This document shows, one piece after another, positions 1 through 64,000 of a stretch of DNA of 64,000 nt (positions are counted from its first letter, which is position 1; the number at the start of each line of letters is the position of its first letter). Under the pieces are notes generated by a model. The model did not search any database, was not told the DNA's origin, and saw nothing but the letters and a program-made list of their open reading frames with translations. The position numbers and the translations under genes are program-made. This DNA comes from Flavobacteriales bacterium (GTDB lineage Bacteria; Bacteroidota; Bacteroidia; Flavobacteriales; Schleiferiaceae): the NCBI GenBank assembly GCA_017795025.1, contig CP051243.1:1302001-1366000 (forward strand), given 5' to 3'.

Positions 1-1790
1 CCATTCTCAAAGATAATTAATCGGGAATGCTCTAAGAACCGGTCTAGGATAGAAATCGCTTCGATATTTTCACTGAGGTTTTTCTGACCAGGCACCAAAG
101 AGCAAATTCCGCGAATCACCATTTGCACCTGCACCCCATAAGCACTGGCTTCGTAAAGTTTATCAATGAGCTTCACATCCGAAAGGGAGTTGAGCTTAAT
201 GCGAATACCTGAAGCCAATCCTTTCTTGGCATTTTCAATTTCCTTCTCAATCAACTTAATAAAGCCCTTGCGGGTATCATGCGGCGATACCAGTAAATGC
301 CGGTACTTTTTGATTTTATAATTATTGCGGAGGAAGTCGAATAAACGGGCCACATCCTTGGTAATCCGACGATCGGCAGTAAGTAAATGATAATCGGTAT
401 AAAGCTTTGAGGTGCTCTCGTTAAAGTTACCGGTGCCAACGGTAGCATAGAGTTGCTCTTTTCCTTCCTTCTCTTTGGTGATGAGGATAACCTTGCTATG
501 CACTTTTAAACCTTGCACCCCAAAGATGACATTCACCCCTTCACTTTGGAGAACTTCGGTCCACTGAATATTATTTGCTTCATCGAAGCGGGCCTGCAGT
601 TCAATTACCGCCGTAACCTCCTTCCCATTTTTTGCGGCATTCACCAGCGCAGAGATTACCCGCGAATCGGAGGCCATACGATACAAGGTGATATCGATGG
701 AGCGCACCTCCGGGTCAATGGCCGCTTCGCGAAGGGTACGGATGATATAACTGAAATTGTGATAGGGCAAGAAGAGCAAAATATCCTTGCGTTCCAGCAC
801 TTCCAGAATACTGCGGTCCATATCCAAATCGGGATGGGCCAGCTGTGGAAGTTTCTCAAATTCAAGCTCTTGATTCCCCAAATTAGGGAATTTAATGAGG
901 TCTTTTTTATTGTGATAACGACCCCCGGCAATAAGGCTGTCGTAGCTATCCAACTCCATTTCTCCAATTAAATACTGGAGGGTTTCCTCGGCGATTTCCT
1001 TATCAAAAACAAAGCGTACGGGATCTCCCGAGCGACGATTCTTTACCGAGCGGGTCATTTTTTCTAAGAAGCTCTTCGAAACATCATCATCCAAATCTAG
1101 TTCGGCATCCCGCGTAATTTTCACGGTATGGGCTTCAATACGATCAATATTGTATATAAAAAGGATGTACTCCAAATTGTAGCGAATCACATCCTCGAGG
1201 TACATCACGTATTGTTTGCCGTAGCGGGGCAAACTCACAAAGCGACCTACTTGCTCGCTCGGTACCTCAATAAGGGCAAACCGTGGCGAATCGGGCGCCT
1301 GCTTCTCGTACATGCGTATCGCCAGATAGATAGACTTATCCCGTAACTCCGGCAGCTCCTCGCTTTGTCCGAGCATTAAGGTAAAAACCGTTGGACTTAC
1401 TTTATCGATAAAGAATTTCCGAACAAATTCCTGCTGACCAGCGGTTAGGTCTTTTTCATTAACAATCTCAATTTCTGCCGAAGAAAGCTCCTCCATCAAC
1501 TGATCGTTGATCTCTTGGGAGCGCTTTTGCATTTCCTGAACCTTCTCCGAAATCTCCAAGAGCACTTGCTCTGGTTCCTGATCACCTAAACGTTCTTGCT
1601 TCTTGTCGGTAAGCTGCGCTAATCGCTTCATGGAAGCATATCGCACCCTAAAAAACTCGTCCATATTGGAGGAGAAAATTCCCAGAAAGCGCAAACGTTC
1701 AATAAGGGGATTATTCTCCTTATCCAAAGCCTCTTGCAAGACTCTTTCGTTAAAGGCCAACCAAGAAATATCGCGGGCTATAATCCGCAT
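1..1790 (-). CDS. ppk1: Polyphosphate kinase 1, C-terminus cut by window edge
   Basis: Makes inorganic polyphosphate reversibly from ATP through a phosphohistidine intermediate. About 597 residues are visible, starting MRIIARDISWLAFNERVLQE, the typical PPK1 N-terminal block, followed by the FSSNMDEFFRVR segment. The phospholipase-D-like catalytic part contains ITLYRMASDS and KVHSKVILIT, whose His matches the phosphorylated His of the family. The last part of the protein, with the second catalytic region, lies beyond base 1. The ATG at 1790 fits the family N-terminus. An in-frame GTG at 1808 would overlap the sixA stop codon as GTGA, so translational coupling is possible. It is the last visible gene after sixA. 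Confidence 0.95.
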   Translation of the reverse strand, partial: MRIIARDISWLAFNERVLQEALDKENNPLIERLRFLGIFSSNMDEFFRVRYASMKRLAQLTDKKQERLGDQEPEQVLLEISEKVQEMQKRSQEINDQLMEELSSAEIEIVNEKDLTAGQQEFVRKFFIDKVSPTVFTLMLGQSEELPELRDKSIYLAIRMYEKQAPDSPRFALIEVPSEQVGRFVSLPRYGKQYVMYLEDVIRYNLEYILFIYNIDRIEAHTVKITRDAELDLDDDVSKSFLEKMTRSVKNRRSGDPVRFVFDKEIAEETLQYLIGEMELDSYDSLIAGGRYHNKKDLIKFPNLGNQELEFEKLPQLAHPDLDMDRSILEVLERKDILLFLPYHNFSYIIRTLREAAIDPEVRSIDITLYRMASDSRVISALVNAAKNGKEVTAVIELQARFDEANNIQWTEVLQSEGVNVIFGVQGLKVHSKVILITKEKEGKEQLYATVGTGNFNESTSKLYTDYHLLTADRRITKDVARLFDFLRNNYKIKKYRHLLVSPHDTRKGFIKLIEKEIENAKKGLASGIRIKLNSLSDVKLIDKLYEASAYGVQVQMVIRGICSLVPGQKNLSENIEAISILDRFLEHSRLIIFEN

Positions 1791-1804
1791 GTGTGCCGGA
1801 AAAT

Positions 1805-2302
1805 TCACTTGTTCTTTCGTCTTTTCGGATAATCAAAAAACACTAACTCCGCCTGTTGCCCTAAAGAACTCCAATCCTCAGATTCGAATTTTAAGCAAGC
1901 CACACCGGTGGTAGGCACATTGTCGATGATATGATCAATACAATGATTGACAAAGTTAGTGAGGGTGGGATTATGACCGAAAAGGTAAACGGATTCTATT
2001 TTATTATCCACTTTAGCCAGGGCATTTAAAATATCTTGCCTTCCACCGTGATAGATATCCGCTTCGAGGTGAATATCGCTAAAGGGGTATTGCAAGTTTT
2101 GCGCAAAGATTAAGGCGGTATGAATGGCCCGGGTGGCCGGACTGGAAATCATTAATTCGGGGGATTCCTCCTGACCCATTAGCCACTGTGCAGTAGTGTG
2201 GGCATCTCGAATTCCACGCCCTTTTAGGGGACGATCAAAATCACTTATTCCTTCTTCCCTCCATGAGGATTTGGCGTGGCGTATCAGGTACAGCTTTTTC
2301 AT
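1805..2302 (-). CDS. sixA: SixA-type phosphohistidine phosphatase
   Basis: Histidine phosphatase superfamily member, about 165 residues, cytoplasmic. The N-terminus carries the RHAKSSW signature (the RHG-type catalytic His), and a second catalytic-type His sits in LFGHNPTLTNFVNH near residue 125. SixA enzymes remove phosphate from phosphohistidine in proteins. The ATG at 2302 gives the usual N-terminus MKKLYLIRHAKSSW; a GTG at 2314 is an alternative. The gene lies 14 bases upstream of the ppk1 ATG on the same strand, and PPK1 itself passes through a phosphohistidine, so a functional link is plausible but is inference. Confidence 0.85.
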   Translation of the reverse strand: MKKLYLIRHAKSSWREEGISDFDRPLKGRGIRDAHTTAQWLMGQEESPELMISSPATRAIHTALIFAQNLQYPFSDIHLEADIYHGGRQDILNALAKVDNKIESVYLFGHNPTLTNFVNHCIDHIIDNVPTTGVACLKFESEDWSSLGQQAELVFFDYPKRRKNK

Positions 2303-2420
2303 TAGGGGCTTCACTATTCTCTGAAGGGAATTTAGACAAAAGCCTCAAATGGCTCAAGGAATAATCTAAAATTAATGAAGCCTTAATCTTTATTGCTCAT
2401 ATCAAGAGCTCCAACAAGCG

Positions 2421-3203
2421 CTATAAACCCTTGGCCTTGGCTTCATCCCAAAAACGATCCATTTCGGATAAGGACATTTCTTCCCAACTTAAACCATGCT
2501 CCTTAATGGACTCCTCCAAATACTGAAAGCGACGGATAAACTTCTTATTGGTGCGTTCCAGGGCCGACTCGGGGTCCACTTTAAGGAAGCGCGACACATT
2601 AATTAAGGAGAAGAGCACATCGCCAAACTCCGCTTCTATCTTTGTCTGATCACCTTTGGCCACCTCGGCTTCCAACTCCCCTACTTCTTCGCGAAGCTTA
2701 GCCCATACTTGCTGGGTTTCTTCCCAATCAAAACCGACCCCACGGGCTTTATCTTGAATACGGGTGGCCTTAACCAAAGCCGGTAAAGAGCGCGGCACTC
2801 CTTCGAGCACCGACTTCTTCCCTTCTTTAAGTTTGAGCTTCTCCCAATTGGCCTTTACCGTTTCTTCGTCATTGGCCTCCACGTCGCCGTAAATATGCGG
2901 GTGACGGTGAATTAGCTTTTCGCTGATGCTGTGTAAAACATCTGCAATATCAAAGGCTTCCTTTTCCTCGCCAATTTTAGCGTAAAATACCATGTGCAGG
3001 AGCAAGTCTCCTAATTCCTTTTTCACCTCAGGGAGGTCCTCATCGAGAATGGCATCTCCCAATTCATACACCTCTTCAATGGTAAGGTGGCGCAAGCTCT
3101 CCATGGTTTGTTTCCGATCCCAAGGACACTTTTCTCGTAAATCGTCCATGATGTCGAGCAAACGACCAAAGGCTTCTAAACGCTCCTGACGGCTATGGCT
3201 CAT
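2421..3203 (-). CDS. mazG: Nucleoside triphosphate pyrophosphohydrolase MazG
   Basis: All-alpha NTP pyrophosphatase that hydrolyses (d)NTPs to the monophosphate and pyrophosphate, acting as house-cleaning of aberrant nucleotides. The 260-residue length is standard for the two-domain form. The first MazG domain shows CPWDRKQTMESLRHLTIEE, then the EVYEL and KKELGDLLLHM metal-binding helices (about residues 25-75). The second shows REEVGELEAEV and EAEFGDVLFSLINVSRF (about residues 170-205). It is the last gene of the ruvX-def-lipoprotein-DUF5606-mazG series; the gap to the upstream DUF5606 gene is 5 bases. Confidence 0.95.
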   Translation of the reverse strand: MSHSRQERLEAFGRLLDIMDDLREKCPWDRKQTMESLRHLTIEEVYELGDAILDEDLPEVKKELGDLLLHMVFYAKIGEEKEAFDIADVLHSISEKLIHRHPHIYGDVEANDEETVKANWEKLKLKEGKKSVLEGVPRSLPALVKATRIQDKARGVGFDWEETQQVWAKLREEVGELEAEVAKGDQTKIEAEFGDVLFSLINVSRFLKVDPESALERTNKKFIRRFQYLEESIKEHGLSWEEMSLSEMDRFWDEAKAKGL

Positions 3204-3208
3204 GCTGT

Positions 3209-3646
3209 TTATTTTTCGGCTTCATCGGCCTTAGCCTCTTCGGCTTCCGCCTCGCTTTCGGCACGATTCAATAAATCCTTTTCGTGTAAAAGGTTGTACC
3301 AAGCGAAAAGCTTTTTAAGGTGAGAAGTATACACGCGCTCTTGGTCATAGTCTTCCATAAAGTCGAGCATAAAAGCCTTGAGTTCTTCGCCGCTCGCCTT
3401 TTTAACTTCGAGGGCCTTTCCACCTTCTAGCTTTTCGTATAAACGATCGTATACTTCTGTTAAAGGAAGTTCCTCTTCGTAGGTATAAATGGCAATATCG
3501 CTCAAGGCTGATACGTCGGCTCGCTGCGAAACCGGCATGCGTTTACCATCTAATAAAGATTCAACGATGGCCCCTTGGCGGGTACCCTTAACTAATTTGT
3601 ACAATCCCGGCTTTCCGCCGATGGATAAGATATCATCTAATTTCAT
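3209..3646 (-). CDS. DUF5606 domain protein
   Basis: A 145-residue cytoplasmic protein of a Bacteroidota-specific family of unknown function. The conserved N-terminal half reads MKLDDILSIGGKPGLYK and continues with a short beta-rich module (about residues 1-60). A helical part follows, and the tail is very rich in Glu and Ala (residues 125-145), probably disordered or coiled. It sits between mazG (5 bases downstream) and a TPR lipoprotein gene (6 bases upstream). No signal peptide or membrane segment is visible. The family's role is not known, and the housekeeping context does not decide it. Confidence 0.85.
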   Translation of the reverse strand: MKLDDILSIGGKPGLYKLVKGTRQGAIVESLLDGKRMPVSQRADVSALSDIAIYTYEEELPLTEVYDRLYEKLEGGKALEVKKASGEELKAFMLDFMEDYDQERVYTSHLKKLFAWYNLLHEKDLLNRAESEAEAEEAKADEAEK

Positions 3647-3652
3647 AGGTAA

Positions 3653-4204
3653 TTAATTTGCAGAGTTCGATTCCTTTTGGCTGGAATCTTTAGCCTTACG
3701 CATCCATTCTTCTACCATTTGGATGTCGCTTACTTTTTCGTTCGCCAATAAGTCTTGTAATTGCCGTGCTTGGTCGGCTAAGGAATGACTAGGAAAGTTG
3801 TCGATAAAATGCTGATAAGCCGCCAAAGCCTGTTGTTTATCGCCCCGTTCCTCATAATAGAGAGCCAGCGATAGAACGGCGCGAATACCTTCTTCGTGAT
3901 AGGTATAATCGGCCATAAGCTTATTATAGGCTTCCACCACCTGCTCACCTTTACCTGGCCAGGCTCGGTAGAGTTCCGCAATTTTTTTTTGATAAAATGG
4001 ACTAAGCGAATCTTTGGGATAAGCCGCTACATAATCGCTATAGCCTACAAGCATTTGGCTGGCCAAATTTGTATCCAGCGCCTCCAAACTGCGCATCTGC
4101 GCTTCCAAGTCTTTTAGCTTGGCCTGCTTTGCTTGTTGATCATCTGCCGACGAGCAGGCCAGCATTAGGCCCATAAGGAATAGTAGTAAACTTAATTTTC
4201 TCAT
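3653..4204 (-). CDS. TPR-containing lipoprotein
   Basis: A 183-residue predicted lipoprotein: signal peptide MRKLSLLLFLMGLMLAC with the lipobox Cys at residue 17. The mature part contains alpha-helical repeat segments of TPR type (for example AVLSLALYYEERGDKQQALAAYQHFIDNFPSH, split here as about residues 107-140) that resemble the YbgF/BamD-like tetratricopeptide scaffold. The C-terminus (MRKAKDSSQKESNSAN) is polar. The start codon overlaps the end of def by 4 bases (ATGA), so the two are translationally coupled. The specific partner is unknown. Confidence 0.8.
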   Translation of the reverse strand: MRKLSLLLFLMGLMLACSSADDQQAKQAKLKDLEAQMRSLEALDTNLASQMLVGYSDYVAAYPKDSLSPFYQKKIAELYRAWPGKGEQVVEAYNKLMADYTYHEEGIRAVLSLALYYEERGDKQQALAAYQHFIDNFPSHSLADQARQLQDLLANEKVSDIQMVEEWMRKAKDSSQKESNSAN

Positions 4205-4773
4205 TTCGCCTTGGGGAATTTCATACGATAGCCAACTCTAATCTGTCCTTTGGAAATATTGTTCAGTTTCTTCTTGAGCATGTTCTTGCGCAAGGGACTG
4301 AGGTAATCGGTAAATAAAATCCCGTCGATATGATCGTACTCATGCTGAATAACTCGTGCTTTAAGGCCCTCATAAGTTTCTTCATGTTCCTTCCACTCCC
4401 GGTCGCGGTAGCGAATAGTAATGCGCTCCGGACGATCCACATCACCGCGAACGTCGGGAATGCTTAAGCAGCCTTCGTTAAACACAAAATCGTCGCCATC
4501 CTCTTCGATGATCTCGGCATTGATAAAGATTTTCTTAAAGTCCTTTAGGCCTTCGGTATCCTCCTCACCTTCTTCTACAAAGCCACTGGTATCAACAATA
4601 AACAAGCGAATAGACTTTCCTATCTGGGGAGCGGCTAATCCAACCCCATGGGCATTATACATGGTTTCGAACATATTATCGATCAATTCCTGTAAACCCG
4701 GGTAATCCGAATCAATATCCTCCCCTTCTTTTCGTAGGACGGGGTCTCCGTATGCGACAATCGGTAAAATCAT
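4201..4773 (-). CDS. def: Peptide deformylase
   Basis: Removes the formyl group from the N-terminal Met of new proteins; an essential Fe2+/Zn2+ hydrolase. All three family motifs are visible: GVGLAAPQIG (about residues 44-53), EGCLSIP carrying the metal-binding Cys (about 100), and HEYDHIDG with two metal-binding His residues and the catalytic Glu (about 143-150). At 190 residues the length is typical of Bacteroidota. It has a short acidic insertion (EEGEEDTEG) before the second motif. It overlaps the lipoprotein gene by 4 bases and follows ruvX by about 40 bases, suggesting one operon. Confidence 0.97.
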   Translation of the reverse strand: MILPIVAYGDPVLRKEGEDIDSDYPGLQELIDNMFETMYNAHGVGLAAPQIGKSIRLFIVDTSGFVEEGEEDTEGLKDFKKIFINAEIIEEDGDDFVFNEGCLSIPDVRGDVDRPERITIRYRDREWKEHEETYEGLKARVIQHEYDHIDGILFTDYLSPLRKNMLKKKLNNISKGQIRVGYRMKFPKAK

Positions 4774-4812
4774 GCTGCAAATTTGGGTATAAATTAAGTA
4801 CCACCAAAGCCT

Positions 4813-5226
4813 TTAGGCCCGTGCTTCGAGATAATCGTTCAAAATAATGGCGGCGCTGATTGGATCTAAACTGCCTTTTTCGCGACGTTTACTTTTCTTC
4901 ATGCCCGATTGAATCTGGGCTTGCAAAGCCATTTTAGAACTAAAGCGCTCATCTACAAGGATAACCGATTTTTGGGGAAAGAGTTTTTCCAATTTCCGCT
5001 TCCACTCTCGCACGCGTTCCGAATTATGAGAATCGCCTCCATCGAGGGCTAAGGGCTCGCCCATAACAATGGTTTCCACTTCTTCCTGGGCAAACCAATT
5101 CTTTAAATAGGATTCCAATTCATGCGTGAGCACCGTCTCGCGAGGCGAAGCAATCATTTGCAGGGGATCTGTTTCTGCAATTCCAGTTCTTTTACCGCCA
5201 ATATCTAGGGCAATGATTTTCGCCAT
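4813..5226 (-). CDS. ruvX: Holliday junction resolvase-like RuvX/YqgF
   Basis: A 137-residue RNase H-fold protein of the YqgF family, implicated in pre-16S rRNA 5' processing and possibly in junction resolution. The first strand carries the conserved Asp in ALDIGGKRTGIA; a second conserved region is VMGEPLALDGG, and the C-terminal part shows LVDERFSSKMA and the final Asp in KGSLDPISAAIILNDYL. The ATG at 5226 gives MAKIIALDIGGKRTG; a longer in-frame start at 5253 would add nine charged residues and run into the divergent dapD promoter. First gene of the minus-strand operon. Confidence 0.93.
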   Translation of the reverse strand: MAKIIALDIGGKRTGIAETDPLQMIASPRETVLTHELESYLKNWFAQEEVETIVMGEPLALDGGDSHNSERVREWKRKLEKLFPQKSVILVDERFSSKMALQAQIQSGMKKSKRREKGSLDPISAAIILNDYLEARA

Positions 5227-5240
5227 CCTCTCTATAACTT

Positions 5241-5248
5241 TACTTTTG
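5241..5248 (+). promoter_or_regulatory. -7 box (TACTTTTG) of dapD
   Basis: TACTTTTG matches the Bacteroidota -7 consensus TAnnTTTG and lies 20 bases before the dapD ATG, predicting a leader of roughly 13 nt. A clear -33 TTG is not obvious. It lies in the divergent gap with ruvX. Confidence 0.45.
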
Positions 5249-5267
5249 CGCAAATTTACAGCGAATC

Positions 5268-6083
5268 ATGAAGCAGCACGAAGCGCTTATCCTCGAAGCT
5301 TGGGAAAACCGAGAATTATTACAAGAAGCCCGGGTAGTAACCGCCATTGAAGAATGCATTGAAGCTATTGATAAAGGCGAACTACGTTGTGCCGAAAAAA
5401 TTGATGGCCATTGGACCGTTCACGAATGGGTGAAGAAAGCGGTAATCCTCTACTTCCCTACTCGTAAAATGGAAAAACTGGAAGCCGGTCCGCTGGAATT
5501 CCACGATAAAATTCCGCTTAAAAAGAACTACAAAGACCTCGGTATCCGAGTGGTACCTCATGCCATTGCTCGACACGGGGCCTTCGTAGCTCCGGGCGTG
5601 GTTATGATGCCCTCCTATGTGAATATTGGCGCTTATGTAGATAGCGGCACTATGGTAGACACCTGGGCCACCGTTGGTAGCTGTGCCCAAATTGGAAAAA
5701 ATGTACACCTCAGCGGGGGTGTTGGTATTGGTGGTGTTTTAGAGCCTGTTCAAGCCGCACCGGTAATTATTGAAGATAACTGCTTCATTGGCTCCCGTTG
5801 CATTGTAGTGGAAGGCATTCGCATTGAAGAAGAAGCCGTTTTAGGGGCCAATGTAGTGCTTACCGCCTCTACCAAAATTATTGATGTTAGCGGATCTGAG
5901 CCCAAGGAAATTAAAGGGCATATTCCTGCGCGTTCGGTAGTGATTCCGGGCTCCATGCCCAAGGAGTTCCCGGCTGGTACCTACAATGTACCCTGTGCTT
6001 TAATTATAGGAAAGCGCAAGGAAAGCACCAATAAGAAAACCAGTTTGAACGATGCTTTACGGGAGTACAATGTTGCCGTTTAG
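5268..6083 (+). CDS. dapD: Tetrahydrodipicolinate N-succinyltransferase
   Basis: Transfers succinyl from succinyl-CoA to tetrahydrodipicolinate in the lysine and meso-diaminopimelate pathway. The 271-residue length is canonical. The N-terminal helical domain (1-95) is followed by a left-handed beta-helix of hexapeptide repeats (about 105-235), visible as runs such as APGVVMMPSYVNIGAYVDSG and GIGGVLEPVQAAPVIIEDN. The C-terminal NVPCALIIGKRKESTNKK segment is typical. Another enzyme of the same pathway, dapF, is at 43.2 kb. The end overlaps the START-domain gene by 14 bases. Confidence 0.97.
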   Translation: MKQHEALILEAWENRELLQEARVVTAIEECIEAIDKGELRCAEKIDGHWTVHEWVKKAVILYFPTRKMEKLEAGPLEFHDKIPLKKNYKDLGIRVVPHAIARHGAFVAPGVVMMPSYVNIGAYVDSGTMVDTWATVGSCAQIGKNVHLSGGVGIGGVLEPVQAAPVIIEDNCFIGSRCIVVEGIRIEEEAVLGANVVLTASTKIIDVSGSEPKEIKGHIPARSVVIPGSMPKEFPAGTYNVPCALIIGKRKESTNKKTSLNDALREYNVAV

Positions 6084-6708
6084 TCGTTTTACAAAAATAA
6101 AGGCCAAGAAGAGCGGTTTGGGGAAAGTATCCCTAACCGCTCTTTTTGTTTTGATGCTGCATTTAGGACTACAAGGCCAAGCCTGGGAACTTAAAAAGTC
6201 GGAGTCCGGAATTAAGGTTTACACTCGCGACGTGAAAGGCTCTGACCTCGATGCCTTTAAAGGTATCTGCACCATTGATGCCCCTTTAGAGGAGGTGGTA
6301 AAACGCCTTAAAGATCCCAATTCCTTTTGCGATTGGATGCCCCGTTGCGCCCAGTCGAAGGTGATAAAGATCCAAGGAGAGGATATTTATTATTACTATG
6401 AATCGGAAGCGCCTTTCCCTTTAGATAACCGCGATTGTTATTATCATTACCGCTTCGAAGCGGCTCCAAAACGGATGAGCATTTTTATTGGGGGCATTCC
6501 TGATTATGCTCCCCCGCAAGAGGGCAAGGTGCGGATTCCCATGGTTAAAGGCTATTGGCTTTTGGAAGACATTGGCAATGGACGCACCCAAATTGTTTAT
6601 GAAGTACAAGCCAATCCCGGCGGCAGCATTCCCGCATGGTTGGCCAATGCCGGCTCGGTAGATTTACCCTTCAATACGCTCTATAATTTAAGGGAACAAT
6701 TAAACTAA
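6070..6708 (+). CDS. START-domain lipid-binding protein, exported
   Basis: About 212 residues. A hydrophobic segment near residues 24-38 (SLTALFVLMLHLGLQGQA) looks like a signal peptide or anchor preceded by a basic stretch. The mature part, from WELKKSESGIKVYTRDVKGS, is a START/SRPBCC domain: DAPLEEVVKRLKDPNSFCDW, YYYESEAPFPLDNRDCYYHY, and the C-terminal helix SVDLPFNTLYNLREQL. Such domains bind a hydrophobic ligand, which cannot be predicted here. The ATG at 6070 is preceded by GGGAG and overlaps dapD by 14 bases; an ATG at 6052 is the alternative. Confidence 0.8.
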   Translation: MLPFSRFTKIKAKKSGLGKVSLTALFVLMLHLGLQGQAWELKKSESGIKVYTRDVKGSDLDAFKGICTIDAPLEEVVKRLKDPNSFCDWMPRCAQSKVIKIQGEDIYYYYESEAPFPLDNRDCYYHYRFEAAPKRMSIFIGGIPDYAPPQEGKVRIPMVKGYWLLEDIGNGRTQIVYEVQANPGGSIPAWLANAGSVDLPFNTLYNLREQLN

Positions 6709-6715
6709 TATTCGC

Positions 6716-7465
6716 TTGACCCGAGCTTCTGCCTATCTATTCGCGATTGCTGCTTTCCTTTTTGGAAGCCCGAATCTTTGTGCTCAAAACCTAGCTTACG
6801 AAATTAAACCGGGGCGGATTATCAGCGCTGATTCCCTTCAGAGTCTACTGTTGCATTCAAGCGATAAGCTAAATCGACCTGCTAAAGAAATGCAAGCTCT
6901 TATTCAGGCTAGTTACCAAAAAGGAGATAGCCTGATCTACGAAATTGATTTTGAGATAATATCCCAGGAGAATCGCGCGAACGACAGCATGATTGTTTTT
7001 AGTGAGCAGTTCCATTGGCTGGGACGTCCCTTTCCTTTTAAAGAATTGCAAAGCCTGGAGGGTCGTAAAGTAAACCTACAGGGAGGAACAGCCCCCACTT
7101 TTATCAATTGCTGGTTTAGTGCTTGTAAGCCTTGTTTGGCCGAATTAACCTTCTTAAATCAAATGGAGGAACACTATCGGGGACAGCTCAATTTTGTAGC
7201 CCTTAATTTCGAAAGCTCCGAACGGGTGGAGCGATTTTTAGCCGAACATTCTTTTCCTTTTCAGCAGGTTGCCGAAGCTCAAGAAGTTTTGGATAGTTTA
7301 GCCATTGAGGCTTTCCCTCTTAGTATTCTTGTAAATGCGGAAGGCAAGATCATCGCCTTTTTTGGTCCCTTCTCCGCCGAGGACACTTGGCAATATCCAC
7401 AATCGGAAGCCGCGCAAAAGCTCCAAAGACTTTTAAGCGCCGAATTAAAAAACCCTAAACCCTAG
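6716..7465 (+). CDS. Exported thioredoxin-like (TlpA/redoxin) protein
   Basis: A 249-residue periplasmic redox protein. It starts with TTG and a clear signal peptide (MTRASAYLFAIAAFLFGSPNLCAQ); no other start keeps this export signal. After an N-terminal region of about 110 residues specific to this lineage comes a thioredoxin fold with FINCWFSACKPCLAELTFL, giving the redox motif CKPC (about residue 136), then VALNFES and the cis-Pro region AIEAFPLSILVNAEGKI. Family members reduce disulfides or serve cytochrome maturation; the substrate is unknown. It lies 7 bases after the START gene and overlaps the converging MFS gene by 11 bases. Confidence 0.85.
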   Translation: MTRASAYLFAIAAFLFGSPNLCAQNLAYEIKPGRIISADSLQSLLLHSSDKLNRPAKEMQALIQASYQKGDSLIYEIDFEIISQENRANDSMIVFSEQFHWLGRPFPFKELQSLEGRKVNLQGGTAPTFINCWFSACKPCLAELTFLNQMEEHYRGQLNFVALNFESSERVERFLAEHSFPFQQVAEAQEVLDSLAIEAFPLSILVNAEGKIIAFFGPFSAEDTWQYPQSEAAQKLQRLLSAELKNPKP

Positions 7466-8672
7466 GCTTAAGGGCTTGCAATGCCCGAGAGGCAATGGCA
7501 ATACTTAACACGCAGAGCAAGGCGCCTAAAATAAAGGGGGCACCCGGAAAGTAAACCTCTTGCTCGGGATGGGTAAAGTAGCCGAATATACCGGTCATTA
7601 AAGGTGGACCAATAATGGCCGTGAGCATCATCATATTGGTTAATCCGCCTTGCAATTCGCCTTGGGCATTTTTGGCCGTTTGACCCGTCATTAGGGATTG
7701 TAATGACGGACCGGCAAAGCCTCCTAAGGCATAGGGAATAATCACCGCGTACACCATCCAAGGACTGCTCACCAAGCCTAAAAGTAACATCCCAATGGCA
7801 TAAAAGCCAAAGCCCAGGTAAACCGCTTTCACCTCGCCAATTTTGGCTACTACTCTACCTAAAAGCACCCCCTGAACCAAGGCCACCATCACTCCCACAA
7901 AACCAAGCGACAGGCCAATTTGAAGGGCCGACCACTCAAACTTTTCTTTGGTGTAAAAAGACCAATTGGACTGGGTGGCATGAGAAGCGATATACACGAA
8001 AAATAGGCTTAGCACCAAGGGCACAATTATCTTATTGCTGAAAATCACCTTGAAGGTGCCGATAGGATTAGCACGCTTCCAATTAAAGGCACGACGGTCT
8101 TCGGCTGCTAAGGATTCGGGCACCACAAAATAGCCGTACAGCCAGTTTAACAGCGCCATTGCAGCTGCTACCATAAAAGGCACCCGGGTGCCAAAAGCAC
8201 CTAATAAACCACCTAAGGTGGGACCCACAATAAAGCCTAAGCCAAAGGCCATTCCAATCATCCCAAAGTTCTTCGCGCGTTCCTTGGCGTCGCTAATGTC
8301 GGCGATGTAAGCATTAGCCACGGTGAGACTACTGCCGCAAATTCCGGAGATAATGCGGGCCACGAAAAGCCAAGCCAAGGTGGGAGCAAAAACAATCACT
8401 AAATAATCGAGGCCCAAGCCAAACAGGGAAATCAATAAAAGGTTACGACGACCGTAAGCATCGCTTAAGCCACCAAGAATGGGAGCGAAAATGAATTGCA
8501 TAGTTGCATAGGTAGCGGCTAATAAACCGCCGTACCAAGCGGCGGTGGCATTATCTACATCCGTTAATTCCTGAATAAGATCGGGGATAATCGGAATAAT
8601 GATCCCAATGCCAATCACATCGATAAGGATGGTAATAAAGATAAACCGCACGGCGGCTTGTTTTCCTTTCAT
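7455..8672 (-). CDS. MFS transporter, TetA/TCR-like drug efflux family
   Basis: A 405-residue major facilitator with 12 predicted transmembrane segments. N-terminus MKGKQAAVRFIFITILIDVIGIGIIIPIIPDL matches the tetracycline-resistance (TCR/Tet, DHA1) branch; the loop between TM2 and TM3 carries GGLSDAYGRRNLLL (motif A) and TM5 carries GLGFIVGPTLGGLLG (motif C of antiporters). Family members exchange drugs for protons, but chromosomal Bacteroidota members like this are often of unknown substrate, so resistance should not be assumed. It converges on the redoxin gene. Confidence 0.88.
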   Translation of the reverse strand: MKGKQAAVRFIFITILIDVIGIGIIIPIIPDLIQELTDVDNATAAWYGGLLAATYATMQFIFAPILGGLSDAYGRRNLLLISLFGLGLDYLVIVFAPTLAWLFVARIISGICGSSLTVANAYIADISDAKERAKNFGMIGMAFGLGFIVGPTLGGLLGAFGTRVPFMVAAAMALLNWLYGYFVVPESLAAEDRRAFNWKRANPIGTFKVIFSNKIIVPLVLSLFFVYIASHATQSNWSFYTKEKFEWSALQIGLSLGFVGVMVALVQGVLLGRVVAKIGEVKAVYLGFGFYAIGMLLLGLVSSPWMVYAVIIPYALGGFAGPSLQSLMTGQTAKNAQGELQGGLTNMMMLTAIIGPPLMTGIFGYFTHPEQEVYFPGAPFILGALLCVLSIAIASRALQALKPRV

Positions 8673-8756
8673 GGCTCAAAAGTAGCTTTTAGACTTTTGC
8701 CTTCCGCCAATTTTTTTTAGGTTTAAAAAGACCAATGTTTCCTTAAAAATCGAGAA

Positions 8757-9080
8757 TTGTTAGCCAGCGAAAAGATAGAAGAACTGAGAAAGGCATTAGA
8801 GGCCCTAGTAGGAAAAGAGCTGCAAGTGGATATGAACTTAGGCTTACTAAGTAAGGACCGCCATCATTCCAATCACAACCGCATCCTCGTCCAGCTCGAA
8901 AGCCTTCATCATCGCTTTAGTGGTAATCGCTTAAGCTTATTAGGTCCGCAAAATGAAATTGAATTTGCCTTAGACTTAGTAGAGCAGATTGAAATTAAGG
9001 AGTCGGAAATTTTGATTCAGGAAGAATGGAGCGTAGCGGATACCATTTACGCGCTTTATAAAATCACTTGGAAAAACTAG
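8757..9080 (+). CDS. Hypothetical 107-residue cytoplasmic protein
   Basis: Unrecognised. Starts at TTG (MLASEKIEELRKALEALVGK) with no nearby ATG. The protein is amphipathic and mixed alpha/beta, with a His-rich turn (SKDRHHSNHNR, about residues 32-42) and a beta-strand-rich second half ending TIYALYKITWKN. No signal peptide or membrane segment. It stands alone between two minus-strand genes, 2 bases before the end of the converging DUF5777 gene, and its frame is free of stops across 107 codons with ordinary codon use, which supports a real gene. No function can be proposed. Confidence 0.6.
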   Translation: MLASEKIEELRKALEALVGKELQVDMNLGLLSKDRHHSNHNRILVQLESLHHRFSGNRLSLLGPQNEIEFALDLVEQIEIKESEILIQEEWSVADTIYALYKITWKN

Positions 9081-9081
9081 T

Positions 9082-10002
9082 TTAACGAACCATCGTAAAC
9101 ACCCGACTGATATTAAAGCCGAAGTGTAAGTCCCCATCTAACCAAGAGCCGGTATTTTGAGCAAAGGCATAGGGCTCTGCAACGCCACGGGCATTGGTTA
9201 CAAAGAGTTGGAACACGTGTCCACCAGTTTCAATATCAATCCCAATCGACAAGGCATTGCTAAAGTTTTGAAAAGGCACATCAGCCGGCAAGGCTAAAGG
9301 GTCGGCTTCAAAATTGGGATATTGATTAGGATTGAGCACCGGTACCCATTCTACCGTTATTGCGTGCATAGGCGTAATCTTGTAACGGGCCGCTAAACCA
9401 ATCGCGATTTGGGTATTATTATCAGCGGTTCGCTCCACCAAATTGCTATGTATTAAAGTAGGTACTATTTGCGCGGAGAAATTCTGACTAAACTTTCGGG
9501 CGATGATCAATTCGTGCACGTAAGACATTCGACGGCCAAAACCACGTTCTATACCATCGTCGATACGCAAGGCCGAATAATAAGCGGAAGAAAAACCAGT
9601 TACGCTCACCGGCATGTTTACGGAGCCTTTACTTTGCCGCAGCAATCGATACTTTGCAAATACATCGTAGGTCTTACGGAAGCCCGTATGGCCCGCCCCT
9701 AAGTTTAACCAGGGCGTAGGACTGTAATCTAAGGTTAAACGTACCTGGGCATTATCGAGCCCCATAAAGTTGTAGAAGAAATCATCATTAAAGGCACCAA
9801 AACGGTGTAAGATGGTATACTGCAAAGTTCCCTTGCCTGGAAGCTCATTGGTTTGCAGATTAACCACCTTGGTTCCTTTCCAGGTAGCAAATGTATATTG
9901 AGTGGTTTCCGGTTGGTCCTCTTCCAGTTCCGATAATAAATCATCCTGAGCATAAGTACAAAGTGGCACTAAACAGAGGATAAAGGCCAGTCGCTTAAGC
10001 AT
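9082..10002 (-). CDS. DUF5777 family outer-membrane beta-barrel protein
   Basis: A 306-residue exported protein: signal peptide MLKRLAFILCLVPLCTYAQ, then alternating beta-strand sequence typical of a porin-like barrel and a C-terminus ending in LHFGFNISRVFTMVR. The blocks TLQYTILHRFGAFNDDFF and GLDNAQVRLTLDYSPTPWL are characteristic of DUF5777, a Bacteroidota family. ATG at 10002 is preferred to TTG at 10008. It overlaps the YceI gene by 8 bases and is third in a cytochrome-YceI-DUF5777 operon, a recurrent grouping in this phylum, presumably acting together at the envelope; the function is unknown. Confidence 0.82.
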   Translation of the reverse strand: MLKRLAFILCLVPLCTYAQDDLLSELEEDQPETTQYTFATWKGTKVVNLQTNELPGKGTLQYTILHRFGAFNDDFFYNFMGLDNAQVRLTLDYSPTPWLNLGAGHTGFRKTYDVFAKYRLLRQSKGSVNMPVSVTGFSSAYYSALRIDDGIERGFGRRMSYVHELIIARKFSQNFSAQIVPTLIHSNLVERTADNNTQIAIGLAARYKITPMHAITVEWVPVLNPNQYPNFEADPLALPADVPFQNFSNALSIGIDIETGGHVFQLFVTNARGVAEPYAFAQNTGSWLDGDLHFGFNISRVFTMVR

Positions 10003-10531
10003 AGTCAATCTTTACAGTTAAAAGTAGCTGATCGCTGATATTGTCTTTCTTCGCCGCTGGAATTTCCACTCCGTAATCGGAACACTTGAGGGTGAACTCA
10101 CACTCCAGGCTTAGTTTGCCATCTTTTACCGTTAGTAGTACGGTTTCATTGATCTCCTGACTTTGTCCGTGGATGGTCATGCTACCCACAAAACTCGCTT
10201 TGTACTGTCCATCCTTACTTAAATCAAGTCCTTCGAAGTTGGCAATCTTCCCCTTAAAAGTCGCTTTAGGGTACTGCCCACTTTCCATGTAGTTTTCGTT
10301 AAAGTGCTCTTGCATGAGCGCCTTTTCAAATTGAAAGGCCTTAATGGGCACTAGAAAGGCGAAGCTGCCATTTTCGAGGTCGAGAATACTACTCACCTGA
10401 TTGTTTTCGGCGGTGATGTCTTCTACCGGAGCATCTGAAAAGAATTTTACGTAACCGCTACGTGTTTTAACTTTTTGCGCCTGTAAACTAAGGCTAAAAC
10501 ATAGGACTAAAAGAAGGCTTAAATATTTCAT
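9995..10531 (-). CDS. YceI-family lipocalin-like periplasmic protein
   Basis: A 178-residue exported protein: signal peptide MKYLSLLLVLCFSLSLQAQ, then a YceI beta-barrel fold (about 22-176) with GYVKFFSDAPVEDITAENNQ, LDLENGSFAFLVPIKAFQF and ESGQYPKATFKGKI, all standard landmarks of the family. YceI proteins bind isoprenoid-like or other amphiphilic ligands in an extended lipocalin-like cavity. It sits between a small cytochrome-like lipoprotein (11 bases upstream) and DUF5777 (overlapping), so ligand binding may be linked to an envelope redox or transport process. That link is inference. Confidence 0.9.
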   Translation of the reverse strand: MKYLSLLLVLCFSLSLQAQKVKTRSGYVKFFSDAPVEDITAENNQVSSILDLENGSFAFLVPIKAFQFEKALMQEHFNENYMESGQYPKATFKGKIANFEGLDLSKDGQYKASFVGSMTIHGQSQEINETVLLTVKDGKLSLECEFTLKCSDYGVEIPAAKKDNISDQLLLTVKIDYA

Positions 10532-10541
10532 TTGGTATTTT

Positions 10542-10898
10542 TTAATTGTTAGGAGCTCCCTGTTCTACCCAAGTGCGAATACGTTCGATATCGCATTTCG
10601 GTAATTTCCCTGAAGGCGGCATTAAATTTCCGGAACCGGTGATACGATTCATAAGCTTTCCATTATCGGCAATCTCCTTGGCAGAGGCATACGTGTTTAA
10701 GTCTAAACCCCCTACGCCATTGGGTCCGTTATGGCAACCCGCATCGGTACAATTTGCAGATAATAAAGCCTCTACATCTTGTTTAAAAACTACATCGGCG
10801 GAGTCGCAAGGATCTTGGAGTTCCTGCACGTTTTCACTGCTGCAGGATATTCCAATTATAACTATAATGAAGAAGGATAAAAGTCGCTTCATGGACAT
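10542..10898 (-). CDS. Small cytochrome c-like lipoprotein
   Basis: A 118-residue lipoprotein: MSMKRLLSFFIIVIIGISC with the lipobox Cys near residue 19 (a second ATG two codons in is equally possible). The mature part resembles the single-domain cytochrome c family common in Bacteroidota: LSANCTDAGCHNGPNGVGGL near the start, MNRITGSGNLMPPSGKLP with the candidate axial Met, and a C-terminal helix IERIRTWVEQGAPNN. The haem motif is CTDAGCH (CX4CH) instead of CXXCH, an unusual spacing, so covalent haem attachment is not certain. First gene of the operon with YceI and DUF5777. Confidence 0.8.
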   Translation of the reverse strand: MSMKRLLSFFIIVIIGISCSSENVQELQDPCDSADVVFKQDVEALLSANCTDAGCHNGPNGVGGLDLNTYASAKEIADNGKLMNRITGSGNLMPPSGKLPKCDIERIRTWVEQGAPNN

Positions 10899-11015
10899 TT
10901 TTATTAGTGCTGAAAGTTATTATTTAAATTCGGCATTAGCCGTACATTTAAATTATATACGCGTAATTGCGTTTTAAAGTTTGTAATTAAAGCTCGAAAT
11001 CCTAATGCCCCTGTC

Positions 11016-11411
11016 ATGAAAAAATTTGGTATTGCTGTATTAATTATCGGAATATTAGCCTTAGCGGCTTATTGGTATGTTTTTCATAAACCGCATCGGG
11101 ATATCCAAAATGAGGAAGCCAGTATAAAGCTTAGCTCGCAACAGCTTAGTGAAGAATTTGTGTCTCAACCCGATTCTGCGCAAGCGCGCTACGTTGACCA
11201 AATTGTAGAAGTTAAAGGGATATTAGAAGAAATACTAGCGGCCGAAAGAGGCTTGGTTATTCGTCCGGGGATATACGGTAGCCTAGATAGTACCGCTAGT
11301 CTTCCAAGTTTACAAGCAGGCGATAGCATCCATATTCGCGGTCGGGTTTTAAGCTTCGATGATTTAATGGAGGAAGTGAAACTGGATTATGTTCAGGTTT
11401 TAAATCAGTAA
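11016..11411 (+). CDS. OB-fold (tRNA_anti-like) membrane-anchored protein
   Basis: A 131-residue protein with one N-terminal membrane anchor (residues 4-24, FGIAVLIIGILALAAYWYVF) and a periplasmic OB-fold domain of the tRNA_anti-like family: YVDQIVEVKGILEEILAAER, then LQAGDSIHIRGRVLSFDDL and a final strand. The fold name comes from structural similarity, not tRNA binding. It is transcribed away from the cytochrome/YceI/DUF5777 operon; this protein family often accompanies those three genes in Bacteroidota, so a shared envelope function is likely (inference). It overlaps the converging MFS gene by 7 bases. Confidence 0.75.
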   Translation: MKKFGIAVLIIGILALAAYWYVFHKPHRDIQNEEASIKLSSQQLSEEFVSQPDSAQARYVDQIVEVKGILEEILAAERGLVIRPGIYGSLDSTASLPSLQAGDSIHIRGRVLSFDDLMEEVKLDYVQVLNQ

Positions 11412-12688
11412 ACCCAAGCACTGCGCTTTAAACGCAAAAGCTGTAAAAATCCAACAATAAAGAAGAAGGACATAGCGAGGGCACTGGCCTTCATATCGCC
11501 GGTTAGCTCAATTAAATAGCCATAAACGAAGGTGCCACAGATGATGGCCACCTTCTCACTTACATCGTAAAAGCTAAAGAAAGAGGCGGTTGATTTCGTT
11601 TCGGGTAACAACTTGGAATAAGTAGAACGACTCACTGATTGGATACCGCCCATCACCAAACCTACTAAAGCCCCTACCCCGTAAAATTTATACTCCACCA
11701 AGGGATCATTTTTATCCAACAAATAAGCAAGAAGGCAGATTAAAGCCCAAATGGCAATACTTATTTTTAAGGACAATATATTCCCATGCTTACGGGCAAT
11801 CCAGGCGAAGAGATTGGCGCCGGCAATACCCACAAACTGAATAATCAAAATGGTGGCAATAAGCTTAGTGGTATCTAAGCCCAATTCCTCACTCCCAAAA
11901 AGGCTGGCCAATAAAATAATGGTTTGCACCCCTACGCTAAAAAAGAAGAAACTGTAAAGGAATACTTTTAGGCGGGCATTATCGCCTAGCTTCCCCATTA
12001 CCACGCGCAGTTCGCGGAAGCCCTGAAAGAGGTAGCCCTTTTCCTTGGGTTTACGGTGGTGCACATTTAAGGGCAGTCGGCGAAAGGTGATCTGCGCAAA
12101 GCCAATCCACCAAAGGCCCGTTAATAAAAAGCTAAAGCGTGTGGCTGCCCCCGTCCCCGAAAACCCAAAGGTCTCCGGCAGGGTAATCATGCTCAGATTA
12201 ATAATTAACAGAGTGGCCGAGCCAATATAACCCAAGGTAAAGCCCTTGGCACTTAAGGCATCTTGTTCATCGGGCTTAGCGATTTCGGGTAAAAAGGCAT
12301 TGTAAAAAACCAAAGAGGCCCAAAAGCCTACACTGGCCACCACACTTAAGCCAATACCCAAATAGATATTTTCAGAATCAAAGAAAAACAAGCCCATGCA
12401 AGCGGCTGAGCCTAAATAAGCAAAGACCTGTAAAAAGGACTTTTTATTCCCCGAATAATCGGCAATTCCCGATAGGAAGGGACTCATAATCGCCACTAAG
12501 ACGAAGGAGAAGGATAAGGAGTACGAATACAAAGCGGTGCTTTCGAAATCGTGGCCTAAAAACGAAATTTGCACGGGACTAACCTCAGCAAAATAAATGG
12601 GGAAAACCGCAGTGGAAATCACCAAAGAATAAACCGAGTTAGCCCAATCGTAAAAGGCCCACCCGAATTGAGTACGTTTAGTGGTCAT
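11405..12688 (-). CDS. MFS transporter, UMF1/Atg22-like family
   Basis: A 427-residue integral membrane protein with about 12 membrane segments. The N-terminus RTQFGWAFYDWANSVYSLVI contains the FYDWANS signature of the UMF1 (Atg22-like) branch of the major facilitators, followed by FLSGIADYSGNKKSFL (motif A equivalent) and, in the second half, GGIQSVSRSTYSKLLPE, also typical. Eukaryotic relatives export amino acids from vacuoles, but the bacterial substrates are not established. It is monocistronic and divergent from nrnA with a 49-base gap. Confidence 0.88.
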   Translation of the reverse strand: MTTKRTQFGWAFYDWANSVYSLVISTAVFPIYFAEVSPVQISFLGHDFESTALYSYSLSFSFVLVAIMSPFLSGIADYSGNKKSFLQVFAYLGSAACMGLFFFDSENIYLGIGLSVVASVGFWASLVFYNAFLPEIAKPDEQDALSAKGFTLGYIGSATLLIINLSMITLPETFGFSGTGAATRFSFLLTGLWWIGFAQITFRRLPLNVHHRKPKEKGYLFQGFRELRVVMGKLGDNARLKVFLYSFFFFSVGVQTIILLASLFGSEELGLDTTKLIATILIIQFVGIAGANLFAWIARKHGNILSLKISIAIWALICLLAYLLDKNDPLVEYKFYGVGALVGLVMGGIQSVSRSTYSKLLPETKSTASFFSFYDVSEKVAIICGTFVYGYLIELTGDMKASALAMSFFFIVGFLQLLRLKRSAWVY

Positions 12689-12725
12689 GACTGCAAGATA
12701 ATAATCCCCACCTATAATTTGCGTT

Positions 12726-12733
12726 TATATTTG
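12726..12733 (+). promoter_or_regulatory. -7 box (TATATTTG) of nrnA
   Basis: TATATTTG fits TAnnTTTG and ends only 4 bases before the nrnA ATG at 12738, so the transcript would be leaderless or nearly so. No convincing -33 TTG can be assigned. Confidence 0.4.
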
Positions 12734-12737
12734 CCGC

Positions 12738-13769
12738 ATGCAAGAACTGAAATCGATTTGTTTGGAGCTGCAGGATTTTCTGGCAGAGCGTCCCGACATC
12801 GTAGTTACCAATCACCATAATCCCGACGGAGATGCCGTGGGAAGTGCCACCGCCTTAACGGGGGTTTTAATGCAATTAGGCTTTCGCGTAAAGATGATCA
12901 TGCCCAATGATTATTCCAGCAACCTAAAATGGATGAGCCTCAGCGATGAAGTTTTGTTTTACGATCAATCCGAAAATGAGGCCGACCTCTATTTGGAGAA
13001 TGCTGGATTACTCATCCACCTCGATTACAACCACCCAGCGCGTAGTGGCCCCATGGAATTAGCCATCCGCCACAGCAAGGCGAAAAAGTTGATGATTGAT
13101 CATCATCAGCAACCGGATGATTTTTGCGATTGGACCTACAGCGATACCTCCATGAGCAGCACTTGCGAAATGGTATGGAACTTTTTGGCCGAGATGCAAT
13201 GGACCGAGCTTCTAAATAAAGACCTTGCCGAGGCCCTTTATACCGGAATTGCCACCGATACCGGGAATTTCCGCTTTAGTGCTACGCGTCCTGCTACCCA
13301 CCGAGTAGCGGCTCAACTCCTAGAAAAAGGCGTGGAAAATCAAAAAGTGGCCAGTCGGGTATACGATAGTAACAGCCTAAGTCGCTTTCAACTTTTGGGT
13401 AGAGCCTTAAACAGCATGGAGGTTTTATGGGATTTAAACGCCGCCATTATTAAACTGAGTGAAGAAGATTTAGCCCAATGCGGTTTCCAAAAGGGCGACA
13501 CGGAAGGCTTTGTTAATTATGGACTTTCCTTGGAAGGTATTGAACTAGCGGCTTTTATTATGCCTCGAGATGGCAAGTACAAGCTGAGTTTCCGCAGTAA
13601 GTCCAGCTTTGATGTGAATCAATTTGCCCGACGTTACTTCGATGGGGGCGGACATAAAAATGCGGCTGGTGCTAGTTCCGAACGAAGCCTAGAGGCCAGT
13701 TTGGACTATCTACGCAAGTGCCTGCATAATCATGCTGATGAATTAAAAGAATATGCGACGAAGCCTTAA
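12738..13769 (+). CDS. nrnA: DHH-family oligoribonuclease/pAp phosphatase NrnA
   Basis: A 343-residue DHH/DHHA1 phosphoesterase that degrades very short RNAs (or cyclic dinucleotide products) and can hydrolyse pAp. The DHH domain shows the Mn2+-binding signatures VVTNHHNPDGDAVGSATAL (about 20-38), LIHLDYNHPARSG, and the namesake LMIDHHQQPDDF (about 117-128). The DHHA1 domain ends with FARRYFDGGGHKNAAGASS, the GGGHxxAAG substrate-binding motif (about 297-315). The gene overlaps the following gldI-like gene by 17 bases; nrnA-gldI adjacency is common in gliding flavobacteria. Confidence 0.93.
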   Translation: MQELKSICLELQDFLAERPDIVVTNHHNPDGDAVGSATALTGVLMQLGFRVKMIMPNDYSSNLKWMSLSDEVLFYDQSENEADLYLENAGLLIHLDYNHPARSGPMELAIRHSKAKKLMIDHHQQPDDFCDWTYSDTSMSSTCEMVWNFLAEMQWTELLNKDLAEALYTGIATDTGNFRFSATRPATHRVAAQLLEKGVENQKVASRVYDSNSLSRFQLLGRALNSMEVLWDLNAAIIKLSEEDLAQCGFQKGDTEGFVNYGLSLEGIELAAFIMPRDGKYKLSFRSKSSFDVNQFARRYFDGGGHKNAAGASSERSLEASLDYLRKCLHNHADELKEYATKP

Positions 13770-14292
13770 ATTACTGGTCTTACTTCTAGCCATGGCTTGC
13801 AAGCCGGGCACTGAAAGTCAGGAAGCAAGCGAGTTTAATCAGGATCCTCCTCGCAAGTCCCGGGAAAGTAGCATCGAAGCCCATCGCGCCATTGTGCAAA
13901 AGGAAGTAGCATCTATTCAGGCTTACATTAAGGACCGCGACTTAGATTTAGCCCGCAATGGCACCGGCATTTATTACCAAATAGACAGCTTAGGGGAAGG
14001 TGAGAGCCCGGTTACTGGAGATGAGGTAATTTATAATTATAAGATCTCGATGCTTAATGGCAGTGTGCTCTATCAAAATGAAGATCGACCGGCCCGACTG
14101 CTTATTGATCAAGAAGATGCGGAGATTGGTTTGCATGAAGCGCTTAAAATGCTTCGCCTTGGGGATAAGGGTTTCTTTATCTTACCTTCGCATCGCGCCT
14201 TCGGAGTGGCAGGCGATCAAAATAAAGTTCCTCCATTTACCGCATTGGTATATCAATTAGAAATCATAGAAATTCAAAAACAACAGAAATGA
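13753..14292 (+). CDS. gldI: GldI-like FKBP-fold lipoprotein
   Basis: A 179-residue lipoprotein (MRRSLKLLVLLLAMAC, lipobox Cys at 16) with an Arg/Ser-rich linker and helix (35-65), then an FKBP-type domain (75-176). It resembles GldI, the lipoprotein needed for flavobacterial gliding and T9SS function. The FKBP catalytic residues are poorly kept: the FD pair is replaced (SVLYQNE), the floor Trp is His (GLHEAL), and the Tyr of the flap region is Phe (RAFGVAGDQNKVPP), as in other GldI proteins, so classical isomerase activity is doubtful. It follows nrnA and precedes two true isomerases. Assignment rests on domain layout and context. Confidence 0.7.
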   Translation: MRRSLKLLVLLLAMACKPGTESQEASEFNQDPPRKSRESSIEAHRAIVQKEVASIQAYIKDRDLDLARNGTGIYYQIDSLGEGESPVTGDEVIYNYKISMLNGSVLYQNEDRPARLLIDQEDAEIGLHEALKMLRLGDKGFFILPSHRAFGVAGDQNKVPPFTALVYQLEIIEIQKQQK

Positions 14293-15392
14293 GAAACATT
14301 TGGATGACCGCACTCCTCATTGGAGGTCTGTTATCGAGCTGCAGCAGCCAAAACTCGGTAGTTATTAATGGTGAAGAGCAAGAACTTCAAGATGGAGTTT
14401 ACGCACACCTAAACACCAGCATGGGCGATATCCTCATCAAATTGGAGGAAGAGAAAGCCCCCCTTACTACCGCCAACTTTGTGGCTCTAGCAGAAGGTAA
14501 TCACCCAGAAGTAAGCGCAGAATTTACCGGCAAGCCTTTTTACAATGGCCTAATCTTCCACCGCGTGATTCCTGATTTCATGATTCAAGGTGGTGACCCC
14601 CAAGGCACAGGAATGGGTGGCCCCGGCTATAAATTTGATCAAGAAATAGATGAATCCCTAAGTCATAAAAAAGGGGTAATCTCCATGGCCAACTCTGGTC
14701 CTAATACCAATGGTAGTCAGTTCTTTATTACCGTAGCCCCTACCCAACAGTTAGATGGTGGTTACAATGTATTTGGCTCGGTTGTAGCCGGTCAAGAAGT
14801 GGCTGATGCCATCTCTAAAGTAGAGCGTAACCGTCAGGATCGTCCGAACACCGATGTGGTTATCAATACCGTTACCATTATCCGCAAGGGATCGGCTAAG
14901 GATTACGATGCTCCGGTAGCTTGGAAGGCCGCCAAAGAAGCAAAAGCCGAAGCAGCCGCTGAAGCTGCTGCCGAAGAGCAAGCCATGATTGAGGAGCTTA
15001 CCGAAGGAATGGAGCGCACCGAAAGTGGCTTGTACTATGAAGTATTGGAAAGTGGCAGTGGTCCTAAGCCTGATGCCAGTCAGAGCGTAAAAATGAACTA
15101 CTCCGGATATTTAGTAGATGGTACTTTATTCGACTCCAGTATCGAAGAAGTCGCCCGTGAAGGAGGTCGTTATAACCCCCAAAGAACCTACGAGCCATTT
15201 GTAGTTCCCGCCAGTCGTAATGCTGGCGTTATTCAAGGATGGCGTGAGGCATTAGTGCGCATGCGCGTGGGCGATAAATGGAAATTGGTTATTTCTCCAG
15301 AAATGGGCTACGGTTCTCGTGGCGCTGGAAACCTCATTCCACCAAATGCCTGGTTGATTTTTGAGGTAGAAATGGTATCACTAGCTGAATAA
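14289..15392 (+). CDS. Cyclophilin-FKBP fusion peptidyl-prolyl isomerase, lipoprotein
   Basis: A 367-residue lipoprotein (MRNIWMTALLIGGLLSSC, Cys at 18) joining two unrelated isomerase folds. Cyclophilin domain, about 35-200: [19 protein letters not shown] with the catalytic Arg, and [16 protein letters not shown]; the Trp that contacts cyclosporin in eukaryotic cyclophilins is Gln here (PTQQLDGGYNVFG). An Ala/Glu-rich helix (212-240) links to an FKBP domain (242-366) with intact active-site landmarks: TLFDSS, GVIQGWREAL, GYGSRGAGNLIPP and IFEVEM. This is the CFBP layout of dual immunophilins known from Flavobacterium. It overlaps gldI by 4 bases and was probably made to act in the periplasm. 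Confidence 0.93.
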   Translation: MRNIWMTALLIGGLLSSCSSQNSVVINGEEQELQDGVYAHLNTSMGDILIKLEEEKAPLTTANFVALAEGNHPEVSAEFTGKPFYNGLIFHRVIPDFMIQGGDPQGTGMGGPGYKFDQEIDESLSHKKGVISMANSGPNTNGSQFFITVAPTQQLDGGYNVFGSVVAGQEVADAISKVERNRQDRPNTDVVINTVTIIRKGSAKDYDAPVAWKAAKEAKAEAAAEAAAEEQAMIEELTEGMERTESGLYYEVLESGSGPKPDASQSVKMNYSGYLVDGTLFDSSIEEVAREGGRYNPQRTYEPFVVPASRNAGVIQGWREALVRMRVGDKWKLVISPEMGYGSRGAGNLIPPNAWLIFEVEMVSLAE

Positions 15393-15410
15393 TACAAGGA
15401 TATAGAATTG

Positions 15411-16343
15411 ATGCAAGACGGAATTTACGCCCGCTTTACCACTCCACAGGGGCAAATTACCCTAAAGCTGGAGCATGAAAAAACCCCTTTAACCGTTGCC
15501 AACTTTGTAGGCTTAGCAGAAGGGAAAATTAAAAATGAGGCTAAAGCTGCCGGTGAACCCTATTACGATGGTTTAACATTTCACCGGGTGATTGCCGACT
15601 TTATGATTCAAGGTGGCGATCCTACTGGCAGCGGGGCTGGAGGCCCAGGCTATAAGTTTGTGGATGAGATTCACCCCGACTTGACCCACGATAAACCCGG
15701 GGTCCTTAGTATGGCAAATGCCGGACCGGGAACCAATGGTTCGCAATTCTTTATTACGCATGGGGCTACTCCATGGTTAGATGGCAAGCATACGGTATTC
15801 GGTTTTGTAACCGAAGGTCAGGATGTGGTAAACGCCATTAAACAAGGTGATAAAATGGAAAAGGTGGAGATCATCCGCCAAGGTACCGAAGCCGAAGCTT
15901 GGGATGCAGCAGCTGTTTTTGAAGAGTGGTTTGCCAAGCAAGCCGAAATCGAAGCTGCCGCTAAAAAGGCGGAAGAAGAGAAAATGAGCAAACTCACCGA
16001 AGGTTACGAGAAAACCGAAAGTGGCTTATTCTATAAAATCCATTCAGAAGGTAACGGCCCTAGCCCCGAAAAAGGCCAAACCGTGGCCGTGCATTACGAA
16101 GGAAAGTTAATGGACGGAATGGTATTCGATAATTCCCGTCAGCGGGGCGAGCCCATTAGCTTCCCGGTGGGAGTAGGTCGGGTAATCCGCGGTTGGGATG
16201 AAGGGATATCCCTATTAAAAGTAGGCTCCAAGGCTTCCTTGATTATCCCACCCGATTTGGGCTACGGTCCTTCCGGTGCAGGAGGTGTTATTCCGCCCAA
16301 TGCCTGGTTACTTTTTGAAGTAGAATTGGTAAGCGCTTCTTAA
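15411..16343 (+). CDS. Cyclophilin-FKBP fusion peptidyl-prolyl isomerase, cytoplasmic
   Basis: A 310-residue second copy of the dual isomerase, without signal peptide, starting [20 protein letters not shown]. The cyclophilin domain (about 3-160) has [33 protein letters not shown] and, unlike its upstream neighbour, the cyclosporin-contacting Trp ([12 protein letters not shown]). The helical linker (165-195) is Ala/Glu/Lys rich, and the FKBP domain (200-310) has [29 protein letters not shown] and LFEVEL, all active-site positions retained. It lies 18 bases after the lipoprotein version; the pair looks like a duplication followed by loss or gain of the export signal. A terminator follows. Confidence 0.93.
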
Positions 16344-16367
16344 GGCGTCATCATCAATAGACATACG

Positions 16368-16405
16368 AAAATCCCGAGTTCTAAGGAGCTTGGGATTTTT
16401 TTTTG
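16368..16405 (+). terminator. Terminator after the isomerase operon
   Basis: AATCCCGAG pairs with CTTGGGATT (one G-U) around a short loop, followed by about nine T. It closes the nrnA-gldI-isomerase operon. Confidence 0.85.
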
Positions 16406-16518
16406 TTAAAACATCCAACAAGCCTCGCGTATAATCTAATTAGATACTGAGCCTAAATAGTAAAGTTTGCAAGAACAAAAGTTAAATTGCGTTAGCCCTT
16501 CCATACAGCCCTAAACTG

Positions 16519-18450
16519 ATGAAGCTTCTACACCCTACTTTAATCCTTTTATTTTTTGGCCTCAAACTTTGGGGGCAATCCTATTACATCCCCATTACCG
16601 ATCAAGACCTTATGCTTCTTAATGGTCGAGAAAAGCCCGCGGGACTATTCGATGAAGGAGCGGCACTTTTCAATGCGGCCTACATTCCCAATAAAATCCC
16701 GCAGACCCGCTTTCATGCCAGCTACAATAAAATGTACTCCCCGCAGGATTACCTAATCCACTTAGAGGACCAATACCGCATCGACTCCTTTTTCTATTAT
16801 GATGGTGCAGGTAAAGACAGCTTTGAAGTTTTTGTGGGCGATCCCAGTGAATGGACCAGCTTAGCTATAGCCTACACCAATTCCTATAACACCTGGAAAA
16901 CCGTCCGGGCCAAAGGGGTGGGAACCATGTTACTCATACGTTTTTATGGGCCGCAGGCCGAATTGGGAGAGCTTATCTTTTATGGCGAATTACTGGCCCA
17001 AGCGGTTGACCCTCCTCAACCTCGCCGTCTCCCCTCTCCCCTGCGACTGCGAGAATTTATGGGCATCAACGCTTTTGTAGATGATCCGGTAGAGGCGGTA
17101 GGAAAAATTAGTGGCTTAGTGCGCGAATACCATAACTGGGATTGGCATTATGCCCCAAACTTAAAGGCCGGTGCCGTGGCGGTAGATGGCTTGCGCTTTG
17201 CCCCTGCTGCCGCGGGAAACTGGAATTTTGATCAGTATTACCAAGAATTACAAAATCAAGGACTTAAGGTTTATCCTTGTTTGCAAGGGAGTCCGCCCTG
17301 GTTGCAAAGCAATTTCGATTATAAACCGATTAGTGCTGGCCTCTTGGCCGATGACCCTAAGGCCTACCGCCTACACAGTCGCTTCGTATGGCAATATGTA
17401 GCCCGTTATGGCAGTCGGACCCATGTGCCCAGCAGCTTAAATTTAGCGCAGAACCAGCCCCAAAGATCCGGACTTAACTTGATCGACGGTCTGGAAACAT
17501 GGAACGAACCGGATAAATGGTGGCGAGATCGCGCCGGTTATTTCCACCCCTTTGAATATGCGGCGATGCTCAGTGCCGATTACGACGGACATAATGGAAC
17601 TTTAGGTCCGGGACATGGCCTCAAATGGGCCGACCCCAATATGCCTTTTATTATGGGGGGCTTAGCCGGATTGGACACTAATTATCTCGAAGCCATTCGA
17701 CTGTGGTCGCTCTACCAACGTCCCAATAAAAACTTCCCGGCCGATGTATTGAACTTTCACCATTACAGCAATGATGCGGGTGGTCAGGATGACCGTGCCC
17801 ATTACGGCATTCCTCCCGAGGATGACCGTTTACAACAACGCTTAGAACATTTGGTGAATTACCGCAATCGGGTATTAGCCGGTAAGAAAATCTTTTTAAG
17901 CGAGTTTGGTTACGATAGCAACCCCGGCTCTATTCAGGCCCCCGCTCCCGACGATTCATTAGCGGTTTTGGAAGCACAAGCAAATTTCTTGGTCCGCGCG
18001 ATGATCCTTGCCCATGCCTCGGGTATTGATGGCGCCTTCGTGTATATGTTTCGAGATGTTAATGCTCCCAATCCCAATAAATACATGAGTAGTGGCTTAA
18101 CCGCCGAGAAGTGGAATCAGCATCGGCCCAAGCCTGCTTATTATAAGATGCAGGGTTTAATGCAGGTTTTGGGCGACTATATCTGCCAAGGACGGGAACA
18201 GGCCAACTTGCGGGAGCTTTATATCTACCGCTATCTTTTACCCGAAAGTGGGGCTCGCGCCTACGTAATATGGACGAAATCCTTGGGACGTAAATCCTCC
18301 TTCCGGGAACTCTACTTTTTAGATGAGGAAGGCCCGGCCACGGCCTACCGCCTGAGCGGTGACGCCCAAGTACTACAAGAGGAAGTACCTTTTAGCGGGG
18401 GGAGGCCTTTTGAGGTGAATAACAGTCCGGTGATTTTGATTTTTCCCTAG
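16519..18450 (+). CDS. Secreted clan GH-A-type glycoside hydrolase
   Basis: A 643-residue exported enzyme: signal peptide MKLLHPTLILLFFGLKLWGQ; an N-terminal beta-sandwich resembling a discoidin-type module (about 45-150, DSFEVFVGDPSEW); and a (beta/alpha)8 catalytic domain (about 175-560). A likely acid/base Glu is in GLETWNEPDKWW (near residue 329) and a likely nucleophile Glu in KIFLSEFGYDSNPGS (near 462), the layout of GH39/GH5-like families; NFHHYSNDAGG lies between. The C-terminal 80 residues are a small beta domain (AYVIWTKSLGRK). No T9SS tail is apparent. Polysaccharide substrate unknown. It stands alone, 115 bases after a terminator. Confidence 0.8.
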   Translation: MKLLHPTLILLFFGLKLWGQSYYIPITDQDLMLLNGREKPAGLFDEGAALFNAAYIPNKIPQTRFHASYNKMYSPQDYLIHLEDQYRIDSFFYYDGAGKDSFEVFVGDPSEWTSLAIAYTNSYNTWKTVRAKGVGTMLLIRFYGPQAELGELIFYGELLAQAVDPPQPRRLPSPLRLREFMGINAFVDDPVEAVGKISGLVREYHNWDWHYAPNLKAGAVAVDGLRFAPAAAGNWNFDQYYQELQNQGLKVYPCLQGSPPWLQSNFDYKPISAGLLADDPKAYRLHSRFVWQYVARYGSRTHVPSSLNLAQNQPQRSGLNLIDGLETWNEPDKWWRDRAGYFHPFEYAAMLSADYDGHNGTLGPGHGLKWADPNMPFIMGGLAGLDTNYLEAIRLWSLYQRPNKNFPADVLNFHHYSNDAGGQDDRAHYGIPPEDDRLQQRLEHLVNYRNRVLAGKKIFLSEFGYDSNPGSIQAPAPDDSLAVLEAQANFLVRAMILAHASGIDGAFVYMFRDVNAPNPNKYMSSGLTAEKWNQHRPKPAYYKMQGLMQVLGDYICQGREQANLRELYIYRYLLPESGARAYVIWTKSLGRKSSFRELYFLDEEGPATAYRLSGDAQVLQEEVPFSGGRPFEVNNSPVILIFP

Positions 18451-18460
18451 GGGGTCGTGG

Positions 18461-18512
18461 GTTGGTGGATTGGTGAATTGGTAGATTGGTAGATCGGTAG
18501 ATCGGTAGGGAT
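18461..18512. repeat. GATTGGTG-type tract after the glycoside hydrolase
   Basis: About six imperfect 8-base units of the form TTGGTGGA/TTGGTAGA/TCGGTAGA run in tandem, beginning about 10 bases after the stop codon. The same tract type recurs near 25.8, 57.7, 61.2-62.2 and (inverted) 63.5 kb. Confidence 0.85.
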
Positions 18513-18596
18513 TTTAAGGGGGTTGCTGAAAAAATTTGAATGTAATTACCTTCAGGTAGACACTGAGTCTGATAAATCAATGAAATTTAAAAAGCT

Positions 18597-20090
18597 TTGA
18601 GAACGCTTATTACACTAGTCCTTTTCTTTACTCATTTTGGCCTTTTGGCCCAAGGTTGGGCTAAGGAGATGCCCGCTATTCCAAAGCAGTATTCATCTCT
18701 GAATGGGGCATCTATATCTGGTAATGGCGGTAATTCAGACACCATAATCAACGTGACATCCATTGATTATGGCGCAGCCAACATTAAAGAGCGGTATGTT
18801 ATTTCTCATACTAAGGATGGAGTGCTTCTAGACTATTTCTTGCTGCCAACAATAGAGACCAAGCATCGGTATTCTGGTTCTGGATATTTTTTCGGATCTG
18901 AAAGACTTTTAATTCACACTTTTAGAAACCTGAATAATTCTCCAACCATAGAAGCAATTGATGTTGCAAATAAAGTCGTGATTTGGTCAATAGTGGGATA
19001 TGAAATTAAGGATGTAGTATCATCTTTTGATTTTACCTATGATGATATTCTCTGTGAAACCCCTACCGGAGACTTTGAGTTTATTGATAAATGGAGCGGT
19101 AATTCCGTAAAAACCTATTCTCGAGACTCCCTGTACACATTATTAAACTCTTACAGTCAAAAGGATTCAATCCATGATCTCCGTAGAGTCGCCGGCACGG
19201 ACTCAGTACAATATTTTAGCTTTTTCAATTATTCACCTTCTGGCAACCCTATTTTAAATTTCGCAGAATACACTCTAAGTTGTAATTGTGTAACAGCGGA
19301 TAAAGAATATAGCCACCAATGGGAGTGGAACACTAGATATGGTTTTAGGGAGCCAGTTTTTATTATTGTGAATGAAAATTATCAAGCACCTGATTCAACA
19401 TTTTCAGCTGAAATAAGAATATTCAACTTTAGCCAGGACACTTTGTTTTCCAAAAACATAAATGGCCCTGCACTTAAAGGACCCGATGGGAGTTGGCAAA
19501 GTCCTAGTCCATCTGCCTTCATGTCAATGGATGGCAATTTTATGGTCGAGTATGCGAAGGGGCGAACGGAGGATTTTTTCGGCATACCAACTTATCAATA
19601 CGGTAGTCACCTAGAGTTTTATGATCAAAATCAAAACATGATTCTAGAATCAGAAGTTTTCTCGGGCACCGGTGTGGGTTCAATGAGCCGTCCATTGAGA
19701 CATTATGGGCAATCTTCCTTTTTGATATACCCTGACTCCAGCGTAATTCTTAGTTTAAAGTATAGTTATAAGGTATACTTCACGAGCGCAATACTTGCTA
19801 AAATAAACCCTGACGGATTTAGCCCACTTTCAGTGCGCTCATTAGAGAAATTCGATGACTTTTCCATTTTCCCTAATCCATTTACCTCAAACTTTGTAAT
19901 TCAGGTTGATGACCATTTTAACCCTACTGAAATTGTGATATACAACATTCAGGGGAAAGTAGTATTAAAGTTAGCTTGGGGTTTTGGGCATCGAGCCAAT
20001 ATTGAGGCAAGCAAACTAGTCCCAGGGGTTTATACAGTTGAAGTACGCTCTAATAGCTCCATACTTAGATCAACGGTCATTAAGCAATAA
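18597..20090 (+). CDS. Secreted protein with T9SS type A sorting domain
   Basis: A 497-residue secreted protein of unknown function. It starts at TTG with signal peptide MRTLITLVLFFTHFGLLAQG; an ATG slightly upstream is in another frame and hits a stop after six codons. The central part (30-410) is beta-rich, possibly a degenerate propeller, with no recognised catalytic motif. The C-terminal 80 residues form a T9SS type A domain: FSIFPNPFTSNFVIQ, then EIVIYNIQGKVVLKL and LVPGVYTVEVRSN, ending in TVIKQ, which directs outer-membrane export. Base composition here is AT-richer than the flanking housekeeping genes. It has no operon partner. Confidence 0.85.
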   Translation: MRTLITLVLFFTHFGLLAQGWAKEMPAIPKQYSSLNGASISGNGGNSDTIINVTSIDYGAANIKERYVISHTKDGVLLDYFLLPTIETKHRYSGSGYFFGSERLLIHTFRNLNNSPTIEAIDVANKVVIWSIVGYEIKDVVSSFDFTYDDILCETPTGDFEFIDKWSGNSVKTYSRDSLYTLLNSYSQKDSIHDLRRVAGTDSVQYFSFFNYSPSGNPILNFAEYTLSCNCVTADKEYSHQWEWNTRYGFREPVFIIVNENYQAPDSTFSAEIRIFNFSQDTLFSKNINGPALKGPDGSWQSPSPSAFMSMDGNFMVEYAKGRTEDFFGIPTYQYGSHLEFYDQNQNMILESEVFSGTGVGSMSRPLRHYGQSSFLIYPDSSVILSLKYSYKVYFTSAILAKINPDGFSPLSVRSLEKFDDFSIFPNPFTSNFVIQVDDHFNPTEIVIYNIQGKVVLKLAWGFGHRANIEASKLVPGVYTVEVRSNSSILRSTVIKQ

Positions 20091-20592
20091 GTAGCAAAAA
20101 GACAGTTCTCTTTATATCACAGTGATTGTGAAAGTAGCTTGGGCTTTCTTTCCTTCATCAGCCTTTTGTTTCTCAATCATTCTTAAGCATAGAAAAAACT
20201 GCCCGATGAAACCTTGGTTTCTTGCAGTTGAACTGAGGCGAACATGCGGAAGAGCCAAAAAAAACCTCAAGAGGATTTAAAAAAAAGCCCTTGAGGTTTT
20301 TTTCGAAACCTCATGTGCTTTTTACTTCAAGTTTTAGAAGACGGAAATGATTTAAGCCTTGGTTTGGATTAAGAGTTAAGGATAAAATGGACGTTTTATA
20401 GAGAAACGGAGTCTCTTTTGGTAGATTGTAGCTTTGGGGATTTAAACAATCTATAATTGCCTTAAAAAATCGATATTTTAGACTTGTTGGAATAATGGGG
20501 GACTTACAGAGTGAAAACAATAAAATCACATTTACCAGTAGATATTTTTTAAAATACTTAATTTTCGGTACAATCCTAACCTTATACAAAGC
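20091..20592. other. AT-rich intergenic region
   Basis: About 500 bases with a terminator (20260-20305) and otherwise no recognisable element. A 92-codon minus-strand reading frame (20311-20589) is Ile/Leu/Lys rich with no domain or signal and is probably fortuitous. Confidence 0.4.
20260..20305 (+). terminator. Terminator
   Basis: AACCTCAAG and CTTGAGGTT form a perfect stem around an A-rich loop, followed by a run of seven T. Also A-flanked on the other side, so it may work in both directions. Confidence 0.75.
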
Positions 20593-21138
20593 ATGATTAT
20601 AGAGACAATAGTACTTTTCGCTTTAGCTATTTCTGGTATTATATTACATCGTGTACAGAAATATATAATGCCACGATCCTATTTTTATTATTCCAGGCTT
20701 ATCGATGGAATTGACGAAGGCATATCAATACTAGGTTTAGTTATCCGATTTTTAATCCCCATTATTATCGGAGGAGCCGCAGGATTAATAGCTTTTAAAC
20801 ATGAGTTTTCCATTTCTCCTGAGTATTATGGCGCAATGGCTTCTTTCCTAGTTATTTTCTTGCTCGTATGGCCAGACATCCTTCATCCAGAAGATATAAG
20901 CCCACAATTCAGGAGTTCATCATGGAAGCTTTTTAGCCTTTATGCCCTATTGTTCAGTTTCTTTCCTATACAAGGTTTTTATGGAGCAAAGTTATTTATT
21001 GCATTCTCCCCATTATTAGAATCTGTCAATTCAATAATTGACTGGACTTCAGTTCTAAATAATCTACTATCCAACCTCATTTTTCTTATACTTGAATCAA
21101 TCTTTGTATTCTATTTTATCCGCTGGTTTAAACAATAA
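20593..21138 (+). CDS. Unknown four-helix membrane protein
   Basis: A 181-residue protein not recognised as a known family. Hydrophobic segments lie at about 2-20 (TIVLFALAISGIILH), 45-68 (ILGLVIRFLIPIIIGGAAGL), 80-94 (ASFLVIFLLVW), 110-135 and 155-178 (LSNLIFLILESIFVFYFIRW), so four or five membrane helices. The loop DILHPEDISPQFRSSSW is the most polar part. It converges on the penicillin-binding-like gene with a 28-base overlap of coding ends. AT-rich codon use, like its two neighbours, suggests a shared, possibly acquired, origin. Function unknown. Confidence 0.6.
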   Translation: MIIETIVLFALAISGIILHRVQKYIMPRSYFYYSRLIDGIDEGISILGLVIRFLIPIIIGGAAGLIAFKHEFSISPEYYGAMASFLVIFLLVWPDILHPEDISPQFRSSSWKLFSLYALLFSFFPIQGFYGAKLFIAFSPLLESVNSIIDWTSVLNNLLSNLIFLILESIFVFYFIRWFKQ

Positions 21139-22562
21139 GTTATTTCCGACCACATTGGAACTGCAAAACGGGTAGCAGATGGCACATATTGGGCTTTTCC
21201 CACAACCTCTGTATTATCATAGTTACCAATCCAAACTAGACCATAGTACCGATCATTTGCGCTTCCAAAAAACCAAAAATCCCGGTTCTTTTCACTAGTT
21301 CCAGTTTTCCCAAGTAATCCCTGAATTTGATGCTTGGATAGATATTTACAGGTGCCATTAACAACAGAAGCACCCATCGCTTTTCGAATTCTCTGGACTG
21401 AAGTATTTCTGATAATTCTTCGACCGCTTTGAAACTTTTGATTATCCTCTTGAAAGTTTATCAAATGACCCCCGTGAAAAATTGGAGAGAAGAGTGTTAA
21501 AAGTTCTCTTCCAGTAAGTCTAAACGCACCCAAAGCAAGCAAGTCTGAATTTGGTAATGGCTTAAAGATTTTCACTGTCCTGAAATACTTGATCAAGTTC
21601 GATCTTCCCAATTTTTGAATTACTTGAATTGCTACAGTGTTAATGGAATTAGCAAAAGAGTACTCCAAAGAGACTGAGCCACGATATTTCCGGTCTGCGT
21701 TTCGCACTGTAAATTTATTTCTTAAAGACTTTATCTCCACAGGCATATCGATAAAAACCTCATTATTACTATAATTCAAGATTTCATATGACAACATGAA
21801 AAGGGGGATCTTAGCGAGGGATGCAATGAGCCTAGGTTGATCAATTACAGGCTTATTTTGTATCTCCATACCAATATAGTGCTCAAAGAATATTTCCCTA
21901 GTTTCACTGTCAACGATCAGTGCAGCACAACCAAGCTTTTCAGGAATCATAACTAGGTTCTTTAGTTTTTCAAACCTATGACCTATCGCAGAAGTTAAAT
22001 TCTTCTCTAAATGCTTCAAGTCAGCACTTTTATGATTATTATCTAACAAAATGGAACTTATAAAACCTGAGTAGTGCAAAACTTGATGATATGGTAACTT
22101 ATTATCAACTTTAACTTGCAAGCCATTATAAAACTCCGCTATCCCAGTCACATCTTTTAGTTCCTGGTCTCCCGAAATCTCATAATATTTATCAATTCCT
22201 GCCCTTAACCGGTTACATGACCCACTCAATGTCATTAGATGGATGGGTTCTTTAAAAATTTCAAGAATTGAAGGATTTTTGCTTATCCAATTAAATGAAG
22301 TCTGAATTCCAATTTGAAATGGACCAACTGTTGTATTGTAAGATTTCGAAAGCCTGATGAGATATAAGATTATTTTTATGTAAGCATAAATAAATTCAAA
22401 TCGACGAAAAAGATAAGGTCGAACAGTGGTTTCTGCTTTGTAAATAGCCTTTACAAGAAGCCGCTCTCTTTCATCAAAAACCGAGTTCAGGTGTTGAATC
22501 AATTTCTTGGATAATGGCCGACTCCGCAACTCCTTTATAAAGGCTTCCTTTAATTTATCCAT
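21111..22562 (-). CDS. Penicillin-binding transpeptidase-like protein without an intact transglycosylase domain
   Basis: A 483-residue protein whose second half is a serine transpeptidase/beta-lactamase fold with all three active-site motifs in order: SxxK at S248-K251 (SLAK), SxN at 306-308 (SIN) and KTG at 419-421 (GKTGTSE). It also has the FWFFGSANDRYYGLVWIGN strand typical of class A penicillin-binding proteins. The N-terminal 200 residues lack the EDxxFxxHxG motif of a GT51 transglycosylase; the segment YNTTVGPFQIGIQTSF may be a degenerate remnant. No clear signal peptide is seen, and the only hydrophobic segment is at about 57-70. AT-rich and next to tRNA-Pro. Substrate and location uncertain. 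Confidence 0.78.
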   Translation of the reverse strand: MDKLKEAFIKELRSRPLSKKLIQHLNSVFDERERLLVKAIYKAETTVRPYLFRRFEFIYAYIKIILYLIRLSKSYNTTVGPFQIGIQTSFNWISKNPSILEIFKEPIHLMTLSGSCNRLRAGIDKYYEISGDQELKDVTGIAEFYNGLQVKVDNKLPYHQVLHYSGFISSILLDNNHKSADLKHLEKNLTSAIGHRFEKLKNLVMIPEKLGCAALIVDSETREIFFEHYIGMEIQNKPVIDQPRLIASLAKIPLFMLSYEILNYSNNEVFIDMPVEIKSLRNKFTVRNADRKYRGSVSLEYSFANSINTVAIQVIQKLGRSNLIKYFRTVKIFKPLPNSDLLALGAFRLTGRELLTLFSPIFHGGHLINFQEDNQKFQSGRRIIRNTSVQRIRKAMGASVVNGTCKYLSKHQIQGLLGKTGTSEKNRDFWFFGSANDRYYGLVWIGNYDNTEVVGKAQYVPSATRFAVPMWSEITYCLNQRIK

Positions 22563-22785
22563 ATCGATTTACCTTGTTTATTCTACCAAGTCCAAATTAG
22601 GAGTCTTTTTTCCAATACTTTGTTGGACCATGATAACGAAGCATATTCAAATAAAACCTTGAGTTTATAGATTCTTCCAGCATAACTAAAATAGAATAAA
22701 GGGAAGATGAATGAAAAAGATTCAGAGCAAAGAAGAGTTAAGTTATAATTTTTCTAAAAAAGTTGACACTATGTTGACACCGCTA

Positions 22786-22822
22786 AATAAAAAAGCCTCA
22801 GGCTTTAACCTAAGGCTTTGAT
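22786..22822 (-). terminator. Terminator downstream of tRNA-Pro(GGG)
   Basis: On the minus strand AAGCCT and AGGCTT pair and are followed by a T-rich run. It lies just after the 3' end of the tRNA. The rest of 22563-22785 shows no recognised element. Confidence 0.65.
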
Positions 22823-22830
22823 AATCAGTG

Positions 22831-22903
22831 TCGGGATGACTGGACTTGAACCAGCGACCACACGCCCCCCAGACGTGTACTCTACCAACTGAGCTACATC
22901 CCG
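22831..22903 (-). tRNA. tRNA-Pro (anticodon GGG)
   Basis: A full cloverleaf is readable: acceptor CGGGATG/CATCCCG, D arm GCTC...GAGT, anticodon stem CACGT/GCGTG with loop CTGGGGG (anticodon GGG), T arm GCTGG-TTCAAGT-CCAGT, discriminator A. CCA is not encoded. A second proline tRNA (TGG) is at 60.9 kb. Confidence 0.95.
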
Positions 22904-22993
22904 TTGCCCGCGTATTTTGCGGGCTGCAAATATAAATAAGGAAATGGAATCCCCAAGCGCTTTTTAAGGCCGGTTATTCCAATCTTTCCAGGC

Positions 22994-23422
22994 TTATTGA
23001 ATGGCTACTAATTCCAAATCAAAAACCAAGTCCTTACCTGCTAAAGGGGCATTGGCATCCACCGTGATGTGCTCCTCCGCTACTTCGGTAACAATCAAGG
23101 GAATTTGCTGCCCATCAGGGGTTTGCGATACTAACTGCATACCTACTTCGGGCTTGATTTCTTCCGGTAACTGATTCTTAGGTACATCCTGAACCAATTC
23201 GGCACGGTGCTCACCATAAGCCTCAGCGGCTGGAATGTTTACGGTTTTCTTTTCGTTCACCTCCATGTCAATTAAGGCGTTCTCAAAACCGGGAATCACC
23301 ATACCTTGACCTAAACTTACTTGCAAAGGATCGCGACCGGTAGAATCGTCAAATACCTCGCCGTTGGTTAATTTTCCTGTGTAGTGTACTAATACCGTAT
23401 CGGTAGACTTTACTTTAGACAT
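22994..23422 (-). CDS. slyD: FKBP-type peptidyl-prolyl isomerase, SlyD-like
   Basis: A 142-residue cytoplasmic isomerase/chaperone. The FKBP half-domains (1-70 and 120-142) carry VLVHYTGKLTNGEVFDDS and GQGMVIPGFENALIDM; between them lies the IF chaperone insert (about 72-118, EAYGEHRAELVQDVPKNQLP), the hallmark of SlyD. The C-terminal His/Cys-rich metal tail of E. coli SlyD is absent, as in many relatives. Single gene between tRNA-Pro and the LruC gene. It is the fourth FKBP-fold protein in the window. Confidence 0.9.
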   Translation of the reverse strand: MSKVKSTDTVLVHYTGKLTNGEVFDDSTGRDPLQVSLGQGMVIPGFENALIDMEVNEKKTVNIPAAEAYGEHRAELVQDVPKNQLPEEIKPEVGMQLVSQTPDGQQIPLIVTEVAEEHITVDANAPLAGKDLVFDLELVAIQ

Positions 23423-23493
23423 AAATAATTTATTTGCCCGATAGGCCGCAAAGCTCCTGCCCTATTTTCATTTCGGCCGAATTGTCAGGCTAC

Positions 23494-23538
23494 CAAAAAG
23501 AAACAACCCCGAGGAATCCAATTAAGGACACTCGGGGA
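23494..23538 (-). terminator. Terminator of first LruC gene
   Basis: On the minus strand CCCCGAG and CTCGGGG form a stem with an AT-rich loop, followed by a T-rich tract. Between it and the stop codon lies a 25-base trailer (23547-23571) repeated after the second LruC gene. Confidence 0.75.
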
Positions 23539-23569
23539 AGTTCTCGTATAGAGGGGTATAGATAGGGAC

Positions 23570-25597
23570 TTATGGATAAATCTTCGACAGGTCGCGGTTA
23601 CCGACCGCATCGGTAAACCAGTCGGTATAGGCTGCACCACCACTAGTAGCCCAGCTTGCGAAGTTGTAATAGGCTTCGTTAATAGGAGTATATTCTACTG
23701 GGTAGTCAAAGCTTTCGCTGATGTGAATCGCCCAAGGCAAACCGTTCGCCGTTTTGTAGGTGTATTCACTATTTAAATCAGTTGCATCGGCACCAGTTCC
23801 AAAATCGGCCACATTGGCGAGGTCGGTTGGCATCTTGTCGGCCAAATGCACTTCCCGCGCCCGGTTTCCATCTACAAAAATGAAGGGGTTATAAGGAGGT
23901 AAGCCAATATTTGCCTGTACCTGCGGGCTGCTAAATACCACCGTATTACTTACCGTTACCGGGGTAATCGCGGTTTCACCAGGTAGGGTGTTCATAAACT
24001 TGGTGCCCAAATTTGGGATCACATTACGCACATTATCAAAGGCAATCACCGTAGCATCGCTCTGTCCACTCTCGGTTCCATTGGAGGCATTGTTAATTAA
24101 ACCTTCGTTTAAGTTTTGCCCAATCACCGATTGAATCAAATTGGGATTCACATTATCGAATGCCCAGCCAAATCCGTTGTTAAAGCCAGCACCCACAGCG
24201 CGGATGGTCCAGTCGGCTTCTACTTCTACCAATAGGTTGTTACCGTTTAGGATGTGATCAATCTCATAGTCAATCACCATATCATTAAAGTCGTAGTCCC
24301 CTTGTGATGGCCATAAATCTTCGTAAGCCAAGGTTCCAGTAAAGGTGTTGCGTACCGCACGGCTGGCATCACAGGGGAAGTCATCACTTTCGTCAGACAC
24401 GCCATCGTTATCGCAGTCGTCTTCGGGAGTTACCGGCGGAATACCACCCGTATTGATGTTTTCCCAAGGGTTAGCGGTTACATAAAATACCAGGTCGTTA
24501 AAATCATTATCCGAACCGTTGTTACTGCGGGTTTGATCTTCAAAGGCATTTAATAAACGCTCGCGACCAATGTCGAGTAATTGTACGGTATGCTGACGCT
24601 TTGTAGGATCACTTTCGGCGGTATTAAAGGCGATATTCGAATAAAACTTGGTCGCCCCAACGTTAACGCCGCTGCCTACCCAGCCTTTTTGGATAAGTAC
24701 CCAAGAGATGGTTTTACCGCCATCGAAGGTGCCTAATTTTACTTTGTCGCCCGCGGTTAGCTGACCGCCACCGTTTAAGAAGGAAGCGTTCGGGAATACC
24801 ACGTAGATCGAATCAATATCATTAACCGTAGCCGGAGGATTATCCGTATCAAATACGTAATATCCTAAAGTGTTGCGGTAAGCGGCTCCCTCCGAAACGA
24901 AGGTTACCCATACATCACTGCGATCTTCTACTACTACATCTAGTTCATTCCCTACCGTAAGGTAAGATGGATTATTATTGGGAATAGATACATTTTCTGG
25001 TAATGAGGCATTCACATCATCCAAAAACTGCTGGCTAATATTATCGCCAGGATTTTCCAGATAGTTTGGAAGCCCTTCATAGGTACCGGTGCTAAAACCT
25101 CCCATGTAGTAGTAATTGCCACTAATAGGAGTAATAGACTGGCTCCCCGCTGTTTTTCCCAAATTAAGGTTACGCGCAGCAGGTCGACCACCAAAGTCGA
25201 TTTGAATATTATTAATGCTCGAAACCACCTGCTTATTGCTAAATCCGGTAGCATGCACTAAAACGGTAAGCTCCTGAGTATAGGCCGGAACTTGCACGGG
25301 CATTTCTAAGATACCCGCCGAATTGGTTACCCCAACGGCTAAGAGCTGCGCTCCGAAGTCGGGATCGCCATTATAAAAGCTTACCCGCTTACCCCCTAAA
25401 GGCTGATCTTTCAATCCCTTTACGGTGATGTTCGCCTCAATTTCTCGGGCGGTACTAAAGTCGAAGGAAGCAGGAATTTTTAAATCCTTGATATCCCCCG
25501 AATGGGTGGCGGGATCTTGAACCTGAAGGTCCTGGTCTTTCTGACAAGCTACCGTTAACAAGGCTAAGGCAGCTAATGTGATTACTCGCGTTTTCAT
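23570..25597 (-). CDS. LruC-domain/DUF4114 lipoprotein, copy 1
   Basis: A 675-residue surface or outer-membrane lipoprotein (MKTRVITLAALALLTVAC, Cys at 18). Order: a carboxypeptidase-regulatory-like beta domain (about 45-130, VKGLKDQPLGGKRVSFYNGD), a middle domain with the DUF4114 signature SDNDFNDLVFYVTANPWE (about 350-375), a short calcium-binding acidic linker DCDNDGVSDESDDFPCD (about 393-410), and a LruC domain (411-675, LWPSQGDYDFNDMVIDYE). LruC proteins are poorly characterised Bacteroidota envelope proteins. It is closely similar over its whole length to 26825-28843. Its upstream region carries a 21-base-spaced direct repeat. Confidence 0.85.
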   Translation of the reverse strand: MKTRVITLAALALLTVACQKDQDLQVQDPATHSGDIKDLKIPASFDFSTAREIEANITVKGLKDQPLGGKRVSFYNGDPDFGAQLLAVGVTNSAGILEMPVQVPAYTQELTVLVHATGFSNKQVVSSINNIQIDFGGRPAARNLNLGKTAGSQSITPISGNYYYMGGFSTGTYEGLPNYLENPGDNISQQFLDDVNASLPENVSIPNNNPSYLTVGNELDVVVEDRSDVWVTFVSEGAAYRNTLGYYVFDTDNPPATVNDIDSIYVVFPNASFLNGGGQLTAGDKVKLGTFDGGKTISWVLIQKGWVGSGVNVGATKFYSNIAFNTAESDPTKRQHTVQLLDIGRERLLNAFEDQTRSNNGSDNDFNDLVFYVTANPWENINTGGIPPVTPEDDCDNDGVSDESDDFPCDASRAVRNTFTGTLAYEDLWPSQGDYDFNDMVIDYEIDHILNGNNLLVEVEADWTIRAVGAGFNNGFGWAFDNVNPNLIQSVIGQNLNEGLINNASNGTESGQSDATVIAFDNVRNVIPNLGTKFMNTLPGETAITPVTVSNTVVFSSPQVQANIGLPPYNPFIFVDGNRAREVHLADKMPTDLANVADFGTGADATDLNSEYTYKTANGLPWAIHISESFDYPVEYTPINEAYYNFASWATSGGAAYTDWFTDAVGNRDLSKIYP

Positions 25598-25663
25598 GGT
25601 TGATAGTATTAGAGGTTGTTTGTTAAATCAAATGTGCCTCTTTAAGCGATGAATAGCCTTAAA

Positions 25664-25697
25664 ATCTCGATAAGCAAGCGCAAATCGACGATAAATA
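25664..25697 (-). promoter_or_regulatory. Direct-repeat operator upstream of LruC copy 1
   Basis: On the minus strand TTATCGT and TTATCGA lie on the same face of the helix, their TCG cores 21 bases apart, about 70 bases before the start codon. The same arrangement occurs before the paralogue at 28.9 kb. Spacing and half-site resemble LytTR-family operators; assignment is inference. Confidence 0.45.
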
Positions 25698-25774
25698 GAT
25701 TAACGGTATTTTTCTATAGATTAATTGCTAAAGCTCTGTTTGTTAGAGTATTGTGTGGTAATAATTCTTTAGGG

Positions 25775-26130
25775 GTGAGGAATTGGTGGATTGGGGAATT
25801 GGTGGATTGGGAATTGGTGGATTGGAGAAATGGTGGATTGGGTTTTGTGGGATTGCTTCAATGTGATGTTTGCTTCAACGCAGAGAACGCAGAGAATATA
25901 GAGTTTCGCAGAATCCATAATGCCTTGCTCGCCGCGAAAGGCTTTGGCAGACGATGCCCTGCCGCCGGACAAGCCTTTGGCAGACGAAGGAATTGGTGGA
26001 TTGGGAAAATGGTGGATTGGGAGATTGGTGGATTGGGTTTTGTAGGATTGCTTCAATGTGATGTTTGCTTCAACGCAGAGAACGCAGATAATATGGAGTT
26101 ACGCGGAGCCTTGCTCGCGGCACAAGCTAT
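25775..26130. repeat. Composite repeat: GATTGGTG tracts, AACGCAGAG module and hairpin module
   Basis: Two copies of a block, about 196 bases apart, each with a GATTGGTG-type tract (25780-25840, 25990-26040), the phrase GCTTCAATGTGATGTTTGCT and an AACGCAGAGAACGCAGA module. Between them is a hairpin-prone module with GGCAGACGATGCC-like sequence. Long reading frames here on both strands are by-products of the repeats. No gene is supported between 25598 and 26824. Confidence 0.85.
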
Positions 26131-26410
26131 TGATGAGCGAGGCCACAGAGCCTTAGTTGTCGTTTGGGAAATATAATCTTTAGGAGTTGTGTTATTCTTT
26201 CGAGCTACAGAATAAGCTATAGGAGACCTCCCAATCAAGGGTTTATGGGTTGTGTCACGGGCTCGTTGCGTCTGGTGTTCCTAAAGGACTTGGAAAAAAA
26301 TCTTAATCAGCATTTCATTTAATTTTTCGAATCTGGGAAGCTCACCCTACCCCGGCTTCCGACCTACGTCGGAATCCACCCCTTCGTCGCACGAAGGGGA
26401 CGGTCCTCCG

Positions 26411-26733
26411 CAACAAGAGATTTTCCATTGAAAGCAAGGTAACTGTAACAATGAACAGTATAATCTAAAAGGGAGCACCGCGACCAGTCTAGGTTCTAAG
26501 TTCTAAGCTCTAACAAAGAGCGCAGCGACTGATCTAAGTTCTGCTGTAGGCGCAGCCGCAGGCTAAAACTACCCCGTTTTACAGTCCGAAGCCCCGCGAA
26601 GGGGACTGTCTCCACAACAAGAGATTTTCCATTGAAAGAAGGATAATAGTACCAAAGAGAATATAGTCTAAAAGGGAGCACCGCGACCAGTCTAAGCTCT
26701 AACAAGGAGCGCAGCGACTGATCTAAGTTCTGC
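26411..26733. repeat. Tandem pair of about 130-base repeats, period 204
   Basis: Copies start at 26411 and 26615. Both begin with CAACAAGAGATTTTCCATTG, contain GGGAGCACCGCGACCAGTCT, and end with GCGCAGCGACTGATCTAAGT. The interval carries CTACCCCGTTTTACAGTCCG and CGCGAAGGGGAC, which resembles a segment at 63.2 kb. No coding potential is convincing. Confidence 0.8.
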
Positions 26734-26750
26734 CTTAGGCTTCAACCCCC

Positions 26751-26790
26751 AAAAAAAAAATCCCGACCTCAGTTTCCTGTAGGTCGGGAC
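26751..26790 (-). terminator. Terminator of second LruC gene
   Basis: Minus-strand stem TCCCGACCT/AGGTCGGGA with a 12-base loop followed by about ten T. Confidence 0.85.
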
Positions 26791-26824
26791 ATTCTCTGTA
26801 TAGAGGGGTATAGATAGGGACTTG

Positions 26825-28843
26825 TTAATAGATTTTCACCGCATTACGGTTGCCAATAGCATCGGTGAACCAGTCGGTATTGCTGCTTCCACCGCTTACG
26901 GCCCAGTTGGTGAAGTTCAAGTAGGCCTCATTAATCGGCGTGTACTCGATTGGGTAGTCGAAGCTTTCGCTGATGTTAATCGCCCAGGGTAAACCGTTTT
27001 CAGTTTTATACGTGTAACCTGCATTAAGGTCAGTAGCATCACCATGTAAACCAAAGAAGGCATTGTCTACCAAATCGGTGGGTAGCTTATCGGCTAAATG
27101 CACCTCGCGACCGCGATCACCATTTACGAAGATGAAAGGATTATAAGGAGGTAAACCAACATTTGCTTGTACCTGTGGAGTAGTAAAGGCAATTAACTGA
27201 CTTACCGTCACCGGAGCTACCGTGGTTTCGCCGGTTACCGTATTCACAAACTTAGTACCTGGATTAGGCATTACATCGAATACATTATCGAAGGCGATGA
27301 TGGTTGCATCGGTTTGACCTGCTTCCACTCCATTATTGGCATTACTAATGATGTTCTTTGAGAGGTTATGACCGTTAACACTGCTGATTACACTTGGACT
27401 TAATCCGTCGAAGGCATAACCAAAGCCATTTTCATATCCGGCACCGATGGCGCGAACGGTCCAGTCGGCTTCAATTTCCACCAATTGGTTAGCACCGTTA
27501 AGGATATGATCAATTTCGTAATCCACCACCATATCGTTAAAGTCGTAGTCACCTTGTGAAGGCCATAAGTCTTCATAAGCCAAGGTACCAGTGTAGGTAT
27601 TGCGCACGGCACGATTGGGATCACATGGGAAGTCATCGCTCTCATCCGATACACCATCATTATCACAGTCGTTCTCGGGAGTCACCGGAGGAATACCACC
27701 AATGTTTACGTTTTCCCAAGGGTTAGCCGTAACATAAAATACAAGGTCGTTGAAGTCGTTGTCGGAGTTTACCGAACGGGTTTGGTCTTCGAAACCATTT
27801 AATAATAACTGACGACCAATATCGGCTAGCTGTACGGTATGCTGACGTTTAGTAGGATCACTTTCGCTCGTATTGAAGTCGATACGAGAATAGTATTTCG
27901 TAGCATTTACATTAACTCCGGTTCCGGTCCAGGCATTCTGGAAAAGTACCCAGCTAATGGTTTGACCGCCATCAAAGGTGCCTAGTTTCACCTTATCACC
28001 AGCTTGTAGTTTACCTCCAGCGCCATCTAAGGAAGCATTGGGAAGCACTACAAAAATCGAATCAATATCGTTTACGGTCGCAGGTGGATTATCGGTATCA
28101 AATACATAGTATCCTAAAGCATTGCGGTATCCTGCCCCTTCGGTAATAAAGGTAACCCAAACATCACTCTGGTCATCAATCACTACATCCAACTCATTCC
28201 CTACCGTTAGGTAAGAAGGATTATTAGTAGGAACTGGAGAGTTCTCGGGAAGTGAAGCATTTACATCGTCTAGGAAGTCCTGGGTAATCACATCGCCTGG
28301 ATTCTCCAAATAGCTTGGGAACCCAGCGTTAGTGCCACTCGTAAAGCTTCCCATATAGTAGTAATTACCACTAATTGGCGTAATCGATTGAGTGCCGGCT
28401 GCTTTTCCAAAACCGAAATCGCGTAAGCCAGGCTTACCTCCGAAGTTCACATTAATATTGTTCACCGACACCTTCTGCTTATTGGCAAAACCTGCGGTAT
28501 GGGCCACAACATATACTTCTTGAGTATAGGCCGGCACGTTTAAAGGCATATCGATTTGTCCTCCTGAATTGGTTACACCTACCCCAATTAAAGCGGCTCC
28601 TTGGTCGGGATCTCCCTTGTAAAAACTCACGCGAGTTCCAGCTAAAGGCCGATCCTTTATGCTCATCACACTTACCTGTGCGCGAACTTCACGAGCGGTA
28701 TTAAAGTTAAAATTGGCGGGGAACTTCACCTCGGTGAGTTCTTGGCTGGTTTGGGCAATTGCCGCTACCTCTGTTTGGTCTTCTTTATTACAAGAAGCCA
28801 GGATGAGCGCTAAGGCTGCTAGAGATAAAATTTGCTTTTTCAT
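26825..28843 (-). CDS. LruC-domain/DUF4114 lipoprotein, copy 2
   Basis: A 672-residue lipoprotein (MKKQILSLAALALILASC, Cys at 18), full-length paralogue of the gene at 23.6-25.6 kb. Domain order is the same: regulatory-like beta domain (DRPLAGTRVSFYKGDPDQG), DUF4114 signature (SDNDFNDLVFYVTANPWE), acidic calcium-type linker (NDCDNDGVSDESDDFPCD) and LruC domain (LWPSQGDYDFNDMVVDYE). Most differences are conservative; the N-terminal linker after the lipid Cys varies most. The trailer after the stop and the operator-like repeat upstream are also shared with copy 1, so the duplicated unit includes its regulation. Function unknown. Confidence 0.85.
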   Translation of the reverse strand: MKKQILSLAALALILASCNKEDQTEVAAIAQTSQELTEVKFPANFNFNTAREVRAQVSVMSIKDRPLAGTRVSFYKGDPDQGAALIGVGVTNSGGQIDMPLNVPAYTQEVYVVAHTAGFANKQKVSVNNINVNFGGKPGLRDFGFGKAAGTQSITPISGNYYYMGSFTSGTNAGFPSYLENPGDVITQDFLDDVNASLPENSPVPTNNPSYLTVGNELDVVIDDQSDVWVTFITEGAGYRNALGYYVFDTDNPPATVNDIDSIFVVLPNASLDGAGGKLQAGDKVKLGTFDGGQTISWVLFQNAWTGTGVNVNATKYYSRIDFNTSESDPTKRQHTVQLADIGRQLLLNGFEDQTRSVNSDNDFNDLVFYVTANPWENVNIGGIPPVTPENDCDNDGVSDESDDFPCDPNRAVRNTYTGTLAYEDLWPSQGDYDFNDMVVDYEIDHILNGANQLVEIEADWTVRAIGAGYENGFGYAFDGLSPSVISSVNGHNLSKNIISNANNGVEAGQTDATIIAFDNVFDVMPNPGTKFVNTVTGETTVAPVTVSQLIAFTTPQVQANVGLPPYNPFIFVNGDRGREVHLADKLPTDLVDNAFFGLHGDATDLNAGYTYKTENGLPWAINISESFDYPIEYTPINEAYLNFTNWAVSGGSSNTDWFTDAIGNRNAVKIY

Positions 28844-28899
28844 AGGACTTCACTTATTACACAGCAAAAGTGAAATACCTATTAATAGGGCTGCCCTAA

Positions 28900-28935
28900 A
28901 AATCGACGAACGAACCGAAAGTCACGATAAATGGA
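28900..28935 (-). promoter_or_regulatory. Direct-repeat operator upstream of LruC copy 2
   Basis: On the minus strand TTATCGT and TTCGTCGA, TCG cores 21 bases apart, about 60 bases before the ATG. The surrounding sequence (ATTTATCG...TTTTAGGGC) matches the region before copy 1 even though the rest of the upstream sequence differs. Confidence 0.45.
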
Positions 28936-28965
28936 ATTTTGAATACCCTTAATTAAAGCCTAAGA

Positions 28966-30174
28966 TTAGACTACTGGAATGCGCACAGTAAACGCAGATC
29001 CCTCGCCCAGCGTGGATTTGAGCTCGATACCCCCTCCCATTCCATCTACAATACTCTTAACGGTGGCTAAACCAATTCCCGAACCGGTTTTACCTCCGCG
29101 GTCTTTATTTCCAGTGGTTTGAAACAGCTTAAAGATGCGTTCTTGATCCGATTCCTTGATGCCGGGACCATTATCTTTTACACAGAGAACCAAGTAATTC
29201 CCTTCGGCCTTAAGTTGAACTTTAATTTTTGGTTGATCACCTATGGTGTATTTAATGGCATTAGCCACCAAATTGATGATTATCTGATGCCAAGCGGTTC
29301 GATTAGAGTATACCTTATTAAGACCATCTGCTACTTCTAGTTTCAGCTTACCCTCATTAAGCGGCTCAAGCATACGTAAGCAGCCTTGTGCAAGATCCGG
29401 TAAGCTAAACCAGGATTTTTCTTCCAAGATGAGTTCATTAGAACGGGAATGCCGTAAGATGCCTTCGATAAGCTGACTTAATTGTTCGGAGCTCTCCTCC
29501 ATGAGGCCTAGCAATTCAATTTGCTCCTCATTAAGATTGCCCGGTTGATCCTTAATCATTTGGGCAGTGGCCTTAATGCTCCCGAGAGGTGATTTTATAT
29601 CATGGGCCGCTACACGGGCGAACTCTTCTAAACTTTTATTACGCGCTTCGAGGTCCTTATTATAGCGCTCCATCAGTAAACTCGCCTTACGCAGTTCGAA
29701 GAGTTTCACCACTTGGTTGGCTAATATCTTTAAGCTTTCTAATTGTGATTTGCTTAATTCGCGGGGTTTACGATCAATAACACATAAGGTACCTAAGGCC
29801 ATCTCGTCGTCGGTAACTAAAGGAATCCCCGCATAAAAACCAATATTAGGATCTCCGGTAACGTAGGGATTATCATGAAAGCGTTCGTCTTCGCTGGAGT
29901 CCTCCACAATTAAAGGTTCGTGGATGTTATTTATCGCATGTGCGCAAAAGGCCTCATCACGGGCACCTTCGTCATCCTCCAATCCAACTTTCGATTTAAA
30001 CCACTGTCGATCGCGATCTATTAAGGAAATCAAACTAATGGGCACCTCACATAATAAAGCGGCCATCTTTGTGATTTGGTCGTATTCCTCCTCGTTCATC
30101 GTGTCGAGGAGAGAATATTCATAAAGCTTATTTAATCGTTCAGTTTCGTTTGCCGGAATCGGGGGAGTAATCAT
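28966..30174 (-). CDS. GAF-domain sensor histidine kinase
   Basis: A 402-residue soluble kinase with no membrane segment. GAF domain at about 20-165 (CEVPISLISLIDRDRQWFKS, the bacterial sub-type that often senses small molecules or redox), short coiled coil (165-185), HisKA dimerisation domain with the phospho-accepting His in ARVAAHDIKSPLGSIKA (about 192), and a HATPase_c domain with the N box (INLVANAIKYT), G1 box (VKDNGPGIKES) and G2 box (GKTGSGIGLATVKSIV). It is monocistronic, with no adjacent response regulator, so its partner lies elsewhere. The signal sensed is unknown. Confidence 0.93.
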   Translation of the reverse strand: MITPPIPANETERLNKLYEYSLLDTMNEEEYDQITKMAALLCEVPISLISLIDRDRQWFKSKVGLEDDEGARDEAFCAHAINNIHEPLIVEDSSEDERFHDNPYVTGDPNIGFYAGIPLVTDDEMALGTLCVIDRKPRELSKSQLESLKILANQVVKLFELRKASLLMERYNKDLEARNKSLEEFARVAAHDIKSPLGSIKATAQMIKDQPGNLNEEQIELLGLMEESSEQLSQLIEGILRHSRSNELILEEKSWFSLPDLAQGCLRMLEPLNEGKLKLEVADGLNKVYSNRTAWHQIIINLVANAIKYTIGDQPKIKVQLKAEGNYLVLCVKDNGPGIKESDQERIFKLFQTTGNKDRGGKTGSGIGLATVKSIVDGMGGGIELKSTLGEGSAFTVRIPVV

Positions 30175-30246
30175 GAAGATTTTTTAATCAGCACTTTTTG
30201 ATATCTGCTAATATATACGCTGCTGGAGTTCCTTTGGTTTAAAAGG

Positions 30247-30276
30247 TAAAAAAAAATCCCGACCGAAGTCGGGATC
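30247..30276 (-). terminator. Terminator after lipoprotein gene
   Basis: Perfect hairpin ATCCCGAC/GTCGGGAT with a TTCG-type tetraloop followed by a T run on the minus strand, immediately after the stop codon at 30281. Confidence 0.85.
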
Positions 30277-30280
30277 TAAA

Positions 30281-31036
30281 TTAGAAGTTTAACTCAATAG
30301 CCCCAGCTCCGGGATAATTGGCTCGATAAATGGCTTGCACTAAAACCGAGGCATCATTGGGGTCTACAAACAGCTCGAGGCGAGGATAAGGCTCATCCGG
30401 CCAAGGGTTCATATCTATAAAAATGGCATCCAATACATCTAAGCGATCGGTAATCAAAGCATAATCGGAAGGAGCGAAACTTAACCCATCGTCGAAGTCA
30501 ATACTGCCATCTGCATTAATAATAAAAGTGCCGCGAGTATGCGTTCCTCCACTGGCCGATTGCACAGTATAGGTACCTTCGAGAGCCGTAATTAAATTAA
30601 GACCGGCAGCGGCATCCGGCTTAGGGGTCCATTGATTTAAGAAGTTATCCGAAAGATCAAAAACATTAACCTCATTAAGACTATCATCGGCGGTTAGGGA
30701 TAAGGCGTATTTATAACCACCATTCGCGTCTTCCCAAACAAACTCATTATTCACTTGGCTACCGCTACTCACTGAAACCTCATTGCCGTTATTGGCTGCT
30801 GGATCAAAATCGATGTTTAAGGAACCATCAGTCCCAAAGATAAAGTTGGCCTCATCGCCTTCGGCAGCAGGAGCGCCGTTATTGGCAAAACTGCAAACGA
30901 GGTTATAAGTGACCCCACTTATTGGCCCAGGAAGGGTAATGCTGGGTTCTTGTAGGTCGTCATCACTATCATCGGAAGTACAAGCCGCTGTAAAAGCCAG
31001 TAGACCAATAATAGAAAGTGTTTTTAGATATCGCAT
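30281..31036 (-). CDS. Hypothetical lipoprotein
   Basis: A 251-residue lipoprotein (MRYLKTLSIIGLLAFTAAC, Cys at 19) followed by an acidic linker TSDDSDDDLQEPS. The remainder is beta-rich with two similar halves: NFIFGTDGSLNIDFDPAANN and GTFIINADGSIDFDDGLSF, which suggests a duplicated small beta domain. C-terminus GAGAIELNF. No family recognised; Asp-rich loops could bind calcium (inference). It stands alone between the GAF kinase and the ATP-grasp gene and has its own terminator. Confidence 0.7.
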   Translation of the reverse strand: MRYLKTLSIIGLLAFTAACTSDDSDDDLQEPSITLPGPISGVTYNLVCSFANNGAPAAEGDEANFIFGTDGSLNIDFDPAANNGNEVSVSSGSQVNNEFVWEDANGGYKYALSLTADDSLNEVNVFDLSDNFLNQWTPKPDAAAGLNLITALEGTYTVQSASGGTHTRGTFIINADGSIDFDDGLSFAPSDYALITDRLDVLDAIFIDMNPWPDEPYPRLELFVDPNDASVLVQAIYRANYPGAGAIELNF

Positions 31037-31096
31037 AGCTAAAGAATTTCCTCAAAAATCGGATTTCCCTTTGCTTGAGGCAATACGTCAAATGCC

Positions 31097-32182
31097 CTAG
31101 AAACGCTGATACCAGTATTTCATGATGCGCGCCATCGGATCATTAAGGTAAGGCCAAAACTTCAGGAGGTCAATCCGATCGAATCGCAATTTTTTAAGGC
31201 CTTTTAAATAAGTGGACAGGGAAATCTGACGTGCTTCTTTCTTTTGGTAGGGTGGTACACTTTCATCTACGGTCAGTTTAAACATAATCAGTGGGAAGTT
31301 TACCCCCACTCGAGTGTAGGAGGCCATCATTGAACCCCAAAAACGCGCATTAATCTCCAGTAAGTACACTTTACCGGTCTTTGGATTTCGACGCAAGTCG
31401 ATGCAGGCTACACCTTGATAATTTAACGCCTTAAGCATCGGTCTAAACTGCTCCACTACAGCAGGATCGTCCTTAAAAATAAGGTCATCGTTTTTATTGT
31501 AATTCCCTAAACTTTTGGGTGGCGATTCTTGAAAGGAATAATGCAAAAGCTCACCATCCTTACAAATTACATTAAAGTTAATATCACTACCGTCCACATA
31601 TTCCTGTAGGTAATAGCCCTCGAGGTTTAAGCTTTGGTTCTTTAAATGCTCTTGTAGCTTCTCCTTGGTTTCCATGGTAACAATACCGCTGCCAAAGGCT
31701 CCTTCACTCGGTTTTAAAAGCGCCGGAAAGGGAAACTGTTCTAATTTGCTTTCAAAGTCAGGATCGTCTAAGCCTAAGGTGGCCGACATTAAGCTCAAAC
31801 CCTTCCCTATCAAAAAATCGTTCAATGACTTTTTATGGCGAATAATTTTGAACTGCTCAGGTTCGGTGATGGGCATTACCTTAGAAAGCTTTTCGAAGGT
31901 AGCGCGGTGTTTTGCAACTTCGAGCGATTCCAACTCCCCGATAGGCATCAAAACATCAATCTCCCAATTACGCAGGCATTCGGGAATTACCGTTTCTAAA
32001 TCGGCATATTCCTTATAGTAATGAACCCCTTTAATGCGTCTGGACCAACCGGCAGAACTTTTAGGCTTATGGGTAAGCAAGTAAAAGTTTAAGTTTTTCT
32101 CTGCACGCATGCAGTAAACGAAACTCAAAACCAGATGCTCATCGTAGGCGATAAGCAAAACATTGCGTTGGTTGGTATTCAT
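31097..32182 (-). CDS. ATP-grasp domain protein
   Basis: A 361-residue cytoplasmic ligase-type protein. The pre-ATP-grasp part (1-110) contains LLIAYDEHLVLSFVYCMRAE; the ATP-grasp fold (115-310) shows FPALLKPSEGAFGSGIVTME (ATP-binding Lys and glycine loop), YYLQEYVDGSDINFNVICKD, and the Mg2+-binding VYLLEINARFWGSMM (Glu-Asn-Arg). It resembles carbamoyl-phosphate-synthase-like ATP-grasp enzymes that join a carboxylate to an amine. The basic C-terminus (GLKKLRFDRIDLLKFWPYL) resembles those linked to polysaccharide or surface-compound biosynthesis. Substrate unknown, no partner genes nearby. Confidence 0.82.
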   Translation of the reverse strand: MNTNQRNVLLIAYDEHLVLSFVYCMRAEKNLNFYLLTHKPKSSAGWSRRIKGVHYYKEYADLETVIPECLRNWEIDVLMPIGELESLEVAKHRATFEKLSKVMPITEPEQFKIIRHKKSLNDFLIGKGLSLMSATLGLDDPDFESKLEQFPFPALLKPSEGAFGSGIVTMETKEKLQEHLKNQSLNLEGYYLQEYVDGSDINFNVICKDGELLHYSFQESPPKSLGNYNKNDDLIFKDDPAVVEQFRPMLKALNYQGVACIDLRRNPKTGKVYLLEINARFWGSMMASYTRVGVNFPLIMFKLTVDESVPPYQKKEARQISLSTYLKGLKKLRFDRIDLLKFWPYLNDPMARIMKYWYQRF

Positions 32183-32314
32183 GAATTGAATTTAGCGACA
32201 CTAAATAAATCAATATCAAGCAATCTATTTCTATAGAACTCAATTCTTTTAGGATAATTTGAACAGGATTTCTAACAATAAAATGGGATTGTAAATGCTT
32301 CGAAATCTAAAAAT

Positions 32315-32322
32315 TACCTTTG
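32315..32322 (+). promoter_or_regulatory. -7 box (TACCTTTG) of rlmH
   Basis: Perfect TAnnTTTG, 6 bases before the rlmH ATG; a TTG lies about 23 bases upstream. Predicts a leaderless or near-leaderless transcript. Confidence 0.5.
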
Positions 32323-32328
32323 CAGGCG

Positions 32329-32802
32329 ATGAAGGTAAAGCTCATTGTACACGGTAAAACAACTCAGTCGGCCACCGCTAGTTTAGAAAAGGAATACTAC
32401 AGCAGGCTGCAGCGTTACTGGCCTTTTGAAGTACAAGTTATTCCCGATCTTAAGAATCAGAGTAAACTTAGTTTTGAAGAAGTCTCGCAGCGGGAAGGAC
32501 AAAAGCTATTGGCGCAAATAGAAAACGGCGATTGGCTGGTTTTACTGGATGAGAATGGAAAATCTTTGAGCTCCCGAAAGTTTGCAGGTCAGATTGAAAA
32601 GTGGTTTATACAAGCGCCCAAGCGCTTAATATTTGTGATTGGTGGTCCGTATGGCTTTTCGCCTGAGGTGTATCAGCGTGCCAATTACAAGCTGAGCTTA
32701 TCGGCCATGACCTTCTCCCATCAAATTGTGCGGGCCCTGTTTGCAGAGCAATTATATCGAGCGGCTACAATTTTAAAAGGTGAACCCTATCACCACGATT
32801 AG
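32329..32802 (+). CDS. rlmH: 23S rRNA (pseudouridine1915-N3)-methyltransferase
   Basis: A 157-residue SPOUT methyltransferase that methylates pseudouridine 1915 in helix 69 of 23S rRNA on assembled 70S ribosomes. It starts MKVKLIVHGKTTQ (the TTG at 32320 is an unlikely earlier start) and contains LVLLDENGKSLSSRKFAG and the SPOUT knot FVIGGPYGFSPEVYQRA, then SLSAMTFSHQIVRALFAEQL and the C-terminal YHHD, all diagnostic. The length is exactly family-typical. It is single, facing the bestrophin-like gene 2 bases away. Confidence 0.96.
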   Translation: MKVKLIVHGKTTQSATASLEKEYYSRLQRYWPFEVQVIPDLKNQSKLSFEEVSQREGQKLLAQIENGDWLVLLDENGKSLSSRKFAGQIEKWFIQAPKRLIFVIGGPYGFSPEVYQRANYKLSLSAMTFSHQIVRALFAEQLYRAATILKGEPYHHD

Positions 32803-32803
32803 G

Positions 32804-33790
32804 CTACATTAAAAATCCTTTTTCAGGTTCGAAGGCTTTCGGGATTTCGGTACCATCCAGCATTTCCCTTAAATCAATTTCAATGCCTCGAGCGATGGAG
32901 GTAATGGGTACATCATTGTAGGTGCCCTCAAAGGGGTTTTCGGAATAATCACCAATCTTCTCCATCAAAAAGAAAATCCAAATCACCAAAGCCGAAATTA
33001 AGGGACTGATATACTTCAGATTGGAATCATGGCCTTGAAAAACATCCATCATACCAAAGGGAACAAAAATCGCAAATACCAGGGTTAACCAAAGGGCTGT
33101 ACTTGCATACTGCCTTGGGAAGGGGAAGTTTTTTATCCGCTCCGACTTCCCTTGATCCTCGTAAAAGGAAACGACTAAATGATGGAACTCCATATGCCGA
33201 AAATCCTCATAAACCTCTTGATCTCGTAAGGCTTGTAGTCGCTCACTCTGGATGCGCATAATTTGGGTGGCCACATTGGACTTCCCTTCGAGGTAACGAA
33301 TTTCATCTTCCTGTAAATAAGCCGAAAGCTCTCCAAATAAACGTTGGTTGTAGTCTTCACATACGGTTGGAGAAAAACGGTTGTTAAGTCGTTCGTCGGT
33401 ATGTTCCCATTCGCGACTTAGGCGTAACTGATGACGAAGGGCGGTTAACCAAGCTAAATGACGGAAGATTAGTTCTTGTTTGAGTTTATCCGCTTCTTCA
33501 CCTTGCACAAAAGCCATTACGGCCGCGGCAAAACTACGACTGTTGTTTACAATGCTACCCCAAATTTTACGCGCTTCCCAAGTACGATCGTAGGAGCTAT
33601 TATTCTTAAATCCTAAGTAAAAGGCTACGGCGATCCCAATAACCGAAACCGGCTGCCAAGGGAACTCCATGCTTATGGTGGTAAATTCCCCCAAGCCTAA
33701 AATTATCACGGAATATATTAAGCCAATTAAGAAGGGCTTCTTTGACCAGGCGAAGGTCATCCAAAAACTGTAATGTCGTTTGATATACAT
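32804..33790 (-). CDS. Bestrophin-like ion channel (UPF0187)
   Basis: A 328-residue integral membrane protein of the bacterial bestrophin family, pentameric channels related to eukaryotic chloride channels. N-terminal segment SFWMTFAWSKKPFLIGLIYS, a pore-lining region GIAVAFYLGFKNNSSYDRTWEAR (positions about 50-72) with the conserved FxxNSSYDRWWE-like motif, a cytoplasmic helical part (95-225), and two later membrane helices near 235-285. The C-terminal TYNDVPITSIARGIEIDLRE block is typical. Ion selectivity of the bacterial proteins can be cationic. Single gene. Confidence 0.88.
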   Translation of the reverse strand: MYIKRHYSFWMTFAWSKKPFLIGLIYSVIILGLGEFTTISMEFPWQPVSVIGIAVAFYLGFKNNSSYDRTWEARKIWGSIVNNSRSFAAAVMAFVQGEEADKLKQELIFRHLAWLTALRHQLRLSREWEHTDERLNNRFSPTVCEDYNQRLFGELSAYLQEDEIRYLEGKSNVATQIMRIQSERLQALRDQEVYEDFRHMEFHHLVVSFYEDQGKSERIKNFPFPRQYASTALWLTLVFAIFVPFGMMDVFQGHDSNLKYISPLISALVIWIFFLMEKIGDYSENPFEGTYNDVPITSIARGIEIDLREMLDGTEIPKAFEPEKGFLM

Positions 33791-33828
33791 CTTTAAAGAA
33801 AGATTGATTTAATACTAATTTTTTTCGC

Positions 33829-34347
33829 TTAAGACTTCTGCCGACGGTAAATACCTAAAAATGCCGTTTTCAAAAGCTGTCCTTCCGAACTGTAAATTTC
33901 CCAAAGTTGTTGCACGGTATTTTCATCTTGGGGCGACCAAGCGATTTGATGGTAAGCCATTTGCCCTGAAGGGTGCCTATACTCCTCGGAAATCATCACC
34001 ATGGTTTTACCATCTGCCGCCAGGCCCCCTCGTAATTTTAAGATGGTCCCATTGCCACTAACCCATAATTGATTCCAGCTAGAATCGGCAGGATCATAAT
34101 AATTCATACTATGGCCACTCCCACCGCCAGCACTGCGCCAATACTCTTGCAAGAGACAATGATTATCGACTGCTGTAATGGTATTGTTACCCAGCAATGT
34201 TCCGGCTGTATCGCGCACCTCCCACTCTCCTAACCAAAAGTCGAATTGGGCATATGCGGGATTCGTTTCGCAGGGAGCAGAGACTGGGCCTTGGGCAAAC
34301 AGAGGGAAGGCGGCCATAAGTAGAATGCTAAGTAAGGAAAGTTTCAT
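33829..34347 (-). CDS. Exported DUF1579-like protein
   Basis: A 172-residue secreted protein: signal peptide MKLSLLSILLMAAFPLFAQ, then a compact beta-barrel-like domain opening with QFDFWLGEWEVRDTAG, the recurring start of DUF1579-related families, followed by CLLQEYWRSAGGGSGHSMNY and QLWVSGNGTILKLRGGL. Function is unknown; the lipocalin-like shape of the fold suggests ligand binding (inference). It lies 31 bases before sanA on the same strand only in the sense that sanA is upstream; they are probably separate or weakly linked units. Confidence 0.75.
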   Translation of the reverse strand: MKLSLLSILLMAAFPLFAQGPVSAPCETNPAYAQFDFWLGEWEVRDTAGTLLGNNTITAVDNHCLLQEYWRSAGGGSGHSMNYYDPADSSWNQLWVSGNGTILKLRGGLAADGKTMVMISEEYRHPSGQMAYHQIAWSPQDENTVQQLWEIYSSEGQLLKTAFLGIYRRQKS

Positions 34348-34377
34348 AGTTCTTTTTTTACAGTAAATGCTGAGGGC

Positions 34378-35022
34378 TTAGGGTATAGGAACGGGGTCCC
34401 CTAAATATTTTGGGTCTACCCCAAGCAGTAGATCAAGCCAAAGTTTGATGCGAGCAAAATACTCTCTTAGTTTGGTCCGAAAGCCACTGTAGGCCTCCAC
34501 GTCAACCGCATTGTAACCAAAAGCCTCGATATCTTTAAACTTGGCAATCACCAGGGCCCGTTCTACATGAAATTGCTGAGAAACGATGATCAGCTTCTTT
34601 TGACCGAAAACCTCTTTAGCTCTCACCATAGAGTCGAGGGTTCGGAAGCCGGCATAGTCTAGTACAATTCGGGAGGCAGGAATACCACGTTTTACCAAGG
34701 CCTCTTTCATCGCGGTAGGCTCATCATATTTTTTTGTGCTATTGTCCCCACTAACCAGCACGTACTTTATTTTTCCGGCTTGCCAGAGGTCTACTACTGC
34801 CTCAATCCTAAATTTGAAATACATATTGGTGGAGCCATTCTTTAAAAACTCGGAGGTTCCTAAAACTATGGCCACTTTGGTATTGGGCACCTCGGCCACT
34901 TTAAAGCTGTTTTTATCGCTAGTAAAGAAACCGATTAGGCTGTAATTTAAAACTCCCAAAGCTCCCAAAATTAGGCTTAAGTAAATGAGACGCGTAAACC
35001 AATTGCTTAAAAAGTTCTTCAT
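34378..35022 (-). CDS. sanA: SanA/YdcF-family (DUF218) membrane protein
   Basis: A 214-residue protein with one N-terminal membrane anchor (residues 10-34, LIYLSLILGALGVLNYSLIG) and a periplasmic DUF218 domain: VAIVLGTSEFLKNGSTNMYF, KIKYVLVSGDNSTKKYDEP, VKRGIPASRIVLDYAGFRT and LIIVSQQFHVERALVIAK, which are all SanA landmarks. SanA in E. coli affects envelope barrier function and vancomycin sensitivity at high temperature. It overlaps the upstream GNAT gene by 4 bases (ATGA), so they form an operon. Confidence 0.85.
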   Translation of the reverse strand: MKNFLSNWFTRLIYLSLILGALGVLNYSLIGFFTSDKNSFKVAEVPNTKVAIVLGTSEFLKNGSTNMYFKFRIEAVVDLWQAGKIKYVLVSGDNSTKKYDEPTAMKEALVKRGIPASRIVLDYAGFRTLDSMVRAKEVFGQKKLIIVSQQFHVERALVIAKFKDIEAFGYNAVDVEAYSGFRTKLREYFARIKLWLDLLLGVDPKYLGDPVPIP

Positions 35023-35507
35023 AATTCACACTTATAAATGGCTAATTGATCGCCGTTTAACTCCCGCTGTTCTACTAAAGTAAATCCTGCTTTTTCGAGC
35101 ATTTTCATAGAGGCTATATTACCCATTTCGACCAGAGCATTTAGTTCATTTTCTCCCTTCGATTTAGCCCATTGTTGAATACCGAGTAAAATTTCGGTGG
35201 CATATCCTTTTCCCCAAGCTGCCCGAGCTAGATGCACTCCACAATGTCGAACTTGAAGCGGTTCAAAAAAATTAAGATTTGCAGTACCCAGAAAAAGTCC
35301 TTGCCTATCACGGACCGTCCAAAAAAAGCCAGTACCCTCTTCAAATTGCTGCAACTTAATATTTAAAAAATCAGGATAGGTGCTGGGTTCTCGTTCCCTT
35401 AATGGACGGATGTATTTATTGGAATCCTCCTCCCCATACATGTTTATTATTTCCAGGAAATCTTCTTCTCGGATGGGGCTAAGCACACAGCGCGCGGTAT
35501 TAAGCAT
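35019..35507 (-). CDS. GNAT N-acetyltransferase, RimJ/RimL type
   Basis: A 162-residue acetyltransferase resembling the RimJ/RimL branch that modifies protein N-termini or small amines. Opening LNTARCVLSPIREEDFLEI; the acetyl-CoA-binding motif A reads GVHLARAAWGKGYATEILLG, and the following helix ends LNALVEMGNIASMKMLEKAGF, the usual end of the fold. The acceptor is unknown. It is between the SRPBCC gene (8-base overlap) and sanA (4-base overlap): a three-gene operon. Confidence 0.88.
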   Translation of the reverse strand: MLNTARCVLSPIREEDFLEIINMYGEEDSNKYIRPLREREPSTYPDFLNIKLQQFEEGTGFFWTVRDRQGLFLGTANLNFFEPLQVRHCGVHLARAAWGKGYATEILLGIQQWAKSKGENELNALVEMGNIASMKMLEKAGFTLVEQRELNGDQLAIYKCEL

Positions 35508-35946
35508 GGGCTTCCGCTTCGGCGAAGGATTTAAAATCTTCGAGGTATTGGCGACTTTGTTTTTTAAAAGCGCCCGGCATTAAGAAAGCCATAGCGCGCA
35601 TGCCCCAACTATCGAATCGGAAATAGTGCTCGGTGCGGTATAAGGTATGCTGGGCATCAATTTCCTGAAACTCATTTTTCACCTCATTGTAGACACCTTG
35701 GGTTTCGTAGGAGCCAGTAAATTCATCGGGGAGATCGCGCTTAATGATGGTTTCAACCATTTCTATCTTTCGCTTCCCCATTTCGAATTTCAACTTGGAT
35801 TTTGCTCCGGGTTGCCCGGCTTCGCCTTCGAAAGTTTCGAAGTAAACTAGGCCCTTCATCCATTTAGGCATATTATCCGGGTTATCAAAAAGGCGGATAA
35901 CCTGTTCCCTAGGTAAGTTAATGGTAATTTCGGTTTGGTATCGCAT
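35500..35946 (-). CDS. SRPBCC (START-like) family protein
   Basis: A 148-residue cytoplasmic helix-grip protein. It starts MRYQTEITINLPREQVIRLF and continues NPDNMPKWMKGLVYFETFEG, the standard beginning of polyketide-cyclase-like SRPBCC proteins, with the long C-terminal helix FKKQSRQYLEDFKSFAEAEA. The frame stays open upstream to 36174, but that part translates the 87-88 bp minisatellite and includes repeated WFYGHR/WIYGQG phrases, so the ATG at 35946 is chosen. Ligand unknown. First gene of the operon with the acetyltransferase and sanA. Confidence 0.85.
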   Translation of the reverse strand: MRYQTEITINLPREQVIRLFDNPDNMPKWMKGLVYFETFEGEAGQPGAKSKLKFEMGKRKIEMVETIIKRDLPDEFTGSYETQGVYNEVKNEFQEIDAQHTLYRTEHYFRFDSWGMRAMAFLMPGAFKKQSRQYLEDFKSFAEAEAHA

Positions 35947-36014
35947 AGGTTTGGTGTTATGAGCATCTAATTTATGGTATTTAATGGTTTTCCATTCAAC
36001 CGGGTTCCTTTCTA

Positions 36015-36870
36015 AAATTGGAACACAGATGACACGGATGAGTGGATGTATCCCTTGCCCATATATCCAATCCGTTCTTCCTTTCATCCGCGTTCCACAA
36101 AACCTTAGAACACAAACGACGCAGATGAGTGGATTGATCCTATGCCCATAAAACCAGTCCGTTCTTCCTTTCATCCGCGTTCAAATAGAAGCTGGGAACA
36201 CAGATAACGCAGATGAGTGGATGAATCCTTTGCCCATAAAAACCAATCCGTTCTTCCTTTCATCCGCGTTCATATAGAAACTGGGAACACAGATAACGCA
36301 GATAAATGGATATACCCTAACCTATTAAACCACACCTTTCATCCCTTCCTCCGTGTTCCATCAAACATTAGAACACAGATGACACAGATGAGTGGATAAA
36401 CCCTTAACCCATAAATCCAATCCGTTCCTCCTTTCATCCGCGTTCAAATAGAAGCTGGGAACACAGATAACGCAGATAAATGGATATACCCTAACCTATT
36501 AAACCACACCTTTCATCCCTTCCTCCGTGCTCCACCAAACATTAGAACACAGATGACACAGATGAGTGGATAAACCCTTAACCCATAAATCCAATCCGCT
36601 CCTCCTTTCATCCGCGTTCCACAATACCTTAGAACACAGATAACGCAGATAAATGGTTATACCCTTAACCTGTATAACCAATCCGTTCTTCCTTTCATCC
36701 GCGTTCATATAGAAACTGAGAACACAGATAACGCAGATAAATGGATAAACCCTTAGCCCATATAACCAATCATTTCATCCTCTCATCCTTTCATCCGTGT
36801 TCCTTTTTAAACCAAGAGGCAGTTGCCGCAGACGAGTGGACATCCCCTAAACCAATAACACCTATCCCTT
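36015..36870. repeat. Minisatellite, nine copies of an 87-88 bp unit plus one decayed copy
   Basis: The start of each unit, GAACACAGAT or close variants, falls at 36021, 36108, 36196, 36285, 36371, 36459, 36545, 36632 and 36720, giving periods of 86-89 bases. Each unit has AACGCAGATGAGTGGAT-like left part, a CCCTTAACCCATAAA-like centre and a CCTTTCATCCGCGTTC right part. The right end (ATCCGCGTTC) is the reverse complement of a variant of the left end (GAACACAGAT), so every unit can fold as a long hairpin. It lies between divergent genes and holds no credible gene. Confidence 0.93.
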
Positions 36871-36921
36871 CTTCCGGGTCCCACCAAAGCATTCTGTTCA
36901 CTAAAGCAATATCTTAGCCCC

Positions 36922-37434
36922 ATGAAAGAACGCGATTCCCATTACATCCAACGCTGCATCGAACTATCCGCACAAAGCATCGACAAAGGAGACGCCCCCT
37001 TCGGATCAATCGTTGTTAAGGATGATGAAGTTATTTCAGAGTCCAGCAATTTCGCTGCCCGACGAATCTCCGACCATGCTGAAGTAGTGGCCCTGCATCT
37101 AGCCCATGAAAAATTAGGGCATTCCAATCTTAAAGGAGCTACCCTCTACTCCAACTGTGAACCTTGCCCCATGTGTTCCTTCATGGCCCGAGAATATAAA
37201 GTAAGCCGCGTCGTCTATGCCATCCATTCTCCCTTTATGGGCGGCCACAGCAAATGGAATATTATGCAGGACAAAGAACTACAACACTTCCCTCCCTTTT
37301 TTGATACCATCCCAGAGGTAATCGGAGGCCTGCATGAAAAAGAAGCCAAAAACGTTTTCGAACGCAGTGGATTATGGATGTTCGGGAAAGATTCGAGATC
37401 AGAGTTTGAACGAAAAGTACGCGGCGAATCCTAG
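36922..37434 (+). CDS. Nucleoside/guanine deaminase-type zinc enzyme
   Basis: A 170-residue member of the cytidine-deaminase-like fold. The zinc site is complete: DHAEVVALHLA (His and catalytic Glu) and NCEPCPMCSFMA (two Cys). GDAPFGSIVVKDDEVISES is the usual first strand pair. The C-terminal region (SPFMGGHSKWNIMQDKELQH) differs from TadA tRNA deaminases and is closer to free nucleoside or guanine deaminases, but the exact substrate cannot be fixed. It stands alone after the minisatellite and its end overlaps the converging HTH gene by 4 bases. Confidence 0.85.
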   Translation: MKERDSHYIQRCIELSAQSIDKGDAPFGSIVVKDDEVISESSNFAARRISDHAEVVALHLAHEKLGHSNLKGATLYSNCEPCPMCSFMAREYKVSRVVYAIHSPFMGGHSKWNIMQDKELQHFPPFFDTIPEVIGGLHEKEAKNVFERSGLWMFGKDSRSEFERKVRGES

Positions 37435-37631
37435 GCTTCAAAAACGAGTAAATCACCGGGTTGACAGTCAAGTACACTACAGATAGCCGCTAAAGTTTCG
37501 AATCGAACCCCTTTCGCTTTTCCCGTCTTTAGTAAGGATAAATTGGTAACCGAAATATCAATGGCCGCAGCTAAGTCCTTTAACTTCATTTTCCGACGCG
37601 CTAACATCACGTCAAGCTCCACCCTAATCAT
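37431..37631 (-). CDS. Small Cro/C1-type HTH regulator (YozG-like)
   Basis: A 66-residue DNA-binding protein, almost nothing but a helix-turn-helix: LDVMLARRKMKLKDLAAAID (helix 1-2), SVTNLSLLKTGKAKGVRFET (recognition helix region) and LAAICSVLDCQPGDLLVFE. Members of this family sit next to DUF2975 membrane proteins; here the upstream DUF2975 gene overlaps it by 4 bases. The regulator probably controls its own operon and may be modulated by the membrane partner (inference). Confidence 0.9.
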   Translation of the reverse strand: MIRVELDVMLARRKMKLKDLAAAIDISVTNLSLLKTGKAKGVRFETLAAICSVLDCQPGDLLVFEA

Positions 37632-38164
37632 ACAATAAGGTTTTGGTCATCCGCCAGGCGCTTGCCTTCTTTAAATATCAGGGCGAGAACATAAGCACCT
37701 AAAGCAAAAAACAGGATAGACAGGTCCGCATCCCATTTCATGGTAAGCTCATCATCTGGCGTTTTATGAAAGAAATGAAACATATTCAAGAAAAATAGGA
37801 TGACCAAAAAATGAGCGATACGCTGAAAGTGCCTACTGTTGTCAACCATAAAGGTCTTGAAGCTACTAACACTCCTTAGCACTTGAAGTAATGTATTCCA
37901 AATCATAAACATCAGCAGCAGCTGAATGGCGATTTGCACCCAATTGAAGTAGTACGAAAAAGTTGATTGGGCCGGATACTCCCCTTTCTCTACAAAATCC
38001 ATATCACCACTTAAGCCATACCACTCCCAGCGTACAAAGTAAAATTCTGGATCAATCGTATGTCGAATACCATCGTAAAGCATCAGGCCTAAAGCCAAAA
38101 CACACATGCCTTTTAAAAAATGAAGTACCCCTGCACTTATTCTTAAATAAAGATTGCTCTTCAT
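37628..38164 (-). CDS. DUF2975 membrane protein
   Basis: A 178-residue protein with four membrane segments at about 12-30 (LHFLKGMCVLALGLMLYDGI), 70-92 (YYFNWVQIAIQLLLMFMIWN), 113-130 (IAHFLVILFFLNMFHFF) and 148-166 (LSILFFALGAYVLALIFKEG). DUF2975 proteins are of unknown function and are nearly always followed by a YozG-like regulator, as here. The extracytoplasmic loop (32-68) is enlarged compared with the smallest members. Its start at 38164 is in the AT-rich gap before the DUF1573 terminator. Confidence 0.85.
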   Translation of the reverse strand: MKSNLYLRISAGVLHFLKGMCVLALGLMLYDGIRHTIDPEFYFVRWEWYGLSGDMDFVEKGEYPAQSTFSYYFNWVQIAIQLLLMFMIWNTLLQVLRSVSSFKTFMVDNSRHFQRIAHFLVILFFLNMFHFFHKTPDDELTMKWDADLSILFFALGAYVLALIFKEGKRLADDQNLIV

Positions 38165-38252
38165 AAGGTTGAATTTTACTCAAAACTATAAAAATTTTAA
38201 ATAAAACATAAATTTATTTACTTTCTAGGTATACAATATCTCTAATAGGTCA

Positions 38253-38290
38253 TAAAAAAATCCCAAGCTCAAAGAACTTGGGATTTTTTA
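38253..38290 (-). terminator. Bidirectional terminator after DUF1573 gene
   Basis: AAATCCCAAG pairs with CTTGGGATTT (loop CTCAAAGAA region), with A and T runs on both sides. Confidence 0.85.
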
Positions 38291-38306
38291 AAACTTTCGA
38301 GTAGCC

Positions 38307-38750
38307 TTATTTAGCCATCATCGAGCTCTTTTCTTTTTCAGGAGTGGTTTTCACCTTTTCGGGCTTTACTACCTGACCTTTAATGCGCAATACCTTAACC
38401 GGAGTTTTAGCATTAGAATTTACGGTAACCGACTTATTAATCGGACCTACGCGTTGGGTATCGTATTTAACTTTAATAACCGCTGTCTCACCTGGAGCGA
38501 TAGGCTCTTTTGGCCAACTTGGAACAGTACATCCACAAGAACCACGTGCACTTGTAATAATTAAAGGCTCCTTGCCATTGTTGGTGAACTTGAACTCGCG
38601 AACACCATCGCCACCTTTTTCAACTGTGCCATAATCTACCACTTCAGTTTCAAAGTCGATGGTAGGTGCATTAGGATTTTCGTTGCTTTCCTGAGCCATG
38701 GCTGTGAATCCTAAAAACGCCACAGCAAGGCTAGTGATCAGTTGTCTCAT
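38307..38750 (-). CDS. DUF1573 secreted protein
   Basis: A 147-residue exported protein: signal peptide MRQLITSLAVAFLGFTAMAQ, then one immunoglobulin-like DUF1573 domain (about 30-125) with PTIDFETEVVDYGTVEKGGD, the diagnostic LIITSARGSCGCTVPSWPKE and VKYDTQRVGPINKSVTVNSN, and a Lys/Glu-rich tail (130-147). The domain is common in Bacteroidota, and its CGC pair could coordinate metal or form a disulfide. Function unknown. The ATG at 38750 begins the signal peptide; the frame is open further upstream but without sense. Divergent from valS. Confidence 0.9.
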   Translation of the reverse strand: MRQLITSLAVAFLGFTAMAQESNENPNAPTIDFETEVVDYGTVEKGGDGVREFKFTNNGKEPLIITSARGSCGCTVPSWPKEPIAPGETAVIKVKYDTQRVGPINKSVTVNSNAKTPVKVLRIKGQVVKPEKVKTTPEKEKSSMMAK

Positions 38751-38905
38751 TGTACTTTCTTTAATTAGACCTTCAAATTTAGAGAATAATTCGGCTATTC
38801 TCGACTTGCATGAGTAAGCGAAAATTATACCAAAGTCAAAGCGCAGTCCTCTGAGGGAAATACTAACTTTGCCGGCTTTATTAATTCCTTGCAAATATTA
38901 TTCAA

Positions 38906-41536
38906 ATGAGCATTTCAGCCAAGTTCGAGCATCTTAGTGCCGAAGATAAATGGTATGCCTACTGGATGGACCAAAAATTCTTTAAGTCAGAGCCGGATGA
39001 AAGGGAGTCCTACACCATTGTAATTCCTCCGCCAAACGTCACTGGAGTCTTACATATGGGGCATATGCTTAACAATACTTTGCAGGATGTTTTGATTCGT
39101 AGGGCCCGCATGCTTGGCTATAATGCCTGCTGGGTTCCTGGAACAGATCACGCTTCTATCGCTACCGAAGCCAAGGTGGTAAACAAACTTAAGGAAGAGG
39201 GCATCGATAAATTTGAAATCGGTCGAGAAGAATTCCTAAAGCATGCCTGGGAATGGACTCATAAACACGGAGGAATTATTCAGCAGCAGCTTAAAAAACT
39301 GGGCTGCTCCTTCGATTGGGATCGCGAGGCCTTTACCATGGATGAGCTTCGTTCGGAGTCGGTTTTAAAGGTCTTTGTGCACCTTTACGAGAAAGGCTTA
39401 ATCTACCGCGGATACCGCATGGTAAATTGGGATCCACAGGCCAAAACCACTCTTTCGGATGAGGAAGTAATCCACAAAGAACTCAATGGTAAACTTTACC
39501 ACCTTTCCTATCCAATGGTGGACGGTGAAGGGAGTATTCAAGTGGCAACCACCCGTCCAGAAACAATCTTAGGTGATGTGGCCATTTGCGTAAATCCCAA
39601 CGATGAACGCTATACAAAGCTAATTGGCAAGAAGGTAATCGTTCCCATTGCCAATAGAGAGATTCCCATTATTGCGGATGAGTATGTGGATATGGAGTTT
39701 GGAACCGGCTGCCTAAAAATCACTCCAGCCCACGATATCAACGATTATACGATTGGTCAAAAACATCAACTGGAGATAATTGATGTTTTGGATGAAGAAG
39801 GAAAGCTAAATGCTCATGGCCTCCACTACGAAGGTCAGGATCGCTTTGTAGTTCGCAAGGCCATCGCCAAGGAATTGGACGAAAAAGGCTACCTTATTAA
39901 AGCGGAAGATTATCGCAATAAAGTAGGGACCAGTGAGCGTACAGGAGCCGTAATTGAACCTCGCCTCTCCGACCAATGGTTCTTAAAAATGAAAGAACTT
40001 TCGGAACCAGCGATCAAAGCAGTGATGGCCGATGATGCGGAGATCCAATTAATCCCGGAAAAATTCAAGAATACCTACCGCCATTGGATGGAGAATGTAA
40101 TCGACTGGAACATTTCCCGTCAGTTGTGGTGGGGTCATCAAATTCCAGCTTGGTACTTAAAGGGAGACCGCCAAAAAATTGTGGTGGCCATGAACGAAGC
40201 GGAAGCCTTGGAAAAAGCTAAGAAGCAGTTTAATGATCCTTCTCTCAGTGCTTCAGACCTTCAACAAGAACCGGATGTTTTAGATACTTGGTTCTCGTCT
40301 TGGCTTTGGCCACTTTCCGTTTTTAATGGGGTCCTTGATCCTGATAACGAAGAAATTAATTACTACTACCCTACGCGTGATCTTATCACCGCTCCCGAAA
40401 TTCTTTTCTTTTGGGTGGCGCGTATGATCATCTTAGGCTATGAGTTACGCGACACCAAGCCCTTTAGTAATGTATATCTTACCGGTATTGTGCGCGATAA
40501 GCAAGGACGTAAAATGTCGAAGTCGCTGGGTAATTCCCCCGATCCCTTAAAGCTGATGGAAAAGTACAGCACCGATGGGGTTCGAGTAGGCATGCTCTTA
40601 ACTTCACCGGCCGGAAACGACTTACCTTTCGACGAAGAACTTTGCGAACAAGGACGAAATTTTGCCAATAAAATCTGGAATGCCCAACGCTTAGTGCTCG
40701 GATGGGAAACCACTGATAAAGCACCTTCCGAATCGGATGTTGCCGCGATGCGCTGGTTCGCCGAGAAGAAAGTAGAGACTTTAGAGAAATTGGAAGCCAG
40801 CTTTAAGTCCTATCGAATTTCGGAAGCATTAATGACTTCCTACAAATGGGTGTGGGACGACTTCTGTAATTGGTATTTAGAATCCATCAAACCCGCTTTT
40901 GGTGAACCGATTTCAAAATCCGTTTACGACCAAACCATCAAATTCTTTGAGGATGTTTGTACCGTTCTCCATCCCTTTATGCCTTTTATCACCGAGGAAA
41001 TTTGGCATAATTTAGGAAACCGGAGCAAAGGCGACAGCTTATGTATTCAGGCTTGGCCCAAAGGTCCATCGGTAGATAAAGCTTACTTAGCCGATTTTGA
41101 TCAGATGTTAGCAGTAGTGAACGGATTACGAAACCTCCGCGCTTCGAAAAACATTCCCGCCAAGGAAAGTCTAGCACTGCACCTTCCGGCAGAAGAAGCC
41201 CTATCTCCCGAATTGCGAAGCCTGGCTTCTAAACTTGGAAACATCTCCGAAATGGAGGCGCGAAAAAATGACGAGGCCATCGGCTTTAGCTTCTTAGCAG
41301 GGAAATACGAATTCTTTGTGCCGGCTGGCGATCAGGTTGATTTGGAAGCAGAGAAGGACCGAATTACCAAGGAGCTCGAGTATTTACGCGGCTTCCTAAA
41401 ATCGGTAGAGAAAAAACTCTCCAATGAGCGTTTTGTAAATAATGCGCCTGAGGCAGTGGTAGCCAAAGAAAAGGCCAAGCAGGAGGATGCCGAGAGTAAA
41501 ATCAAGGCCCTAGAGGAGAGTTTAGCAAAGCTTTAA
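38906..41536 (+). CDS. valS: Valyl-tRNA synthetase
   Basis: An 876-residue class I aminoacyl-tRNA synthetase that charges tRNA-Val and edits threonine. The Rossmann catalytic domain has PPPNVTGVLHMGHMLNNTLQ with the HIGH motif (HMGH, about residue 50) and GRKMSKSLGN (KMSKS, about 533). The CP1 editing domain is in between (about 190-340, EVATTRPETILGD-like VATTRPETILGDVAI). The anticodon-binding domain (600-740) and the C-terminal coiled coil (810-876) are present. Length fits the bacterial family. Single gene with its own terminator. Confidence 0.98.
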   Translation: MSISAKFEHLSAEDKWYAYWMDQKFFKSEPDERESYTIVIPPPNVTGVLHMGHMLNNTLQDVLIRRARMLGYNACWVPGTDHASIATEAKVVNKLKEEGIDKFEIGREEFLKHAWEWTHKHGGIIQQQLKKLGCSFDWDREAFTMDELRSESVLKVFVHLYEKGLIYRGYRMVNWDPQAKTTLSDEEVIHKELNGKLYHLSYPMVDGEGSIQVATTRPETILGDVAICVNPNDERYTKLIGKKVIVPIANREIPIIADEYVDMEFGTGCLKITPAHDINDYTIGQKHQLEIIDVLDEEGKLNAHGLHYEGQDRFVVRKAIAKELDEKGYLIKAEDYRNKVGTSERTGAVIEPRLSDQWFLKMKELSEPAIKAVMADDAEIQLIPEKFKNTYRHWMENVIDWNISRQLWWGHQIPAWYLKGDRQKIVVAMNEAEALEKAKKQFNDPSLSASDLQQEPDVLDTWFSSWLWPLSVFNGVLDPDNEEINYYYPTRDLITAPEILFFWVARMIILGYELRDTKPFSNVYLTGIVRDKQGRKMSKSLGNSPDPLKLMEKYSTDGVRVGMLLTSPAGNDLPFDEELCEQGRNFANKIWNAQRLVLGWETTDKAPSESDVAAMRWFAEKKVETLEKLEASFKSYRISEALMTSYKWVWDDFCNWYLESIKPAFGEPISKSVYDQTIKFFEDVCTVLHPFMPFITEEIWHNLGNRSKGDSLCIQAWPKGPSVDKAYLADFDQMLAVVNGLRNLRASKNIPAKESLALHLPAEEALSPELRSLASKLGNISEMEARKNDEAIGFSFLAGKYEFFVPAGDQVDLEAEKDRITKELEYLRGFLKSVEKKLSNERFVNNAPEAVVAKEKAKQEDAESKIKALEESLAKL

Positions 41537-41571
41537 AAAGCCTCGACTTTCTTCCTTAAGTATTGAAAAAT

Positions 41572-41608
41572 AAAAAGCCGGCTTGAACTCCATCAAGCCG
41601 GCTTTTTT
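41572..41608 (+). terminator. Terminator after valS
   Basis: AAAAAGCCGGCTTGA pairs with TCAAGCCGGCTTTTTT; A/T flanks on both sides make it likely to serve the converging htrA gene too. Confidence 0.9.
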
Positions 41609-41626
41609 CATTTTAAATCACAAAGT

Positions 41627-43081
41627 CTAAAAACCAAAGGCGTAATACTTTTCCCGTCCATTCGGTAATACCCCAAAAATGATTACCGGTTTATCCTTTG
41701 GAAGGGTTTTTCCGATAGCATTAATATCCTGCACCGATTTTACGGCCTGCTGATTAATTTGGGTGATGATAAAACCAGCTGGAATATCCTGCTCCGCTAA
41801 AATCCCACTCTTCACATCCAAAATCTTCACCCCGTAAGGAATACGATACTTTCGAGCTTCCTCCTCTGTAACCTCGCGGAAACTTCCACCCAGGAGGGTT
41901 AAAAATTGAAGGTCTTCCTTTTTATAGGTTTGAGTAGTCCCGTTAATATTGCGTAAAACCACCTCATAGTTCTTCCGCTCACTATCCCGCAAAACACTCA
42001 CCTTAACTTTTTCACCCGGACGTTTACTGCCTATCGCCTCTTGCAATTCCGAGCCTTTATTTACCTCACGATCATTAATCGCCACAATCACATCGCCCGA
42101 TTCAAGACCGGCTGCCTCCGCAGCACCATTCTCGGTAACTCCGCCAATATACACGCCCGAATTCACCTCTAGATCATATTGGTCTGCCAAACGTGGGGTG
42201 ATATCCGAAATGCTTACCCCTAAGAAGGCGCGTTGCACCGTACCATATTCTTTAAGATCGGCCACTACCTTTTCGGCTAGATTACTGGGGACCGCAAAGG
42301 AATATCCTTCATAGGTACCCGAGCGGGTGCTAATTGCGGTGTTAATTCCCACCAACTCACCTCGCGTATTAACCAAGGCTCCACCGCTATTTCCGGGGTT
42401 TACTACCGCATCAGTTTGAATAAAACTTTCAATGGCCGACTGCTCATTAATAATACCTATGCTTCTTGCTTTCGCAGATACGATACCAGCCGTAACCGTA
42501 GAGGTCAAATTAAAGGGATTACCAACCGCTAAAACCCATTCGCCCAAGCGGAGATTATCACTATTGCTGAAATTTAAATAAGGAAGTTCACTCACCTCTT
42601 CTTTAATTTTAATGAGGGCGATATCAGTTGTGGGGTCGGTACCGATAATTTCGGCGGTGTATTCCTCACCACTATTAAGGCTTACTAAAATCTCCTCAGC
42701 GGCCTCAATCACATGGTTATTGGTTACGATGTAACCATCCTCACTAATGATTACCCCCGAACCGGTTCCGAGTTGAAGCTGTTCGCGACCCTGACCTTGG
42801 GGAACGCCAAAGAATAAATCTAGCGGGGACTGCACTACGGGAACCCGCGCTCTTACGGCTGTTTTAACGTGTACCACACTGTGTACACTCTTTTCCGCCG
42901 CACCTACAAAATTCTCGGGTGCGCTAGTATTGGGGCTATAATTAACCGGATTGCTTTGCAAGCGCGCCGGGGTTTCAATAAAGGTTTTGGTATTTTCTTT
43001 TTCAAAAAAAGTTCGGTAGAGACCCAAACTGACCACTCCACCGAGGGCTGAAATCAAAATGAGCTTTACTATATTCTTCAT
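41627..43081 (-). CDS. degP: Do/HtrA-family periplasmic serine protease
   Basis: A 484-residue membrane-tethered or exported protease-chaperone. N-terminal hydrophobic segment KLILISALGGVVSLGLYRTF; trypsin-like domain (about 95-275) with the triad His (IVTNNHVIEAAEE), Asp (DPTTDIALIKI) and Ser (NPGNSGGALVN); first PDZ domain (about 280-380, GVYIGGVTENGAAEAAGLES) and a degenerate second PDZ (385-480). The start is ATG 43081; a frame extension upstream has no export signal. Handles misfolded envelope proteins, probably under cell-envelope stress. Divergent from dapF. Confidence 0.95.
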   Translation of the reverse strand: MKNIVKLILISALGGVVSLGLYRTFFEKENTKTFIETPARLQSNPVNYSPNTSAPENFVGAAEKSVHSVVHVKTAVRARVPVVQSPLDLFFGVPQGQGREQLQLGTGSGVIISEDGYIVTNNHVIEAAEEILVSLNSGEEYTAEIIGTDPTTDIALIKIKEEVSELPYLNFSNSDNLRLGEWVLAVGNPFNLTSTVTAGIVSAKARSIGIINEQSAIESFIQTDAVVNPGNSGGALVNTRGELVGINTAISTRSGTYEGYSFAVPSNLAEKVVADLKEYGTVQRAFLGVSISDITPRLADQYDLEVNSGVYIGGVTENGAAEAAGLESGDVIVAINDREVNKGSELQEAIGSKRPGEKVKVSVLRDSERKNYEVVLRNINGTTQTYKKEDLQFLTLLGGSFREVTEEEARKYRIPYGVKILDVKSGILAEQDIPAGFIITQINQQAVKSVQDINAIGKTLPKDKPVIIFGVLPNGREKYYAFGF

Positions 43082-43184
43082 GTTAATCGATCTTTTTACT
43101 TTGCAACAAATTTTTTCCAATAACTGTTCCAAGTCAAGGCCTATTATCCTTGTCACAAAGCCTTTAACGACATTTTAACAGCCC

Positions 43185-43955
43185 GTGGGTTTTAAAACAT
43201 TTTACAAGTACCAAGGTACCGGAAATGACTTTATCTTAATCGATGGTCGAGCGGAAATTCCGTCATGGTCCCAAAAAGAGATAGAGCAACTTTGTCACCG
43301 CCGATTTGGCATTGGTGCCGATGGATTAATAATTCTAGCCCCTGATGATACACATGACTTCCGCATGATCTATTACAATAGTGATGGTCGCGAAAGTAGC
43401 ATGTGCGGAAATGGCGGGCGTTGCATCGCTCAATTTGCGCACGATTTAGGCTTGGGCAGTCGCTTTCAATTTATTGCTATCGATGGACCCCATGCCGCCG
43501 AAGTCTTGCAAGATCGAGTACGCTTGCAAATGAAGGATGTCGCCAGTGTGGAAGCGCGTGGAAATGATTGGTTTACCGACACAGGCTCGCCTCATCACGT
43601 GGTTTTTCATGAGGCTCCCAATTCCCTCGAAATAATTCCTGCGGCACGAGCCATTCGCAATGCCGAGCCTTATGCAAAAGATGGCGTTAATGTGAACTTC
43701 ATTAATGGTGAAGGTCAAAACTGGGAAATGCGCACCTATGAACGTGGCGTAGAAGATGAAACCTATAGCTGTGGAACTGGAGTTACGGCCGCTGCTTTAG
43801 TGGCTCACGCTGCTGGAAAAGTGCCCCAATCTCCCATTAACATGAAAACCAAAGGAGGAGAGCTCCGCCTAAGTTTTGAGCATTCTTCGGAACGAGGCTA
43901 TTTTAATATTTGGCTCGAAGGTCCAGCCTTAAAAGTTTTTGAAGGTCGCCTATGA
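43185..43955 (+). CDS. dapF: Diaminopimelate epimerase
   Basis: A 256-residue cofactor-independent epimerase that converts LL- to meso-diaminopimelate. Both catalytic Cys motifs are present: NSDGRESSMCGNGGRCIAQF (first Cys about 73) and TYSCGTGVTAAALVAHA (second Cys about 198). It opens with FYKYQGTGNDFILIDG. The start is GTG, with no ATG nearby. First of a four-gene run dapF-GNAT-cytochrome-mltG with 4-base ATGA overlaps, so co-translation is likely. Confidence 0.97.
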   Translation: MGFKTFYKYQGTGNDFILIDGRAEIPSWSQKEIEQLCHRRFGIGADGLIILAPDDTHDFRMIYYNSDGRESSMCGNGGRCIAQFAHDLGLGSRFQFIAIDGPHAAEVLQDRVRLQMKDVASVEARGNDWFTDTGSPHHVVFHEAPNSLEIIPAARAIRNAEPYAKDGVNVNFINGEGQNWEMRTYERGVEDETYSCGTGVTAAALVAHAAGKVPQSPINMKTKGGELRLSFEHSSERGYFNIWLEGPALKVFEGRL

Positions 43956-44479
43956 TTAATCTATCGGTAGACAACATCTGCCTGCGCGCATTAGAACCCG
44001 AAGATTTAAGCCTTCTGCTCCAATGGGAAAACAATCCTCAATATTGGACGGTCTCCCAGCAACGCGTGCTCTACAGCGAATTTTTAATGAAGCAATACTT
44101 GCTTGAGGCGGGTCGCGATCCCTGGGAAGTGCGCCAATTACGTTTAATGATTGTTAAGGATGACCAAAGCATCGGTCTCCTCGATTTTTTCGATTTTGAA
44201 CCCGACCATAACCGGGGCGCGATTGGGGTTTTAATTGGCTCGGAAAACAATCGTGGCAAAGGCACGGCCGCCAAAGCGCTAAAACTATTTATCGAATACC
44301 TATTTCCTACCTTCCAATTAGAACAGGTGTACGCCGAAATCGCCAGCAACAATGCCAGTAGTTTACGTTTATTTCAAAAAGCTGGCTTTGTCGAAACGGG
44401 CATTAGAAAAAACTGGTACCGTCAGGCTGATCAATTCTTAGACGCTCATTGTTTACAGTTCTTCAAAAGTAATTTATGA
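43952..44479 (+). CDS. GNAT acetyltransferase, SpeG/RimJ-like
   Basis: A 175-residue acetyltransferase. N-terminal CLRALEPEDLSLLLQWENNP, the CoA-binding segment RGAIGVLIGSENNRGKGTAA and the final helix IASNNASSLRLFQKAGF match the RimJ/SpeG-like GNATs that acetylate protein N-termini, polyamines or other amines. It overlaps dapF by 4 bases and the next gene by 4 bases. Co-occurrence of such a GNAT with dapF is frequent in Bacteroidota; the substrate remains unknown. Confidence 0.85.
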   Translation: MINLSVDNICLRALEPEDLSLLLQWENNPQYWTVSQQRVLYSEFLMKQYLLEAGRDPWEVRQLRLMIVKDDQSIGLLDFFDFEPDHNRGAIGVLIGSENNRGKGTAAKALKLFIEYLFPTFQLEQVYAEIASNNASSLRLFQKAGFVETGIRKNWYRQADQFLDAHCLQFFKSNL

Positions 44480-46446
44480 AGAAAGGCCTCATTCTTTTTG
44501 GACTGCTGCTTTTTGTGCTCAGTTTAGCCTGGCAATGCGATAATCCTAAAGAAGAGTTGGCGGTTGCCGATGATGCTAAGCTTCAGTGGTTAAACCATCA
44601 CGACACGGTAAAATATGTGGGCATTCAAAAGTGTATGCAATGCCATGCCAATGTGCATCAAACCTTTATTGAAACGGGAATGGGGCAATCCATTGGACTA
44701 GCCGATACCCTTAAAAGTATCGCTAACCTCAACCGTGACTTCCTCCTTTACGATTCGGTTTTAAACTTTCATTATCAAGCCTATTGGCGTGGCAATCAGC
44801 TATGGTTAAAGGAATTTCGCTTGGGAGCAGATGGAGATACCAGCTTCATCCAAAAAAAGAAAATCGACTACGTAATCGGCAGCGGCCAACATACCAACTC
44901 TCACCTTTGGGAGGAAAACGGCTACTTCCATCAAGCCCCATTTACTTGGTATGCTCAAGAGGGAAAATTGGATTTCCCACCGGGATTTGAGGATGGTAAA
45001 AACAGCCGTTTCGATCGACCAATTGGCTTAGAGTGCATGTCTTGCCATAATGCCATGCCTACCGACTTCGTAATGGGTAGTACTCATAAATTTAATTCCA
45101 TTCCGCAGGGAATCGATTGCGAAAGATGTCATGGTCCTGGCGAAGCCCATGTCGCTAAAATTATGCGGGGCGAAATAACCGATACCTCCAAGGAGCGAGA
45201 CCCTAGTATTGTAAACCCGAAGCGACTGTCAGCCCAATTGCAGTTCGAAATATGCCAACGTTGTCACCTACAGGGAAACGCTGTTTTAAAACCGGGAAAG
45301 AGTTTCTTCGATTTCAAGCCCGGCATGAAGCTTAATGAAGTAATGCAAGTGTTCCTGGCACGCTACGAGGATTCGGAAGATCGCTTTATCATGGCTTCCC
45401 ATGCCGACCGCTTTAAACTAAGTGCTTGCTATCAATCAGCCCCCGAGAAATACACCTGCACCAGCTGTCACAATCCTCATGTATCCGTGCAAGCCACCAA
45501 CACTAATCGTTTTAATAAAACCTGTAACTCTTGTCATGGCGAAACAAACAGCCTTCTTTGTTCCGAGTCGGAAGACCTTCGCCTAGCGGCCAGCAACAAT
45601 TGTGTAAAATGTCATATGCCTCCATCGCAGGCGACCGATATTCCGCATGTTACCGTGCACGACCACTACATCCGCAAACCCCAGGAAATTGTGGATGCCC
45701 TCCAAGCGGATGGTGCTTTTGTTCAGTTAAAAGCCATTAACGATAGCAAGCCGAGTAACCGAGATAAGGCCCTTGCCTATTTGCAACAATTTGAACGCTT
45801 TGGGGCTCGAGCTATTTATCTAGATAGTGCCGCCCATTTTTTAAACCTAGTGCCTAAGGAACATTCCGAACGATTGTTCCTGTGGACCTATTACTTCCAT
45901 CTGGCTGGTGACCGCGAAAAACTTTACCACTTTGCCGAACAGTATAAAATCGATGGTTTATTAAATAGCCTTCAAAATCAGGATAGCGAAAACCGGGAAG
46001 CCTGGACCGCCTACCGCTTAGCCGAAGCCTATAAGTTTAAAGGGGATTTAAATAGCAGTTACAAACTTTACCAGCGTGCGGTGGAGCTGGCCCCTTATCA
46101 ATCGGATTTCAGAAATAAATACGCCTCCTTATTGCTTCAAACCGGTAAAGCGAATCAGGCGGAAGTCGAATGGAAGAAAGTATTACAAGAGCAGCCTTAT
46201 CATAAAGAAAGCCTCAATAATTTAGCCTACCTCATGCTGCAACAAGGGCGTAATGCAGAAGCGCAAGCTTACCTAAGCACCTGTTTAAGCCATTACCCCG
46301 ATTACCTCTTGGCCTGGCAAAATGAGGTAACTTGGGCCATGCAAACTGAGAATGCCGAGGCGCTTAAAGCTTCCTTGGAGCAGGTCTTGCGTTTAAACCC
46401 TCAGCAAAAACAAGCCCGCGAACTGTATCGCAAATTTTTTGAATGA
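44476..46446 (+). CDS. Heptahaem cytochrome c with TPR tail
   Basis: A 656-residue exported protein. The N-terminal segment MKKGLILFGLLLFVLSLAWQ is a signal peptide followed by Cys (atypical lipobox). Seven CXXCH haem sites: CMQCH (about residue 53), CMSCH (187), CERCH (215), CQRCH (260), CTSCH (328), CNSCH (350) and CVKCH (376), arranged as in cytochrome c554-like multihaem proteins. The C-terminal 270 residues form TPR repeats (LAEAYKFKGDLNSSYKLYQR, LNNLAYLMLQQGRNAEAQAY), a layout of Bacteroidota multihaem/TPR proteins. Electron partner unknown. It sits between a GNAT gene and mltG, both overlapping. Confidence 0.92.
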   Translation: MKKGLILFGLLLFVLSLAWQCDNPKEELAVADDAKLQWLNHHDTVKYVGIQKCMQCHANVHQTFIETGMGQSIGLADTLKSIANLNRDFLLYDSVLNFHYQAYWRGNQLWLKEFRLGADGDTSFIQKKKIDYVIGSGQHTNSHLWEENGYFHQAPFTWYAQEGKLDFPPGFEDGKNSRFDRPIGLECMSCHNAMPTDFVMGSTHKFNSIPQGIDCERCHGPGEAHVAKIMRGEITDTSKERDPSIVNPKRLSAQLQFEICQRCHLQGNAVLKPGKSFFDFKPGMKLNEVMQVFLARYEDSEDRFIMASHADRFKLSACYQSAPEKYTCTSCHNPHVSVQATNTNRFNKTCNSCHGETNSLLCSESEDLRLAASNNCVKCHMPPSQATDIPHVTVHDHYIRKPQEIVDALQADGAFVQLKAINDSKPSNRDKALAYLQQFERFGARAIYLDSAAHFLNLVPKEHSERLFLWTYYFHLAGDREKLYHFAEQYKIDGLLNSLQNQDSENREAWTAYRLAEAYKFKGDLNSSYKLYQRAVELAPYQSDFRNKYASLLLQTGKANQAEVEWKKVLQEQPYHKESLNNLAYLMLQQGRNAEAQAYLSTCLSHYPDYLLAWQNEVTWAMQTENAEALKASLEQVLRLNPQQKQARELYRKFFE

Positions 46447-47471
46447 AACGTAAACTACTCTCCCTCCTTTTAATTTTCACGCTTATCGCTGGCTATTTCG
46501 CTTGGCGCGGATATCAAATTGCCTTCGCGAACAATGTTTCCATGGCGGTATCTAGTTACGAGCTTTTCGTTGCACCCCAAACTACCTGGGAGGAGCTTAA
46601 GGCCGAGCTGGATAGTGTATTAATTCGGCCCGAGGATTTTCGGCTATTAGCGGAATGGAAAGACTTGTCCGGAAATATTAAGAGTGGTCGGTACACGATT
46701 CACCATAACCTCAACAACAATACGCTAGTCAATCGCCTTCGGGCTGGTATCCAGGATCCGGTTTTACTCACCTTAAATATGGCTCAGGATTTAGCTGATG
46801 TGGCAGGTCAGGCTGGTAAACATTTACAAGCCGATTCGCTAGCTTTTATCAAGTACTTGGAAAGTGAGGCTGTGTTAAGTGACTTTGGTTTAGAGCCCAC
46901 CGATTTACCTGGTATCTTCCTCGCCAACACCTACGAGTTTTATTGGAATACCAGCCCCAAGGACTTTGTAAAACGCATGCTGCGCGAATCGAGCCGTTTT
47001 TGGGAAAAACGCGCTACCCTACTCGAGCAAAGTGGTTTAAGTCAGGCCGAGGTTATTACCCTAGCCAGCATCGTAGAAAGCGAAACCGCCAAAGCAGATG
47101 AAATGCCCAAAGTGGCCGGACTATACCTCAATCGCTTGGAAAAGGGGATTAAGCTACAAAGCGACCCCACGGTTATTTATGCGCATCAATTAGCCAATAA
47201 GGATACGGTTATTCGACGGGTATGGAATAAATACCTCAGCATCGACTCTCCGTACAACACCTATAAATACGCTGGATTACCCCCTGGTCCTATTCGAATC
47301 CCCGACCCCCGCAGTATTGATGCCGTTTTAAAAGCTGAGAACCACTCCTATATCTTTATGTGTGCCGATCCTGATCGTCCCGGTTACCACGCCTTTGCCC
47401 GTACCAACCGGCAACATAATGTGAATCGCGCTAAATATCAGCGCTGGGCTAATCAAAACGGGATTTACTAG
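46443..47471 (+). CDS. mltG: Endolytic murein transglycosylase MltG
   Basis: A 342-residue single-pass membrane enzyme that cuts nascent glycan strands and sets their length. N-terminal anchor LLSLLLIFTLIAGYFAWRGY; a LysM-like part (45-110); and the YceG catalytic domain with the conserved ASIVESETAKADEMPKVAGL (catalytic Glu, about 217) and LQSDPTVIYA and NTYKYAGLPPGPIRIPDPRS. Length is normal. Last of the dapF run, overlapping the cytochrome by 4 bases; pairing with dapF ties the operon to peptidoglycan. Confidence 0.95.
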   Translation: MKRKLLSLLLIFTLIAGYFAWRGYQIAFANNVSMAVSSYELFVAPQTTWEELKAELDSVLIRPEDFRLLAEWKDLSGNIKSGRYTIHHNLNNNTLVNRLRAGIQDPVLLTLNMAQDLADVAGQAGKHLQADSLAFIKYLESEAVLSDFGLEPTDLPGIFLANTYEFYWNTSPKDFVKRMLRESSRFWEKRATLLEQSGLSQAEVITLASIVESETAKADEMPKVAGLYLNRLEKGIKLQSDPTVIYAHQLANKDTVIRRVWNKYLSIDSPYNTYKYAGLPPGPIRIPDPRSIDAVLKAENHSYIFMCADPDRPGYHAFARTNRQHNVNRAKYQRWANQNGIY

Positions 47472-47536
47472 CCATTAAAGTAGCCAAGTAGCACAATTTG
47501 AAGCTTCTAAAGGCGGTGCAAAGTAGAATATTACTG

Positions 47537-47544
47537 TACCTTTG
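47537..47544 (+). promoter_or_regulatory. -7 box (TACCTTTG) of gapdh
   Basis: Perfect TAnnTTTG, 35 bases before the ATG at 47579; TTG at 47500-47502 region is a possible but distant -33 element. Confidence 0.5.
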
Positions 47545-47578
47545 CCCCGTTTTTAAAAACCCTCTCAAACTCGCTAAA

Positions 47579-49030
47579 ATGGCGCAGACAAACAATTATC
47601 AAGAAGCTGTAACACAGCGCATTCAGCAAGAAAAGCTGGCCGTTCAGTTCATCAAAAACATCAACGACCTTTACCTAGATAAAGGCATTGAAACGGTATT
47701 GTTCCGTAACACTTTGGTCGATCAACGTCCGAGTGAAGTTTTAAACCTGCATGAGTACGCTCGTAAAATTGTAGGTCAAAACATCACCATCCAAGACACC
47801 GTGTCGCTTTTAGACGAATTGGTGCAATTGGATTTGGCTCCGGCTCGTATGGACATCGGCCGCTTAGCTAGTGAATGGTTAAGCGATGGATCTCCTGCCG
47901 ATCGTAAAGCCTTTTTAGAAGGCAAATTAGCCGACTTTATTGGTCCTGATAATATGGACCGCACTACTCCTAAAGACGTGGTTCTTTATGGCTTTGGTCG
48001 TATCGGTCGTTTAGTAGCGCGTGAATTGATGGCCCAAGAAGGTATGGGCGAGCAATTGCGTTTACGTGCCGTAGTGAGCCGTGGCGAAACTCCTGAGAGC
48101 CTCGAGAAACGGGCTTCTTTATTACGAGTGGATTCTGTGCATGGCGATTTCCCCGGAACCGTAGAGGCCGACGTAGACAATATGGCCCTTATTATTAATG
48201 GTCGCCAAGTGAAGTTCATTAACGCTGCCAAGCCGGAGGACATCGATTATACCGCTTATGGTATTAATGATGCTTTGATTATTGATAACACGGGTGCTTT
48301 CCGCGATGATGCCGCATTAAGCCGTCATTTACAAGCCAAAGGTGCCGCTAAAGTATTATTAACCGCTCCTGGCAAAGGAGTGCCCAACATTGTACACGGC
48401 GTTAATCAAACCGATTACGATCCTAATACAGTTGATATTTTCTCTGCCGCTTCTTGTACCACCAATGCCATTACCCCGGTGTTAAAGGTAATTGAGGATA
48501 ATTTCGGCGTAGAACGTGGCCATATCGAAACGGTGCATGCCTATACCAACGACCAAAACTTGGTGGATAACATGCACAAGAAATACCGTCGTGGTCGCGC
48601 TGCCGCCCTAAACATGGTTATTACCGAAACCGGTGCAGGTAAGGCCGTAGCCAAAGCTCTTCCAGTGATGGAAGGAAAATTAACTTCCAATGCCATTCGT
48701 GTTCCAGTTCCAAATGGTTCTTTGGCCATCCTAAACCTGGAAGTGAAAAAAGAAACCTCATTAGAAGGTGTTAATGAAGCGATGCGTTCTGCCGCATTAA
48801 AAGGTGATTTGGTAGAGCAAATTCGTTACAGCATGAGCAACGAATTGGTATCCAGCGATATCGTTGGCGAATCTTGTCCTTCTATTTTCGATAGCCCAGC
48901 TACGATTGTAGACCAAAATGGTAAGAACATGGTACTTTACGTTTGGTACGATAATGAGTACGGATACAGCCGTCAGGTGATTCGCCTCAGTAAATACATT
49001 GCGCAAGTACGTCGCAAGCGCTACTATTAG
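47579..49030 (+). CDS. gap: Glyceraldehyde-3-phosphate dehydrogenase, long Bacteroidota form
   Basis: A 483-residue enzyme. A helical N-terminal extension of about 130 residues (MAQTNNYQEAVTQRIQQEKL onward) precedes the standard two-domain dehydrogenase: NAD(P)-binding GFGRIGRLVARELM (about 142-156), the catalytic Cys in IFSAASCTTNAITPVLK (about 298) and the substrate-binding HAYTNDQNLVDN. The long form is typical of Bacteroidota. ATG 47579 is chosen over an upstream frame start because a -7 box lies between them. Single gene, terminator downstream. Confidence 0.96.
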   Translation: MAQTNNYQEAVTQRIQQEKLAVQFIKNINDLYLDKGIETVLFRNTLVDQRPSEVLNLHEYARKIVGQNITIQDTVSLLDELVQLDLAPARMDIGRLASEWLSDGSPADRKAFLEGKLADFIGPDNMDRTTPKDVVLYGFGRIGRLVARELMAQEGMGEQLRLRAVVSRGETPESLEKRASLLRVDSVHGDFPGTVEADVDNMALIINGRQVKFINAAKPEDIDYTAYGINDALIIDNTGAFRDDAALSRHLQAKGAAKVLLTAPGKGVPNIVHGVNQTDYDPNTVDIFSAASCTTNAITPVLKVIEDNFGVERGHIETVHAYTNDQNLVDNMHKKYRRGRAAALNMVITETGAGKAVAKALPVMEGKLTSNAIRVPVPNGSLAILNLEVKKETSLEGVNEAMRSAALKGDLVEQIRYSMSNELVSSDIVGESCPSIFDSPATIVDQNGKNMVLYVWYDNEYGYSRQVIRLSKYIAQVRRKRYY

Positions 49031-49063
49031 TAGTTAGTTCTAAAGGAAATCTTATAGAGATAA

Positions 49064-49095
49064 AATCCCGGGTCCAGTGGCTCGGGATTTTTTTA
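49064..49095 (+). terminator. Terminator after gapdh
   Basis: AATCCCGGG... pairs with CTCGGGATT, followed by seven T. Confidence 0.8.
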
Positions 49096-49218
49096 TGCCT
49101 GTTTTTAACATCCTTAACCCAAATTTAAAAACCAGCCGCCAAGCTTCAATTATCCTTAACCTTTACAATACACTAAGAGAGCATTGGCTCGAGACTTTTG
49201 TTCCAAACAAAAATCTAT

Positions 49219-51486
49219 ATGAAAAGAACGATTACTCTCTTTAGTTTACTGCTTTGCGCAGTTTCGCTACAAGCGCAAAATCTGGTAGACCTTAGTCATG
49301 TGGGCAGTTATAAAAGTGGTGCCTTCGACGAAGGAGCCATGGAAATTGTAGCCTATAATCCCAATGCTCAGGTTTTATACGCCGTTAATGGTTTTAGTGA
49401 TCAAATCGATGTGTTTGATATCTCCAGCCCATCAAACATTCAAAAAGTTGATTCTATCGACATTACCATGTATGGTGATGCAGCCAACTCGGTGGCTTAC
49501 CATGCGGGGTATTTGGCGATAGCGGTGGAAGCCAATGACTTTGATCAAAACGGTCATATTGTATTCTTCGACTCTACCCTTACCTACATTACTGATGTTG
49601 AAGTTGGGGTGTTACCCGATATGGTAACCTTTACGCCTAACGGGATGTATGTTTTATCTGCCAATGAAGGCGAACCCGATGACGATTACACCGCCGACCC
49701 AATGGGCTCTGTCTCCATTATTGATATTTCGGGTGGAATTATGAATCTAAGTCAGTCGGATGTAACTACTTTAGATTTCACTGCTTTTGATGCTAACTAC
49801 GATCCCAACATTCGCAATTTTGGACCGGTAATCGATTACTTAGAAGACTTCGAAGTAACCGCCGACTCCTTAGATAATGTAATCGTATATAACACCTTAG
49901 GCGATGCCATGTGGTCGTATGACGATTTTAGCGGCGATCATTTTGCCGAAGGAAATGCCTTTAGCTCTACCGCTCCTGCCTCAGAAAGCTGGTTAATTAT
50001 TCCTCCCGTAAATTTAACCGGATTGGATTCGGCTTACTTCAGCTTCGAAAACACCAGCAACTTTAGCGGTGGTTCTTTAGACGTTTTAATCTCTACCGAC
50101 TACGACCCCGATAACAATCTTGATCCTCTTAGCGCTACTTGGGATACCATCACTTCTAATTTTATTTTCTCTCCAGGAGGATACACCGATACCACTTCTG
50201 GTCGCTACAGCTTAGATAGCTACTTAGAAGGAATGGTAAGCATTGCCTTCTTATACAAGGGCGCTCCTGGTGGAGGGAACTCTACGCTTTGGCAACTGGA
50301 TGATTTCCGCATTGAAGGAACGAAGCCACGTTTATCGCAAAACTTAGAGCCGGAATACATCGCGGTAGCCCCAGATAATAGCGCGGCCTATGTAGTTTGT
50401 CAGGAAAACAACGCCATGGCGGTAATCGACCTTAACAATATGACCATCTCCGCTTTAGGTGCCCTTGGCTTTAAAGATTATTCTACGGGTAATAATAAAA
50501 TGGATGCCTCTAATACCGCCAGCAGCATTAACATCCGCAATTGGCCGGTATTTGGGATGTACCAACCCGATGCCATCAAAGCTTTTGAGGTAAACGGAAT
50601 GACCTATATCGCGACCGCTAATGAAGGGGATGCCCGCGATTATGATTATTGGAGCGAAGAAGACCGCGTTAAGGATTTAACTTTAGACGCAACTGCCTTC
50701 CCAAATGCGGCTAACCTGCAAATGGAAGATAGCCTGGGACGTTTAAACATCACCACTACCTTAGGGGATACCGATGGCGATGGCGACTATGATGAATTGT
50801 ATTCGTACGGAGGTCGTGGCTTCTCCATTTGGGATAGCAACTTAAACTTGGTATGGGATAGTGAAGACCAGTTTGCTCAAACCTTAGCGAACTTACACCC
50901 CGCCAATTTTAACTCGAATAACGACGACAATAGCTCTTTAAAATCACGTTCCGACGATAAAGCTTCGGAACCCGAAGCGATTGAAATTGCGGAAATCAAC
51001 GGATTCACCATTGCCTTTATTGGTTTAGAGCGTATGGGTGGAATTATGGTATACGACATCACCGATCCTAGTAACCCTAGTTTCGTGAGCTACTTCTTGT
51101 ACCGTGATTTCAGCAAAAATGCTGATGATATCGATGCCGGTGATTTAGGTCCGGAAGACATTAAATTTATTCCGGCCGACCAAAGCCCTAACGGAGAGAT
51201 GATGTTAGCGGTTGCCAACGAAGTATCGGGAACCCTCTCGCTATACGGTATTGGTGGAACCATTGGTTTAGATGAAGAAGCGCGTGCTTTAAGCTTACAA
51301 GCTTATCCTAACCCTAGCAATGGATTAGTTAAGTTTTCGCAATTTGTGGAAGGTGGAAAGCTTTACAACTTAAACGGACAATTTATCATGAACGTGGAAG
51401 GCGAAGAAGTAAACCTCAGCGAATTACCCGCCGGTATTTACCAATTGGTTTCGGAGATGGGCAACCTTCAGATCTTGAAGAAATAG
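49219..51486 (+). CDS. Secreted choice-of-anchor I protein with T9SS sorting domain
   Basis: A 755-residue secreted protein: signal peptide MKRTITLFSLLLCAVSLQAQ; a beta-propeller-like choice-of-anchor I domain (about 20-210 and 375-675) with VLPDMVTFTPNGMYVLSANE and YIATANEGDARDYDYWSEED; and a T9SS type A tail (690-755, LQAYPNPSNGLVKFSQF, LPAGIYQLVSEMG). A separate beta-sandwich resembling a choice-of-anchor J module is inserted at about 215-372 (EDFEVTADSLDN to WQLDDFRIEG). Function unknown; surface or secreted role. The ATG at 49219 is chosen over an upstream TTG. Confidence 0.87.
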   Translation: MKRTITLFSLLLCAVSLQAQNLVDLSHVGSYKSGAFDEGAMEIVAYNPNAQVLYAVNGFSDQIDVFDISSPSNIQKVDSIDITMYGDAANSVAYHAGYLAIAVEANDFDQNGHIVFFDSTLTYITDVEVGVLPDMVTFTPNGMYVLSANEGEPDDDYTADPMGSVSIIDISGGIMNLSQSDVTTLDFTAFDANYDPNIRNFGPVIDYLEDFEVTADSLDNVIVYNTLGDAMWSYDDFSGDHFAEGNAFSSTAPASESWLIIPPVNLTGLDSAYFSFENTSNFSGGSLDVLISTDYDPDNNLDPLSATWDTITSNFIFSPGGYTDTTSGRYSLDSYLEGMVSIAFLYKGAPGGGNSTLWQLDDFRIEGTKPRLSQNLEPEYIAVAPDNSAAYVVCQENNAMAVIDLNNMTISALGALGFKDYSTGNNKMDASNTASSINIRNWPVFGMYQPDAIKAFEVNGMTYIATANEGDARDYDYWSEEDRVKDLTLDATAFPNAANLQMEDSLGRLNITTTLGDTDGDGDYDELYSYGGRGFSIWDSNLNLVWDSEDQFAQTLANLHPANFNSNNDDNSSLKSRSDDKASEPEAIEIAEINGFTIAFIGLERMGGIMVYDITDPSNPSFVSYFLYRDFSKNADDIDAGDLGPEDIKFIPADQSPNGEMMLAVANEVSGTLSLYGIGGTIGLDEEARALSLQAYPNPSNGLVKFSQFVEGGKLYNLNGQFIMNVEGEEVNLSELPAGIYQLVSEMGNLQILKK

Positions 51487-51519
51487 AAATTTGGCCTTAA
51501 GGCAACAAGCAACCAAATA

Positions 51520-51560
51520 AATAACCCGGTTCCTTTATTGGAGCCGGGTTTCTTTTTTAA
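51520..51560 (+). terminator. Terminator after choice-of-anchor I gene
   Basis: AACCCGG pairs with CCGGGTT around a short loop, then T-rich tract. Confidence 0.8.
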
Positions 51561-51588
51561 TTTCCAATCCTTAAAAAATCGAGGTCTT

Positions 51589-52395
51589 ATGTTTTACCTG
51601 CTTCAAACCCTAAGTTCCTTAGCCCTGCTTTTCGCTAGTCCAAAAGAGGAAGCGCCCCAAATCAAATCTTATATCCAGGCAACTTACAGCTTGCGAACAA
51701 GTGAGGAGATGAGTCGTGAAAAAGCTTTAAAGGAGCAAGTTAGCCTTAAGGTTCTGTTTAATAAGCAAGGAAAGGCTATTGAGGAGTTTAGGTTTGAAAA
51801 CGATGGAAGCATCTTTGAACACCTCATTAACAAATGGGATAGTCTAGGGAACTTTAAAGGCAGCTACACCTATAATGCGGATAAAGAGATGGTTTCGAAC
51901 GTGGCCACGGTATACGATGAGCAAGGAAATTTAATCGCGAAACACAGCCTAAACGAGCAAAAAGAACCCAAGTATATCGAGCGCTACACCTATGATTCGG
52001 TGGGAAATCAGTTGTCCTATCAACGGGAAGTGATAAGCATTCAAAAAACCTTTACCACTCGCTATACCTACAACGAAAAATCGCAAGTAATTCGGCAAAC
52101 ACAAGTCCACGAAGACGGTAGTATTAAGGATGTACGAACCTATAAATACGATTCTTTAGGTAATGAGTATTTCCAAGACTATTTAAGGGAAGACGGTAAT
52201 TACACCCGCTTTATGAGCTATTACGATTCGCAAAACCGTTTAGTTGATCAGCCTTGGTATGATCGCGATAGCGTGGAAATTCATCGCACCTCATTTGAGT
52301 ATATCGATGATGAATATGGTAACTGGATAAGCCGAAAGCGCTACTCCAATGGAGAGCTCAATTTTGTATGGGAACGAAAGATTACGTATTACTAA
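51589..52395 (+). CDS. Exported YD/RHS-like repeat protein
   Basis: About 268 residues. Hydrophobic N-terminus MFYLLQTLSSLALLFAS suggests export. The body consists of short strands with repeated YxYDSxGN phrases: YTYDSVGNQLSYQREV, YTYNEKSQVIRQTQVH, YKYDSLGNEYFQDYLR and YEDYDSQNRL-like YYDSQNRLVD, resembling YD/RHS or MORN-type repeats but without a toxin domain. It ends FVWERKITYY. No known function. Alone between a terminator and the converging DUF3052-like gene. Confidence 0.7.
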   Translation: MFYLLQTLSSLALLFASPKEEAPQIKSYIQATYSLRTSEEMSREKALKEQVSLKVLFNKQGKAIEEFRFENDGSIFEHLINKWDSLGNFKGSYTYNADKEMVSNVATVYDEQGNLIAKHSLNEQKEPKYIERYTYDSVGNQLSYQREVISIQKTFTTRYTYNEKSQVIRQTQVHEDGSIKDVRTYKYDSLGNEYFQDYLREDGNYTRFMSYYDSQNRLVDQPWYDRDSVEIHRTSFEYIDDEYGNWISRKRYSNGELNFVWERKITYY

Positions 52396-52418
52396 TTACG
52401 GTGACCGACAGTAATTTA

Positions 52419-52838
52419 CTACTTACTCAATCGCATACTATCGCGACGGGTCATGGTTTTGATGTATTCTAATTTTCGAAACCGGAGGGCCGACCAATCT
52501 TCATCGATTGCAATTTGCTTAACCGGCTCCATCTTAAGTTCAGCAATTTTAGCCCAACCCGAATCACGGCTAATTTCGCTTTTATACTTCTTACTGCTCT
52601 TTTTGGGGTAAGCAAACCAAAGAGGAACGTCTCCTTCGAGATGTGGCCCTACTTCACTTATCCAAGTATCCAATTCCTTTTGCTCTTTTACAAAGATGAG
52701 GAGCCATTTTGGCTTTGATGCCAGGCTTGCGTTTTGGGCGATGGGATCTTTAAATAAGGGCTGTTGGTCATCGGGAATGGAAACAAAGCAAGGTCTTTCT
52801 CCCTTATAATTCATTTTTCGAGCTAGGGTACTTTCCAT
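52419..52838 (-). CDS. DUF3052-like protein
   Basis: A 139-residue cytoplasmic protein resembling the DUF3052 family: VPLWFAYPKKSSKKYKSEIS, then SGWAKIAELKMEPVKQIAID and EDWSALRFRKLEYIKTM, the strand order seen in that family. Its function is unknown. It is the last gene of the ybjQ-kinase-regulator operon, and its ATG overlaps the response regulator stop by one base (TAATG), which argues for stoichiometric co-production with the two-component pair. A role as the output or accessory factor of the pathway is inference. Confidence 0.65.
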   Translation of the reverse strand: MESTLARKMNYKGERPCFVSIPDDQQPLFKDPIAQNASLASKPKWLLIFVKEQKELDTWISEVGPHLEGDVPLWFAYPKKSSKKYKSEISRDSGWAKIAELKMEPVKQIAIDEDWSALRFRKLEYIKTMTRRDSMRLSK

Positions 52839-53212
52839 TATTTCTGAGGCACTTTAGTGGCATTAAACTCTTCTAGTAGCAAATCACGGTTAAAGGGTTT
52901 TTGAATGTAACTTCGAATTAAACCCGATTGCAAAGCCGATTTTATTTCTTCATTGATCTCAAAACCAGTTAGGATGTAGAAAGGGGTGTCCGTTAAAAGT
53001 TTGCGGGCTTCTTTTAAAAATTCGATTCCATTTAAACCCGGCATTTTCATATCGCTAACCACAATATGGGGTTGGGAACCATTCTTTAAAATTTCCAAGG
53101 CCTTCGCCCCACTATCGGCTGTTTCTACCTCAAAAAACTTCTTAAAATTCAATTCAAAGAGTAGGAGGTTCATCTCCTCATCGTCTACATACAACAGTTT
53201 CGCGCGATCCAT
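52838..53212 (-). CDS. Single-domain response regulator
   Basis: A 124-residue CheY-like receiver with no output domain. Acidic pair in LLYVDDEEMNLLLFE, phospho-acceptor Asp in IVVSDMKMPGLNGIEFL (about residue 54), the Thr of TPFYILTGFE and the Lys of SYIQKPFNRDLL are all present. Its ATG overlaps the histidine kinase stop by one base. Partner is the adjacent kinase. Because there is no DNA-binding part, the output must be protein-protein, with the DUF3052-like protein the nearest candidate (inference). Confidence 0.92.
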   Translation of the reverse strand: MDRAKLLYVDDEEMNLLLFELNFKKFFEVETADSGAKALEILKNGSQPHIVVSDMKMPGLNGIEFLKEARKLLTDTPFYILTGFEINEEIKSALQSGLIRSYIQKPFNRDLLLEEFNATKVPQK

Positions 53213-54180
53213 TACTGTTTAAGTTCTATTAATACTTGAGTACCCTTGCCTAATTCCGATTTCAGCTCAATCTTCCCCCCTTGTTTTTCAATACTCATAT
53301 AGGCAATTGACAAGCCTAAACCTACTCCTTTTCCGGGAGAACGCGTGGTGAAAAAAGGGTCCATCACTTTCGAAAGGTATTCTTCTTTGATACCTTCCCC
53401 AGAATCATTTATAAAAATATGGCAGCCCTCCTTATCATGATGGGCTTTGATTTCAATTTGCCCTTCGCCTTCAATGGATTGAATAGCGTTGAGGAGGATA
53501 TTAAAAAATGCCTGATTTAATTCACCGCGATTACCCTTAATGCTAAACTGCTTGGCCTTTATTTCATTTTTAATCTCGATGCGGCTCCCAAACTCTGGCC
53601 TTAAAATAGTGAGGATGTTCTCCAACATATTATAGAGGTCAAACTCCTCCTGGCCCTCATCCTCGGAACTGCTTAATTGGTGTAAACTGCGAACGATACG
53701 CTTTACCCGACTTAAGCCTTCGCGGATACCGCGTAGGTAAATCTTATTCTCTGGATTTTCTTCTGCAATTCCTTGATCTTCCAATCCTACTAAGGCTGCC
53801 GAAATATAATTGAGGGGATTATTTACTTCATGCGCTAAACCTTTAGCTAAAAGTCCTACCGAAGCCAGCTTTTCACTTTGCATCAGTTTTACCTGAGCCC
53901 TTTTAAGGTTGGCTAAAGCCTCTTCTAATTGCTGGTTTTTATCCTGAATGATTGTACTCTTTTCTTGCAAGCCTTCATGTTGCTTAGAAAGATCACTTAA
54001 GGCCTGATTTAATTCCTGGGTTTTGTCCCTAATTTTCGATTCTAATTCTTCTTGATGCTTAGCTAACTCAGCTTCGGCCGCCCTTTGTCGCTCTAAATGC
54101 TGACGGGTATAGAGGTATAAAAGTACTGAGGTGATAAGCACATAAAACCAACCTTTATAGGTTTGGAGCTTATGTTCCAA
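53212..54180 (-). CDS. Membrane sensor histidine kinase, probable disrupted N-terminus
   Basis: From TTG 54180 the protein has 322 residues: one membrane segment (GWFYVLITSVLLYLYTRQ), a long coiled coil (33-105), a HisKA-type His box GLAHEVNNPLNYISAALVG (about 116) and a HATPase domain with INDSGEGIKEEYLSK and GKGVGLGLSIAYMSIEKQ. The same frame continues upstream without a stop to about 54288 and encodes a second membrane segment, RISLIYFIVGAVWILSTDW, but contains no ATG/GTG/TTG. A TTG at 54313 with a GGGAGG ribosome site is one base out of frame, so a frameshift is likely. Confidence 0.85.
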   Translation of the reverse strand: MEHKLQTYKGWFYVLITSVLLYLYTRQHLERQRAAEAELAKHQEELESKIRDKTQELNQALSDLSKQHEGLQEKSTIIQDKNQQLEEALANLKRAQVKLMQSEKLASVGLLAKGLAHEVNNPLNYISAALVGLEDQGIAEENPENKIYLRGIREGLSRVKRIVRSLHQLSSSEDEGQEEFDLYNMLENILTILRPEFGSRIEIKNEIKAKQFSIKGNRGELNQAFFNILLNAIQSIEGEGQIEIKAHHDKEGCHIFINDSGEGIKEEYLSKVMDPFFTTRSPGKGVGLGLSIAYMSIEKQGGKIELKSELGKGTQVLIELKQ

Positions 54181-54293
54181 GTTTTCGGGAATATCAAGCT
54201 GATTAAGAGACCAGTCTGTGCTAAGGATCCAAACCGCCCCAACAATGAAATAGATTAATGATATGCGAAGTTCAAATTTCAGAAAATAGCGTT

Positions 54294-54422
54294 TTAGTTA
54301 TCCCGTTTTTCAAAACTTTCCTCCCTTCGAATTTTCATTCTTCGGAAAATAAGAACAACAATAATGATAAGCAAAATTATCCAAACTCCCACATTAATAT
54401 AAAGCGCCCAAAGAGAATCCAT
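54294..54422 (-). CDS. Small membrane protein, 42 residues
   Basis: A short reading frame between ybjQ and the histidine kinase: MDSLWALYINVGVWIILLII followed by IVVLIFRRMKIRREESFEKR and a final DN. One membrane helix (about 10-26) and a strongly basic then acidic cytoplasmic tail. Its ATG overlaps the ybjQ stop as TAATG, the same one-base junction used by all other genes of this operon, which supports translation. No family recognised. It could modulate the kinase encoded next (inference). Confidence 0.65.
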   Translation of the reverse strand: MDSLWALYINVGVWIILLIIIVVLIFRRMKIRREESFEKRDN

Positions 54423-54736
54423 TACTTAAACTTTACTGCTGTTCCGTAAGCTAAAATCTCCGCAGCTCCTTGCATCACCATTGCGGTAGTAAGGCGTAAA
54501 TTGACCACCGCATCGGCTCCCATTTGCAAGGCATCTTGCTCCAGGCGTTGTAGGGCTTGTTCCCGTGCGTGTGCCTGAAGCTTGGTATATTCTTCAATTT
54601 CGCCACCTACAATATTCTTTAAACCGGCAAAAATATCCCGACCGATATTGCGGGCTCTTACGGTACTACCTCGTGCAATGCCTAAAATTTCACCGATTTC
54701 CTTCCCTGGTATTTGTTCTGTGGTGCTGATAATCAT
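54422..54736 (-). CDS. ybjQ: YbjQ/UPF0145 family protein
   Basis: A 104-residue cytoplasmic protein of the YbjQ (DUF74) family, small pentameric beta-alpha proteins of unknown function sometimes called heavy-metal-binding. Landmarks are ISTTEQIPGKEIGEILGIAR, VRARNIGRDIFAGLKNIVGG and QMGADAVVNLRLTTAMVMQG. Length is normal. It is the first gene of the five-gene operon and its stop overlaps the following small membrane protein's ATG. Confidence 0.9.
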   Translation of the reverse strand: MIISTTEQIPGKEIGEILGIARGSTVRARNIGRDIFAGLKNIVGGEIEEYTKLQAHAREQALQRLEQDALQMGADAVVNLRLTTAMVMQGAAEILAYGTAVKFK

Positions 54737-54885
54737 CCTTCCTCCATTTTTATGTTTCCAAGGTACTAAAAGATGCAGCGCCAGAAAAAGTAATCACGAA
54801 GCTTTTAAAAATTAAATCAGCGTCAAAAAGGCCTTAGGCACAATAATTTAGAATAAGCTGGCGCTATTTATAGAAACCCCACATC

Positions 54886-55554
54886 ATGGTACTTTTAAGA
54901 ATTGGCCTCTTGTTGTTATTGAGCTTTCATGTTAGCGGGCAATACAATAGTTTGGGCTTTGGTTTAGGCAGCTCTGCCTTTCGCGGCGAAACAACCGCCG
55001 CCGGTAAGATTATTGAAGAACCCGGTCTTAACCTCTATGGACTATACACCTATTGGCTACCTGATGATGAAAGGTGGCAAATTAGCACCAAGATTCAAGT
55101 AGATTGGATTAATGGCAAACGCCAAGGTTTAGCTTCTGATGGAGGCTTAAATTACAGTTCCCATTCTTTTTTAATCAGCACCCTCGTGGGCATGCGTTTC
55201 TATTTGGACAATGACATCCGCGATTATGTACCCGAAAAAAACCAAGGTGCCCTCTTTGCTGGTTTGTACCTGGGTCCTGCCCTATCCTATAACCAATACC
55301 GCATTCCTGAAACCATTAATCCTATCAATGAAGCTTATGAAAGTAATCCGGTTCTCAGCTTTAATGTTATGGCCGAAGTTGGTTACCGTTTGTTTTGGAA
55401 TGAATTCTGGGCTTATGAAGCCAGTATAGGTTTTCAGAATGGAGCTAACGATCGCTGGGATGGACTAAAAGGAAGTACTGGGGTTCCGGATTTTATCTTC
55501 TATATCAACCTAGGGTTGAGCTATTCCTTTTATGATTTTGATCCGATAGATTAG
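54886..55554 (+). CDS. Outer-membrane beta-barrel-like protein
   Basis: A 222-residue exported protein: signal peptide MVLLRIGLLLLLSFHVSGQ; then alternating amphipathic strands such as LGFGLGSSAFRGETTAAGKI, LVGMRFYLDNDIRDYVPEKN and FIFYINLGLSYSFYDFD, ending in an aromatic residue-rich strand, as expected for a small outer-membrane barrel. No specific family is certain. Divergent from ybjQ and 84 bases before a T9SS protein on the same strand. Role unknown. Confidence 0.7.
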   Translation: MVLLRIGLLLLLSFHVSGQYNSLGFGLGSSAFRGETTAAGKIIEEPGLNLYGLYTYWLPDDERWQISTKIQVDWINGKRQGLASDGGLNYSSHSFLISTLVGMRFYLDNDIRDYVPEKNQGALFAGLYLGPALSYNQYRIPETINPINEAYESNPVLSFNVMAEVGYRLFWNEFWAYEASIGFQNGANDRWDGLKGSTGVPDFIFYINLGLSYSFYDFDPID

Positions 55555-55638
55555 GACTTAATACAAGGTAATCCTCTGTTTTGGGACAACCCTTTTGGTT
55601 TTCGCGCATCCAAATAATAGAACCCTAAACCATCTGCT

Positions 55639-56313
55639 ATGCGAAAACTAAGCCTCATCCTCGCCCTCCTTTTTATATTGCCGCTACATGCTCAGCATGG
55701 AGATGCTATTCTCACTGGAATTGTCCGCAATAGGGACAACGGTGATACGGTTCGCGATTTTAGTATATCCTTACTCAACGTAGAAACCAAAGCCCGTTTT
55801 TACTATGAAAGCTCGAAACACAAAAGCGATAGCAATCGCATTATTGGCTTTTATGAATTCCGTGGCATCCCACCTGGTGTTTACGTTTTGTCCTGCATTG
55901 GCTGGGATATTTTTGGCCAGCAAATTATACGCAATGTGGTGCTAAAAGAAGGCTTCAACAATTGGTATCCTCGCGTAGCTGTGTTTCGTCTTCCAGCGCC
56001 TCGAGATCATTACAGTAAGTCCACGTACTATGAGGAAGACTTTTACGAATTCGAACTCTCCGAGATTGAACTGGAAGAAGGCCTCAACCTCTATCCTAAT
56101 CCGGTTCGATCTACGGCTCATTTAGCAGAAGCGGAATTTTACGACGAAGTGCAAATTTTAAGCCTCTCGGGCACCGTGCTCAAAACCATCCAGTTTAAAG
56201 AAGGGGCTGCACGAGAAATGGACCTGAGCGAATTACCTTTTGGGGTTTATCTCTGCAAACTGAATGCGAGTAAGTATTCGATGTCTAAAGTGATTAAGTT
56301 CCTCAAGATTTAA
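55639..56313 (+). CDS. Secreted carboxypeptidase-regulatory-like protein with T9SS tail
   Basis: A 224-residue secreted protein: signal peptide MRKLSLILALLFILPLHAQ; a carboxypeptidase regulatory-like beta-sandwich (about 23-115, AILTGIVRNRDNGDTVRDF and YEFRGIPPGVYVLSCIGWD); an acidic linker; and a short T9SS type A domain (LNLYPNPVRSTAHLAEAEF, LPFGVYLCKLNASKYSMSK). No enzyme motif. Probably an adhesin or surface factor; unknown. Overlaps the converging aroQ end by 4 bases. Confidence 0.82.
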   Translation: MRKLSLILALLFILPLHAQHGDAILTGIVRNRDNGDTVRDFSISLLNVETKARFYYESSKHKSDSNRIIGFYEFRGIPPGVYVLSCIGWDIFGQQIIRNVVLKEGFNNWYPRVAVFRLPAPRDHYSKSTYYEEDFYEFELSEIELEEGLNLYPNPVRSTAHLAEAEFYDEVQILSLSGTVLKTIQFKEGAAREMDLSELPFGVYLCKLNASKYSMSKVIKFLKI

Positions 56314-56726
56314 TCGACTAAGGCTTGAATGGCCAATTCATATCCCTTTAGCCCTAAGCCGGTGATTACCCCTTTGGCCGCAGGTGAGATATAGCTTTTA
56401 TGTCGAAAGCCTTCTCGTTGATACACATTGGAAATATGCACTTCGATAATCGGACAATCCACCCCCTTTGCCGCATCTGCTAAAGCTAAAGAAGTATGGG
56501 TAAAGGCGGCCGGGTTAAACACGATGCCCTTGCAATCCTTGGCCATTTGTTGTAATTCTTCCACTAAAGCGCCTTCATCATTTGATTGAAAATAGCGAAA
56601 CTCGTACTGGGGGAAGCGGTCCTTTAAGCTTTTTAGATAGGCCTCAAAGCCCTCCGCGCCGTAGATCTCCGGTTCGCGCTGACCGAGTAAATTGAGATTA
56701 GGACCATTGAGAATGCCTATTTTCAT
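56310..56726 (-). CDS. aroQ: 3-dehydroquinate dehydratase, type II
   Basis: A 138-residue dodecameric enzyme of the shikimate pathway. Signature at the N-terminus IGILNGPNLNLLGQREPEIY (catalytic Arg in the loop), the Tyr of the lid region, then GIVFNPAAFTHTSLALADAA, and IEVHISNVYQREGFRHKSYI with the active-site His. Length is typical. Its start region faces xerD, with the divergent promoters sharing about 30 bases. Confidence 0.96.
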   Translation of the reverse strand: MKIGILNGPNLNLLGQREPEIYGAEGFEAYLKSLKDRFPQYEFRYFQSNDEGALVEELQQMAKDCKGIVFNPAAFTHTSLALADAAKGVDCPIIEVHISNVYQREGFRHKSYISPAAKGVITGLGLKGYELAIQALVD

Positions 56727-56757
56727 TGACTTATCTTTAGGCCCGAAATTTAAAAAA

Positions 56758-57663
56758 ATGAAGTGGGATGCCGCGCTTAAGGATTTTAAGAATTACCTGC
56801 GTTTAGAGCGTGGCTTGGCAGAGAATTCGATCAAGGCCTATTTGCGCGATTTGGAAAAAGTAGCGCGTTATTTTAAGGAAGGCCCCGATTTAAACCCTTT
56901 GCAGCTAAAACTCTTTTTATTGGAAAAGTGCCTCCGCGATCTTCAGGAGCAAAACGGTTTAAGTACGCGCAGTCAGGCCCGACTTATCTCCAGTTTAAAG
57001 GCCTTTTACAAATACCTCATTTTAGAAGATTACCTCAAAGAAAACCCCGCCGAATTACTGGAGGGACCGAAGCTAGATAAAAAGCTCCCCGAGTATTTGG
57101 AGGAAGCAGAAATCTCGGCAATGATTGATAGCATCGACCGCTCTAAACCCGAGGGGATGCGTAATGTGGCCATTTTTGAAACGCTCTATGCCTGTGGATT
57201 ACGCGTTTCGGAACTCATTGGTTTACGCTTAAGTGATCTCTTTTTTAAGGAAGACCTGATTCGGGTGGTAGGTAAAGGAAATAAGGAACGCCTAGTCCCC
57301 ATTAATAGCTTAGCCCAAAAGATGATCAACATCTACCGCAAGGAGATTCGGTCGCATTTGGATATTAAGAAAGGGGCGGAAGATATCCTCTTCCTCAACC
57401 GTCGAGGCGCCCCCTTAAGTAGGGCCATGATTTTTCACTTAGTTAAAGATGCAGCCGCCAGTGCGGGTATTCGCAAGAGCATCTCACCCCATACCTTCCG
57501 ACATAGCTTCGCTACACACTTGGTAAAACATGGCGCCGACCTCCGTGCCGTGCAAGAAATGCTGGGGCATGAGAGCATAACCACCACCGAAATTTATACT
57601 CATTTAAGTCAGGAGCAATTGCGGGATACTATTTTGAAGTACCATCCGAGGGCGGGGAAATAG
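56758..57663 (+). CDS. xerD: Tyrosine recombinase XerD-like
   Basis: A 301-residue site-specific recombinase that resolves chromosome dimers at dif sites. SAM-like N-terminal domain (1-95, LRLERGLAENSIKAYLRDLE); catalytic domain with R in CGLRVSELIGLRLSD, K in VGKGNKERLVPI, HxxR in SPHTFRHSFATHLVKHGADL, and H and Tyr in MLGHESITTTEIYTHLSQEQ. The Xer-type length and the absence of phage or integron features support a housekeeping role. ATG 56758 is chosen; upstream in-frame sequence overlaps aroQ. Confidence 0.93.
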   Translation: MKWDAALKDFKNYLRLERGLAENSIKAYLRDLEKVARYFKEGPDLNPLQLKLFLLEKCLRDLQEQNGLSTRSQARLISSLKAFYKYLILEDYLKENPAELLEGPKLDKKLPEYLEEAEISAMIDSIDRSKPEGMRNVAIFETLYACGLRVSELIGLRLSDLFFKEDLIRVVGKGNKERLVPINSLAQKMINIYRKEIRSHLDIKKGAEDILFLNRRGAPLSRAMIFHLVKDAAASAGIRKSISPHTFRHSFATHLVKHGADLRAVQEMLGHESITTTEIYTHLSQEQLRDTILKYHPRAGK

Positions 57664-57965
57664 GGGATTGGTGGATTGGGGAATTGGTTGATTGGATGAT
57701 TGGTTGATTGGTGGATTGGTTGATTGGTGGATTGGTAGATTGGGGATTGGGTTTGCTTCAACGCGGAGTTCTCAGAGAAATCAGAGGAGCGCAGAGAGAT
57801 TGGGGGATTGGAAAAATGGTGGATTGGGGAAATGGGTTTGCTGCAACGTAGAGCTTTGCCCTTCGTTAAAACTTTGGCAGGCGATGCCTTGCTCGCCGAA
57901 CAAGATTTTGGAAGGCGATGCCTTGCTTGCCGTACAAGGTCATGTAGGGCGAGAGTTGAAGCAAT
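57661..57965. repeat. Composite repeat after xerD
   Basis: A GATTGGTG-type tract begins at the stop codon (57664-57745) and reappears at 57800-57835. Then TTCAACGCGGAGTTCTCAGA (AACGCAGAG module) and two units of the hairpin module (GGCAGGCGATGCCTTGCTCG and GGAAGGCGATGCCTTGCTTG, about 34 bases apart, 57878-57935). Nothing codes here. Confidence 0.85.
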
Positions 57966-57993
57966 CTAGATTATCCAAAATCCCCCCAATACC

Positions 57994-58001
57994 TACCTTT
58001 G
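57994..58001 (+). promoter_or_regulatory. -7 box (TACCTTTG) of the small HMA gene
   Basis: Perfect TAnnTTTG, 11 bases before the ATG at 58013. Confidence 0.5.
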
Positions 58002-58012
58002 CAAAAAAAGCA

Positions 58013-58219
58013 ATGAGCACCCTCTATAACACCTCTTTAAAATGCGAAGGCTGTGTAAATAGCGTACGCAATGGTTTGAATGAATTATTGGGCAAGGAAG
58101 CTTGGGAAGTCGATTTAGAAGCGCCCATCAAAACCCTAAAAGTCCCCGAAACCACGAAACTTGAAGATTTAAAACCCATTTTTGAAAGGGTAGGTCACCA
58201 TATCGAGAACCGGTCTTAA
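58013..58219 (+). CDS. Small heavy-metal-associated (HMA) domain protein
   Basis: A 68-residue ferredoxin-like metallochaperone fold: NTSLKCEGCVNSVRNGLNEL with the metal-binding CxxC (CEGC, residues 11-14) and a second half VDLEAPIKTLKVPETTKLED. Copper or zinc is likely. The chosen ATG follows a TACCTTTG box and gives the domain without the repeat-derived extension that the open frame allows. It converges on the copper ATPase with a 4-base overlap of coding ends, a compact pairing of chaperone and pump. Confidence 0.85.
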   Translation: MSTLYNTSLKCEGCVNSVRNGLNELLGKEAWEVDLEAPIKTLKVPETTKLEDLKPIFERVGHHIENRS

Positions 58220-60441
58220 AGCTTACGACTTTTTAAACGTAAACTGTTTAGGACCACAGACACCGAACTAAAGGCCATGGCGGCACCCGCAATCATGGGG
58301 TCCAACAAAAAGCCGGTGAAGGGATACAAGACCCCCGCAGCAATTGGAATTCCGATTAGGTTGTAGATGAATGCCCAAAAGAGGTTCTGACGAATCCCTT
58401 GTACCGTAAGCTTGGAAAGACGAATGGCCTTGGCAATAGACCGAAGATCGGAAGTCATCAAGGTCATTTTTGCCGCCTCTATCGCGATATCCGAGCCATG
58501 TCCCATCGCTATGCTTAAATCGGCCTGCGCCAGCGCCTCGGAATCATTAATGCCATCCCCAACCATGGCAACCTTTTCGCCCTTAGCTTGTAATTCGCGA
58601 ATCAAGGCACCTTTATCCTGTGGCATTACTTCGGCTGTATAATTGGCAATGTTTAGTTCTTGGGCCCAAAAAGCGGTGGTTTCTTCTTTGTCGCCACTCA
58701 AAATATGTAATTCCAATCCGAGGTCTTGCAATTCTTTTACCGCCTCCTTGCTGCCTGGTTTTAAAGGATCACCAATAATGATCTGTGCTAAAATTCGCTC
58801 CTTATTAAAAAAGTAAAGCACGGTAGCCCCTTCCCTGGCCTTCTCTTCGGCTTTCGCCTGATGTTTTGGGCTGGGTTCCAAGTTGAAATCGGCCAGCATC
58901 TTCTGATTACCACTGGCCACGAAGCCACCACTCGGCACGGTCATTTTAACCCCTCGACCATCCAGAATTTCAAAGTCTTCTAAGCTACTAGGCGCTACTT
59001 GAGCTTCCTTAAGGTGCCTTACTATCGCGGTAGCTAAAGGGTGTTGAGAATGCGACTCCAAGCTTAATAAGTAAGCCGCATAATCCTCCGTATCCTCTTC
59101 CCAAATTAATTCCAATACCCGAGCCTTAGATTGCGTAAGGGTTCCGGTTTTATCTAAAACCAAGTGACGCACCTTGGGCGCCAGTTCTAAACTCTCGGCA
59201 TCTCGAATTAAAATATTGTTTTCGGCTCCTTTGCCTACTCCTACCATTATGGCGGTTGGGGTCGCTAAACCGAGGGCACAAGGACAAGCAATTACCAGCA
59301 CCGCAATGGAAGTATAAAGTGCTTGAGCAAAGGCCTCGTTCCCACCAACGAACATCCAAATAGCAAAAGTGAGCAGGGCAATGCCTAGTACCACTGGCAC
59401 AAATACCCCGGCAATTTTATTCACCAAATCCTGAATAGGCGCTTTAGAGGCTTGGGCCTCCTCCACTAAACGAATGATTTGCGCCAAAACCGTTTCATCC
59501 GAAGGTTTTTCACAGGAAATAATTAGGGTTCCTTTCTGATTTAAGGTACCCGCAAAAACCGCATCACCCGGCTCCTTGCTTAAGGGTACAGACTCCCCGC
59601 TCAGCATACTCTCATTAATTTGAGAGCGACCTTCTTCGATAGTACCATCCACCGGAATACTTTCTCCCGGTCGAACCCTTAGCCGATCCCCTTTCTGAAT
59701 TTCCTCCAGCGGTATTTCTTCCTCTTCCTCTTCGGAGTTGATACGATGAACCTGCTTTACTTGAAGGTCCATCAGTTGCTCCAGGGCCTTGCCAGTTGCG
59801 CTTTTTGCTTTTTCCTCAAGGGTTTTACCCAGACTCACAAAGGTGATAATTACCGCTGCCGCTTCGTAATACACATGAGCCTCTAAACCACTCGCCGACC
59901 AAAATTCGGGAAAGAAGGTGTTGAATAAACTAAATCCGTAAGCGATACCCGTACTCACCGCTACCAAAGTGTCCATGGTGGCCATACCATGCTTGGCTTG
60001 TTTCCAGGCATTGGTAAAAAAGTGGGCTCCCCAGATAAAAAGCAAGGGTAAAACTAAAAGGGCCGAAATGTACCTTCCGTAAGGCACTTCGGGGAAAAAC
60101 ATGCCCATAACAAAAACGGGCAAAGCAAAAAGAGCCGACCAAAGGGTTTGCTGCTTTAACTTCTGGTAACGCTCCTGTTGATTAACCCGTGCTTGCTTGG
60201 CTTTATCTTTCGCATCAAGGTCGAGGTCGTAACCAATAGATTGCACCGCTTCCTTTAGCTGCTCCGGACTAAGCTGACTTTGATAAGACACTTTAACCTG
60301 ATGCTGGGCGAAATTCACTTCGGCCTCATTAACGCCTTCGGTGTGCTTTAAAATGGATTCAACACTACTGGCGCAGGCTGCACAGCTCATGCCTTTTACT
60401 AGGAAAGTATCTTGATGGTTGGAGGGATTCTTGCTACTCAT
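58216..60441 (-). CDS. copA: Copper-type P1B ATPase
   Basis: A 741-residue heavy-metal pump. N-terminal HMA domain with GMSCAACASSVESILKH (CAAC, about residues 20-23); membrane segments with the transport motif VIACPCALGLATPTAIMVG (CPC, about 387-389); phosphorylation motif LDKTGTLTQS; hinge MVGDGINDSEALAQAD; and C-terminal membrane helices with N and S residues of the P1B-1 copper type (YNLIGIPIAAG; MAFSSVSVVLNSLRL). Exports Cu(I), with the small HMA protein next door. No regulator is adjacent. Confidence 0.94.
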   Translation of the reverse strand: MSSKNPSNHQDTFLVKGMSCAACASSVESILKHTEGVNEAEVNFAQHQVKVSYQSQLSPEQLKEAVQSIGYDLDLDAKDKAKQARVNQQERYQKLKQQTLWSALFALPVFVMGMFFPEVPYGRYISALLVLPLLFIWGAHFFTNAWKQAKHGMATMDTLVAVSTGIAYGFSLFNTFFPEFWSASGLEAHVYYEAAAVIITFVSLGKTLEEKAKSATGKALEQLMDLQVKQVHRINSEEEEEEIPLEEIQKGDRLRVRPGESIPVDGTIEEGRSQINESMLSGESVPLSKEPGDAVFAGTLNQKGTLIISCEKPSDETVLAQIIRLVEEAQASKAPIQDLVNKIAGVFVPVVLGIALLTFAIWMFVGGNEAFAQALYTSIAVLVIACPCALGLATPTAIMVGVGKGAENNILIRDAESLELAPKVRHLVLDKTGTLTQSKARVLELIWEEDTEDYAAYLLSLESHSQHPLATAIVRHLKEAQVAPSSLEDFEILDGRGVKMTVPSGGFVASGNQKMLADFNLEPSPKHQAKAEEKAREGATVLYFFNKERILAQIIIGDPLKPGSKEAVKELQDLGLELHILSGDKEETTAFWAQELNIANYTAEVMPQDKGALIRELQAKGEKVAMVGDGINDSEALAQADLSIAMGHGSDIAIEAAKMTLMTSDLRSIAKAIRLSKLTVQGIRQNLFWAFIYNLIGIPIAAGVLYPFTGFLLDPMIAGAAMAFSSVSVVLNSLRLKSRKL

Positions 60442-60730
60442 AGACGGAACAAAGTTCGCAATTGCAAGGAGGATTACCGAAGTCTATTTATCATTGGATT
60501 TCATCTCGGATTAGGCTCATTAATAAGCAAGTATAAATCACGCTCTATTTTTTTGTCAAAATCTATTGTGCAGAATGAATCTCTGTTTAAATTTGCAGCC
60601 CCAATAACGGAAGAGGATTTTAATCCAACGTTCTTTTGTTTACTACGATTCCGAGAAAGCTTGTTCTTTTTCAGAATAAAGGAAGATTAAAACCTTGTGA
60701 GAAAGATGTGGATTTGATTCACCTCCCCTC
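60442..60730. other. Intergenic, no element recognised
   Basis: About 290 bases before the tRNA cluster. No promoter, terminator or gene that I can support; a plus-strand frame at 60412-60690 overlaps copA's start and is a shadow. Confidence 0.4.
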
Positions 60731-60804
60731 TCTAGGAATTAAGAATAACCTGCTGAGATGGGTCAGTGGCTTATCCGCCCCAGGCGGATGCTAAAACTGC
60801 CGTC
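60731..60804 (+). pseudogene. Truncated tRNA-Ser remnant with inserted palindrome
   Basis: A decayed copy of the tRNA-Ser 5' half, 80 bases upstream of the intact gene: TCTAGGAATTAAGAATAACC flank, then GCTGAGATGGGTCAGTGGCT and GCTAAAACTGCCGT match the functional gene, but where that gene has the D-loop/anticodon stem the copy has the perfect hairpin TCCGCCCCAGGCGGA. No variable or T arm follows. Confidence 0.7.
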
Positions 60805-60831
60805 CATCTTTTAGGAATTAAGGATAAACCC

Positions 60832-60921
60832 GGTGAGATGGGTGAGTGGCTTAAACCAGTAGTTTGCTAAACTGCCGTACGGGCAACCGTACCGCGGGTT
60901 CGAATCCCGCTCTCACCGCCA
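60832..60921 (+). tRNA. tRNA-Ser (anticodon GCT)
   Basis: Acceptor GGTGAGA/TCTCACC, anticodon stem GTAGT/ACTGC with loop TTGCTAA (anticodon GCT), long variable arm (CGTACGGGCAACCGTACC), T arm GCGGG-TTCGAAT-CCCGC, discriminator G and encoded CCA. Long variable arm confirms Ser. Confidence 0.95.
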
Positions 60922-60996
60922 CGGGGCGTAGCGTAGCCCGGTTATCGCGCCTGCTTTGGGAGCAGGAGGTCGCAGGTTCGAATCCTGCCGCCCCGA
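60922..60996 (+). tRNA. tRNA-Pro (anticodon TGG)
   Basis: Starts immediately after the CCA of tRNA-Ser. Acceptor CGGGGCG/CGCCCCG, anticodon stem CCTGC/GCAGG with loop TTTGGGA (anticodon TGG), T arm GCAGG-TTCGAAT-CCTGC, discriminator A. CCA not encoded (CGA follows from position 96). Confidence 0.93.
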
Positions 60997-60999
60997 CGA

Positions 61000-61038
61000 A
61001 AAACCCTCCTCGACGAATGTCGAGGAGGGTTTTTTTTT
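61000..61038 (+). terminator. Strong terminator of the tRNA-Ser-Pro unit
   Basis: CCCTCCTCGAC pairs perfectly with GTCGAGGAGGG around a GAAT loop and is followed by nine T. Confidence 0.95.
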
Positions 61039-61063
61039 GTGCCCTGCACAAGCCAAGCTTGCT

Positions 61064-62190
61064 TGAGCGCAGGGCTGGGCACAAAAAAAAAACCGCAACC
61101 GACCAAAGGGAGGTTGAGGAGGTTTTTCGTCGTAGACCCCAAAATGTTAGCGGCTTTGGGATCAATTATCCTGGGATTTGTGGATTGGGGGATTTGGAGA
61201 TTGGTGAATTGGTGGATCGGTAGATTGGTGAAGCAGGGCTGGGCACAAAAAAAAAACCGCAACCGACCAAAGGGAGGTTGAGGGGGTTTTTCGTCGTAGA
61301 CCCTAAAATGTTAGCGGCTTTGGGATCAATTATCCTGGGATTTGTGGATTGGGGGATTTGGAGATTGGTGAATTGGTGGATCAGTAGATTGGTGAAGCAG
61401 GGCTGGGCACAAAAAAAAAACCGCAACCGACCAAAGGGAGGTTGAGGAGGTTTTTCGTCGTAGACCCCAAAATGTTAGCGGCTTTGGGATCAATTATCCT
61501 GGGATCTGTGGATTGGGGGATTTGGAGATTGGTGAATTGGTGGATCGGTAGATTGGTGAAGCAGGGCTGGGCACAAAAAAAAACCGCAACCGACCAAAGG
61601 GAGGTTGAGGAGGTTTTTCGTCGTAGACCCCAAAATGTTAGCGGCTTTGGGATCAATTATCCTGGGATTTGTGGATTGGGGGATTTGGAGATTGGTGAAT
61701 TGGTGGATCGGTAGATTGGTGAAGCAACTCTGGGCACAAAAAAAAACCGCAATCGACCAAAGGGAGGTTGAGGAGGTTTTTCGTCGTAGACCCTCAAGAT
61801 GTTAGCGGCTTTGGGATCATTCATCCTGGGTTTGGTGGATTGGGGGATTGGTGGATCGGTAGATTAGTAGATTGGTGAAGCCGGGCTGGACACAAAAAAA
61901 ACCGCAACCGACCAAAGGGAGGTTGAGGGGGTTTTTCGTCGTAGACCCCAAAATGTTAGCGGCTTTGGGATCAATTATCCTGGGATTTGTGGATTGGGGG
62001 ATTTGGAGATTGGTGAATTGGTGGATCGGTAGATTGGTGAAGCAGGGCTGGGCACAAAAAAAAACCGCAACTGACCAAAGGGAGGTTGAGGAGGTTTTTC
62101 GTCGTAGACCCCAAAATGTTAGCGGCTTTGGGATCAATTATCCTGGGTTTGGGGGATTAGTGAATTGGTGGATTGGTGGATCAGGGCGAG
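61064..62190. repeat. Seven-copy tandem array, period about 163 bp, with terminator-like hairpins
   Basis: The recurring phrase GGGCACAAAAAA starts at 61077, 61241, 61405, 61569, 61732, 61888 (as GGACAC) and 62050; periods 164, 164, 164, 163, 156 and 162. Each unit: A-run, hairpin (AACCGCAACC with GGTTGAGGAGG), T-run, TCGTCGTAGACCC, ATGTTAGCGGCTTTGGGATC, ATTATCCTGGG, then a GATTGGTG-type tract. Copies differ by few bases, so the array is young or homogenised. Reading frames of 80-119 codons run through it on both strands but are products of the repeat. The region 62191-62286 is non-coding. Confidence 0.95.
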
Positions 62191-62286
62191 GATAAAAACC
62201 TACTTCCTAAAAAAAGAGGTTACTTAATAGCTTCAAACTAGCAATAAATCAGGCTTTTACCGTTAAAGCACAAATCAACAACCGCT

Positions 62287-63060
62287 ATGACCAAGAATTT
62301 CGCTTTACTCCTCGCTTTACCTTTTCTGTTTGGAAAAAGCAGTGATCGCCCCAATTTTGACGACTATGAAATGTTTAGACCGAGAATTTATGTCGCTCAA
62401 CATGAGGTTCGCAATGGAGAATACCGAAACTTCTTGAGGGGATTAAATAAGGAAGAATTGGCAGAATTTAGAGTTGACTCTAGCGCCTGGAACCAATCCA
62501 TTAAATTCGCATACCATGACCCCATGGTTGAAAATTACCATAGTCACCCCGCCTATAATGATTACCCCGTTGTTAATATCAGCCAAAAGGCCGCCGAGGC
62601 CTATTGTCAATGGCTAACTGAGCAATATAATATTCAAGAAAAACGTGAATTTCAGAAAGTACAATTCCGCTTGCCAAGTAGTGAAGAGTGGATGTCCTTC
62701 GCTAGCCCTCTACCTAATAACCGATTACCCTGGTATGGCAACTTACCCTATACCCCTGAAAAGGATGGGCAAGTCAGCGATATCATTTGCAATATTAAGC
62801 TCTATGACTATCGCAGTGGCAAGCACAATTATATTGCTGATGGTGGATTTTATCCGGTTAAAGTAGGGTCCTACCCCGCTAACCAAAATGGACTTTTTGA
62901 TATCATTGGTAATGTGGCAGAAATGACCTCCGACTCCCTTATAAAAGGTGGTAGCTGGGATAATACCATCGAAGAATCATTTATCGATTTGGAGCAAAAC
63001 TTCTCCCTACCCGACCCTAGGGTGGGTTTTAGAATTGTGATGGAAGTACTGGAGCCTTAA
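62287..63060 (+). CDS. FGE/SUMF1-family exported protein
   Basis: A 257-residue protein: signal peptide MTKNFALLLALPFLFGKSS, then an FGE-sulfatase-type domain (30-250): IYVAQHEVRNGEYRNFLRGL, AYNDYPVVNISQKAAEAYCQ, VQFRLPSSEEWMSFAS, and GLFDIIGNVAEMTSDSLIKG followed by GGSWDNT and GFRIVMEVL. It has the structural core of formylglycine-generating enzymes and of GldJ/GldK-like proteins, but catalytic Cys residues are not evident (Cys only near the ends), so it is probably non-enzymatic. A gliding or adhesion role is possible. Lies between two repeat blocks. Confidence 0.78.
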   Translation: MTKNFALLLALPFLFGKSSDRPNFDDYEMFRPRIYVAQHEVRNGEYRNFLRGLNKEELAEFRVDSSAWNQSIKFAYHDPMVENYHSHPAYNDYPVVNISQKAAEAYCQWLTEQYNIQEKREFQKVQFRLPSSEEWMSFASPLPNNRLPWYGNLPYTPEKDGQVSDIICNIKLYDYRSGKHNYIADGGFYPVKVGSYPANQNGLFDIIGNVAEMTSDSLIKGGSWDNTIEESFIDLEQNFSLPDPRVGFRIVMEVLEP

Positions 63061-63235
63061 AATGCAGCAGAGTCCTGCCTGGAATGCTTACTCGAAAACT
63101 AGCTCGAAGAATTCTAAGCAATAGAGCTATTGTATGCGCCTTTAAATGAAGCCTCAAAAAAGGATTGGATTCGGGAGAATACTTGCGGGCAATGCCTCGC
63201 ACTCTTTCCTGGTCAGTAAGGAACAATAGACGCAA

Positions 63236-63540
63236 CTACCCCGTTTCACAGCCCGTAAACCCTTGAAGGGGACGTCACCCAAAGCTGATTTTGTGCCCAA
63301 AAGGAACATCCACTACAAACTCCTTAAACTCGCCTGCCAAGACCTAGTGCGGCGAGCAAGGCATCGCCTGCCAAAGTCTTGTAGGGCGAGCGAGGCATCG
63401 CCTTCCAAAATCTTGTACGGCGAGCGAGGCATCACCTACCAAAGTCTTGTACGGCGGGCAAGGCTCTGAGAACTGTGTATTGAAGCAATCCCAATCCACC
63501 AATCAACCACTTCCCCTCTCCACCAATCCACCACTCCCCA
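63236..63540. repeat. Composite repeat, inverted hairpin modules and GATTGGTG tract
   Basis: First CTACCCCGTTTCACAGCCCG, close to a segment at 26.57 kb. Then four units of the hairpin module on the minus strand (for example CGAGCAAGGCATCGCCTGCC, CGAGCGAGGCATCGCCTTCC), about 34-35 bases apart (63340-63470). Then TTGAAGCAATCCCAATCCAC, the reverse complement of the tract phrase, running to 63540. Region 63061-63235 shows nothing else. Confidence 0.85.
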
Positions 63541-63555
63541 TCCTCGAACTCTTCG

Positions 63556-63563
63556 TACCTTTA
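63556..63563 (+). promoter_or_regulatory. -7-like box (TACCTTTA) of the Usp gene
   Basis: One mismatch from TAnnTTTG, 20 bases before the TTG start at 63584. Confidence 0.35.
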
Positions 63564-63583
63564 AGCTCCTTAAAAAATCCGAT

Positions 63584-64000
63584 TTGAAGCCTTTTAAGAA
63601 AATGGTCATGGGTATTGGCCTCAGTCCCAGCTTAAGTGCCAATATTGCCGAGGCGGGTCGATTAGCCGCTTCCCTCGCCGAAGAACTAATTTTTGTGCAT
63701 GTCGAAGACGGCCCTGCTTATTCCCGCCAAGAAATTGAAATGGAGCTTGCTGCGGTAAAGGACCGCTTCCCCCATCGTTTCTTGGGTCGACAAGGAGACA
63801 TTTCAGAAGGAATTCTGGATGCTTGTGAAGAGGAAAATGCCGACCTCTTACTTATTGGCGCTTTACCCAAAGAAGGCTTGTTACGCTATTATTCGGGTTC
63901 CATTGCCCGTCAATTAATTCGCAAATCGAATTGCAGTCTAATGCTATTGAGTCAGCCCGAATCCTTTCCAAAAGCGTATTCGAAGTTGGCCGTTTTTGCT
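63584..64000 (+). CDS. Universal stress protein, C-terminus cut by window edge
   Basis: At least 139 residues of a UspA-type alpha/beta protein, beginning (TTG) with LKPFKKMVMGIGLSPSLSAN, the usual first strand. LAASLAEELIFVHVEDG and ILDACEEENADLLLIGALPK follow, and GLLRYYSGSIARQLIRKSNC is the ATP-loop region with SGSIARQLIRKSNCSLMLL. The open frame runs past base 64000 (AYSKLAVFA), so it may be a two-Usp tandem or fusion. Nucleotide-binding stress role. Confidence 0.85.
   Translation, partial: MKPFKKMVMGIGLSPSLSANIAEAGRLAASLAEELIFVHVEDGPAYSRQEIEMELAAVKDRFPHRFLGRQGDISEGILDACEEENADLLLIGALPKEGLLRYYSGSIARQLIRKSNCSLMLLSQPESFPKAYSKLAVFA

Follow-up and report, generated by a model that had tools for sequence, protein, structure and literature searches.

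An intergenic minisatellite of modular palindromes in a Flavobacteriales bacterium and its probable kinship with GxxExxY elements

Introduction

An array of regular units with inverted ends occupies the gap between two divergent genes in the genome of a Flavobacteriales bacterium, and it raises the question of what such DNA is and by what means it multiplies. The genome is a single contig (C1) of 3.44 Mb, and the stretch analyzed here, called the window, is the 64,000 nucleotides at C1:1302001-1366000, in which positions are counted from the first base. The array is described below together with its relatives in the same genome, in the congeners G001 to G006, and around genes of the GxxExxY family across bacterial phyla.

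The window array and its neighbors

The locus contains the following features.

35500..35946, minus strand, left neighbor, Polyketide_cyc2 (SRPBCC-like) protein, divergent from the deaminase gene here and in five congeners
36021..36107, plus strand, unit W1, palindrome 36021-36095 plus linker
36108..36195, plus strand, unit W2, palindrome 36108-36182
36196..36284, plus strand, unit W3, palindrome 36196-36271
36285..36370, plus strand, unit W4, palindrome 36285-36358; with W6 (98% alike) it forms a second unit type
36371..36458, plus strand, unit W5, palindrome 36371-36445
36459..36544, plus strand, unit W6, palindrome 36459-36532; near copy of W4
36545..36631, plus strand, unit W7, palindrome 36545-36619
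36632..36719, plus strand, unit W8, palindrome 36632-36706
36720..36814, plus strand, unit W9, palindrome 36720-36802; one additional 8-nt module, TTTCATCC-like
36815..36881, plus strand, degenerate tenth unit W10; nearest unit of array B (below) is B11, the last there (67%, the next 60%)
36922..37434, plus strand, right neighbor, cytidine/deoxycytidylate deaminase-family protein (PF00383)

Nine units of 86-95 bp thus fill 36021-36814, and a degenerate tenth runs on to about 36881. The array is confirmed as a real bacterial minisatellite: TRF reports 36021-36788 with a period of 87 and 8.8 copies, and the starts of W1 to W9 are spaced 87, 88, 89, 86, 88, 86, 87 and 88 bp apart, which bears out the nine units at 86-89 bp described in the initial annotation and adds the tenth to them. 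The higher-order periods 174 and 261 outscore 87, so the array is also repeated in blocks. Each unit consists of an imperfect palindrome, 74-76 bp long in W1 to W8 and 83 bp in W9 (overall range 74-83), and of a linker of about 12-13 bp after it; the ninth unit owes its 95 bp to one extra 8-nt module. The palindrome ends are GAACACAGAT...ATCCGCGTTC; the left end GAACACAGAT and the right end reverse-complemented, GAACGCGGAT, differ at two of ten positions, in agreement with the inverted ends seen earlier. The left arm reads GAACACAGAT-NACGCAGAT-GAGTGGAT and the right arm, reverse-complemented, GAACGCGGAT-GAAAGGA-..., which makes each arm a chain of 8-10 nt modules. The string AACRCAGA occurs 19 times in the window (3.03 in shuffles), and 13 of the 19 are within the array. 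The remark that the unit is close to eight and a third helical turns proved to be arithmetic only, and a helical phasing is rejected, since the periods of related arrays (87, 90, 89, 87 and 81) preserve no phase.

The gap between the Polyketide_cyc2 and deaminase genes is 975 bp in this genome, and the array stops about 40 bp before the deaminase start. Congeners G001 to G005 have the same divergent gene pair with a gap of about 77-127 bp and no array (five of five testable); G006 falls outside this comparison because its contig ends in the deaminase gene. The intergenic sequences of the congeners align too poorly with the window site to place the array boundaries or a target-site duplication.

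Composite and other repeats in the window

Modules of the array unit recur elsewhere in the window, as had been noted, and related repeats stand in these two places.

25855..26150 (right bound approximate), plus strand, composite repeats with TTGCTTCAACGCAGAGAACGCAGA, a left-end type of the CAGAG/CAAAG sub-class; related module class, outside the array
57751..57964, plus strand, composite repeat between TTTGCTTCAACGCGGAG and AGTTGAAGCAA ends; CAGAG/CAAAG sub-class

The claim that a single family exists here in dispersed and tandem form, at 25.9, 26.1 and 57.8 kb as well as in the array, holds in part. AACGCAGA pairs do occur at 25877/25886 and 26072/26081, but none is exact at 57.8 kb, where AACGCGGAG is found instead; and all three places bear TTGCTTCAACG, the left end of another sub-class, so that they are the same kind of repeat as the array unit and not the unit itself. 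The left-end type at 25855..26150 is also that of the hemB-hemL site discussed below.

Composite repeats at 25779-26037, 57663-57952 and 63330-63539 are built of 8/16-bp GGATTGGT runs and 34-bp palindromic units (CTTGCTCGCCG...), and end in TTGCTTCAACG or TTGAAGCAA. Another tandem repeat of the window, at 61069-62158, has 6.7 copies of a 164-bp unit, a higher-order period of 481 bp and internal GGATTGGT 8-mers.

Sister arrays and exchange of units

The unit is not confined to one locus, which had been named beforehand as a refuting outcome: at least four further arrays of the same kind are present in the genome, all of them intergenic.

C1:1338.0-1338.9 kb, array W, the window array
C1:433.8-434.7 kb, array B, period 87/175, between convergent genes
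C1:252.2-253.3 kb, array C, period 90/180, between convergent genes
C1:637.5-638.3 kb, array D, period 89/267, between genes in one direction
C1:2566.1-2567.3 kb, array E, period 87/356, between genes in one direction

Within this genome the unit proper is nearly tandem-only, as 38 of the 40 matches to the motif GAACRCRGATNACRCRGAT (at most two mismatches) lie inside arrays, namely W, B, C and D. The reversed pattern has one match in the genome. Array E is a more distant variant with no match at this threshold, and its units are the least similar to those of W (0.589). Among the congeners, at no more than one mismatch, G002 has six matches, all in one array, and the motif is absent from G001 and G003 to G006.

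Units are about as similar between loci as within them (mean identity 0.741 for W-B, 0.731 for W-W, and 0.771 within B), and two unit types alternate in both W and B. W4 shares 93% identity with B7 and B9, and its identity to W units other than W6 never exceeds 78%. When the two arrays are compared, the degenerate last units W10 and B11 match one another best (0.67, with runners-up at 0.60 and 0.63); the match of the first units is one-way, W1 being nearest B1 and B1 nearest W3. These sequence similarities suggest that several units at a time have passed between loci lying 0.9 Mb from each other, and transfer of a whole array between W and B is possible. Blocks of two to four units also repeat within arrays, with periods of 174, 175, 180, 267 and 356.

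A GxxExxY gene beside arrays

Array E begins at L013:3113, and a 123-codon gene of the GxxExxY family at L013:2740-3111 stops two bases before it. A relative in G002 (L014:728-1099) sits 80 bp ahead of that congener's array of 81-bp units. Both proteins match TIGR04256 (E 1.7e-33 for the protein beside array E, 1.7e-34 for the G002 relative) and also PF13366; the former scores 115.5 bits for TIGR04256 (cut-off 35) and 116.9 for PF13366 (cut-off 22). The genome holds this one intact GxxExxY gene and one fragment, and the intact gene lies about 1.2 Mb from the window array; the other four of the five arrays have no adjoining GxxExxY gene. In the bacterial family, motif matches and a GxxExxY gene lie less than 100 bp apart in G002:C40, G008:C40, G021:C50 and G049:C299. 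The motif is present in 10 of 88 genomes of this family, and a GxxExxY gene in seven of those 10 compared with 15 of the other 78; three of the 10 have no such gene.

The encoded protein is very likely a PD-(D/E)XK nuclease, judging from its conserved residues and a structure model. In 59 GxxExxY relatives D66, E76 and Q90 are invariant and K78 and Y94 nearly so (numbering of the L089 relative), a pattern shared with RecB/Cas4-like PD-(D/E)XK nucleases. The model of the L089 relative (pLDDT 95.2) has as its best folds SSO0001, LHK-Exo, MGME1, lambda exonuclease and Hjc; against 4ic1 (SSO0001, a Cas4) Foldseek gives E 1.2e-4 and TM 0.58, and VIA gives Z 9.9 and rmsd 5.8 over 107 aligned residues. 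The modeled protein is thus closest in predicted fold to Cas4, lambda-type exonucleases and Hjc, but it differs from them in its small size of about 125 residues, and a PDB sequence search found no significant relative (best E 0.5). A shared PD-(D/E)XK fold by itself shows no function. With one query protein, no GxxExxY match was found among 50,697 phage records, and eight were found among 72,556 plasmid records.

Inverted repeats around GxxExxY genes across phyla

Modular inverted repeats are associated with GxxExxY genes well beyond this genome. Our wide sample takes, at one genome per species, the best 80 of at least 465 confirmed relatives of the protein encoded next to array E; it leans to the clade of that protein and spans 25 named phyla. 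After seven loci with short flanks were dropped, 48 of the 73 usable GxxExxY loci had an inverted-repeat score of at least 15, as against two of 155 control genes from the same loci, and the mean bracketing of the sample was reached by none of 10000 permutations. Modular repeats are likewise found in the flanks of many of the 28 GxxExxY genes of the family set. In its 27 usable loci the inverted flank match averages 15.3 within a locus and 8.8 between different loci (maximum of 10000 permutations, 12.1), but the direct-repeat control there averages 16.1, as high as the inverted match, so repeats are abundant in these family flanks upstream and downstream, whichever way they are oriented. The gene beside array E itself has a low bracket score (7.5), its repeats standing only downstream, as the array.

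The outer module in the clade of this protein is GAAC-R-C-N-GAT. Ends of the window type recur at distant loci, with GGAACGCGGATAACGCAGAT in a Chloroflexi MAG (L089), GAACGCGGATGACGCGGAT in Chryseobacterium (L121) and Promineifilum (L119), and GGAACACAGATGACGCAGA in a Bacteroidetes MAG (L099). Modules lie within 300 bp of 53 of 80 GxxExxY genes in the wide sample and 20 of 28 in the family set, compared with one of 30 four-helix genes and 26 of 157 controls. Tandem arrays with a period of 50-140 lie within 400 bp of four of 80 and eight of 28 GxxExxY genes, one of the eight (L087) being an unrelated 51-bp repeat, and of none of the 30 four-helix genes or 157 controls.

The four-helix-bundle genes (PF05635, 23S_rRNA_IVP; L169-L198, with L186 at C1:10223 in this genome) have modular inverted repeats of other kinds, such as TGAGATG and AGTACT. 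In the same bacterial family, with one of 30 loci dropped, 12 of 29 score at least 15 (none of 10000 permutations), a frequency similar to the nine of 25 in the family GxxExxY set. Bracketing by inverted repeats is therefore not specific to GxxExxY; a small gene inside a modular inverted repeat is a wider architecture, and the gene might be cargo.

Module type and protein lineage

Repeat type follows the protein. Each locus was labeled by the commonest module within 300 bp, using short patterns chosen after the first flanks had been viewed; 70 of 106 loci were labeled (GAT 40, GAG/AAG 24, AGGATT 6) and 36 were without a class, two of 108 proteins having been left out of the tree for length or stops. 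On this tree, a quick one of few columns, the 70 loci require six module changes, whereas shuffled labels require 25.2 on average and 21 at the lowest (none of 500 shuffles as low). The 33 loci outside Bacteroidota require three changes, as against a mean of 11.9 and a minimum of 8 for shuffled labels. Of the classed loci, GAT modules are found at 35 of 36 whose protein has GYGF or GHGF, and GAG/AAG modules at 20 of 20 whose protein has GPGL. The exception, L076, is the congener next to the protein of array E in the tree, and both kinds are present in its repeats. The GAT class extends over 14 named phyla. A Mantel test, which is cruder, leans the same way but weakly (r 0.126, three of 2000 shuffles as high). 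A further sub-class, GNGFQEVIYQRAL (L068, L071, L074, L078, L087 and L159), forms its own branch; five of its six members have no module class and L074 has AGGATT, and by eye its neighbors are restriction- or helicase-like genes.

Of 395 genomes sampled in the phylum, 110 contain the motif (no more than one mismatch), 186 a GxxExxY gene, and 89 both. The gene is thus found in 89 of 110 motif genomes and 97 of 285 others (odds ratio 8.2, p 1.5e-17), and 21 of the 110 lack it. Much of this co-occurrence is shared ancestry and genome size: when four families are stratified, the link is weaker, with 64 co-occurrences observed where 58.0 would be expected (z 2.86), and taken singly just one family reaches significance (p 0.004; the others 0.23, 0.53 and 0.42). 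The most motif matches among the 395 genomes, 155 at one mismatch or fewer, are in the 3.2 Mb genome G147.

Sites with turnover

The interval between hemB and hemL (L199-L205; also L062 and L067) is a recurrent place of different GxxExxY elements in several species. It is empty in G004 and G006, contains no visible element in G003, and has a short possible scar in G002. G001 and G005, whose HemL proteins are 99% identical, bear different GxxExxY genes there with different inverted repeats, of the CACAG type in G001 and the CAAAG type in G005. The genome with the window array has G001-type inverted ends at this site and a GxxExxY gene remnant whose middle is missing. The simplest reading is that at hemB-hemL gene and repeats come and go as one unit.

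By eye, GxxExxY elements of different modules also occupy the site between paaZ and the next gene in two species (L073 and L084); in the present genome those two genes overlap (L013:531-534). Elsewhere, L009:5472-6375 is a 147-bp tandem repeat inside a long gene, the end of whose product looks by eye like type IX secretion cargo.

Alternative explanations

The most serious alternative, which we nonetheless consider unlikely, is that these arrays are passive minisatellites: a different enzyme, or recombination and replication slippage alone, would move the modular inverted repeats, and GxxExxY genes would be cargo that frequently comes to lie inside them, or would use them as promoters and terminators. 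The blocks of two to four units (174, 175, 180, 267 and 356) are what unequal exchange gives; the bracketing of PF05635 genes with other modules, the motif genomes that have no GxxExxY gene (21 of 110) and the arrays of this genome that do not adjoin one (four of five) also agree with it. For cargo, however, one would not expect module classes to follow the protein tree from phylum to phylum, nor gene and repeat type to be swapped together at hemB-hemL between near-identical species. Slippage alone puts no like arrays at five sites, and as for another enzyme, no Y1 transposase was found in the genome and no transposase of any kind was recognized by eye among the open reading frames beside the arrays.

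It is much less probable that the host has domesticated the window array for use as a binding platform, as a boundary or as part of a promoter, in the gap that separates the Polyketide_cyc2-like and deaminase genes. Its place in a divergent gap, with its end about 40 bp from the deaminase start, would suit such a role, but all five testable congeners retain the gene pair without the array, and the sister arrays, between convergent genes (B and C) or genes in one direction (D and E), share no common regulatory place with it.

Still lower in our estimation stands a structured or small RNA array, or one of CRISPR type. The regularity of the units, at 86-95 bp, and their inverted ends invite this idea, and the 81-bp units of the congener do fold better than shuffles (mean z -3.9), but mean folding z is only -0.45 to -0.95 for W, B, C and D and -1.48 for E. 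In an alignment of 35 rows, comprising neither array E, the congener, nor the repeats or duplicates B9, C5, C11, D5 and D6, unit ends pair in 79.4% of cells compared with 81.7% in shuffles, and there are no two-sided (compensatory) changes. The Rfam matches in the window are three tRNAs only. A CRISPR array is rejected on the same absence of an Rfam match and on its parts, there being no unique spacers but linkers of few types, and repeats that are diverged 75-bp palindromes.

REP or BIME repeats moved by a RAYT (Y1) transposase are the least credible candidate, for although these units too are imperfect palindromes arrayed between genes, their matches are limited to a few arrays, and PF01797 has no match in this genome in a search that finds it in five of 14 control genomes.

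A proposed nuclease-driven satellite

The reading that we prefer, with a probability of roughly 0.6, is that the window array is a satellite made of gene-less, tandemly amplified derivatives of a GxxExxY element, spread by the action of the nuclease. The full element would be a PD-(D/E)XK gene of about 125 codons between terminal inverted repeats of 8-10 nt modules. In the array form no gene is present and the inverted ends are about 75 bp apart, each unit following the last head to tail with a short linker. The nuclease would recognize its own modules, and do so as double-stranded DNA and not as RNA, given that end pairing does not exceed that in shuffles and that there is little excess of folding. 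It may nick or cut these modules, after which repair from another copy, in or out of register, would expand arrays by one to four units. The same repair could homogenize arrays and seed new ones in trans, much as homing endonucleases profit from repair. The GxxExxY gene beside array E would act in trans on the window array, and a benefit to the host would be unnecessary. The proposed tie between the window array and GxxExxY is through the kind of end and through array E, itself the least W-like of the arrays.

More tentatively, and with odds that we place somewhat below even, GxxExxY elements may form a separate and widespread class of transposase-less selfish DNA, with a lineage-specific code of 8-10 nt modules and with both gene-bearing forms and gene-less, satellite-like arrays; the four-helix genes would then be a parallel class.

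Relation to known systems

Homing endonucleases are small nucleases that profit from the repair of their own break. By analogy the same logic is proposed here for GxxExxY, with the difference that GxxExxY repeats bracket the gene and also exist gene-less in arrays. REP, BIME and REPIN sequences are intergenic imperfect palindromes, some of them arrayed, whose partner gene, a RAYT, is in the genome; window-type units differ from these in being modular palindromes of 75 bp whose partner is a predicted nuclease, with no Y1 transposase.

Together with REP/RAYT, the nearest described systems are MITEs with minisatellites (BrickBuilt, PMC4596501) and the intervening sequences of 23S rRNA (PMC4990558). 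BrickBuilt, from Porphyromonas gingivalis, has a 23-nt unit inside one MITE whose terminal repeats resemble IS5-family ends (PMC4596501). Like the window array, BrickBuilt is a non-coding intergenic repeat of Bacteroidota with tandem units, inverted ends and no internal gene, but the window array has inverted ends on every 75-bp unit and its partner is a predicted PD-(D/E)XK nuclease. As to a MITE, which shares its ends with a transposase-bearing element, the gene-bearing relative found in this genome carries a nuclease and not a transposase, and no transposase was seen by eye beside the arrays. The 23S rRNA intervening sequences consist of a small S23/four-helix-bundle ORF between complementary ends, are termed a selfish element by the authors, and have recurrent sites; their ends form an RNA stem that RNase III cleaves (PMC4990558). 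GxxExxY elements share with them the small ORF between complementary ends and the recurrent insertion sites, but lie between protein genes, find no support for RNA structure, and carry an unrelated gene family. The window array was rejected as such an intervening sequence on its place between two protein genes and on the lack of support for an RNA structure.

A small gene with an inverted-repeat satellite is a known kind of arrangement, and there is a real chance that GxxExxY elements are a separate class. In the literature searched, outside which most subscription papers and preprints fall, no association of GxxExxY with repeats is described and no paper contains typical module strings; GxxExxY itself receives only passing mentions there.

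Significance

GxxExxY, so far annotated by sequence signature alone, gains from these observations a context and a direct hypothesis of function, that of a nuclease with its own repeat code. If this is true, many modular intergenic repeats would be explained, and bacteria would offer a model of satellite DNA and of concerted evolution between distant arrays. The GxxExxY family would then also provide a natural collection of protein-DNA pairs whose specificity has changed many times.
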